A DNA stretch of 37,556 nt from Rhodospirillales bacterium (GTDB lineage Bacteria; Pseudomonadota; Alphaproteobacteria; BOG-932; Roseiterribacteraceae). Made by a program: the position numbers and the translations under genes. The notes beneath the pieces are model-generated. The model was given only the letters and a program-made list of their open reading frames with translations, made no database searches and was not told the DNA's origin. The number at the start of each line of letters is the position of its first letter. Position 1 is the first letter of the stretch. Below, piece after piece: positions 1-37,556 of this stretch. The DNA lies in assembly GCA_003165335.1 (NCBI GenBank), contig PLTD01000262.1, positions 1-37,556 of the forward strand, written 5' to 3'.

Positions 1-38
1 GCTAATAGTTGCGGGCGCTTGGGAATAGTCGGTGCCGA

Positions 39-695
39 TCAGCCCTTAGTGCTTGCGGGTACGATATTCTGAGTTTTCAACGCATCGATCAGCGCTTGCA
101 TGGTTCCACCGCCGCGCTGAATGACTGCCGAGAATTGCTGACGATCTGTGACCGCCATGCTGATGCCGGCAATAATGACGTCGGCGATCTTGAATGTGCC
201 GCTCTCTGAGCGGACGCGCCATTGCACCGGCACGGGCGGTCCGCCGTTCGGCCTCGTGATCTCGCTGCTGACGACGGTGTCGCTGTCGCCTTCCTTCTCC
301 TGGCTCGTTACCTTGAATGTCTCGCCGGAGTAGTCTTGAAATCTCTTTGCATAAGCATTGGTTACCTGAGTTTCGTATAGGGTCAGGAATTCCTTCTGCT
401 GATCCGGTGTGGCTGTGCCCCAGTAGCCTCGGCCCACGGTGAACTTGCCGATCGCGTTAACATCGAAATACTGGTTCAAGAGATCGCGAAAACGGGCCCG
501 CTCTTCCGCTTCGGGAATCTGCTTGCCGGCCAACTGGGCAATCGCCTTGTTTCCTAGCTGCTGAACGAACTGTTGCGCGTCGGTGGCACGCTCTTGCGCC
601 GCGGCAGGTGTTGCGCTGAACAGGATTGCCGGTGCTGCGAATGCCGCCGTAATGGCAAACAGCGGACCGAACATGGCGTGACGTGCCGATTTCAT
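39..695 (-). CDS. MlaC/Ttg2D-family phospholipid-binding protein
   Basis: This is a periplasmic carrier of the MlaC / toluene-tolerance Ttg2D / HpnM family. Known members shuttle phospholipids (or, for HpnM, are tied to hopanoid transport) between the outer membrane and an inner-membrane Mce-type ABC transporter. The product is 218 aa from the ATG at 695. It has a basic start and hydrophobic stretch (MKSARHAMFGPLFAITAAFA) ending near ATPAAAQE, a good Sec signal. The body carries the family features: a YFD.NAIGKFTVGRGYW segment, TPDQQKEF, then a VxWRVR strand and IADVIIAGISMAVTDRQQF near the C-terminus. A start 63 bp further upstream is possible, but the ATG at 695 has a GAGG ribosome site and puts the signal peptide first. 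The gene is divergent from the helicase gene. No other Mla gene is visible inside the window. Confidence 0.85.
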   Translation of the reverse strand: MKSARHAMFGPLFAITAAFAAPAILFSATPAAAQERATDAQQFVQQLGNKAIAQLAGKQIPEAEERARFRDLLNQYFDVNAIGKFTVGRGYWGTATPDQQKEFLTLYETQVTNAYAKRFQDYSGETFKVTSQEKEGDSDTVVSSEITRPNGGPPVPVQWRVRSESGTFKIADVIIAGISMAVTDRQQFSAVIQRGGGTMQALIDALKTQNIVPASTKG

Positions 696-911
696 GGGGA
701 ACCTCGAGTAACGGTGCAAAAGCGGTGGGATTCTAAGCATGGGGCAATCAACAGACAATGATCACATAGGTAATTCGCCGATCGCCACCTAACAACGCTT
801 CAGGTCGGTAGTTCCAGCGGATACGTTGAAATTTCGGTTATGGATGCCGCTCCTTCGTCGTTCACTGTGAGCAGGGTTCACGCCGATTGCTGTAAGGCTT
901 ACAAAGATGCG

Positions 912-3194
912 ATGTCACAATCCGATTCACCGATAGTAAACGCCAATCCAATGACCGCGGGCGACCCGCCCTATATGGCAGGGCTGAACTCTGCACAGCG
1001 AGACGCGGTTGAAGCGCTCGACGGGCCGGTTCTGGTGTTAGCCGGGGCCGGAACCGGCAAGACTCGCGTGCTCACTACGCGCCTTGTCCATCTCCTCGCA
1101 ACCCGACGGGCCGGCCCGGCCCAGATCCTCGCGGTTACCTTCACCAATAAGGCTGCCCGTGAAATGCGCGACCGCATCGGCGCTTTGTTGGGCGCCCCTG
1201 TCGAAGGATGGTGGCTCGGCACCTTCCATGCCTTGGCCGCCCGGTTGCTGCGTCGCCATGCAGAAGAAGTCGGTCTCAAGTCCAACTTCACGATACTCGA
1301 CACCGACGATCAGATTCGTTTGGTCAAGCAATTGCTTCAGGCAGAAAACATCGACGACAAGCGTTGGCCTGCACGTGTCGTACTCGGTGTGATTGAACGC
1401 TGGAAAGACCGGGCGCTGACGCCCGATAAGCTTAAGCCTGAGGATGGGGGCGATGTCGCGGGCGGGCGGGTCGTGCAGCTCTACGCTGCCTATCAGGAGC
1501 GCCTTAAGACGCTTAATGCCTGTGATTTTGGCGATCTTCTGCTGCATAATATCACGATTTTTCAGCGCCGCCCGGATGTGTTGGCCGATTATCATCGCCG
1601 TTTTCGCTATCTGCTGGTCGACGAATATCAGGACACGAATGTCGGCCAGTATCTTTGGCTGAGGTTGTTGGCTCAGGCTTCCCACAATATTTGCTGCGTC
1701 GGCGACGACGATCAGTCGATCTATGGCTGGCGCGGGGCCGAGGTGGGCAACATTCTGCGCTTCGAAAGTGATTTTCCTGGCGCCAAGGTTATCAGGCTTG
1801 AACAGAATTACCGTTCGACCTCGCATATCCTGGCAGCTGCCTCGGGTGTGATCGCCCATAATCAGGGCCGATTGGGCAAGACGCTGTGGACAGAATCGGT
1901 CGGCGGCGAAAAGGTAGCGGTCGCCGCATTGTCCGATGGCGAAGAAGAGGCGCGCTATGTCGGGGACGAGATCGAAACGCTCCAACGTAAAAGTTTTGCG
2001 CTGCGCCAAATTGCGGTTCTGGTCCGCGCCGGTTTTCAAACACGCGAATTCGAGGAGCGCTTTCTGACGCTGGGCCTTCCATACCGCGTGGTGGGCGGAC
2101 CAAGATTTTACGAGAGGCTAGAAATTAGAGATGCCCTGGCCTATTTCCGGATCATCAACCAACCGGAAGACGACTTGGCTTTCGAACGCATCGTCAACAC
2201 GCCAAAGCGTGGAGTTGGCGATTCCACATTGCAGACCTTGCGCCAAGCGTCTCGGGTGATGGCCGTCCCTTTAGCCGAAGCGACTTGGCGGCTGACGGAA
2301 ACGGACGAAATCAAACCCCGCATGCGCACGGTACTGCGCGCCTTGATGCAAGATATAGCCCGTTGGCGCGCCGAACTGGAGCGCATGCCGCACACTGAGC
2401 TGGCGCGGATCATCTTGGACGAATCGGGCTATACGGCCATGTGGCAGGCGGACAAGACGCCGGAGGCGCCCGGCAGGCTGGAAAATCTGAAGGAATTGGT
2501 TACCGCTATGGCCGATTTCGAGACCATGGGCGGGTTTCTGGAACACGTCAGCCTGGTCATGGAGAACCAAGACTCGGCCGATGGCGATATGGCGACATTA
2601 ATGACGTTGCACGGTGCAAAAGGACTGGAATTCGATGTTGTCTTTCTACCCGGATGGGAAGAAGGGCTGTTTCCAAGTCAGCGAACGATGGATGAGAACG
2701 GTATTGCAGGTCTGGAGGAAGAACGCCGGCTTGCCTATGTCGGCATAACCAGGGCGCGCCAACGCGCGTTCATCAGCTATGCACATTCCCGTCGCGTCTA
2801 CGGGACCTGGACCTCGACCATCCCGTCCCGATTTATCGACGAATTGCCACCCGAGCATGTGGTGGTTGCCGAAGAACCAACACCGTTTGCCGATCAAGGG
2901 GGATTCCGCGGGGGTTTTTCGGACTGGGCTCGCGACGCCGGCTATCGTCTGCCCAGGTCCGGCGCGCAACCGCCAGCCAGAACCTTTCCGGTTATAGAGG
3001 GGCATGCCTTCGAGGTTAAACCGCGCGCACGCCCGTCATCGCCATTTGCTAACGGTGCCAGGGTGTTTCATCAGAAGTTCGGCTATGGCACCGTAATTAG
3101 TGTCGATAACGACAAGCTTGAGATCGCTTTTGACCAAGCAGGATCAAAAAAAGTGATGGATAGCTTCGTAGTCGGGGCCGATAAAGCGGGATAG
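912..3194 (+). CDS. UvrD/PcrA-type ATP-dependent DNA helicase
   Basis: This is a superfamily 1A 3'-5' DNA helicase, of the kind used in nucleotide-excision and mismatch repair and in clearing replication blocks. All motifs are present in order: Walker A AGAGTGKT (about residues 44-51), Ia AVTFTNKAAREM, II LLVDEYQDTN, III GDDDQSIYGWRGA, IV LEQNYRST, V TLHGAKGLEFDVVFLPGWEE, VI RRLAYVGITRARQ. The C-terminus has the small Tudor-like tail of UvrD/PcrA (GARVFHQKFGYGTVISV...EIAFDQAGSKKVMDSFV), which binds RNA polymerase in known members. The length of 760 aa fits the family. The start is uncertain: an in-frame ATG at 840 would add 24 residues and neither has a clear ribosome site. I prefer 912 because the extra N-terminus looks unlike the family. 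The specific name (uvrD or pcrA) cannot be decided here. Confidence 0.95.
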   Translation: MSQSDSPIVNANPMTAGDPPYMAGLNSAQRDAVEALDGPVLVLAGAGTGKTRVLTTRLVHLLATRRAGPAQILAVTFTNKAAREMRDRIGALLGAPVEGWWLGTFHALAARLLRRHAEEVGLKSNFTILDTDDQIRLVKQLLQAENIDDKRWPARVVLGVIERWKDRALTPDKLKPEDGGDVAGGRVVQLYAAYQERLKTLNACDFGDLLLHNITIFQRRPDVLADYHRRFRYLLVDEYQDTNVGQYLWLRLLAQASHNICCVGDDDQSIYGWRGAEVGNILRFESDFPGAKVIRLEQNYRSTSHILAAASGVIAHNQGRLGKTLWTESVGGEKVAVAALSDGEEEARYVGDEIETLQRKSFALRQIAVLVRAGFQTREFEERFLTLGLPYRVVGGPRFYERLEIRDALAYFRIINQPEDDLAFERIVNTPKRGVGDSTLQTLRQASRVMAVPLAEATWRLTETDEIKPRMRTVLRALMQDIARWRAELERMPHTELARIILDESGYTAMWQADKTPEAPGRLENLKELVTAMADFETMGGFLEHVSLVMENQDSADGDMATLMTLHGAKGLEFDVVFLPGWEEGLFPSQRTMDENGIAGLEEERRLAYVGITRARQRAFISYAHSRRVYGTWTSTIPSRFIDELPPEHVVVAEEPTPFADQGGFRGGFSDWARDAGYRLPRSGAQPPARTFPVIEGHAFEVKPRARPSSPFANGARVFHQKFGYGTVISVDNDKLEIAFDQAGSKKVMDSFVVGADKAG

Positions 3195-3304
3195 TTTTCG
3201 ACAGACAAGAAATGAGTATTGCGCAAGCGGCAAGTCGCCAAAGGTTAATTCGCGCGAACGCGTAGTTCTTTGCCAGCGGGTCTCCTTTGCGTTATTTATA
3301 ACCT

Positions 3305-5077
3305 ATGCAACGTATCATTATCGAAAATGAAGAAGCTCGGCAGAATGCACTGCGCAATCTGCATCTGCTCGATACGCCGCCGAGTGAGAGCTTCGATCGG
3401 ATAACCCGATTAGCCGGCCGGCTGCTGGGCGCTCCGGTATCGACCATTTCTCTGACCGACAACGACCGTCAATGGTTCAAGTCGCGTGTGGGTGTCGATC
3501 TAGCCGAAATCCCGCGTTCCGAAGCGCCCTGCAACTACGCCATTCATGCCGACGAAGTGTTCCTCGTGCCGGACATGCTGAAGGACGACCGGTTCAAGTC
3601 CAGCATCCTGGCGAAAGCCGGAATTCGCTTCTACGCGGGTGCGCCTCTGATCACACGCACCGGATACGCTCTGGGCACATTGTGTGTGGTCGATGATAAG
3701 CCCCGGGTGATGGGCGAAGACGACCAAAAGTTACTTGTCGATTTGGCCGCCATGGTGATGACGCAGATCGAAGTTCAGAACACGATCGGCAGAATCGATC
3801 CGACAAGCGGCTTCTCAAACGAGTATCAGTTTTTCGAGGATCTTGAAGACCTTGCGCAACGTCATCCCGACGAGCGGCGAGTCGGTCTTCTCATCGAGCT
3901 CGCCTCCCCGCAACAAATCGTACATGGGCTGCGTGTCCTGGGCGCTGCGTTCGTTGAACAATTGATTCGCAATTCTACCGAAACTATCCAACGGACCATT
4001 GGTGAGGGAACGCGTCTCTACCACGTAGGGCCAACCCGTTGTCTTGTTCTATTGGACGAATCCGACGTCGGCGATGTGGAAACGCTGTCAGGCCTGTTGG
4101 ACACCAGGCTTCGCGATACGATCTCGAGTTCGGGAATTCCCGTCATGCCCGACCCGGCGATGGGGACGTACGAATTCGCATTGAACGAGGTGAAGAACTC
4201 GCGCGATGTACTGCGTCGTCTGTATAATGCCGCTGACGATGCACGCAAGACGGGGCGCGGCATCGCGTCCTATAATGAACACGGCGATCGCGCCTATACG
4301 CGCAGTTTTCAGCTAATCGGCGACATGCGCGAAGCCTTGATGGACTCCGGGGAGCTGACACTTCTGTATCAACCCGTTGTTGAGTTCGCGACCGGCAAGT
4401 GCACGGGCGCAGAGGCGCTATCGCGATGGCATCACAAGACTCTTGGAGAGATCGGGCCCGCTGAGTTCATCCCCCTGGCGGAAGGCACGGCTTTGATCCG
4501 GCCTCTTACCGCATGGGTACTCGATACGGCACTGTCGCAAGTGGCCCTGTGGAGCAAGGCCGGCCGTTTTCCAAAAGTTTCGATAAATATCTCAGTGCGC
4601 AACCTTGAAGAGAGCAATTTCGCGGGCTCGCTCGCCGCGCGATTGGATAGGCACGGCGTGCAGCCTTCGTCGATTCAGATCGAATTCACCGAAAGCGTGC
4701 TTGTCAGCTATAGCGCGCGTGCGCTGGACCAACTTGGTGCATTGAAGCGGATGGGGATCACGATCGCAATCGACGATTTCGGTACTGGTTATAGCGGCCT
4801 ATCCTACCTTCAGCAGCTTCCCGCCAGCGTACTCAAGATCGACCAATCATTCATAAAGTCGCTGTCTGTAAGCGAACATGACCAAAAGTTGGTTCGTGGC
4901 ATAATCGCCATGGCGCATGATCTGGGCTATCGCGTCGTTGCAGAAGGTATCGAAAATCATGAAGCATACGACATGCTCGCCTCCTGGGGATGCGACGAGG
5001 CCCAGGGCTATCTGATTTCACATCCCCTCTCCTCTGCGATGATGGAGGAATGGCTCGATTCGGCCGCAAAAGGCTGA
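3305..5077 (+). CDS. GAF - degenerate GGDEF - EAL cyclic-di-GMP phosphodiesterase
   Basis: This is a cytoplasmic signalling protein of 590 aa that should hydrolyse cyclic-di-GMP to pGpG. Domain order: N-terminal GAF (about 22-160; STISLTDNDRQWFKSRVG, CNYAI, AGAPLITRTGYALGTLCVVD); a GGDEF-like middle (about 165-315) with no GG(D/E)EF active-site motif, so probably not a cyclase; and an EAL domain (about 335-585). The EAL catalytic signature looks intact: GAEALSRW, NISVRNL, IEFTES, IDDFGTGYSGLSYL, KIDQSFI, VVAEGIE and DEAQGYLISHPL. There is no membrane segment, so the GAF domain is the likely sensor; its ligand is unknown. No strong ribosome site precedes the ATG. A small membrane-protein gene follows 57 bp after the stop and may be cotranscribed. 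Confidence 0.93.
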   Translation: MQRIIIENEEARQNALRNLHLLDTPPSESFDRITRLAGRLLGAPVSTISLTDNDRQWFKSRVGVDLAEIPRSEAPCNYAIHADEVFLVPDMLKDDRFKSSILAKAGIRFYAGAPLITRTGYALGTLCVVDDKPRVMGEDDQKLLVDLAAMVMTQIEVQNTIGRIDPTSGFSNEYQFFEDLEDLAQRHPDERRVGLLIELASPQQIVHGLRVLGAAFVEQLIRNSTETIQRTIGEGTRLYHVGPTRCLVLLDESDVGDVETLSGLLDTRLRDTISSSGIPVMPDPAMGTYEFALNEVKNSRDVLRRLYNAADDARKTGRGIASYNEHGDRAYTRSFQLIGDMREALMDSGELTLLYQPVVEFATGKCTGAEALSRWHHKTLGEIGPAEFIPLAEGTALIRPLTAWVLDTALSQVALWSKAGRFPKVSINISVRNLEESNFAGSLAARLDRHGVQPSSIQIEFTESVLVSYSARALDQLGALKRMGITIAIDDFGTGYSGLSYLQQLPASVLKIDQSFIKSLSVSEHDQKLVRGIIAMAHDLGYRVVAEGIENHEAYDMLASWGCDEAQGYLISHPLSSAMMEEWLDSAAKG

Positions 5078-5134
5078 ATTGTCTTCGTCTTGAATGTCAG
5101 GGATTCGCGCCTAGCTTTAAGGAGGGAGGCGACT

Positions 5135-5473
5135 TTGGATTCCTCGGTTAAAAATCTGCGCGAGTGGGTTGCGCTGTTGTTTTTTCTGTTTTGTGTGCTG
5201 GATATTGCCGGGGTTCAGTACGGCATGATGCTGGCTCAGAATGCGCCTATTCACCCCAACCCTGTCGTGGGGCAGATCGCCTCGATCCTTCGCGGTCCCA
5301 AAGGCGCTTGGTATCCCGTTTATATTACGTCAAGGCAGCTTTGGGTGTTCCACGGGCTTTTGGCCGCTGCTGCTGTGTCGCTTCTGGCGACTCTAGGCCT
5401 GATCGTCGTGCATGGTGTACGGCATATTCTCGCCACGCCGCGGTCTGCCCGACCACTCCGTCGGAAGCGGTAA
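5135..5473 (+). CDS. small two-helix membrane protein of unknown function
   Basis: I do not recognise the family. From the chosen start the product is 112 aa with two clear hydrophobic helices (WVALLFFLFCVLDIAGVQYG and HGLLAAAAVSLLATLGLIVV). They are separated by a roughly 50-residue loop containing NPVVGQIASILRGPKGAWYP, and a strongly basic tail (RSARPLRRKR) should stay in the cytoplasm. An ATG lies upstream at 5090, but it has no ribosome site. The TTG at 5135 is preceded by a strong AAGGAGG at 5119-5124, about 10 bases upstream, so I take TTG as the true start. It lies 57 bp behind the EAL gene on the same strand and could be cotranscribed with it. It converges with the sugar dehydrogenase gene. 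Confidence 0.6.
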   Translation: MDSSVKNLREWVALLFFLFCVLDIAGVQYGMMLAQNAPIHPNPVVGQIASILRGPKGAWYPVYITSRQLWVFHGLLAAAAVSLLATLGLIVVHGVRHILATPRSARPLRRKR

Positions 5474-5546
5474 TTCTGCAACAGGCTTAGCTTCAGAACG
5501 CTGGCCAGATCAAAAGCGCACGGTGGCGGCTACTAAAGCCAGCCGG

Positions 5547-6908
5547 TCATTTAGACGAGGGCGTGCCGGTGTAGCTAATTCGCCAGATCGTTCCGTTACC
5601 ATCTTCGCCGACCAGCAGGGCGCCGTCGTGTGCTACGGCGACCCCGACCGGCCTTCCCCAGACCTCTCCTCCAGCCGTGACTAGGCCGGTTAAGAAATCT
5701 TCATATTCGCCGGTCGGCACGCCTTTATCCAGGATCGCGCGTACAAGTTTGTAGCCAGTTCGATTGAACCGGTTCCACGATCCATGAAGCGTGACAAAGG
5801 CACTGTCCTGATAATCCGCCGGGAATTGGTGTCCGGTATAAAAGCTTATCTGAAGGGGTGCTGAATGGGGTTGTAGAAGAACATCGGGCGTAGTTACGGC
5901 CCTGCCCAAATCAGGTCTTTCCCCTTTAAGGCGCGGATCTTCGTTGCTGCCGATATAGTACCAGGGCCAACCGTAGAACGCGCCCTGTTTGACCCGTGTT
6001 GCATAGTCCGGGGGCAAATTATCGCCCAATGAATCGCGCTCGTTTGTGACGCACCACAAATCGCCGGTCCTGGGAGACACCGCAACGCCTGCGCAATTGC
6101 GAATGCCGTTTGCGAAGCTTTTGAGCCCGGCCTTACCGTCAGGGCTGGTCACCAGAACGTCGGCCCGCCATGCCTCATCGCCCCAGGCAGCGCCTAGGCC
6201 ACGCTCTCTTTCGGCGGCGGCGATTAGGGCTGGATCAGCCTTGTCCATAGTCTCGCCGACATTGGATTTTGAACCGACTGAAATATAAAGCTGGGTGCCA
6301 TCGGACGAAAACGCGATGTCGCGTGTCGAATGATTGCCCCCGCCGGGTATTGCCGCCACGATTGTTTCGGCGGGACCACGCGGGCTGAGATCGCCGTTGC
6401 CGTAAGGGTAACGAATGACCGTGCTGCCAGTGGCGATGTAGACGAACTTCGGATCCGGGCCTGCCGGATAAAATGCGATGCCGAACGGTCCGGCTAATCC
6501 CGACACGAAAACCTGCGTCTGGCTGGGCTTGGACGCCCCATCGGCGGCGCGCAGTACGCTGACCTGGCCGATTGCCGTTTGTGCGACAAAGATATCGCCA
6601 TTGGGAGCGACGCGAATGACCCGAGGCTTCTTGAGTTGAGCGAAGGTCTCGACTGAGAAGCCAGGCGGCACTAATGGCACAGCCCCTGCCGGTTGGGCTA
6701 TGACGGACGAAAAGTTGGCCTTGATATCAGTCGCATAGGGTGGGGGCAGGTCGCTGGGCACTATGTGCCGCCTCACGCCCGGTGCATCCTTCGAAAAGTC
6801 ACCGAACGCGTCGGCTCCGGTCCGCACTTCGGTCGCCGATGCTCCCATCGCGGCGACTAATCCTGACAAAAGCAAGCAGATTGCGCCAGAAGCGACGACA
6901 TTAGGCAT
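5547..6908 (-). CDS. secreted PQQ-dependent sugar/sorbosone dehydrogenase-like protein
   Basis: This is a 453 aa six-bladed beta-propeller protein of the glucose/sorbosone dehydrogenase family (soluble quinoprotein GDH fold), expected to oxidise sugars or related alcohols in the periplasm with PQQ. An N-terminal signal peptide is visible (MPNVVASGAICLLLSGLVAA...ATE). Family landmarks: PPGFSVETFA near the start, GPFGIAFYP, then GGGNHSTRDIAFSSDGTQLY carrying the conserved His, SFANGIRNCAGVAVSP, GWPWYYIG, and FVTLHGSWNR...GYKLV near the C-terminus, typical of sorbosone-dehydrogenase relatives. The ATG is preceded by a run of G that can serve as ribosome site. The gene stands alone between a convergent neighbour and the RNA helicase. 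No PQQ biosynthesis genes are in the window, so cofactor and substrate are inferred. Confidence 0.85.
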   Translation of the reverse strand: MPNVVASGAICLLLSGLVAAMGASATEVRTGADAFGDFSKDAPGVRRHIVPSDLPPPYATDIKANFSSVIAQPAGAVPLVPPGFSVETFAQLKKPRVIRVAPNGDIFVAQTAIGQVSVLRAADGASKPSQTQVFVSGLAGPFGIAFYPAGPDPKFVYIATGSTVIRYPYGNGDLSPRGPAETIVAAIPGGGNHSTRDIAFSSDGTQLYISVGSKSNVGETMDKADPALIAAAERERGLGAAWGDEAWRADVLVTSPDGKAGLKSFANGIRNCAGVAVSPRTGDLWCVTNERDSLGDNLPPDYATRVKQGAFYGWPWYYIGSNEDPRLKGERPDLGRAVTTPDVLLQPHSAPLQISFYTGHQFPADYQDSAFVTLHGSWNRFNRTGYKLVRAILDKGVPTGEYEDFLTGLVTAGGEVWGRPVGVAVAHDGALLVGEDGNGTIWRISYTGTPSSK

Positions 6909-6941
6909 GGTTCCCCCCGCGAGAAATAGGCTTGAAACGAC

Positions 6942-6972
6942 AAATGGGCGGGATCATAGACCCCGCCCATTT
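6942..6972 (-). terminator. hairpin downstream of the DEAD-box helicase
   Basis: A perfect 11-bp inverted repeat (AAATGGGCGGG with CCCGCCCATTT, 9-base loop) lies just past the helicase stop and ahead of the sugar-dehydrogenase start. The T-rich ends on both strands fit an intrinsic terminator for the helicase transcript. Confidence 0.6.
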
Positions 6973-7018
6973 TGATTCAACATACGGGTTTCAGCGGAAC
7001 TCCGCTGCCACGATAGAC

Positions 7019-8365
7019 TTATCCGCGCGGGCCGTTTGCGCGAACCGGGCGGCTGCTATCACCGCGCGGCGCGTTTCGGGTTGCTCCCTGAGCGGGCCTG
7101 CCCTGACCTGCGCCTTGCCGATATCCATCCTGACGGTGTCCCTCGGGACGGTGTCCTTCTGGGCGCTTGTGCTGCGGGCGGCGCGCCGGCTGTGCCGGCC
7201 TCTGCGTAGCCGGGGTCGCTATGCGCGGTGTTTCGGCCGGCAATTCCATCACCGGCAGGCGTTGGCCGATCAGCTTTTCGATATCGCGCAGAAACGCGCG
7301 CTCCTCGCTGTCGCACAGGGAGATTGCGACGCCATCCTTACCGGCACGCGCGGTGCGACCGATGCGGTGGACATAGCTTTCCGACACGTTCGGCAGGTCG
7401 ACATTGATGACGTGGGAAATGCCGTCGATGTCGATGCCGCGCGCGGCGATGTCCGTTGCGACCAATACGCGGACCTTACCGGCGCGAAATGCCTCAAGTG
7501 CTGCCTGACGCGCGCCTTGCGATTTGTTGCCGTGGATGGCTGCGGTAGTGATCCCTGCGGCATTCAAATGATCCGTCACCTTGTTCGCGCCGTGTTTGGT
7601 GCGGGTAAAGGCGATTACGCGGGTCATTGTTTGGTCGGCGAGAAGATCGACCATGACATGGCGCTTTTGGGCCATCGGCACATGAATGACATGCTGGCCG
7701 ATCCGTTCCACAGTTGTCGCCTGCGGTGTGACTTCTACACGCATCGGGTTGTTTAGAAGCTTCGCTGCAAGATCGGCGATCTCGCGCGGCATCGTTGCTG
7801 AGAAAAGCAGCGTTTGCCGGTTCTTCGGCAATGTTGCGACTATTTTGCGAACGTCGTTGATAAACCCCATGTCCAGCATCCGGTCGGCTTCGTCCAAGAC
7901 GAAAACAGACAAGTCGTCAAAACGGACATGGCGCTGATTCATTAGGTCCAAAAGTCGTCCGGGGGTTGCCACCAGGACATCGAGACCGCGTTGCAGGGCG
8001 TCGACTTGTCGGCCCTGACCGACGCCGCCGAAAATGACGGCGTGCTTTAGCCGAAGATGCGCTCCGTAGTTCTTGACGCTGTCGTCGATCTGGATCGCCA
8101 GTTCGCGGGTCGGCGTCAAAATCAGTGCGCGCGGCTGGCTCGGACGTGTCTTTACGCCTGCGTCAGCCAGCTTTTGCAATATTGGAAGTGTAAAGGCGGC
8201 GGTCTTGCCTGTGCCGGTTTGGGCGATGCCTAAGAGGTCGCGCCCGGACAGCAGAAGCGGGATCGCCTGCGCCTGAATCGGGGTGGGGGTCGTATAGCCC
8301 TGGTCGGCGATTGCTTGTTGCAGTTCGGGGCGGAGAGATAGTTCTGAAAACAAAGAAATAGTCAT
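7019..8365 (-). CDS. rhlE: DEAD-box ATP-dependent RNA helicase, RhlE type
   Basis: This protein unwinds short RNA duplexes with ATP and is expected to act in ribosome assembly or RNA decay, often in the cold. It is 448 aa from the ATG at 8365 (a GTG five codons earlier is an alternative). Motifs in order: Q motif [21 protein letters not shown], Ia PTRELAIQ, Ib [44 protein letters not shown] and [14 protein letters not shown]. After the helicase core (about residues 1-370) there is a low-complexity basic tail with short repeats ([20 protein letters not shown]), typical of RhlE proteins and likely RNA-binding. The gene is divergent from the secreted Cys-rich gene. The family call is firm; the symbol is by resemblance. 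Confidence 0.92.
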
Positions 8366-8701
8366 ATGAGTCCGGTTCACGCGCCGGAATCGCGGTTAAA
8401 CCGCATCTGGCGCGCGCCTAAGTTGCCGTTCCGCGCGCGTGCCGGATGGGCGATTTGTTTGGATGGGTTGTTTCGAAACGCAGCGGAGCGTGGCTCGGGG
8501 GCCGAGCGCTGCACCGGTTCGCGCGATCGCGAAACACGGGTCGCGGCCAAATCGGCGCGACGCGTTGCGAGGTAGATGCGCCTATTGGGGGAATAAATCA
8601 AGGTGGCGGGGGCGATATGGGTAAGTGACGGTGCTCCCGACCGCAGGATATGGGTCGTTAGGGCGTGGCTTGTGGGCGGGCAGAGCAAAAGGGCGGGGAC
8701 A
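8366..8701. other. 336-bp divergent intergenic region
   Basis: The stretch separates the divergent rhlE-like and Cys-rich genes and must hold both promoters. I see no convincing ORF with a ribosome site, no perfect long palindrome and no repeat in it. Open frames running through it on both strands lack protein-like composition. Confidence 0.5.
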
Positions 8702-9082
8702 ATGATAAGGACGATTGGCAGTGCAATTGTAACGGTCTTCATATGGTGCGCTCCGTTTGCTTGCGCGCAAGATGCCGGCGGCATGAGGGCTGCGTGCGCG
8801 GCAGATTTTCAAAAGCTTTGCGCGAATTCCGAGCCCGGTCCCGGCCGTCGGCAATGCCTCTTGGAGAACCAGGACAAACTGTCCGACGGTTGTAAGACTG
8901 CACTGACGGCCATGCAGGCGAGGGCCACCGGTATTCACGAGGCCTGTGCGGCGGACGCCCAGAAATACTGTGCCGATGCTGTTCAGGGTCAGGGGCGGAT
9001 GCAGTGCATGATGGCGAACACGGACAAATTCTCGGAGGCCTGCAAGACAGCACTGGCGGGTATGGCGGGGGGAGGAAGGTAA
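8702..9082 (+). CDS. secreted cysteine-rich two-repeat protein (Cys-rich GLG1-like repeats)
   Basis: The product is 126 aa with a Sec signal peptide (MIRTIGSAIVTVFIWCAPFACA, cleavage before QDAG). The mature part is two copies of a 38-residue repeat at about 31-68 and 81-118, pattern xxC-AAD-xxKxC-x10-RxQC-x3-N-x-DK-x-S-x2-CKTAL. Each copy has four cysteines, so two disulfides per repeat are likely in the periplasm. The spacing matches bacterial proteins annotated as cysteine-rich Golgi-type (GLG1) repeats; their biochemical role is not established. An in-frame ATG at 8603 would add 33 residues ahead of the signal peptide, so the ATG at 8702 is preferred. Confidence 0.75.
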   Translation: MIRTIGSAIVTVFIWCAPFACAQDAGGMRAACAADFQKLCANSEPGPGRRQCLLENQDKLSDGCKTALTAMQARATGIHEACAADAQKYCADAVQGQGRMQCMMANTDKFSEACKTALAGMAGGGR

Positions 9083-9196
9083 GACGACTTACCGGTTCGA
9101 AGCCTTTTCTGAGCGCGGCGCGAACGACACGATATTGGGCTGCAGCTTGGCGCCGGTCGGCTTTTCGTTGCGATGTTTGATGGGGGAAGCCCGAGG

Positions 9197-9775
9197 TTAC
9201 GCGGCGTAAGCCAGTGCTGCGACGACGATTCCGGCGACGGTTAGTCCCAGTGAAACGAGCCAGAACGACCGTTTGTGGGCGAGCAGAGCGATCGATGCGC
9301 CGGCGATTGCGACATGGACGACGCCCTCGGCGATGGTCAGAATATGATGGCGGCCGAAATGGGTTTCGGCCTTCTCGCTGTGGGCCGTGACCTCTTCCTC
9401 CAACTGCTTGGCCTTGTCCTGGGTGACAGGCTGCTCCTTGGAATATTTGTCAGCCTCGCCTTTCATCCGTTCCGCCGCCTCAGGCTGAGCAGCTAGGTCG
9501 GCGCCGACAGCATAGATGTGACGCTTGATGCTTTCCGACTGGTACTCGGCCCAGGTGTCGGACGCCTTGGCCTGAGACAGAACCGCGTCGTTCTTCTCGA
9601 CGAATGTGTGAGATGCCTCGGTCTCTCCCAATGCCCCGATAAAGGCCGCGATGACAGCCATAACCGCTATCGAGAGCGTAACCTGCATCGTCATCGAATC
9701 ACCCGATTCCGCCGCATGCGCGCTGCGCTCGGCATTTTCCTGGGCGTCGTTCTGAAGATCGGTCAAGTCGGTCAT
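9197..9775 (-). CDS. DUF4337-family membrane protein
   Basis: This 192 aa protein looks like DUF4337. A short acidic/Ala N-terminus is followed by a first membrane helix (VTLSIAVMAVIAAFIGALG). A long charged, probably helical region comes next (about 55-135; SQAKASDTWAEYQSESIKRHIY, then Glu/Lys-rich EEEVTAHSEKAETHFGRHHILT). Two more hydrophobic segments close the protein (VVHVAIAGASIALLAHK and WLVSLGLTVAGIVVAALAYAA). The pattern of tail-to-tail helices and the conserved WAEYQ-S-x-K stretch is what the family shows; its function is unknown. The ATG at 9775 has a TGGAG site 8-9 bases upstream. The gene begins 38 bp after the glutamate-synthase-like gene on the same strand, so the two probably form one transcript. 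Confidence 0.75.
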   Translation of the reverse strand: MTDLTDLQNDAQENAERSAHAAESGDSMTMQVTLSIAVMAVIAAFIGALGETEASHTFVEKNDAVLSQAKASDTWAEYQSESIKRHIYAVGADLAAQPEAAERMKGEADKYSKEQPVTQDKAKQLEEEVTAHSEKAETHFGRHHILTIAEGVVHVAIAGASIALLAHKRSFWLVSLGLTVAGIVVAALAYAA

Positions 9776-9813
9776 GCTCAAGCTCCAGGTTACCGTATCG
9801 CGCCGCTGTTTGG

Positions 9814-11433
9814 TCAGTTGCCTGCGGGTGAGAAACTATCAGCCTGCGCCATTGACCAGCTTTGTTTGAACCGCTCGTCCTCTGTCCCGGCCAATAACTC
9901 GCCCGGGTTTAGAAAGCGGTGGATTTGCTCGTAACTCGCCACCACATCCGGCGAGACACGCTTCAGAAAGTGCCGCGGGGATAATTCCCCCGGATGGGAC
10001 AGACCGGCAGAGGCGATCAGTTCAGCAAGGGCGGCAAGAGTTGCCCGGTGAAAATTATAGACGCGTTCGGCCTTGTCGGGCACTACAAGGGCCCTTTGGC
10101 GAACCTTGTCCTGAGTTGTGACGCCGGTCGGACAGCGATCAGTATGACAAGCCTGCGCCTGAATGCAGCCCAAGGCAAACATGAACCCGCGCGCGGAATT
10201 GCACCAGTCTGCACCCATCGCCATAGTCCGTGCCATATCGAAGGCCGTGATGATCTTGCCGCTGGCGCCCAGCCGTATTCGGTCGCGAATATTCAGGCCC
10301 ACAAGCATATTGTGGGCGAACATCAATCCTTCCTGGAGCGGCGTGCCCATATGATCGACGAATTCCAGGGGTGCGGCGCCGGTACCGCCTTCTTTGCCGT
10401 CGATCACGATAAAGTCGGGATAGATTCCCGTTGCCAGCATCGCCTTGCCAATGCTCAGGAATTCCCATGGGTGCCCGATGCACAGCTTGAACCCGACCGG
10501 CTTTCCCTCTGAAAGATCCCGCAGCCGCGCCACGAATTCCAGCAGCCCTATTGGCGTCGAAAATTCCGAGTGACGGGACGGAGAGTTGCAATCGACACCC
10601 ATCGGGACGCCTCTGGCCGCCGCGATTTCTGCCGATACTTTAGCCGCCGGTAAGACCCCGCCGTGGCCGGGCTTGGCGCCTTGCGACAGTTTGATTTCGA
10701 TCATCCTTACTTGATCCGCACGCGCCTGTTCGGCGAAGCGCTGCGGCGAAAATGCGCCTTCAGCGGTGCGGCATCCGAAGTAGCCGCTGCCGATCTCCCA
10801 TATGATGTCGCCGCCGTTTTCGCGGTGATATTGGCTGAGACCGCCTTCACCGGTGTCATGGGCGAAGCCGCCCGTTTTTGCACCCTTATTAAGCGCCCGG
10901 ATCGCGTTGGCGCTTAAGGCTCCGAAGCTCATGGCCGATATATTGAGGACCGAGGCAGAATAGGGTTTTTTGCAGTCGCTTCCTCCGACCTGCACCCGGA
11001 AGGGTTGACGTTCGCGATCCTTGGGCGCCAACGAGTGGTTGATCCATTCGTAGCTTTCGCCATAGACGTTCAGTTCAGTGCCGAGCGGCCGCTTGTCCAG
11101 CTGCCCTTTCGCCCGCTGATAGACGATCGCCCGGGTGTTTCTGTCGAAAGGTACGCCGTCCGTATCGCTTTCCAGGAAATACTGGCGGATCTCGGGGCGG
11201 ACATTCTCCAGCAAAAACCGCAGATGCGCGGCGATCGGGTAGCTCCTGAGGATCGAATGATGCGTCTGCAAAAGATCGTGCGTGCCGACAGCGGCCAGCA
11301 AAAGAGCTAACAGGAAAATCGGCAGAAATGCCGGTGATACTGCCAGGATCAATATGAGAAATACTACCGATGAAAAAAGCGACAGCGAATAGCTGATATA
11401 CCTACGCGTAAAGGCGAGCGCTAATATGTTCAT
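9814..11433 (-). CDS. FMN-binding glutamate-synthase-family protein with N-terminal membrane anchor
   Basis: This 539 aa protein matches the stand-alone FMN-binding domain of glutamate synthase (GltB2-like). Residues about 8-50 form a hydrophobic membrane hairpin (SLFSSVVFLILILAV, FLPIFLLALLLAAVG). The catalytic TIM-barrel part follows with NISAMSFGALSANAI, GEGGLSQYH, IEIKLSQGAKPGHGG, DGKEGGTGAAPLEF and RLGASGKIITAFDMA. The triad C-x5-C-x4-C in GCIQAQACHTDRCPTG matches the 3Fe-4S ligands of GltB. The glutamine-amidotransferase and C-terminal domains of true GltB are absent, so it is not a full glutamate synthase. It may act as a membrane-bound flavin oxidoreductase; the substrate is not known. 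The ATG at 11433 starts right before the membrane segment and is preferred over one 45 bp upstream. Confidence 0.88.
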   Translation of the reverse strand: MNILALAFTRRYISYSLSLFSSVVFLILILAVSPAFLPIFLLALLLAAVGTHDLLQTHHSILRSYPIAAHLRFLLENVRPEIRQYFLESDTDGVPFDRNTRAIVYQRAKGQLDKRPLGTELNVYGESYEWINHSLAPKDRERQPFRVQVGGSDCKKPYSASVLNISAMSFGALSANAIRALNKGAKTGGFAHDTGEGGLSQYHRENGGDIIWEIGSGYFGCRTAEGAFSPQRFAEQARADQVRMIEIKLSQGAKPGHGGVLPAAKVSAEIAAARGVPMGVDCNSPSRHSEFSTPIGLLEFVARLRDLSEGKPVGFKLCIGHPWEFLSIGKAMLATGIYPDFIVIDGKEGGTGAAPLEFVDHMGTPLQEGLMFAHNMLVGLNIRDRIRLGASGKIITAFDMARTMAMGADWCNSARGFMFALGCIQAQACHTDRCPTGVTTQDKVRQRALVVPDKAERVYNFHRATLAALAELIASAGLSHPGELSPRHFLKRVSPDVVASYEQIHRFLNPGELLAGTEDERFKQSWSMAQADSFSPAGN

Positions 11434-11716
11434 GGTTTGCTTCTCACGGACAAATCTCACTACTGAATCGGCCTCCACTTTCTACACGGCTCGCCATTTC
11501 TTCGCATGGGATTTCTCGTCTGAAACGACATGAATTGGCTGTTCATAAAGGTTTGTTGCAACATTGGCGGAACGGGATTACAAGGATCAAGACTCAAATT
11601 CCGTAGGGTCTGCCCCGTTATCACCGCTGCTTCGGCTCGGATGAGCCGGTTCTCCCCACAAGAAATTTGATCCAGTCAGCTGATCGGCTGGTTGCAACTA
11701 TGCGGGAGACTCTCGA

Positions 11717-11923
11717 ATGCCGTCAGGCACAGTTAAATGGTTCAATGCCACGAAGGGCTATGGCTTCATCCAACCCGATGATGGCTCGAAAGACGTTTTC
11801 GTCCATGTATCCGCCGTCGAGCGCGCTGGAATGCGTTCGTTGATGGAAGGCCAGAAGATTACCTTCTCGATCGAACAGGGCCGCGAAGGCAAAAGCTCAG
11901 CCGTCGATCTGCAGAGCGCCTGA
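11717..11923 (+). CDS. cold-shock domain protein (CspA family)
   Basis: This is a single cold-shock domain of 68 aa that binds single-stranded nucleic acid and melts RNA structure. The RNP1 and RNP2 motifs are intact: [41 protein letters not shown] ribosome site precedes the ATG. A 283-bp leader/intergenic region separates it from the divergent glutamate-synthase-like gene, which fits the long leaders of csp genes, although I could not identify a cold box. A hairpin plus terminator follows the stop. Confidence 0.95.
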
Positions 11924-11935
11924 TTTATCTTGCGA

Positions 11936-12014
11936 TTGCCGTTAGTTGTGTCCCGATCGGGAGCAACTGACGGCAACTCTTCCTACCCGCCGGCTAAAGT
12001 CGGGCGGGTTTATT
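11936..12014 (+). terminator. double hairpin terminator after the cold-shock gene
   Basis: Two hairpins follow the stop codon. The first pairs TTGCCGTTAGTTG (11936-11948) with CAACTGACGGCAA (11964-11976), with one G-U pair. The second pairs ACCCGCC (11985-11991) with GGCGGGT (12003-12009) and is followed by a short T-rich tract, the usual form of an intrinsic terminator. Confidence 0.7.
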
Positions 12015-12256
12015 GCCTTGGCCAGCTTCGCTGAACGAAGCGGCTGACCCGGTGTCTGCATATCTGCGGCGCCCTGGCAGGTCTTGTGCGTGACCTGCCC
12101 CAATTCCCACCTCGACCGAATTCGAAAACTGCTATCCCGAGTTCTAGACGGATCGAGTCCAGTATCCGGGACCGGGAAGACAATGATCGCAAAGCTTTTC
12201 CTGGCAGGCCTAAGTTCGGCCGACTAACATCATGAAAATCAATTGGAGGAAGCGTC
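12015..12256. other. intergenic region with two further inverted repeats
   Basis: Between the csp terminator and the SDR gene I find no gene. Two perfect inverted repeats are visible: GCTTCG/CGAAGC at 12025-12041 (5-base loop) and GGCAGGTC/GACCTGCC at 12076-12099 (8-base loop). The second lacks a T-tract, so it is not a plain terminator. It could be an operator for the SDR gene or part of a small RNA. Confidence 0.4.
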
Positions 12257-13042
12257 ATGTTCGCAAAACAATACGGGCCCTGGGCTCTTATTGCCGGGGG
12301 ATCAGAGGGCGTGGGGGAAAGCTTCGCGCTTAAACTTGCGGCGGAGGGAGTCAATCTCGTGCTGGTCGCCCGCAAGGCCGAGCCGCTCGAGGCCTTGGCC
12401 GATCGAATTCGTGAAAGTAGTTCTATCCAGGTCCGAACATTGGTGCAGGATTTGACCGCACCTGAAATGCTGGATCGGGTCAAAGGGGTCACGGCTGATA
12501 TCGATGTCGGCCTACTGATCTATAATGCAGGATCCGTTTCCCATTTTTCTGCTTTTCTTGACGATACGATGGAAGAAACAATGCGTATGGTGCGACTTGG
12601 CGTCGTCGCCCCGACAATCTTGGCCCACCATTTCGGGGAAGGCATGCGCGGGCGCGGGCGCGGCGGAATTATCCTGATAGGCTCGATGGCGGGTTACGCA
12701 GGTGCCCCGGGCGAGATCGTCTATTCGGGTGGAAAGGCGTTCAGCCGGATGCTGGCAGAAGGGCTCTGGTATGAACTCAAGCCGCACAATGTGCATGTGC
12801 TTGGGTTGATCCTCGGTCTAACGCGCACGCCCGCGATGGCGCGGTTGGGATTGGCTATGAACAACCCGGATTTTGTGCCGGACGAACCTGATGCCGTAGT
12901 CGAAGAGGCATTCGTGCATCTAGCCGATGGGCCGATCTGGAATGTCGGAGGCAAGGAGGAGGGCGCGCGCTATTTGGGCACGATCCCGCGGGCCGACGCG
13001 GTGGCCTTCATGGCGAAGGGCGCCAAGGATCTACATGGATAA
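12257..13042 (+). CDS. short-chain dehydrogenase/reductase (SDR)
   Basis: This 261 aa Rossmann-fold NAD(P)-dependent oxidoreductase belongs to the classical SDR type. The cofactor loop is AGGSEGVGESFA (variant of TGxxxGIG, near residues 13-24). The NAG motif is present (YNAGSV), with catalytic Ser in IGSMAGYAG and YSGGKAF giving the YxxxK pair, so it should be active. Arg in LVARKAEPL just after the second strand suggests NADPH preference. A GGAGGA ribosome site precedes the ATG. The substrate cannot be told. The gene is followed by a strong terminator and converges with a small secreted-protein gene. Confidence 0.9.
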   Translation: MFAKQYGPWALIAGGSEGVGESFALKLAAEGVNLVLVARKAEPLEALADRIRESSSIQVRTLVQDLTAPEMLDRVKGVTADIDVGLLIYNAGSVSHFSAFLDDTMEETMRMVRLGVVAPTILAHHFGEGMRGRGRGGIILIGSMAGYAGAPGEIVYSGGKAFSRMLAEGLWYELKPHNVHVLGLILGLTRTPAMARLGLAMNNPDFVPDEPDAVVEEAFVHLADGPIWNVGGKEEGARYLGTIPRADAVAFMAKGAKDLHG

Positions 13043-13143
13043 GATATTGGCCGCAGTCGGTACGTTTCGTCAGTACCGGTGTGTGGTCTGAGCATGCGGA
13101 TACGGGACAAGCCGTACTGCCCCCGACAAAAATCGACCCATTG

Positions 13144-13181
13144 ACCTGCCGGGCCGCCATCGAGGCATCCCGGCAGGTTTT
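13144..13181. terminator. strong hairpin terminator between convergent genes
   Basis: A perfect 10-bp inverted repeat (ACCTGCCGGG with CCCGGCAGGT) is followed on the plus strand by TTTT. It ends the SDR transcript and lies directly downstream of the convergent secreted-protein gene too, so it may serve both. Confidence 0.8.
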
Positions 13182-13187
13182 AGCCGA

Positions 13188-13538
13188 CTACTGCTTGGCG
13201 GCTGTAAAGCTGCCGGTGACACCCTGAACTTCGATGTCGCCCTTCATGGACTTGTCGGTGTCGAGCGTGCCCTTAAAGGTCAGAACCGCCTGACCGCCGT
13301 CCCAATCCCAGGACACATTCTTACCAGCGACTGTGACCGGGGTCGCCGGGCCAACCTTGTCGGCTGGGCCGCAAGCCGCAGTCGGCTTGTCGGCTGCGCC
13401 AGCGAATGTGCAGCCGATTTCCACGGCATTGCCGACCACGTCGCCGGTAATCTTCCATGCGCCCGCGAGACCATCGGCATAGGCCGCGCCCGAGAGAGAA
13501 AGTGCGGCAACAGCCACCGCGAAAAGACCTGTCTTCAT
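13188..13538 (-). CDS. small secreted protein of unknown function
   Basis: The product is 116 aa with a clear Sec signal peptide (MKTGLFAVAVAALSLSGAAYA, cleavage before DGLAG). The mature 95 residues open with LAGAWKITGDVVGN, carry two cysteines (EIGCTF and TAACGPAD) that could form a disulfide, and are rich in beta-prone stretches (VSWDWDGGQAVLTFKGTL, MKGDIEVQGVTGSFTAAKQ). This resembles small lipocalin-like or beta-barrel periplasmic proteins, but I cannot name a family. AAGGGGA precedes the ATG at a good distance. It is transcribed in the same direction as the NTF2 gene 106 bp upstream. Confidence 0.75.
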   Translation of the reverse strand: MKTGLFAVAVAALSLSGAAYADGLAGAWKITGDVVGNAVEIGCTFAGAADKPTAACGPADKVGPATPVTVAGKNVSWDWDGGQAVLTFKGTLDTDKSMKGDIEVQGVTGSFTAAKQ

Positions 13539-13644
13539 CTCTAAATCCCCTTTTGTGGCATCGTTATCGATGTTGGAACGACGTTACAATTTAGCCCGAC
13601 ACTCGACAACACTCTATTCGCGGGTGTTCGGCTCCGACTTAACT

Positions 13645-14013
13645 TTATCCAGCCTGGATAAAGTCCTCCGGCCCGAAATAGGCCTTCATGCTGGTGAATT
13701 TGCCGGCATCGTTGAAAGTCATGACGTCGATTATCCGAACCGTTAGAGGTCCAACCTTCGCTTCAAACGCCATTGCAGCTGCGTTCGTGTGTGAGCCCCG
13801 GATTGGAGCCGACAGGGAAAGCCGGGCGCCATTCTTCAGGGCATCGGCGTAAAAGGCGCGGATCTCATCTTTTCCATTATGCGCCGGCGCACCGACCGGG
13901 TCTTCGACGACGGCATCATCGGTGAACAGGCCTACCAGCCCGTCCAAGTTGCCGGCGTTGAAGTTATCAAGATAAGCCTGCAGCGCGGCTTTCATCGTCG
14001 CTTCGGATGGCAT
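13645..14013 (-). CDS. NTF2-fold SnoaL/ketosteroid-isomerase-like protein
   Basis: This 122 aa protein has the alpha+beta cone fold of the SnoaL-like/steroid delta-isomerase group. The N-terminal helix MKAALQAYLDNFNAGNLDGLVGLFTDDAVVEDPVG gives the family signature (FTDDAVVEDP), followed by the GKDEIRAFY helix and strands ending TFNDAGKFTSMKAYFGPEDF. Such proteins isomerise steroids or act as small hydrolases; no substrate can be deduced. A GAGGGGAAA ribosome site precedes the ATG. It lies 39 bp after the MAPEG gene on the same strand, so the two are probably one transcript. Confidence 0.85.
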   Translation of the reverse strand: MPSEATMKAALQAYLDNFNAGNLDGLVGLFTDDAVVEDPVGAPAHNGKDEIRAFYADALKNGARLSLSAPIRGSHTNAAAMAFEAKVGPLTVRIIDVMTFNDAGKFTSMKAYFGPEDFIQAG

Positions 14014-14052
14014 TTGTATTTCCCCTCGGATGGCGGTGTGTTCGCGACAGCT

Positions 14053-14436
14053 TTAGGCGAAGCCGGCGGCTGCGAAAAGCCCCAGCACGCACAGCGCACC
14101 AAGGATAAACAGCACCGACCGCAAGGTCGATCGATCGGTAATATAGGCGATCGTGTATAGGATGCGCAGAATCACATGGATGCCGGCCAACCAATCGATT
14201 GTCGCATGAGGAGCGCCCGCGATGCTGGCGATAATGACTCCGGCGGCGAATATCGGAAATGACTCGAAATGGTTGCGTTGCGCCCAGTCAGCGCGCTGGC
14301 GCGGGCCGGCCAATGCTTCGAGCGAAAGTCTAGGTGCGTGATTATCCACGTCGCCGCGCTTGGCATAGGCCGCGGCCGCGTAAGGTAGGATGGATGCGGC
14401 AAGAACCATCCAGTAGGCGAAATACATCGACGACAT
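14053..14436 (-). CDS. MAPEG-family membrane protein
   Basis: This 127 aa integral membrane protein has four hydrophobic helices and the MAPEG pattern (membrane-associated proteins in eicosanoid and glutathione metabolism): an N-terminal helix YFAYWMVLAASILPYAAA, the basic loop RLSLEALAGPRQRADWAQRNHFESFPIF with the conserved RAxxAxxNxxE(S/A)xP core, then VIIASIAGAP, HVILRILYTIAYI and LRSVLFILGALCVLGLFAAA. Bacterial members are mostly uncharacterised; some are glutathione-dependent. GGAG lies upstream of the ATG. It sits between the flavin monooxygenase gene (76 bp upstream) and the NTF2 gene and may share their transcript. Confidence 0.88.
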   Translation of the reverse strand: MSSMYFAYWMVLAASILPYAAAAYAKRGDVDNHAPRLSLEALAGPRQRADWAQRNHFESFPIFAAGVIIASIAGAPHATIDWLAGIHVILRILYTIAYITDRSTLRSVLFILGALCVLGLFAAAGFA

Positions 14437-14512
14437 CCCCCAAACTCCGCGCAGTTTATCTGCGCGATTACCGCCGGATCATGACTTCGGGCATTACCGG
14501 CGTCCAGCGGGA

Positions 14513-15511
14513 TTAGTGCGGGTCGAAGCGCCCGTCTCTGATTTCGGCGACGATCTCAAATGACCTCAACCTAGCAGCATGGTCGAAAATCTGGCTCGTC
14601 ATCATGATTTCGTCGGCGCCCGTCTCGGCAATGAAGGCAAGCAGGCTGCGACGCACGGTTTCTGCTGAACCAACTATCGCCCGGGATAAAGCATGCTCCA
14701 GCCCGGCTTTCTCCTGCGCTGACCAAAGTCCATCCATACTGTCCACCGGCGGCGGCAATGGGGCGGGGCTGCCTCGTCGCAGTAAAGTCCACTGCTGCTG
14801 CAGCGAAGTAAACAGCCGGGCGGCTTCGGCATCCGTGTCAGCAGCGCAGACATTCAAGCCGAGCATTGTGTAGGGCTCATTGAGTTGAGCCGACGGGCGG
14901 AATTGGCTGCGATAGATGTTGAGGGCCTCCATCATTGCATCTGGAGCAAAATGCGACGCAAAGGCGAACGGAAGGCCCAAATAGGCGGCCAGCTGCGCAC
15001 TGAACAAGCTTGAGCCCAAAAGCCAGATCGGCACATCCAAACCGGCGCCGGGCACGGCGCGGACCAATTGGCCAGGTTCGGCCGGCCGGAAGTAAGATTG
15101 CAGTTCGATCACATCCTGGGGAAATGTGTCGCCGCCCGCCATATTCCGGCGCAACGCCTGAGCTGTCCGCCCGTCCGTGCCCGGCGCACGTCCGAGACCC
15201 AAATCGATTCTACCCGGATAGAGCGCTGCCAGGGTGCCGAATTGTTCAGCTATCACCAACGGCGCGTGGTTGGGCAGCATAACGCCGCCGGATCCGACAC
15301 GGATGGTTGAAGTGCCTCCTGCGACATGGCCGATGACGACGGAAGTGGCCGCGCTAGCGATGCCGGGCATGTTGTGATGCTCGGCCAGCCAATAGCGCAA
15401 ATAACCCCAGCGCTCGGCATGGCGGGCGAGGTCCAGCGTATTGCGGAATGCTTGACTGGCGTCGCCGCCCTGTACGACTGGGGTCGTATCAAGTACCGAG
15501 ATGGGGATCAT
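14513..15511 (-). CDS. luciferase-like (LLM class) flavin-dependent oxidoreductase
   Basis: This 332 aa TIM-barrel protein belongs to the bacterial luciferase-like monooxygenase superfamily, of the short MsnO8-like type. It opens with [63 protein letters not shown], where the [16 protein letters not shown] core is diagnostic. It continues with [44 protein letters not shown] and [27 protein letters not shown]. It should use reduced FMN and O2 or F420-like chemistry; FMN is most likely outside actinobacteria. Substrate unknown. It heads the leftward cluster with the MAPEG and NTF2 genes and is divergent from the PH-domain gene. Confidence 0.93.
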
Positions 15512-15596
15512 GAGTTGCTAAATCGTCCTTTCGGCAGCGCGCCGCAAGAGGCATTTCAGCGGATATGCAGCATATTCAACATCTTGTGAAGGTGCT

Positions 15597-15636
15597 GGAA
15601 CGTTCCGCGTCCGACTCGGGTGTTGGATCAATATAT
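15597..15636. repeat. direct repeat copy A with nested palindromes
   Basis: The first 24 bases of this copy match copy B (15734-15773) at 22 positions, and an AATATAT run sits at the same offset in both. Copy A contains the perfect palindrome GGAACGTTCC and the near palindrome CCGACTCGG. This looks like a duplicated operator rather than chance. Confidence 0.55.
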
Positions 15637-15733
15637 TGTGTGTATCCCATATATTTTGTGTTTAAATTGGAGAGACGGTCGGCAACCTGCCGGCCCATTC
15701 TGCCAAAAGAACCAACATATAGTACGCGTTCCA

Positions 15734-15773
15734 GGAACGTTACGCGCCCGACTCGGGCTAAACTACAATATAT
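15734..15773. repeat. direct repeat copy B with nested palindromes
   Basis: This is the second copy of the 40-bp block. It carries CCCGACTCGGG, a perfect palindrome around one base, and overlaps CGTTCCAGGAACG immediately upstream (15728-15740), another inverted repeat with the GGAAC half-site seen in copy A. It lies about 120-160 bp ahead of the PH gene. Confidence 0.55.
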
Positions 15774-15892
15774 GGGCCTGTATTTGCGCGCTGCCTGTCG
15801 ATTAATCGGCTGTTTCGACGAAGCTTATTCCCCCGCCGGCAAAAAGCGTGTTTTCTGGCGACCGCCGAGTTTGATATCTCTGGAAGGAAGAC

Positions 15893-16381
15893 ATGGCCTA
15901 TTACACCAAGGTGCTGTTGCCGGGCGAAAGCGTTCGTATAATCGGTCGGCTGCATTGGGCTATTTATATACGGGCGTGGTTCTGTCTTATTATCGCGGCC
16001 TTGGCCACTATCGACTTTCTATATCTCAGGTCCCGGCCGGCCGACGGCGCGAGCGATACCCCGGTGTCGCTGATCGCCCTGGGAATTACCGCGTTCTTCC
16101 TGTTCTTCGGACTCTTTTTCCTGTTGGTGGCCTGGAATCGCCGCAAGACCACCGAAATCGTCGTTACCGACCGACGGATAATCTTCAAAGAGGGATTCAT
16201 CCGAAGACGCACGATGGAAATGAATATGAGCAAGGTCGAGACGGTGGACGTTGTCCAATCGATTCCGGGCCGCCTGCTAAACTACGGCACGATTTTGATC
16301 CGTGGCGTAGGCTCAAGCTATGAACCCCTGCGACTGGTTTCGGACCCCTTGGCGTTCAGAACGGCGATCATCGCCCAATAG
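15893..16381 (+). CDS. PH-domain (bPH2, YdbS-like) membrane protein
   Basis: This 162 aa protein has a short N-terminal part (AYYTKVLLPGESVRIIGRLHW, typical of YdbS/YdbT-like proteins). Two adjacent membrane helices follow (AWFCLIIAALATIDFLYL and VSLIALGITAFFLFFGLFFLLVAW). The C-terminal half is a bacterial PH-like domain (TTEIVVTDRRIIFKEGFIRRRTMEMNMSKVETVDVVQSIPGRLLNYGTILIRG). The family sits in the inner membrane; in Bacillus, YdbS/YdbT relatives protect against bacteriocins, but a role here is not known. GGAAGGA precedes the ATG. It is the last gene before the receptor array, and no function in common with it can be shown. Confidence 0.88.
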   Translation: MAYYTKVLLPGESVRIIGRLHWAIYIRAWFCLIIAALATIDFLYLRSRPADGASDTPVSLIALGITAFFLFFGLFFLLVAWNRRKTTEIVVTDRRIIFKEGFIRRRTMEMNMSKVETVDVVQSIPGRLLNYGTILIRGVGSSYEPLRLVSDPLAFRTAIIAQ

Positions 16382-16446
16382 GCCTGATTCAGCTCATCCG
16401 CATTGGCATTTCAGATCTTGCGACAAAGCACGACGTATTTGCCCTA

Positions 16447-16470
16447 TTGACAGAGTCTAATTTTTAGACT
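16447..16470 (+). promoter_or_regulatory. TTGACA box overlapping a perfect inverted repeat, upstream of receptor 1
   Basis: A consensus -35-like TTGACA (16447-16452) is followed at once by AGTCTAA and TTAGACT (16454-16470, 3-base spacer), a perfect 7-bp inverted repeat. A related TCTAAAAATT lies at 16493-16502. A repressor bound here would block a promoter. None of the other four receptor genes has this element. I could not place a good -10. Confidence 0.45.
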
Positions 16471-16580
16471 GTTTGGCAAACATATAACTGGGTCTAAAAA
16501 TTGAGGGCAGCTCGGTATTGCCTGAGCCCATCACGGAATTGCGGCTCCCGAACATCGGGACCCGCTTGAGGGAGACTTTA

Positions 16581-19499
16581 ATGTCAGTTCGTTTTACAGC
16601 GGCGCTTTGCGCTTCGGCCGCGTTTGTCGGTTTGATTGGCGGCGCGCGCGTCGCAGTTGCCCAGTCCGATCAGCCTGCCGCTTCGGCCGGTAACGGTCTT
16701 GAGGAAGTTGTCGTTACCGCGCGTCGTCGCGAAGAAAAGATCCAGACAGTTCCGATCGCGATTACGGCCTTTACCCAGGCCGACATCGAGAAGAAGTCGA
16801 TCCATGAGATGCACGATCTGGAGCTATATGTTCCGTCGATCGGCTCAAGTTTGGCCCAGTCGGATTCGAACGGCGTATACTCTTCGCAGCTCCGTCTGCG
16901 CGGCCTCCCGGGTACTGAAATCTATTTGAATGACGTGCCGATCGGCAACGCCGACTTTCAGCCCGGCACCGGCATTCAGCACGGCCTATCCGAGGGATAT
17001 CTTTTCGACCTGGACGGTCTCGAAGTCGTCAAGGGTCCGCAGGGCACGTTGTTCGGCAAGAATTCAGTCGGTGGTCTGATCTCGATCAAGCCGAAGCACC
17101 CGACTAATGACTATGAAGGCTATGCCAAGGTCACTTTCGGCAATTACGGCGACAAGGAAATCGAGGCCGCCGTCAATGTTCCCGTGATCGATGACAAGCT
17201 GCTGGTCCGGATTGCCGGCCAGGGACAACAGCGCGACGGCTATACCCACGATGTCTATTCGGGCAAGGACCTGGATAACAAGAATTTCCAGGCGTGGCGC
17301 GTCACCGTCACGGCTCGTCCGACCGACGATATCGAGGACATCTTCACCTATGACGGCTATTGGCAGGATACCAATGGCTCATCGGAAATCGTTAAAGACG
17401 TCAATACGGGCTTTGCGCTGAGCAATCTGAAGACCGTCTTTGCTTCTTCGCCGGCGGCTCTAGGTGCATTATCCGCGTTCGGTGTTAACCCCGCGACCAC
17501 ACCGGTCACCACTGGCACAGGGCCCAGCATCACCGGTCTGTTCAGCGGTGCGACCTTTGTGTCGACGGCACTCGCGGCCGCGAAAGCCGGCGCCGTTTCG
17601 CTATACCCGAATTTGTCGGCCGACTTTGCCGCGCAGCAAGCTTTGGGCCCACGGTCAGAGCTTGGGAACAATTTTCAGGGTATCGGCAAGGACTATTTCT
17701 ACGGCCTCACCAACTCGACCAACTGGGACGTCAACGACAATCTGACAGTCAAGAACATCGCAGCCGCCAGAATCTTTAAGGAACTAGCGACGGTCGACTA
17801 TTCCCCAATCGGCGCTCCGCTTCTCAATATCGGTATTCCAGGCAACAATCAGGAATGGGGCGAGAATTCGGTTCAATATACCGAAGAGCTCCAGCTCCAG
17901 GGTAAAGCCTTACAGGATAAGCTTAGCTGGGTTTTGGGCGGCTTTCTCGAATTCGACGAGCCCCTCGGCAGCACGACCTTGGGTTCGGCGAATCTGGGCG
18001 ATACCATTTTCGGCGGCGTGACCTATAGCCACTTCAATACATCGGCGCGCAGCCAGGCCGCATTCGGAACCGCGACTTATGATCTCGACGATTATCTGTC
18101 AGGCCTGAAGCTGACGGGCGGTTATCGCTATACTTTCGACTTCTCAGAAGTCGAGGTTCAATCCGATACTGGTGTCGATCAAATCGAGCGCAACGCAAAT
18201 GGGACTCTGGCGAATTGCCCGTCCTTCAATCATGACAATAATTGCTTCCAGTCGCTCAGTCGGCATTTCAGCTCTCCGGGTTGGAACGTCAGCTTGGAAG
18301 AGCAGCTCGATCCGGACACCTTGCTCTATATTCGTTCGGGCAACGCCTACCATCCGGGCGGGTTCAATACTTCGGTACCGAACCAGTTTGCGTCTTTCGG
18401 TCCTGAGCATATTACCGACGTTGAAGCGGGCGCGAAGCTGACTTTCAAAGTCGATGATATTCAGTTCCGCACGAACTTCGATGCGTTCCACAGCGACTAT
18501 AAAGACATTCAGGTTCAAAGCTTGGTGTCATTCACCGACCCGAACGGCGGAAACCACACGAATTCGCTCTATCAGAACGCCGCGACCGCGACGATCAATG
18601 GCGGCGAATTCGAGGCGACCGTTCTGCCGTTCAAGGGCGTGGAAGTTAACGCACATGGATCGTACATCGATGCCAAATACGGTTCTTATCCAGCCGTGTT
18701 CGGTGGCGGAGCCGCATCGTCAGTCCCGTTCATGTATTTTCCGCGGATTTCCTGGGGTGCGTCGGCAACCTATCATCTACCGATTGACCTATCTTATGGC
18801 GACGTCGCCGTTACCGCGACCTGGTCGCATTATGGCCATCAGGTCGATTCGGTGTCGATCGGTGAGGCCTATCCGATCACGCCTGGCCACGACCTGCTGA
18901 ACCTGCGGATCGATTGGACCGATATCTTCGGCCAGCCGGTCGATGCCGGCTTCTTCATGAACAACGCCCTGGATACGACTTATGTCGCCGGTGCTATCCC
19001 GATCTATACGCAACTCGGCTTCACGTCGGTTTCTTATGGCGCGCCGCGGATGTTCGGCTTCTCGCTGAAATATCGCTTCACCGCCGGCGAAAGCACCAGC
19101 GCACCGGCATCGGCTTACACGCCTCCGGCGGCAGTTGCACCGGCGCCATCGGTTTCGAAGAGCTATCTGGTGTTCTTCGACTTCAACAAGTCGGATCTGA
19201 CGGCTGATGCGACGACCATCGTCGATCAGGCGGCAAAGAATGCCGGTCCGGCCAAGGTCACGCAACTGACCGTGACAGGCCACACCGATACGGTGGGCTC
19301 TGACGCCTACAATATGCGCCTCAGCCGCCGCCGTGCGGAATCGGTAGCGGCACAGCTCGAAAAGGACGGCATTCCGTCATCCGAGATCGAGATCGTGGCC
19401 AAAGGCAAGCGTGACCTGCTGGTCCCGACCAAGGACGGGGTGAAGGAGCCGCAGAACCGGCGCGTTCAGATCGTCTATGACAACGGGGCGACCTCGTAA
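16581..19499 (+). CDS. TonB-dependent receptor fused to an OmpA-like domain, copy 1
   Basis: This is an outer-membrane active transporter with an added peptidoglycan anchor, 972 aa. Signal peptide 1-28 (ends GARVAVAQ); TonB-box-like LEEVVVTARR at 40-49; plug with LRLRGLPGTEIYLNDVPIG and VKGPQGTLFGKNSVGGLISIKP; beta-barrel to about residue 833, ending in the aromatic strand MFGFSLKYRF. An Ala/Pro linker follows, and an OmpA-like domain fills 859-972. That domain keeps GHTDTVGSDAYNMRLSRRRA, with the Asp and the Arg 15 residues later that bind diaminopimelate in OmpA. A cysteine pair (NCPSF...NNCF) marks an outer loop. The ATG at 16581 follows GGGAG; an upstream TTG is less likely. It is the first of five tandem paralogues and has its own terminator. 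The ligand is unknown, and no TonB/ExbBD genes lie nearby. Confidence 0.93.
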   Translation: MSVRFTAALCASAAFVGLIGGARVAVAQSDQPAASAGNGLEEVVVTARRREEKIQTVPIAITAFTQADIEKKSIHEMHDLELYVPSIGSSLAQSDSNGVYSSQLRLRGLPGTEIYLNDVPIGNADFQPGTGIQHGLSEGYLFDLDGLEVVKGPQGTLFGKNSVGGLISIKPKHPTNDYEGYAKVTFGNYGDKEIEAAVNVPVIDDKLLVRIAGQGQQRDGYTHDVYSGKDLDNKNFQAWRVTVTARPTDDIEDIFTYDGYWQDTNGSSEIVKDVNTGFALSNLKTVFASSPAALGALSAFGVNPATTPVTTGTGPSITGLFSGATFVSTALAAAKAGAVSLYPNLSADFAAQQALGPRSELGNNFQGIGKDYFYGLTNSTNWDVNDNLTVKNIAAARIFKELATVDYSPIGAPLLNIGIPGNNQEWGENSVQYTEELQLQGKALQDKLSWVLGGFLEFDEPLGSTTLGSANLGDTIFGGVTYSHFNTSARSQAAFGTATYDLDDYLSGLKLTGGYRYTFDFSEVEVQSDTGVDQIERNANGTLANCPSFNHDNNCFQSLSRHFSSPGWNVSLEEQLDPDTLLYIRSGNAYHPGGFNTSVPNQFASFGPEHITDVEAGAKLTFKVDDIQFRTNFDAFHSDYKDIQVQSLVSFTDPNGGNHTNSLYQNAATATINGGEFEATVLPFKGVEVNAHGSYIDAKYGSYPAVFGGGAASSVPFMYFPRISWGASATYHLPIDLSYGDVAVTATWSHYGHQVDSVSIGEAYPITPGHDLLNLRIDWTDIFGQPVDAGFFMNNALDTTYVAGAIPIYTQLGFTSVSYGAPRMFGFSLKYRFTAGESTSAPASAYTPPAAVAPAPSVSKSYLVFFDFNKSDLTADATTIVDQAAKNAGPAKVTQLTVTGHTDTVGSDAYNMRLSRRRAESVAAQLEKDGIPSSEIEIVAKGKRDLLVPTKDGVKEPQNRRVQIVYDNGATS

Positions 19500-19522
19500 A
19501 AAGACCAATTAGACCAAAATCA

Positions 19523-19554
19523 GGCGGCGCTTCCCCGGAGGCGCCGCCTTTTTT
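19523..19554 (+). terminator. intrinsic terminator of receptor 1
   Basis: A GGCGGCGC / GCGCCGCC stem with a 10-base loop is followed by six T. It is nearly identical to the one after receptor 2. Confidence 0.9.
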
Positions 19555-19579
19555 ATGACCCAAATCCTGAACTAAGCCT

Positions 19580-20103
19580 CATGTATGTGCAGGGCGCAGA
19601 GCCGATCTACACGCAGCTCGGCTTCACATCGCTTAGCTATAATCCGCCGCAGATATTCGGCTTCAATGTGAAATACCGATTCAGCATGACTTCTTCGTCG
19701 GAAATGGCAACGGCGGCCTATAACCCCGCCGCCGGTCGTCGCACCCGCGCCTTCGGTGCCGAAGCGCTAATTGGTGTTCTTTGATTTCAACTAATCCAAC
19801 TTGACGCCGCAGGCGACGACGATCGTCGATCAAGCCGCGAAGAACGCCGGCCCGGCCAAAGTGACTGAGATTACAGTTACCGGTCATACCGATACGATGG
19901 GTTCGGACGCCTATAATATGCGTCTCTCCCGCCACCGCGCGGAATCGGTCGCGGCTCAATTGGAGAAGGACGGAATTCCCTCTAGCGAGATCGAGATTGT
20001 GGCCAAAGGCAAGCGCGATCTGCTCGTTCCGACCAAGGATGGGGTCAAGGAACCGCAGAATCGGCGTGTCCAGATCGTCTACGACAATGGGGCCACTTCC
20101 TAA
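19580..20103 (+). pseudogene. 3' remnant of a sixth TonB receptor-OmpA gene
   Basis: The segment encodes the last barrel strands (EPIYTQLGFTSLSYNPPQIFGFNVKYRF) and then the linker and OmpA module of the same family, but it is broken. A frameshift lies in the Ala/Pro linker near 19730. In the OmpA frame, two stops follow: the Tyr codon of the usual KSYLVFF is TAA, and the Lys codon of FDFNKSDLT is TAA. From 19801 to the stop at 20103 the OmpA module is open and almost unchanged (GHTDTMGSDAYNMRLSRHRA, Asp and Arg kept). Everything upstream (signal, plug, most of the barrel) is missing; the remnant begins right after the receptor 1 terminator. It has its own terminator, so it was once a full unit that lost its 5' part by deletion. 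Confidence 0.88.
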
Positions 20104-20140
20104 GGGGTCCGAACCCCTTACAACTGTTGCGAAATTATCA

Positions 20141-20178
20141 CGCGGCGCTTTTAGAAATAGAAGCGCCGCGTCCTTTTT
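20141..20178 (+). terminator. intrinsic terminator of the pseudogene unit
   Basis: CGCGGCGCTT pairs perfectly with AAGCGCCGCG across a 10-base loop, followed by TCCTTTTT. The preceding CTGTTGC motif and the AGAAAT loop segment are shared with the terminator of receptor 3, and in part with that of receptor 4. A second small hairpin (TAAGGGGT/ACCCCTTA, 20101-20120) begins at the stop codon itself. Confidence 0.85.
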
Positions 20179-20211
20179 GCCCAAAAACTGAATTATGAAT
20201 CACAATTCCTC

Positions 20212-20325
20212 TTGACGCAGATCGCCGTTCGCAAGAAAGGTGGCCGCGATTTCGGGGGCGTCTCTCTCTGTCGAGGGGCACTCAACAGTTTCCGAATTTC
20301 GCCTTAGAGCCCCAGTCAGCGGCTC
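20212..20325 (+). promoter_or_regulatory. upstream element and leader hairpin of receptor 2
   Basis: CTTGACGCAGAT (TTGACG at 20212-20217) is identical to the element ahead of receptor 3. A GAGCC/GGCTC hairpin (20307-20325) lies just before the ribosome site; receptor 1 has the same GAGCC/GGCTC pair at 16524-16547. A promoter role is inferred from conservation and position. Confidence 0.45.
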
Positions 20326-20342
20326 AGTCTTCGGGAGGAAAA

Positions 20343-23237
20343 ATGTCAACACGTTTCACTTTGGCGCTTTGCGCCACCGCGGCAATCGTCGGTCTTACCG
20401 GCGCACGCACCACGTTGGCTCAGTCGGACCAGCAGACGGCATCGGCCGGCGGCAACGGCCTGGAAGAGATCGTTGTTACGGCGCGCCGTAAAGAAGAACG
20501 TGTACAGTCGGTCCCGATCGCGATTACGGCGTTCAGCCAGGCGGATATCGAGAAAAACCATATTCAAGACGTTCAAGATCTAGCGCGCAACGTGCCGTCA
20601 TTGGCCGTCAGCAACAGCCAGTCGGACGCAAACGCACCATATTCCAGCCAGACCCGCCTGCGCGGACTGCCCGGGACGGTCATTTATTTCGCTGACGTTC
20701 CTTTGGGCGCAGCCGACTATGCGACCGGCACCGGTCTCACCCACGGATTGTCCTCCGGCTTTTATTACGATCTCGACAACCTCGAAGTTTTGAAGGGCCC
20801 GCAGGGCACCCTGTTCGGAAAGAATTCCATCGGTGGTTTGATCTCGATTGAACCAAAAAAGCCCACCAGCGACTTCGAGGGCTATGCCCAGGTCAAATTC
20901 GGTGACTATTCCGACCGTGAATTCGAAGGCGCGGTGAATATCCCGATTATCGCCGACAAACTGCTGGTCCGGATCGCCGGACAGTCACAGCAGCGTGACG
21001 GCTACACCAAGGATTATTACACCGGACAGGATTACGACAACCGGAATTATTATTCCTGGCGCATCGGCGTGACCTTCCGCCCGACCGACGATATCGAGAA
21101 CTATCTCGTTTATGACGGCTACTGGCAGGATACCAACGGGTCGTCGACGATCGCCCGGTACGTTAACCCCAATTTCGTCCTATCCGCGAAGGCATCGGCC
21201 GCTTCGCCCGCTCTGGGTTTTCTGAGCGCGTTCGGCCTGGGCAATGCGCCCATTACACTGGGCAACGGCCCTTCTCTGTCGGGATTGGCCACGAACTTCG
21301 GTGGGACGATCGCGGCCGCGCTGGCGGCGGGCCCGCAGGGCTCATTCTCCTTTTTCCCGAACATCCAGCAGGTCGTCGCCCAGCAGCAAGCGCTCGGCGT
21401 TCGTACTGAACTCGGCCACTCGGTTCAGGGCATCGGCAAAGACTATTTCTACGGCTTCACCGACACAGCCACGTGGGATATCAACGATAGCCTAACGGTA
21501 AAAAACATCGCCGCAGCGCGCGTATTTAAGCAATTGTCGACGACGGACGATTTCGGAGCCGGAAACCTGCCGGTTCTGAACATCGGTGTACCGGGCAACC
21601 AGCAGCAGTGGGGCGACAACTCCATTCAGTACACTGAGGAGCTCCAGCTTGAGGGCAAGGCGCTCAACGACAAGCTGTCATGGGTTCTGGGCGGCTACTT
21701 GGAATATGACGGGCCGATCGGCGACACGCTGCTGGGATCAACGGCGGTAGCCAACCCGGCTTTCTATCATTTCACCAACACCGCGCGCAGCCAGGCGGCG
21801 TTCGCCCACGGCATCTATGACCTGTCGGACTATGTCGAGGGTCTGCGGTTTACCGCCGGCTATCGCTACACCTGGGATCACATCACGGCCGAAGAACGCG
21901 GTACCAACGGCATCGACGGCGTGACGCGCAACGCCGACGGCACGCCGAACAACTGCTCGGCCGTGATCAATGTCGACAACAACTGCCATGTCTCCGCCGG
22001 CGGCGACTTCAGCTCCTTTGGCTGGAACGTCGGACTGGACGAGCAGTTGACCCCCAGTACCCTGGTCTACATCAGGTCGGGTAACGCCTATCGTCCCGGC
22101 GGTTTCAACCTGAACGTCGGCGCCAATGCCGAGAAGTTCCAGCCTGAACATGTAACCGACGTCGAAATCGGTACCAAGACGGATTGGGATTTGTACGGGC
22201 TTCATGCCCGCACCAACGCGGACATTTACCACACCGACTATAAGGACATTCAGGTTCAGGAACTGGTTTCGGTCGTCGATCCGGAAGGCAATACGCACGT
22301 CAATTCGGCCTATCAGAACGCCGCGGCCGCAACACTCGAAGGCGCAGAGTTGGAGGCGAGCTTCGTGCCCTTTACAGGCTTCGAACTCGAACCGCACGCT
22401 TCTTACATCTATGCACACTACGACAAGTACCCGCTCGGGTTCGGTACTCTGAACTCCGATCCGGCCTTCCAGTATCTGCCGAAATGGCAGTATGCCGTGA
22501 CGGCAACCTATCACCTGCCGATCGACGCATCTTTGGGCGATATTGCGCTCTCCGGTACTTATTCCTGGTATGGGCACCAATATCTGTCGGTCAATGCCGG
22601 CGAGATCTATCCGATCATGCCGTCCTACGAGAACGTCGACATCCAGGTCGACTGGAAAGACTTCCTGAGCTATCCGGTCGACCTCGGCTTCTCCATGACC
22701 AACGTGCAGAACAACGTCCATGTTGTCGGCGGCTTCCCGATCTATGCTCAGCTCGGCTTCACCTCGCTTGTCTACAACGCACCGCGGATGTTCGCCTTCT
22801 CGGCCAAATACCGCTTCGGCGGTCCGACTGAAACGGCAGAGCCCGCGACGGCCTATACGCCGCCGCCGGCCGTTGCACCGGCGCCTTCGGTTCCGAAGAG
22901 CTATCTGGTGTTCTTCGACTTCAACAAGTCTGATCTGACGGCAGATGCGACCACCATCGTCGATCAGGCCGCCAAGAACGCCGGTCCGGCAAAGGTCACC
23001 CAGCTGACCGTAACCGGTCACACCGATACTGTGGGCTCTGACGCCTACAATATGCGCCTCAGCCGCCGCCGTGCGGAATCGGTTGCAGCCCAACTCGAGA
23101 AGGACGGCATCGCGTCGTCCGAGATCGAGATCGTTGCCAAGGGCAAGCGCGACCTGCTGGTCCCGACCAAGGACGGGGTGAAGGAGCCCCAGAACCGGCG
23201 CGTTCAGATCGTCTATGGCAACGGGGCAACCTCGTAA
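20343..23237 (+). CDS. TonB-dependent receptor fused to an OmpA-like domain, copy 2
   Basis: 964 aa. Signal peptide 1-27 (ends ARTTLAQ), TonB-box-like GLEEIVVTARR, plug with TRLRGLPGTVIYFADVPLG and LKGPQGTLFGKNSIGGLISIEP, barrel ending MFAFSAKYRF, linker TAYTPPPAVAPAPSV, and OmpA-like domain 851-964 with GHTD and RRRA intact. Loop cysteines (NNCSAV...NNCH) match copies 1 and 3. The OmpA part differs from copy 1 by only a few residues (for example GIASSE for GIPSSE and a YGNGATS end), while the barrel is clearly divergent, suggesting a different or altered ligand. GGGAGG lies 8 bases before the ATG. It is monocistronic: an element at 20212 upstream and a terminator at 23262 downstream. It belongs to subfamily A with copies 1 and 3 by its plug (VPIAITAFSQADIEK). 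Confidence 0.93.
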   Translation: MSTRFTLALCATAAIVGLTGARTTLAQSDQQTASAGGNGLEEIVVTARRKEERVQSVPIAITAFSQADIEKNHIQDVQDLARNVPSLAVSNSQSDANAPYSSQTRLRGLPGTVIYFADVPLGAADYATGTGLTHGLSSGFYYDLDNLEVLKGPQGTLFGKNSIGGLISIEPKKPTSDFEGYAQVKFGDYSDREFEGAVNIPIIADKLLVRIAGQSQQRDGYTKDYYTGQDYDNRNYYSWRIGVTFRPTDDIENYLVYDGYWQDTNGSSTIARYVNPNFVLSAKASAASPALGFLSAFGLGNAPITLGNGPSLSGLATNFGGTIAAALAAGPQGSFSFFPNIQQVVAQQQALGVRTELGHSVQGIGKDYFYGFTDTATWDINDSLTVKNIAAARVFKQLSTTDDFGAGNLPVLNIGVPGNQQQWGDNSIQYTEELQLEGKALNDKLSWVLGGYLEYDGPIGDTLLGSTAVANPAFYHFTNTARSQAAFAHGIYDLSDYVEGLRFTAGYRYTWDHITAEERGTNGIDGVTRNADGTPNNCSAVINVDNNCHVSAGGDFSSFGWNVGLDEQLTPSTLVYIRSGNAYRPGGFNLNVGANAEKFQPEHVTDVEIGTKTDWDLYGLHARTNADIYHTDYKDIQVQELVSVVDPEGNTHVNSAYQNAAAATLEGAELEASFVPFTGFELEPHASYIYAHYDKYPLGFGTLNSDPAFQYLPKWQYAVTATYHLPIDASLGDIALSGTYSWYGHQYLSVNAGEIYPIMPSYENVDIQVDWKDFLSYPVDLGFSMTNVQNNVHVVGGFPIYAQLGFTSLVYNAPRMFAFSAKYRFGGPTETAEPATAYTPPPAVAPAPSVPKSYLVFFDFNKSDLTADATTIVDQAAKNAGPAKVTQLTVTGHTDTVGSDAYNMRLSRRRAESVAAQLEKDGIASSEIEIVAKGKRDLLVPTKDGVKEPQNRRVQIVYGNGATS

Positions 23238-23261
23238 AAGAAACCGATCAGACCAAAATCA

Positions 23262-23293
23262 GGCGGCGCTTCCCAGGAGGCGCCGCCTTTTTT
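23262..23293 (+). terminator. intrinsic terminator of receptor 2
   Basis: GGCGGCGC pairs with GCGCCGCC, followed by six T. The stretch from GACCAAAATCAGGCGGCGCTTCCC onward differs from the receptor 1 copy by a single loop base, so 3' flanks were duplicated along with the genes. Confidence 0.9.
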
Positions 23294-23330
23294 ATTAATC
23301 TAAAGAAGGGCGTACAAATCCGGTTAGTGC

Positions 23331-23370
23331 TTGACGCAGATTAAATTTGCCGTGAAGTTGCGCCCAATAG
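23331..23370 (+). promoter_or_regulatory. conserved upstream element of receptor 3
   Basis: TTGACG (23331-23336), then 17 bases, then GAAGTTGCGCCCAATAG. Receptors 4 and 5 have TTGACG, 18 or 19 bases, then GAAGTCGCACTCAATAG. Shared order and near-constant spacing mark a common promoter or regulator site. A hairpin with CCGCG/CGCGG arms (23435-23455) lies just before the ribosome site of this gene. Confidence 0.5.
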
Positions 23371-23471
23371 AGACGCCGGAGTCCTGAAGTGTTTGGGGAT
23401 TCTGCATTAAGCATCTCTTTTTGATGAATGACGGCCGCGCGGAATCAAGACGCGGACCTTTGGGAGGAATT

Positions 23472-26357
23472 ATGTCTGTACGAGTGAAAGCGGCGCTTTG
23501 CGCCACTGCGGCTATTGTCGGTCTCACGGGCGCACGCGTCACGCTGGCCCAATCGTCGGATCAGCCGGCGGCATCAGCCGGTTCGGGGCTCGAGGAAATC
23601 GTCGTCACGGCCCGCCGCCGCGAAGAGCGCGTACAGACCGTTCCGATCGCGATTACCGCGTTCAGCCAGGCGGATATCGAAAAGAAGCAGATCCACCAAA
23701 TCCGCGAACTGTCTCAGAATGTTCCGTCGCTCAGCATGGCCCAGTCTCAGTCGGATACCAACGGGCTCTATTCCGGGCAGTTGCGCTTGCGCGGTTTGCC
23801 CGGCACCGAAATCTATTTCGACGACGTTCCCATCGGCAATGCAGACATACAGGCCGGAACCGGCATTACGCATGGCCTATCCGAAGGCTTTCTGTACGAC
23901 CTCGACGATGTTGAAGTCGTCAAAGGCCCGCAGGGGACTTTGTTCGGAAAGAATTCGGTCGGCGGCCTGATCTCGATCAAGCCGAAAAAGCCGACCGACG
24001 ACTATGAGGGATATTTGCGGGTCGCATTCGGCAATTACAGCGACAAGGAAGTCGAAGGCGCGGTCAATATTCCGGTCATCCAGGATAAATTGCTTGTCCG
24101 CTTCGCCGGGCAAATGCAGCAGCGCGACGGCTATACGAAAGACGTCGCCAATGGCCAAGACCTGGACAACAAGAATTTCTATGCCTGGCGCGCCAGTGTG
24201 ACCCTGCGGCCGACCGACGATATTGAAAACGACTTCGTCTATGACGGCTATTGGCAGGACACGAACGGTTCGGGCGAGCTGGTAAAATATTATAATCCGG
24301 CGAATGCCTTAGCGACAGGCGCAGCGCTTGGTCTGCCGGCGCCTTTGGCTTCGCTTCCGATCACGCTCGGCGTCGGCCCGAATCTGACCGGCCTGTTCAA
24401 TCCTGCCACCGCTGTCCCGACGGCGATCGCGGCTTTGGGCGCCGGCGGTTTTTCGCTCTACCCCGGCAGCGCGGCCGTGGCGGCGGAACAGCAGGCGCTA
24501 GGTCCGCGTCAGGATGTCGGCAGCAGCATCCAGGGTATCGGCAAGGATTACTTCTACGGCCTGACCGATACGGCTACCTGGAATATCGACGATAACCTGA
24601 CGCTGAAAAACATCGCCGCCGCCCGAATCTTCAAGCAGTTGGCGACCGCGGACTTCGCGCCGCTCGGCTTTCCGCTGCTCAATATCGGCGTACCCGGCAA
24701 CCAGCAGCAGTGGGGCGACAATTCGGTTCAATACACCGAGGAAATTCAGCTTCAGGGCAAGTCGCTTAGCGATAAGCTGACCTGGGTCACCGGCGGGTAC
24801 CTCGAATTCGATCACCCGTTGGGCGACACGCTGCTCGGCTCCGCCGCCCTCGGCGATACGCCGTTCGGCACAGTGGGCTACTACCACTTCAATATTCAGA
24901 CGCGCAGCGAGGCCCTGTTCGCGCATGGCACCTACGACCTCAGCGACTATGTCGAGGGGCTCAGCTTCACCGGCGGATACCGCTACACATGGGACTATGC
25001 ATCGACCGGTTCGCGCAGCACCAATGGTACGGACAGTGTCACTCGCAACCCGGACGGCTCGCCGGCCAATTGCGGCGGCACCTTCGCATTCGACAATAAT
25101 TGCTACCAATCGGTGAGTGGGCATTTCAGCTCGCCGGGCTGGAACGTCAGTCTGGAAGAGCTGTTAGACCCGGATACGCTGCTCTATGTGCGTGCGGGGA
25201 ATGCCTACCGGCCGGGCGCCTTCAACCTCAATGTTCCTGCCCAATACGCGAAGGTTCAGCCGGAACACGACACCGATGTCGAAATCGGCGTGAAGAAGGA
25301 TTGGGACTTGTGGGGCATGCATGCGCGGACGAACGCGGACATCTTCCATACCACCTATAAGTCGATCCAGGTTACGCAGACGGTTCCGATCCAACAGGGG
25401 AACGTTATCAAGGAGAACTCGATCAACGAGAACGCGGCCAGCGCCACGCTGGAAGGCGGTGAGCTTGAGGCCACTTTCCTGCCATACAAGGGCGTCGAGA
25501 TTTCACCGCATGCTTCGTACCTCCATGCGAGTTACGGCCAGTATCCAACGGCATTCGGCGCGATTTCGGCCGGTACGAACACGCCGTTCAACTTCACTCC
25601 GAAATGGCAGTACGGGATCACCGGCACCTACCATCTGCCGATCGACGAGTCGCTGGGCGATATCGCGCTGTCGGCGACCTATTCCTGGTACGGACATCAA
25701 TATAATACCCAGCTATTGGGTGATATTTATCCGATTCAGCCGTCATACGAAAATATCGATGCCCGGATCGATTGGACGAATTTCCTCAGCTATCCGGTCG
25801 ATCTCGGCTTTTTCATGACGAACGTGCAGAACAATGTGCATGTGATCGGGGCCACAACGCTTTACACGAATCTGGGCTTTGACTCGGTAGCGTATAATCC
25901 GCCTCGTATGTTCGGCTTGTCGGCTAAATATCGGTTTAGCGCCGGGTCTCAAACCAGCGAGGCCGCGTCCACCTACGTTCCGCCGCCGGCGGTCGCTTCG
26001 GCTCCGGCCGTACCGAAGAGCTATCTGGTGTTTTTCGATTTCAACAAGTCGGATCTGACGCCTGATGCGACGACCATCGTCGATCAGGCCGCCAAGAACG
26101 CAGGCCCGGCCAAGGTGACCCAGCTGACCGTAACCGGTCATACCGATACGGTTGGCTCGGATGCCTACAATATGCGCCTCAGCCGCCGACGTGCGGAATC
26201 GGTTGCGGCTCAATTGGAAAAGGACGGCATCCCCTCCAGCGAGATCGAGATCGTGGCCAAGGGCAAGCGCGACCTGCTGGTCCCGACCAAGGACGGGGTG
26301 AAGGAACCCCAGAACCGGCGTGTCCAGATCGTCTACGACAACGGGGCGACCTCATAA
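23472..26357 (+). CDS. TonB-dependent receptor fused to an OmpA-like domain, copy 3
   Basis: 961 aa. Signal peptide 1-28 or so (ends VTLAQ), TonB-box-like GLEEIVVTARRREE, plug with LRLRGLPGTEIYFDDVPIG and VKGPQGTLFGKNSVGGLISIKP, barrel ending MFGLSAKYRF, linker STYVPPPAVASAPAV, OmpA-like domain 848-961 with all binding residues. The plug is closest to copy 1 (KPKKPTDDYEGY against KPKHPTNDYEGY), while middle loops such as LGLPAPLASLPITLGVGPNLTG are its own. Loop cysteines are ANCGGTF...NNCY. The start at 23472 has GGGAGG and fits the other copies; an ATG 51 bp upstream lacks a ribosome site. Its last 130 bases of matched coding sequence (26191-26320) are identical to copy 4 although the receptor parts are in different subfamilies. 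Confidence 0.93.
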   Translation: MSVRVKAALCATAAIVGLTGARVTLAQSSDQPAASAGSGLEEIVVTARRREERVQTVPIAITAFSQADIEKKQIHQIRELSQNVPSLSMAQSQSDTNGLYSGQLRLRGLPGTEIYFDDVPIGNADIQAGTGITHGLSEGFLYDLDDVEVVKGPQGTLFGKNSVGGLISIKPKKPTDDYEGYLRVAFGNYSDKEVEGAVNIPVIQDKLLVRFAGQMQQRDGYTKDVANGQDLDNKNFYAWRASVTLRPTDDIENDFVYDGYWQDTNGSGELVKYYNPANALATGAALGLPAPLASLPITLGVGPNLTGLFNPATAVPTAIAALGAGGFSLYPGSAAVAAEQQALGPRQDVGSSIQGIGKDYFYGLTDTATWNIDDNLTLKNIAAARIFKQLATADFAPLGFPLLNIGVPGNQQQWGDNSVQYTEEIQLQGKSLSDKLTWVTGGYLEFDHPLGDTLLGSAALGDTPFGTVGYYHFNIQTRSEALFAHGTYDLSDYVEGLSFTGGYRYTWDYASTGSRSTNGTDSVTRNPDGSPANCGGTFAFDNNCYQSVSGHFSSPGWNVSLEELLDPDTLLYVRAGNAYRPGAFNLNVPAQYAKVQPEHDTDVEIGVKKDWDLWGMHARTNADIFHTTYKSIQVTQTVPIQQGNVIKENSINENAASATLEGGELEATFLPYKGVEISPHASYLHASYGQYPTAFGAISAGTNTPFNFTPKWQYGITGTYHLPIDESLGDIALSATYSWYGHQYNTQLLGDIYPIQPSYENIDARIDWTNFLSYPVDLGFFMTNVQNNVHVIGATTLYTNLGFDSVAYNPPRMFGLSAKYRFSAGSQTSEAASTYVPPPAVASAPAVPKSYLVFFDFNKSDLTPDATTIVDQAAKNAGPAKVTQLTVTGHTDTVGSDAYNMRLSRRRAESVAAQLEKDGIPSSEIEIVAKGKRDLLVPTKDGVKEPQNRRVQIVYDNGATS

Positions 26358-26391
26358 TATTATAACCACACACTGTTGCTGCAATATAACG

Positions 26392-26424
26392 CGGCGCCTC
26401 CAGAAATGGAGGCGCCGTTTGTTT
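26392..26424 (+). terminator. intrinsic terminator of receptor 3
   Basis: CGGCGCCTCC pairs perfectly with GGAGGCGCCG (loop AGAAAT), followed by TTTGTTT. The same form recurs after receptor 4. Confidence 0.88.
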
Positions 26425-26459
26425 GAGCGGCTGAATCCCGTGCTGAATCGCGATTATGC

Positions 26460-26585
26460 TTGACGTAACGCGCATTTTCACTTGAAGTCGCACTCAATAG
26501 CCGAGCCTGAGCATGGAAATGTCCCATGATTAAAGGGGTTCGGCACCGGGGCGGATACAGAGCGCGCAATGCAGCTCTGGTTTTT
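26460..26585 (+). promoter_or_regulatory. promoter element and structured leader of receptor 4
   Basis: TTGACG (26460-26465), 18 bases, GAAGTCGCACTCAATAG, then a leader that can fold. CCGAGCC (26501-26507) pairs with GGTTCGG (26537-26543, one G-U) around an inner CATGG/CCATG hairpin. AGAGC pairs with GCTCT (26559-26578), followed by GG and TTTTT directly ahead of the ribosome site, a terminator-like form. The same layout with different bases precedes receptor 5. Confidence 0.5.
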
Positions 26586-26597
26586 AAGGGGGAAAAT

Positions 26598-29432
26598 ATG
26601 TCGTCACGTATTACGTTGGCACTGTGCGCCTCTGTCGCGATTGTCGGGCTTACCGGCGCGCATACCACGTTGGCGCAGTCATCGGACCAATCGACTACAG
26701 CCGCCAGCTCAGGTCCGGGCATCGAAGAAGTGGTCGTGACGGCCCGACGCCGTGAAGAAAAGGCGCAGTCGGTTCCGATTACGCTGCTGACCTTTACGCC
26801 CGAAGCGCTGCAGAAGCAGGATATTCGTGACTCGCTGACACTGACGGACTCGATTCCGGGACTGAACGGCGCCACGGGTGCGTCGCTGGGCCTGACCTAT
26901 ACGTTCCTGCGTGGCGCACCGGGCGTCGTTGCCTATTGGAACCAGGTGCCGATCAACATCAACAACCAGGACCAGGGGTTTTACTTCGACCTCGCCAATA
27001 TCCAGGTGCTGTACGGCCCTCAGGGAACGCTATTCGGTCTCAGCAACGACGCCGGCGCGCTGTTGTTCGAGCCACAGCATCCGAAGAATGATTTCGAGGG
27101 CTATGGCCAGGTTACGTTCGGCGATTACGGCCGCGAGACGATCGAGGGCGTGGTCAACGTGCCGGTTGTCGAAGATAAGCTGTTGGTGCGCATCGGCGGT
27201 CAGTATCAGAAGCAGGACGGCTATCAGCATGTCATTCAGCAAAATCTCGATTTGCTGAATCAGAATTATTGGAATTTCCGGGGTTCGGCGACCTTCTCCC
27301 CGACGGATAATCTCAATAATGAATTGATGATCAATTATTTCGATACGCAGTATCTGCCTGGTGCTTTCACCTATGGTGGGGCCAATCCGGCCGCCCCGGC
27401 GGCATTCCCGCTTCCGCTGCAGAGTATTCTGAACTATGCCCAGATGGGGTACATCAATGCTCCCTATGGTTCGAACCAACTCGCGGGCAAGGATATCAAC
27501 CTAACCCAGCTTTACGCGCAGCAGCAAGCACTTGGCCCATACCACATCCAATCGTTGTCGCTAATTCCGACGGCGGTATTGAAGCAGTTGAACATCGTCG
27601 ATACCGCATCCTGGGATATCAACGATAACATCACATTGAAAAACATTGCCGGCTATCAAGAGATATACAACTTCGTACGGGCGGATATCGCCGGATTGGG
27701 CTTCGGCCTTTTGAGTGCTCCGACGCCGATCCAAAGCACGCCCTCGGGCCCGACCGTTCAATATAACGAAGAAGTGCAAGTACTCGGCAATTTCTTCGAC
27801 GGCAAGATGAACTTCGTCGCTGGCATTTTCAACCAATTGGGCGGCGCCAGCCAGGGCGGCGTGGCCGACACGCGCGCACCTTACGGGATCGTTTACACCT
27901 GCGACTTTGGCTGCGTGTCGCTCTCTGGGCTGCAACAGACGCAGGTATCCAACACGCACGCGGTCTATACGCAGACAACCTACAACCTGAGCGATTATGT
28001 CGAAGGGCTGAGCTTTACGGGTGGCTTCCGCTTCACTTGGGATAAATTCTACACCCAAGAGAACAGCTACGGCCCGACCGGTTTGCTTCTCCCAACGACT
28101 TGTCTAAACGCAGCGAAGCAGATTGTTTCGGCGGGGTGTGCCTCCTCGCAAGATGCACGTTTCCGGTCGCCAAGCTATTCGTTGCAGCTCAACTATCAGG
28201 TACTGCCGCAGACGATGGTCTACGTAAACAACAGCCTTGGATATAAGACAGGCGGTTTTAACGGCCAGAATTTCATCGCATTCCAGATATACAAGCCCGA
28301 GCACCTGAACAATTACGAAGCCGGCGTGAAATCGGACTTCGATCTTGGTGCGATCGGGCTGGACAGCGTCAAGGTGCGGACCGACGCCAGCTTATACTAC
28401 GGCGTCTATCGTGGTATCGAGATTCAGACGACCGGCGCCTATGCGACTGTGGCGGGACCTTTGTCCTTGGGAACGCCCTATCTCGATGTCGGTGACGGCG
28501 ACCTTTACGGTTGGGATTTCCAATTCACCGTGCTTCCGTTCCCCGACCTCGAAATCCATGGCGACGCCGAATACAACAAGGGCAAATACAAGAACTTCCA
28601 GGGTCCCAATGCGGCTGGTACCGGCCAAGTTTCAGTACCTGGCGTCGCGTTTGAAATCCTACCCGAATATAAATTTAACGGAGGAGCCACCTACCACTTC
28701 TCGTTCCTCGACAAATCCTACGGCGACGTCAGCTTGACGGGCACCTATTCCTGGGTTCAGCACTCGGTCAATACCGATGTCGCCAATGTCACTTACTATG
28801 ACCTTCTGGCGGGTCACCACAACATCGATATGAGCCTCGACTGGAAAGACATCTTGGGGCACACGGGGCTTAGCGCTCGGGCATTTGTGACCAATTTGAC
28901 GAATAACTCCGTCGTCAATGGTTGCCTATGCGCCTACTACGCTGTCGGCGAAATCGGCTATCAGCCGGCGCAACCGCGCATGGGTGGCTTTACCCTGCGC
29001 TATGAGTTCGGTCCCGACTCGTTCGGCGGTTCGACACAGGCAGCGGCCTACACGCCGCCGCCCGCGGTCGCTCCGGCGCCTTCGGTCTCGAAGAGCTATC
29101 TGGTGTTCTTCGACTTCAATAAGTCGGACCTGACGGCTGATGCAACGACCATCGTCGACCAAGCCGCCAAGAATGCCGGTCCGGCCAAAGTCACCCAACT
29201 GACCGTAACCGGTCACACCGATACTGTCGGTTCGGACGCCTACAATATGCGTCTCAGCCGCCGCCGTGCGGAATCGGTTGCGGCTCAATTGGAAAAGGAC
29301 GGCATCCCCTCCAGCGAGATCGAGATCGTGGCCAAGGGCAAGCGCGACCTGCTGGTCCCGACCAAGGACGGGGTGAAGGAACCCCAGAACCGGCGCGTCC
29401 AGATCGTCTATGACAACGGGGCGACCTCGTGA
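26598..29432 (+). CDS. TonB-dependent receptor fused to an OmpA-like domain, copy 4 (subfamily B)
   Basis: 944 aa. Signal peptide to about residue 28 (GAHTTLAQSS), TonB-box-like GIEEVVVTARRREE, then a plug unlike copies 1-3: VPITLLTFTPEALQKQDI, YTFLRGAPGVVAYWNQVPIN and VLYGPQGTLFGLSNDAGALLFEP, where the usual GGLISI strand is replaced. The barrel runs to MGGFTLRYEF, with cysteine pairs YTCDFGC and TTCLNAAKQIVSAGC. The linker is AAAYTPPPAVAPAPSV, and the OmpA-like domain spans 831-944 with GHTD and RRRA. Receptor region and flanks are close to copy 5 (long shared runs such as GWDFQFTVLPFPDLEIHGDA), so this pair arose by a recent duplication. The ATG at 26598 follows AAGGGGG; the in-frame ATG at 26526 lies inside the folded leader. 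Confidence 0.93.
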   Translation: MSSRITLALCASVAIVGLTGAHTTLAQSSDQSTTAASSGPGIEEVVVTARRREEKAQSVPITLLTFTPEALQKQDIRDSLTLTDSIPGLNGATGASLGLTYTFLRGAPGVVAYWNQVPININNQDQGFYFDLANIQVLYGPQGTLFGLSNDAGALLFEPQHPKNDFEGYGQVTFGDYGRETIEGVVNVPVVEDKLLVRIGGQYQKQDGYQHVIQQNLDLLNQNYWNFRGSATFSPTDNLNNELMINYFDTQYLPGAFTYGGANPAAPAAFPLPLQSILNYAQMGYINAPYGSNQLAGKDINLTQLYAQQQALGPYHIQSLSLIPTAVLKQLNIVDTASWDINDNITLKNIAGYQEIYNFVRADIAGLGFGLLSAPTPIQSTPSGPTVQYNEEVQVLGNFFDGKMNFVAGIFNQLGGASQGGVADTRAPYGIVYTCDFGCVSLSGLQQTQVSNTHAVYTQTTYNLSDYVEGLSFTGGFRFTWDKFYTQENSYGPTGLLLPTTCLNAAKQIVSAGCASSQDARFRSPSYSLQLNYQVLPQTMVYVNNSLGYKTGGFNGQNFIAFQIYKPEHLNNYEAGVKSDFDLGAIGLDSVKVRTDASLYYGVYRGIEIQTTGAYATVAGPLSLGTPYLDVGDGDLYGWDFQFTVLPFPDLEIHGDAEYNKGKYKNFQGPNAAGTGQVSVPGVAFEILPEYKFNGGATYHFSFLDKSYGDVSLTGTYSWVQHSVNTDVANVTYYDLLAGHHNIDMSLDWKDILGHTGLSARAFVTNLTNNSVVNGCLCAYYAVGEIGYQPAQPRMGGFTLRYEFGPDSFGGSTQAAAYTPPPAVAPAPSVSKSYLVFFDFNKSDLTADATTIVDQAAKNAGPAKVTQLTVTGHTDTVGSDAYNMRLSRRRAESVAAQLEKDGIPSSEIEIVAKGKRDLLVPTKDGVKEPQNRRVQIVYDNGATS

Positions 29433-29473
29433 GCACACTCCAAACTAGCTAAAACTGTTGCTAAAATAACACG

Positions 29474-29506
29474 CGGCGTCTCCGGAAATGGAGGCGCCGT
29501 TTGTTT
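29474..29506 (+). terminator. intrinsic terminator of receptor 4
   Basis: CGGCGTCTCC pairs with GGAGGCGCCG (one G-U pair, loop GGAAAT), followed by TTTGTTT. An ACTGTTGC motif precedes it as in receptor 3 and the pseudogene. Confidence 0.87.
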
Positions 29507-29541
29507 GAACGGCTGAGCGGCACGCTTAAGCTCAATAATGC

Positions 29542-29670
29542 TTGACGGGATCCCTGTTTTCCAATTGAAGTCGCACTCAATAGCCGAACCCGTTCAACGG
29601 GATGTGTCCCGCGCGTAATGCGGTTCGGCAAACGGGGCGGATACAGGGCGCGCAAGGCGCTCTAATTTTT
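29542..29670 (+). promoter_or_regulatory. promoter element and structured leader of receptor 5
   Basis: TTGACG (29542-29547), 19 bases, GAAGTCGCACTCAATAG. The leader pairs CCGAACC (29584-29590) with GGTTCGG (29622-29628) around CGGGA/TCCCG. AGGGCGC (29645-29651) pairs with GCGCTCT (29657-29663), followed by AA and TTTTT, then the ribosome site. Pairing is kept relative to receptor 4 although several bases differ. Confidence 0.5.
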
Positions 29671-29682
29671 AACGGGGGAAAT

Positions 29683-32514
29683 ATGTCAGCACGTTTGACT
29701 TTGGCGCTGTGCGCGTCGGCTGCGATTGTCGGGCTTACCGGTGCGCATACCACGATGGCTCAGTCATCGGACCAATCGACCACAGCCGCCAGCTCAGGTG
29801 CTGGCATCGAAGAAGTGATCGTGACAGCCCGACGCCGTGAAGAAAAAGCGCAGACCGTTCCGATTACGTTGCTGACCTTCACACCCGAGACGCTGCAGAA
29901 GCAGGATATTCGCGACTCGCTGACATTGACGGACTCCATTCCGGGCTTCAACGGGTCCACCGGTGCCTCACTCGGCCTGACCTATACGTTCCTGCGCGGT
30001 GCGCCAGGCGTCGTCGCCTACTGGAACCAGGTGCCCATCAATATCAATAACCAGGCCCAGGGATTCTATTTCGACCTTGCCAATATTCAGGTGCTGTATG
30101 GCCCGCAGGGAACTCTGTTCGGTCTCAGTAACGATGCCGGTGCTCTGTTGTTCGAGCCTCAGCATCCCAAGAACGATTTCGAGGGCTACGGTCAGGTTAC
30201 CCTTGGCGACTACGGTCGCGAGACGATCGAAGGCGTAGTTAATGTGCCGGTCGTCGAGGACAAATTGCTGGTCCGCATCGGCGGTCAGTACCAGAAGCAG
30301 GACGGCTATCAGCACGTCATTCAGCAAAATCTTAATTTGTTGAATCAGAATTATTGGAATTTCCGTGGATCCGCGACTTTTACACCGACGGATAACATCA
30401 ATAACGAAGTAATGCTCAATTACTTCGATACACAGTATCTTCCCGGTGCCTTCACCTACAACCATGCAAATCCGGCCGCGTCACAAGCGATCGGCATTCC
30501 GCTGCAATCACTTTTGACCTACGCGCAGTTGGGCTACATCAACCCGTTCGCGACAGCGCAGCTTGCGGGAAAAGACATCAACCTGACCCAGCTTGCGGCT
30601 CAGCAGAGGGCGATTGGTCCAGATCAGGTCGAGTCCGTTTCTCTCATACCGACCGCGATACTGAAGCAGCTGAATATAGTCGATACCGCTTCATGGGATA
30701 TCACCGACAATATCACCCTGAAAAATATTGCCGGTTATGAGGAAATCTCCAGTTACACGAGGGCGGATATTGGCGGTTTGGGTTTCGGTCTGCTGGCAGG
30801 GCCACAGGACGGCCTGCTCGATCAGCCGCGGGGACCGGCGACACAATATAACGAAGAAATCCAGGTCCAGGCCAACTTCTTCGACAACAAGTTCAAGCTC
30901 ACGACTGGCTTCTTCAACCAGTGGGGTGGTGCGAACAGCGGTGCGGGTGGAAGCTCTCCTTCGAATACACATTCGCCATACGGCATCCAATATACCGATG
31001 ATTTTGGCGGTGTATCGATCTCAGGTGCGACTTCGACCCAACAAGCAACCACACACGCCGTCTATACGCAGGGCACTTACGACATTGGCGACTATGTCGA
31101 AGGGCTGAGCTTCACGGGTGGCTTCCGCTATTCGTGGGATAGTTTCTATACAGCCGGCGGCAGCTATTGCGTCACTTCGTGCCCAGCTGGCGACCCGATC
31201 AATACGTTGACCGCCTTCACTTCGCAGCATGCACGCTTCCGGTCGCCCAGCTATACGTTGCAGCTCAACTATCAAATACTACCGGAGACGATGATCTATA
31301 TTAATAACAGCCTCGGCTATAAAACTGGCGGCTTCAACGGCCAGAACTTCGTCGATTCCAATATCGAGATCTATAAGCCCGAGCACCTGAACAACTATGA
31401 AGCCGGCATCAAGTCCGACTTCGACCTCGGTGCGATCGGTATGGAGAGCGTCAAGGCTCGGATCGATGCCAGCGTGTTCTACGGCGTCTATCGCGGCATC
31501 GAAATTCAGACTACCGGCGCCTATGAAGGCCTTAACGGCGTGAAGAATCTGGGCACGCCCTTTCTCGACGTCGGCGATGGCGACCTTTACGGTTGGGATT
31601 TCCAATTCACCGTGCTGCCGTTCCCCGACCTAGAAATCCATGGCGATGCCGAGTACAACAAAGGCAAATACAAAAACTTCCAGGGTCCGAACGCAGCCGG
31701 CACCGGACAGATGTCCGTACCAGGCGTCGCGTTTGAAATTCTGCCCGAATATAAGGCCAACGGTGCCGCGACGTATCACTTCTCCTTCATTGACAAGTCA
31801 TATGGCGATGTCAGCCTGACCGGAAGTTATTCCTGGGTACAGCACTCGATCAGCAGCGATGTCGCTGATATTACGCCCGAAGATATCCTTCCAGGCCACC
31901 ACACGATCGACATGAGCCTCGATTGGAAAGATGTTTTGGGTCATACAGGACTTAGCGCACGGGCCTTCGTGACCAACCTGAATAATAATTCAGTGGTCAA
32001 CGGCGCCCTGGCCGCCTATGCCGCCATTGGCGAGATAGGCTTCCAGCCAGCGCAACCGCGCATGGGCGGCTTTACCCTGCGCTATGAATTCGGACCGGAT
32101 TCGTTCGGTGGGTCGACTCAGGCAGCCGCCTATGTGCCGCCGCCAGCAGTTGCACCGGCGCCATCGGTTTCGAAGAGCTATCTGGTGTTCTTCGACTTCA
32201 ACAAGTCTGATCTGACGCCCCAAGCGTCATCTATCGTCGATCAGGCGGCGAAGAATGCCGGCCCGGCAAAGGTTACTCAGCTGACTGTCACGGGACACAC
32301 CGATACGGTCGGCTCGGACGCCTACAACATGCGACTCTCCCGCCGCCGTGCGGAATCGGTTGCGGCCCAACTCGAGAAGGACGGCATCCCTTCGTCGGAG
32401 ATCGAGATCGTGGCCAAGGGCAAGCGCGACCTGCTGGTACCGACGGCCGACGGTGTTAAGGAGCCGCAGAACCGGCGCGTCCAGATCGTCTATGACGGCG
32501 GCGCGGCCTCATAA
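29683..32514 (+). CDS. TonB-dependent receptor fused to an OmpA-like domain, copy 5 (subfamily B)
   Basis: 943 aa. Signal peptide ends near GAHTTMAQSS, TonB-box-like GIEEVIVTARRREE, and plug and barrel closely follow copy 4 (RGAPGVVAYWNQVPININNQ, VLYGPQGTLFGLSNDAGALL). Middle loops differ: FNQWGGANSGAGGSSPSN and GGSYCVTSCPAG, the latter with its own cysteine pair. The barrel ends MGGFTLRYEF, then linker AAAYVPPPAVAPAPSV and OmpA-like domain 830-943. This OmpA copy is the most changed in the tail (LTPQASSIV, VPTADGVKEPQ, YDGGAAS), but Asp and Arg for peptidoglycan are kept. It starts at the ATG at 29683 after GGGGGAA. It is the last unit of the array and converges with the TetR gene. Variation in loops between copies 4 and 5 points to altered ligand range; the ligands are unknown. 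Confidence 0.93.
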   Translation: MSARLTLALCASAAIVGLTGAHTTMAQSSDQSTTAASSGAGIEEVIVTARRREEKAQTVPITLLTFTPETLQKQDIRDSLTLTDSIPGFNGSTGASLGLTYTFLRGAPGVVAYWNQVPININNQAQGFYFDLANIQVLYGPQGTLFGLSNDAGALLFEPQHPKNDFEGYGQVTLGDYGRETIEGVVNVPVVEDKLLVRIGGQYQKQDGYQHVIQQNLNLLNQNYWNFRGSATFTPTDNINNEVMLNYFDTQYLPGAFTYNHANPAASQAIGIPLQSLLTYAQLGYINPFATAQLAGKDINLTQLAAQQRAIGPDQVESVSLIPTAILKQLNIVDTASWDITDNITLKNIAGYEEISSYTRADIGGLGFGLLAGPQDGLLDQPRGPATQYNEEIQVQANFFDNKFKLTTGFFNQWGGANSGAGGSSPSNTHSPYGIQYTDDFGGVSISGATSTQQATTHAVYTQGTYDIGDYVEGLSFTGGFRYSWDSFYTAGGSYCVTSCPAGDPINTLTAFTSQHARFRSPSYTLQLNYQILPETMIYINNSLGYKTGGFNGQNFVDSNIEIYKPEHLNNYEAGIKSDFDLGAIGMESVKARIDASVFYGVYRGIEIQTTGAYEGLNGVKNLGTPFLDVGDGDLYGWDFQFTVLPFPDLEIHGDAEYNKGKYKNFQGPNAAGTGQMSVPGVAFEILPEYKANGAATYHFSFIDKSYGDVSLTGSYSWVQHSISSDVADITPEDILPGHHTIDMSLDWKDVLGHTGLSARAFVTNLNNNSVVNGALAAYAAIGEIGFQPAQPRMGGFTLRYEFGPDSFGGSTQAAAYVPPPAVAPAPSVSKSYLVFFDFNKSDLTPQASSIVDQAAKNAGPAKVTQLTVTGHTDTVGSDAYNMRLSRRRAESVAAQLEKDGIPSSEIEIVAKGKRDLLVPTADGVKEPQNRRVQIVYDGGAAS

Positions 32515-32535
32515 GCCGGTCACAATACTAACGCA

Positions 32536-32572
32536 AAACGGCGCTTCTTTCGGGGAAGCGCCGTTTCTTTTT
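32536..32572 (+). terminator. intrinsic terminator of receptor 5
   Basis: AAACGGCGCTTC pairs perfectly with GAAGCGCCGTTT across a 7-base loop, followed by CTTTTT. It ends the array. Confidence 0.9.
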
Positions 32573-32686
32573 GTGCGATGTATTGTCGGCGTAAACCGAT
32601 GCGTTGCCCGCTTTAGAACGTTACTGGTTCAGCTTGATGCACCCGAGAATGCCGGGGCAAGCTCGATACAATATGAACCGAAAATG

Positions 32687-33343
32687 CTAGGCGGAGATTG
32701 CAGCCTTGTTCGGAAACAGTCCGCGTCGCATCAGTTTCGAATAGGCCGAAATAACATATTCGGGCACGTTCTCTTCATTGTCCAAATTCGCATAGCGTTT
32801 GCCCATACAGGCCCGCGCGCCCAACAAAATATGGACGATAACCTCAAGTTCATCGTCTGAATAGCCGTCCGGGTCTTGGGGATCGAATCCGCGTTTCAGC
32901 GCGCGAACATAGCTGGATACGACCCCGTCAATATGGTTCGTATAGGCGTCGGGGGCAAAAAGCTCGGCCTCGTTCTGGATACGAAAGAACTCCGGGACTT
33001 CGTGGAGAACGTCGAAGAAAGCACGACAGCGCTCGACCTCCCGTTGTTCCTCGGATAGCTTGTCGTCGAGCCTTTCGCGCATGGCTTGAACGACGGCTTG
33101 TCCCACAACCGGCAAAAGCTGATCGAGCAAGGCCTGTCGATTCTCAAAATGCAGGTAAAATGTTCCTTGGGCGATACCGGCTTCAGCCGTAATTCTCGCT
33201 ACCGAAGCGCCCGCATAGCCATATTTTCCCACTACTTTAATAGCAGCGGCGAATAGACTGCGCTTTGTCACGATATGTTTTTCGTTGCGACGCAGCTTGA
33301 CCCGCGGACGCTCCGATTCCCCGATGGAGTGTTCCCCAATCAT
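32687..33343 (-). CDS. TetR/AcrR-family transcriptional regulator
   Basis: This 218 aa regulator has a helix-turn-helix domain at about 28-73 (SLFAAAIKVVGKYGYAGASVARITAEAGIAQGTFYLHFENRQALL), a classic TetR signature. Its ligand-binding helical C-terminal domain carries VERCRAFFDVLHEVPEFFRIQNEAELFAP and a C-terminal region typical of regulators sensing small lipophilic molecules or acyl-CoAs; the ligand is not known. It is preceded by about 20 residues of basic extension. The ATG has GGGAGAG nearby. It is transcribed convergently towards receptor 5. Control of the receptor array is possible but only suggested by position. Confidence 0.92.
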   Translation of the reverse strand: MIGEHSIGESERPRVKLRRNEKHIVTKRSLFAAAIKVVGKYGYAGASVARITAEAGIAQGTFYLHFENRQALLDQLLPVVGQAVVQAMRERLDDKLSEEQREVERCRAFFDVLHEVPEFFRIQNEAELFAPDAYTNHIDGVVSSYVRALKRGFDPQDPDGYSDDELEVIVHILLGARACMGKRYANLDNEENVPEYVISAYSKLMRRGLFPNKAAISA

Positions 33344-33553
33344 CGAGAGTCTCTCCCTTTCTCCCCATATTATCTATAGGGATTTTAGCATTAGGGTTCA
33401 ACGTAACAGACTATTCGACAAGGGGAAAAGCTTAATAATACATCTTCAATGTTTCATTATTTACACGTGAATAAGTCGACGACAATGGCAGTAGTAGAGA
33501 AGATAACCTTTAGGTAGACGAACATTCAGTTATGATGTTCAGGCCGCCTGAAA

Positions 33554-33724
33554 TCACAGCGTTCTGAGCGAAATCGATTCGATTAACGAGCGACGCTGCG
33601 ACTTCGAGAGCGTTTTCCAGATCTTGATTTCATGCTTGCTACGCAGACATCCGGTGCAATAGCCGCTTTCCTTGTCGATTTTACAAATATCGACGCAAGG
33701 TGACTTGGGATTTTTCTTGCTCAT
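33554..33724 (-). CDS. DUF1289-family small protein (56 aa)
   Basis: This short gene reads MSKKNPKSPCVDICKIDKES from the ATG at 33724 and ends in SLIESISLRTL. It has the DUF1289 hallmarks: SPCVDICKID followed by GYCTGCLRSKHEIKIWKTLS, giving four cysteines at 10, 14, 23 and 26 in a C-x3-C-x8-C-x2-C pattern that probably binds a metal, and the R-x3-EI-x2-W segment. The function of the family is not established. It begins 24 bp after the dps stop on the same strand, so it is likely cotranscribed with dps; I see no strong ribosome site of its own. Confidence 0.85.
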   Translation of the reverse strand: MSKKNPKSPCVDICKIDKESGYCTGCLRSKHEIKIWKTLSKSQRRSLIESISLRTL

Positions 33725-33748
33725 ATATTTTGATCGCTGGGCGTTGCG

Positions 33749-34231
33749 TTAGCCCGAGATGTGGGCCTCAAGGAACCAAAGCGCCTTGTCGAGGGCCCGT
33801 GAATAGGCAGTGAAGATGTCTGCGGTGTCGGCATCCCCTGCGTCGTCAACCTCGGTTATCGCTGCGCGGACTTGATTGGCAGCCTTTGCGTAACGTTCGA
33901 TCAACGCATGAAGATGATCGTCGGATTTGTAGATATCGGTCGGATAGGACGACAGTGTGGTCGCCTGGGACACGGACTGTGTCGTACCCAGCGCAGTCCC
34001 GCCCAGCTGGACGACCCGCTCAGCCATTGTATCGACGTGCAGATCGATCTCAGTCCTGAAGCCATCGATCATCTCATGCAGTGCGATGAATTGCGGTCCC
34101 TTGATGTTCCAGTGAGCCTGTTTGGTCAAAAGAGCCAGATCGATCCCGTCCGCCAGACGGGCATTCAGAATATCGATTGCCACGCTCTTTGAGTTGGAAT
34201 TCAGGTCGTTGCGGGTCGAATGATATTTCAT
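33749..34231 (-). CDS. dps: Dps ferritin-like DNA-protection protein
   Basis: This 160 aa member of the Dps/ferritin-like family forms a dodecamer that oxidises and stores iron and shields DNA in starvation or oxidative stress. The ferroxidase-site signature is clear: LLTKQAHWNIKGPQFIALHEMIDGFRTEIDLHVDTMAERVVQLGG, with the His, Asp and Glu ligands shared across subunits, followed by the GTALGTTQ loop. The ATG is preceded by GAGG and, 20 bp upstream, by a 12-bp palindrome TTGGCATGCCAA that may be an operator. The DUF1289 gene follows closely. The cation exchanger gene is divergent. Confidence 0.93.
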   Translation of the reverse strand: MKYHSTRNDLNSNSKSVAIDILNARLADGIDLALLTKQAHWNIKGPQFIALHEMIDGFRTEIDLHVDTMAERVVQLGGTALGTTQSVSQATTLSSYPTDIYKSDDHLHALIERYAKAANQVRAAITEVDDAGDADTADIFTAYSRALDKALWFLEAHISG

Positions 34232-34539
34232 GAGGAAGCCTCAAACGGGATTGGCATGCCAACTGAAGGTGGTTGGTCACCCTTAATGCGTCAATAACCC
34301 GCCAAGCCAAGGGGCAGCACCAAAGGTTCCCGATGGGCGCTTGCCAGGGTCTATTCCCAATGGCTATCTAATCGTTATTGGATCGCAGCAACTTCAGGCA
34401 AGGCCTTTGTTCAAGCCACCCCGGGGGCAAGGGGACGGTCTGTGGCAAAGAGGCGTTCTCCCGACCTCGGGCGAGAGACTCGAAATTAACCGTTTGAGCT
34501 GGCAGCGAAGCGACTGACTGTTCAAACCGGCCCCGATGG
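34232..34539. other. 308-bp divergent region between dps and the exchanger gene
   Basis: No gene fits. The notable element is the perfect palindrome TTGGCATGCCAA at 34251-34262. A weaker inverted pair (CCAAT ... ATTGG) lies near 34356-34382. No OxyR or Fur consensus can be assigned by eye. Confidence 0.45.
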
Positions 34540-35541
34540 ATGAGCATGTTTCTGACGCTTTTATTATTCCTCGGATCGGCCGTCGCAATCTATCTGGCGT
34601 GCGAATTCTTCGTGAATGGGGTGGAATGGGTCGGGCAACGTCTCGGCATAGGCCAAACGGCTACTGGTACCATTTTGGCGGCGTTCGGGACGGCCCTGCC
34701 GGAAAGTGTGGTGACGCTGGTTGCCGTTGTGTTTGGAGCTAATGCCGACGAGAAAAATATCGGCGTCGGCGCGGCTCTGGGTGGGCCGCTCGCGCTCAGC
34801 ACGTTGGCCTATTCGGTTGTGGGTTTGACTCTGTTGGGCTCGCGGACCTTGGCCGTGCGGCGCAAAGAAAAGCTGGACGTCGACGCGCATAGGCTCAGCC
34901 GCGATCAAGGGTGGTTTCTGGGCATTTTCGTGTTCAAGATAGCGCTGGGTCTCGTCGCCTTTCAGGGAAAATCCTGGCTGGGTTTTCTCTTCCTCGCAGC
35001 CTATGCACTTTATGTCGTGAAGGAATTGCGGACGCCGACGGACGCTGCGCAGGTCGACGAACTGGAGCCGTTGAAGTTCCGGCCTGGCGATGCCCACCCA
35101 TCGCTTTTTTGGGCAGGCTTGCAGACAAGCGCTGCATTATTCGTGATCTTTATCGCTTCGCGTGTTTTCGTGCATCAGTTCGGCGCTATCGGGCCGTGGC
35201 TTGGAATTCCGCCCCAACCGTTGGCATTGTTGCTCAGCCCGATCGCGACGGAAATGCCGGAAACTATGAATGCCATTATCTGGGTAAGGCAGGGCAAGGA
35301 ACGGCTGGCGCTTTGCAATATCAGCGGAGCAATGATGATCCAGGCGACAATACCCAGCGCACTAGGCCTGTTCTTCACGCCCTGGCTGTTACAGAGGCCG
35401 CTGATTTTGGCCGGCATCGTTACGCTTGCGGCGACCGGGGCATTGTTCGCGATGTTCCGCAGCGGAAAGATTACAGCGATCCGCTTAGCTTGGGCGAGTT
35501 CGCTCTATGTAGTTTTCGCATTGATCCTCTTCCTGGATTAA
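34540..35541 (+). CDS. CaCA-family sodium/calcium-type cation exchanger
   Basis: This 333 aa inner-membrane antiporter has about ten hydrophobic helices and the two inverted alpha-repeats of the Ca2+/cation antiporter family: GQTATGTILAAFGTALPESVVTLVAVVFGANADEKNIGVGAALGGPLALS in the first half and LLLSPIATEMPETMNAIIWVRQGKERLALCNISGAMMIQATIPSALG in the second. The acidic residues in ALPES and EMPET are the expected ion-binding glutamates. A hydrophilic loop (residues about 108-125 and 168-185) separates the halves. It starts at MSMF with a weak ribosome site; the ATG two codons later is equally possible. The transported cation (Ca2+ against Na+ or H+) cannot be told. Confidence 0.9.
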   Translation: MSMFLTLLLFLGSAVAIYLACEFFVNGVEWVGQRLGIGQTATGTILAAFGTALPESVVTLVAVVFGANADEKNIGVGAALGGPLALSTLAYSVVGLTLLGSRTLAVRRKEKLDVDAHRLSRDQGWFLGIFVFKIALGLVAFQGKSWLGFLFLAAYALYVVKELRTPTDAAQVDELEPLKFRPGDAHPSLFWAGLQTSAALFVIFIASRVFVHQFGAIGPWLGIPPQPLALLLSPIATEMPETMNAIIWVRQGKERLALCNISGAMMIQATIPSALGLFFTPWLLQRPLILAGIVTLAATGALFAMFRSGKITAIRLAWASSLYVVFALILFLD

Positions 35542-35662
35542 CAGCAAGAGTCAGGCGCAAGAATTCTCATCCCGCGCATAAAGGGATTTGAGCAGCCTGC
35601 TTAAGTTTATTAAAATTATACAGACACTTACAGGACGCCGACAGCAGTTTTGTAGACGACCT

Positions 35663-35685
35663 GGTAATAATTTGACATTATTACC
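35663..35685 (+). promoter_or_regulatory. perfect inverted repeat around a TTGACA box, upstream of rpfF-like gene
   Basis: GGTAATAAT and ATTATTACC form a perfect 9-bp inverted repeat separated by TTGAC; together with the next A this gives TTGACA, a consensus -35. The position about 115 bp ahead of the gene suggests an operator that would overlap a promoter. The -10 is not obvious. Confidence 0.5.
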
Positions 35686-35800
35686 GCGAACAATTGGGCC
35701 AAACGTGGCTTTCTTATTGTGATTGTCGGTTTTATCTGAACCCACCAGCAAGCCCGTAACTTGTAAAATCCCGTAGTTACCAACCTAAGGAGTCCCGCAA

Positions 35801-36772
35801 ATGACTTATATCCAAAAGAAATTTGGTTTGCCGACGCTTGTTTCCGATGTCTCCGCCGATGCAACACACCAGACATTGGTGCCTGCGCATGTCGAAGTTG
35901 CCGCAAAACAATATGACAATCTCGATGTTCATATCGACCCAGAGGCGCGCACCTATTGGTGCACTATGCTGCCGCAGGGAAGAGGCAGCTTCTCGCCGGG
36001 GTTGCTCAGCGACATGACCGACGTACAGCGCTCAATCAAACAGATGTTCACGGAGCGCGCACATGAAGCGCAGACGCCGTTCGATTATTTCGTCGTCAAC
36101 TCCCGGGTGCCCGGGACGTTCAATTTGGGTGGCGACTTGGGTTTATTTGCCGAAAAAATCCGCGCCGGGGACCGTGAAGCCCTTCGCGACTATGCCTATA
36201 CTTGCATCAAGGTCGTACACACGTCGCATATCTCGTTCGAGGTTCCGGTCGTCACCTTGGCATTGGTGCAGGGCGACGCGCTGGGCGGGGGTTTTGAGTG
36301 CGCGCTGTCTATGGACATGATTGTGGCCGAACGGAGCGCGAAGCTGGGCCTGCCAGAAATTCTTTTCAACCTGTTTCCGGGGATGGGCGCCTATTCCTTC
36401 CTATCGCGCCGGTTGGATGCCGCACGCGCAGAAAAGATGATTCTCAGCGGCCGCGTTTACTCGGCTGAGGAACTGCACGAGATGGGAGTTGTGGATATTC
36501 TGGCCGAGGACGGGGAAGGCGAGCAGGCAGTGCGCGAATATATCGACCGCCATGCCTATAGGCATAACGCCTATCGGGCGGTGTTTGCCGCCCGTAAGCG
36601 CGTCAATCCGGTGACGTTCGAAGAGTTGCGGGATGTAACCGATATCTGGGTCGAGGCTGCCCTTGGTCTCAGCGAAACCGACTTGCGCAGGATGACTCGC
36701 CTGATGTCGGCGCAGGATCGGCGTCGCGCATCGCAGAGTGCGGGCAACGTCTCGGCTCTGTCGGCGGAGTAA
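35801..36772 (+). CDS. rpfF: RpfF-like diffusible signal factor (DSF) synthase, crotonase family
   Basis: This 323 aa enoyl-CoA-hydratase/crotonase-fold protein matches the RpfF branch, which makes cis-2-unsaturated fatty acid signals (DSF) from acyl-ACP by dehydration and thioester cleavage. Family landmarks: MLPQGRGSFSPGLLSDM near residue 60, the N-terminal DVHIDPEARTYWCTM, then VQGDALGGGFECALSMDMIVAE and KLGLPEILFNLFPGMGAYSFLSRRL, which hold the two catalytic glutamates (in GFECAL and LPEILF). The C-terminal helical part LTRLMSAQDRR is retained. AAGGAG lies 8 bases before the ATG. It converges with a hybrid kinase gene whose visible part is receiver plus HPt, the layout of rpfF with rpfC. 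The enzyme identity is well supported; the signal molecule is not known. Confidence 0.87.
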   Translation: MTYIQKKFGLPTLVSDVSADATHQTLVPAHVEVAAKQYDNLDVHIDPEARTYWCTMLPQGRGSFSPGLLSDMTDVQRSIKQMFTERAHEAQTPFDYFVVNSRVPGTFNLGGDLGLFAEKIRAGDREALRDYAYTCIKVVHTSHISFEVPVVTLALVQGDALGGGFECALSMDMIVAERSAKLGLPEILFNLFPGMGAYSFLSRRLDAARAEKMILSGRVYSAEELHEMGVVDILAEDGEGEQAVREYIDRHAYRHNAYRAVFAARKRVNPVTFEELRDVTDIWVEAALGLSETDLRRMTRLMSAQDRRRASQSAGNVSALSAE

Positions 36773-36832
36773 CGAACCATCTGCGGGATATATCGGCGAC
36801 CGAATACGGGCGGCCGCCGATATCGGGCGAAA

Positions 36833-36868
36833 CCGGCAAGGGACGAACGGGGTCCCTTGCCGGGTTTT
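36833..36868. terminator. strong terminator between rpfF-like and kinase genes
   Basis: A perfect 12-bp stem (CCGGCAAGGGAC with GTCCCTTGCCGG, 7-base loop) is followed by G and TTTT on the plus strand. It ends the rpfF-like transcript and lies at the end of the convergent kinase gene as well. Confidence 0.9.
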
Positions 36869-36896
36869 GCTCAATAGAGTCCATTCGCGAGACGAT

Positions 36897-37556
36897 TCAA
36901 TGCATGCTTTCCGACTGAGCCGAGGCGGCCTGGTGCTGAAGCAGCGCCTGACGGACCCGATCCAGTTCGGCTGTCAGCCGTTCTGCATGCCGGTGTCCAT
37001 CCAATTGCAATTCCATTTCGCTGATCTGCCGCCACTGAAGGCATAGGTCATAAAGCCCCTTCGCCCCGATATTGGCGGCGCCGCTCCGCAGGGCATGAGC
37101 CTGATCGCGGAACAACTTCACATCGACAGCTTCTGCCGCCGCCGCGATTTCGGCGACAAGCACCCCGGCGTCGTTCACGAACTCCTTTATCAAATCCGCA
37201 AGGAACGACTTGCCACCCAGCGTTTCCAATTCGGCCAACACACGCATGTCGATGGCCGGAAGAGGGCTCGCCGGCCGGAACCTTGGGTGGGACGCGATAT
37301 CGGTAACAGGCGGTGAGAACGCGGCAATAGATACAATGTCGGTCGGGTCTTTGGGCACCATAGTGTCGATGATTTCCAACAATCGCGCCGGTTCGACCGG
37401 CTTGGTGATGCAGGCGTCCATACCGGCGTCGGAACAGCGCTGAGCGACCTCCGGTGTTATGTCGGCGGTCAGCGCAATGATTGGGACATGCGGCAGGCCA
37501 AGCGATGTGAAGCGAAAGAGTTTGGTAGCCTCCAGCCCGTTCATCACCGGCATATT
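36897..37556 (-). CDS. hybrid histidine kinase, C-terminal receiver + HPt part (RpfC-like), partial
   Basis: The gene runs off the right end of the window; 220 codons are seen. The visible part starts inside a receiver domain (NMPVMNGLEATKLFR...VPIIALTADITPEVAQRCSDAGMDACITKPVEPARLLEII). Its phospho-accepting Asp should lie just outside the window. A linker of about 45 residues follows, then an HPt domain with the phosphorylatable His in DQAHALRSGAANIGAKGLYDLC (about residue 155 of the visible part). Receiver followed by C-terminal HPt is the tail order of the DSF sensor RpfC, and the gene converges with the rpfF-like gene as in Xanthomonas. The sensor and kinase domains are not in view, so RpfC identity is an inference; other hybrid kinases share this tail. 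Confidence 0.8.
   Translation of the reverse strand, partial: NMPVMNGLEATKLFRFTSLGLPHVPIIALTADITPEVAQRCSDAGMDACITKPVEPARLLEIIDTMVPKDPTDIVSIAAFSPPVTDIASHPRFRPASPLPAIDMRVLAELETLGGKSFLADLIKEFVNDAGVLVAEIAAAAEAVDVKLFRDQAHALRSGAANIGAKGLYDLCLQWRQISEMELQLDGHRHAERLTAELDRVRQALLQHQAASAQSESMH

Follow-up and report, generated by a model that had tools for sequence, protein, structure and literature searches.

The window, i.e. the whole stretch of 37556 nucleotides that was analysed (contig PLTD01000262.1), contained five uninterrupted open reading frames (ORFs), each encoding a TonB-dependent receptor (TBDR) continued by a C-terminal OmpA-like domain, and located where a preliminary description of this DNA had placed them (Table 1). 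All five proteins showed a signal-peptide-like N-terminus, a TonB-box-like segment, (L/I)EE(V/I)(V/I)VTA, recognized by eye at residue 40-42, and matches above the Pfam gathering cut-off to both Plug (PF07715) and OmpA (PF00691), in agreement with the plug and OmpA domain described before. The OmpA scores were about 71-73 bits (cut-off 27.2), and the plug scores of genes 4 and 5 were barely over the cut-off (24.0 and 24.6 vs 23.9); PF00593 was matched in other fused receptors of the genome, not in these five. In each protein an aromatic last strand was followed by an Ala/Pro linker of 27-28 residues and a tail of 112 residues (the module), in which the reported Asp and Arg, 15 residues apart, were present. 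The last-strand motifs given previously did not cover genes 2 and 3, which read FAFSAKYRF and FGLSAKYRF.

Table 1. Features of the fusion array (positions in the window; gene starts are the likely ones) and module-bearing genes of other barrel classes (locus:positions).
Feature	Position	Strand	Details
TBDR-OmpA gene 1	16581..19499	+	972 aa; plug 16740-17075; last barrel strand 19053-19079
Gene 1, C-terminal part	linker 19080-19160; OmpA module 19161-19496	+	Asp903, Arg918
Terminator-like hairpin, 3' of gene 1	19522..19549	+	consensus scan only
Sixth-copy 3' remnant, degenerate	~19560-20103	+	between genes 1 and 2; last barrel strand kept
Terminator-like hairpin, 3' of remnant	20140-20171		consensus scan only
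TBDR-OmpA gene 2	20343..23237	+	964 aa; plug 20502-20837; last strand 22791-22817
Gene 2 OmpA module	22899-23234	+	Asp895, Arg910
TBDR-OmpA gene 3	23472..26357	+	961 aa; plug 23631-23966; last strand 25911-25937
Gene 3 OmpA module	26019-26354	+	Asp892, Arg907
TBDR-OmpA gene 4	26598..29432	+	944 aa; plug match weak, 26763-27053; last strand 28983-29009
Gene 4 OmpA module	29094-29429	+	Asp875, Arg890
TBDR-OmpA gene 5	29683..32514	+	943 aa from ATG 29683; plug 29848-30138; last strand 32065-32091
Gene 5 OmpA module	32176-32511	+	Asp874, Arg889
Further terminator-like hairpins	23261-23288, 26391-26418, 29473-29500, 32536-32566		consensus scan only
Autotransporter beta-domain then OmpA module	L103:4583-7318	-	orthologue L029 in RYN_452
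PagL lipid A deacylase-OmpA module fusions	L106:3974-4867; L167:2904-3821	-	two genomes
BBP2 porins with N-terminal module	L107:1672-3354; L108:1075-3072		reverse of the order in TBDR fusions

Between genes 1 and 2 a degenerate sixth copy, overlooked when the array was described as having five members, was detected; its linker was frameshifted, and its OmpA module, about 90% identical to that of gene 1, contained two TAA stops. This remnant suggests that the array formerly had at least six members, or that one was lost through recombination. Since a terminator-like hairpin followed every copy, the array looks like a set of separate transcription units and not one operon.

The protein encoded by gene 3 was modelled with AlphaFold at full length (26-row, shallow alignment). 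The plug and the 22-strand barrel closed around it were confident (barrel pLDDT mostly 80-95) and the barrel part had its best match in FyuA (PDB 4EPA, TM 0.85 on target). The last strand comprised residues 813-823 and the barrel was closed before residue 826, with residues 826-961 outside it, which confirmed that the barrel ends before the linker and ruled out a tail lying inside it; in this shallow-alignment model the tail pLDDT was under 50. Modelled alone (41 diverse rows), the tail adopted an OmpA-like fold with a mean pLDDT of 76.8, matching Pal, OprF, OmpA, RmpM and the complex of the Acinetobacter baumannii OmpA domain with a stem peptide (3TD5); its sequence profile also matched RmpM (1R1M). 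No PDB chain matching both the barrel and the OmpA parts was found in a PDB sequence search, and for ten fusion proteins nothing among the NCBIfam matches listed was over the cut-off. The Asp and Arg were exactly 15 residues apart in all 67 modules readable with a GHTD/GYTD motif and both were invariant in a 35-row alignment, and the linker measured 22-30 residues (median 27) in 52 fusions whose bodies share only about 25% identity. Taking the fold and these residues together, the module is predicted to bind the diaminopimelate stems of peptidoglycan.

The genome of the window (5.19 Mb, 265 contigs) represents a genus known here from metagenome-assembled genomes (MAGs) only. It yielded 31 module matches, and the number of close copies that are intact was about 26. 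When plug matches were joined to module matches and the loci read, the tail was found on 21 of the 45 plug-bearing TBDRs, including one frameshift-split gene and another truncated where its contig stops; it was lacking at the other 24 loci. With the module on so many TBDRs across the genome, the tandem array is not central to the architecture. In one TBDR-OmpA gene (L097:2732-5598) an apparent frameshift was located near the middle and the module was intact. Three contigs (L053, L085 and L153) ended within a module, probably because near-identical copies break short-read assembly, so the true copy number may be higher. At locus L095 tailed and untailed paralogues adjoined, the untailed one being 61% identical to its fused neighbour; L144 lacked the tail, whereas BOG L016, 56% identical to it, was tailed. 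Judging from these comparisons, the tail is gained or lost between relatives.

The module was not restricted to TBDRs but occurred on five classes of barrel, at one terminus or the other. It was C-terminal on an autotransporter beta-domain protein (PF03797), on PagL (PF09411) and on a classic OmpA (L105), and N-terminal on two BBP2 porins (PF07642). An autotransporter barrel is normally the C-terminal end of its protein. The topology of these barrel families is established knowledge and was the basis for the placement of the tail, which is predicted to lie always at the periplasmic end of each barrel class.

This distribution bears on the proposed purpose of bracing the receptor against TonB force. 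In a fuller form of this idea, attachment to the wall would let TonB pull on the plug without dragging the whole barrel along, and ExbD would close the force loop through peptidoglycan. Most tails were indeed on TBDRs (21 of the 26 intact modules), and ExbD is reported to bind peptidoglycan (Zinke et al. 2024, as cited in the review PMC11658791). However, the same tail was present on autotransporter, PagL, BBP2 and OmpA barrels, which TonB does not pull, 24 of the 45 TBDRs lacked it, including the adjacent paralogue at L095, and well-studied TBDRs function without a tail. The proposal is thereby weakened and bracing against TonB is, as the main purpose, improbable. The genome encoded two TonB-like proteins, one adjoining an ExbD-like ORF. 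An ORF of 396 aa (L162; G000:C42:8454-9224) contained three tandem TonB_C domains, with no obvious transmembrane anchor besides a signal-like N-terminus.

To describe the distribution of the fusions, the order was sampled by one family with five genomes, three of the genus and two of a sister genus. The three genomes of the genus had 13-39 module matches each and the same architecture was found in both congeners of the window's genome. RYN_452, of the same genus, had counterparts of the autotransporter (L029), PagL (L167, 75% identical to L106 over 298 aa) and OmpA (L045) proteins, and a protein with an N-terminal module that is BBP2-like by position (L048). Each of the two sister-genus genomes had one TBDR fusion, plus classic OmpA proteins. 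A frameshift or an assembly join as the source of the fusion was ruled out by the orthologous fusions in both further MAGs of this genus, together with the single-ORF fusions in the sister genus, one of whose genomes is a 3-contig assembly; the OmpA part therefore belongs to the same gene, as had been described.

When 284 further alphaproteobacterial genomes were searched, the top module matches fell in ORFs of about 300-480 aa, the ordinary size of OmpA. A profile of the last strands, linker and module, searched against 398 Pseudomonadota genomes, gave no TBDR fusion outside the family among the matches listed, and shallow sampling of about 640 Pseudomonadota genomes outside the two genera yielded none; these surveys scored 7-15 candidates per genome and listed the best rows, so rare or divergent fusions could be missed. 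Long candidate ORFs in three genomes (G131, G246 and G425) were read and were not TBDRs. Two long alphaproteobacterial frames with an OmpA-like domain at the end were also recorded (L133 in G246, 2066 aa; G403:C1:390226, 1510 aa). A contig binned in an 'Acidobacteria' MAG encoded a TBDR-OmpA fusion of 1018 aa (L039:3286-6339), with a module 81% identical to the window's, which may reflect misbinning or transfer. Outside the family, the module was most closely related to classic OmpA proteins from genera such as Telmatospirillum and Magnetospirillum, and thus the simplest reading is that the module was derived from a resident OmpA.

The modules and the receptor bodies showed different histories. 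In the window, protein identity among the bodies was 35-81% and among the modules 91-100%, with a sharp jump at the linker. In a set of 54 fusions from three genomes, median identity within the window's genome was about 26% for bodies and 92% for modules, and at fourfold-degenerate sites the modules were 60% alike versus 42% for the bodies. When orthologs of the window's genome and RYN_452 were paired, their modules were 80-93% identical at protein level, mostly under the within-genome median for paralogues. The module DNA tree required 8 changes of genome label, the body tree 26. For 6 of 10 pairs, orthologous sisterhood of the modules was rejected (p<0.05), though only two of these rejections survive Bonferroni correction; the modules of L098/L028, L099/L022 and L103/L029 behaved like orthologues. 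As far as these comparisons tell, the tails group by genome and the receptor bodies by orthology, a pattern attributable to gene conversion or to repeated copying of the cassette. Constraint at protein level alone was ruled out, since paralogues resembled each other more than most orthologues did at fourfold-degenerate sites too, and since orthologous sisterhood was rejected for the six module pairs.

Concerted evolution of this strength could also be the whole explanation, with the tail being a repeated 3' cassette that gene conversion has spread and that persists although it has no specific function. The decayed remnant, which still holds a 90% similar module, and the ortholog-like pair L144 and BOG L016, which differs in the tail, point in that direction. 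Against it, the binding residues and the linker length were strictly kept, the terminus carrying the tail follows topology, and the module was present on about 26 genes in G000 and on a similar number in G001, with frames that stay open. A mere by-product of recombination is accordingly very unlikely.

Considering these data, the tails probably act as a general, non-covalent anchor between the outer membrane and peptidoglycan, carried by receptors and by other barrels. An anchor of general use is preferred over a TonB-specific purpose because the tail occurs on barrels not subject to pulling by TonB and is missing from about half of the TBDRs; bracing against TonB is possible as a side effect. 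According to this proposal, a cassette formed by the Pro/Ala linker and the OmpA-like domain would have been copied onto many unrelated barrels, mostly TBDRs. Once the barrel is inserted by BAM, the tail would hang in the periplasm and bind, non-covalently, the meso-diaminopimelate stems of the wall, and each nutrient receptor would also become a small, reversible tether between outer membrane and wall; gene conversion would keep the tails alike. The tether idea of the preliminary description thus holds, detached from the tandem arrangement. In favour of the anchor, the tail is on whichever terminus is predicted to be periplasmic, and Lpp was not detected in the window's genome by family search, with Pal present. 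On the other hand, half of the TBDRs are untailed and the full-length model of the tail was unconfident. The same genome encodes Pal, five YkuD transpeptidases and a classic OmpA, hence has other tethers; a requirement for some 25 additional ones is not accounted for by the anchor and counts against it.

A related possibility is that the tail gathers receptors into clusters or fixes their place at the wall and helps complexes to meet TonB, the role that RmpM has, acting in trans, for the Neisseria receptors LbpA, TbpA and FrpB. RmpM forms complexes with TBDRs and its loss lowers iron-dependent growth (Prinz and Tommassen 2000, as cited in PMC8497027), and the tail matches RmpM in profile and fold. 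Yet the immobility of Escherichia coli OmpA is independent of its peptidoglycan domain, and OmpA without this domain is not laterally more mobile (PMC3637615), which leaves the earlier suggestion of fixing the receptor's position weak; the tails on enzymes and porins are also left unexplained. Positioning as the main role is thus considered unlikely.

If the general anchor is correct, this lineage attaches its outer membrane via uptake receptors and other barrels, not by one abundant tether such as Lpp, and the uptake machinery of the genus probably also helps to hold the outer membrane on the wall. A wider proposal is put forward tentatively, with somewhat less than even confidence: a 'common tail' outer membrane, in which one cassette homogenised by gene conversion is placed at the wall-facing end of most barrel classes of the genus, so that the wall would be mechanically coupled to uptake, to surface display and to the remodelling of lipid A, and the TonB force loop would be closed via peptidoglycan. 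The genes would in addition provide a portable anchor of about 140 residues, natural fusions for asking whether a wall-tied receptor aids or hinders TonB transport, and a clear example of concerted evolution confined to one domain, among otherwise unrelated bacterial genes.

Among known systems, wall tethering by barrels has been described, both non-covalent (OmpA, OmpM) and covalent (PMC12729407), and the novelty claimed previously is limited to that extent; no description of a TBDR-OmpA fusion was found in the open-licence literature. The anchor would best be read as comparable in action to OmpM, or to an RmpM joined to the receptor. OmpM, which occurs in Veillonella and further diderm Terrabacteria, is a nutrient channel doubling as wall tether (PMC10628300); it likewise combines uptake barrel and tether in one polypeptide, with several paralogues per genome, but it is a passive trimeric porin with an N-terminal SLH-type domain on a coiled-coil stalk and a polyaminated wall as partner, whereas the receptors studied here are predicted to be TonB-gated and their tail is OmpA-like and C-terminal. 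RmpM of Neisseria, a free OmpA-domain protein that forms complexes with TBDRs and with porins (PMC8497027; PDB 1R1M), also links an OmpA-like peptidoglycan-binding domain to TBDRs, although as one separate protein in trans; here the link is made in cis, in one ORF, for about half of all TBDRs. OmpA and OprF share the order of barrel, Pro/Ala linker and C-terminal peptidoglycan-binding domain, and the module is nearest to related alphaproteobacterial classic OmpA, but their barrel is small and 8-stranded, in contrast to a 22-strand plugged TBDR, an autotransporter or PagL. The barrels linked by LD-transpeptidases in Brucella, Agrobacterium and Coxiella, bacteria without Lpp that include alphaproteobacteria (review PMC12729407), similarly employ several different outer-membrane barrels as tethers; these are attached covalently via terminal residues (Gly-Gly, Asp-Ala or Lys motif), whereas a folded, non-covalent domain is predicted here. 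FyuA, Fiu, FhuA and other siderophore TBDRs have the same plug and 22-strand barrel but stop at the last barrel strand, with no OmpA part. Compared with all of them, the present system is most unusual in how many receptors take part, in having one module on barrels of unrelated classes, and in the homogenisation of that module.
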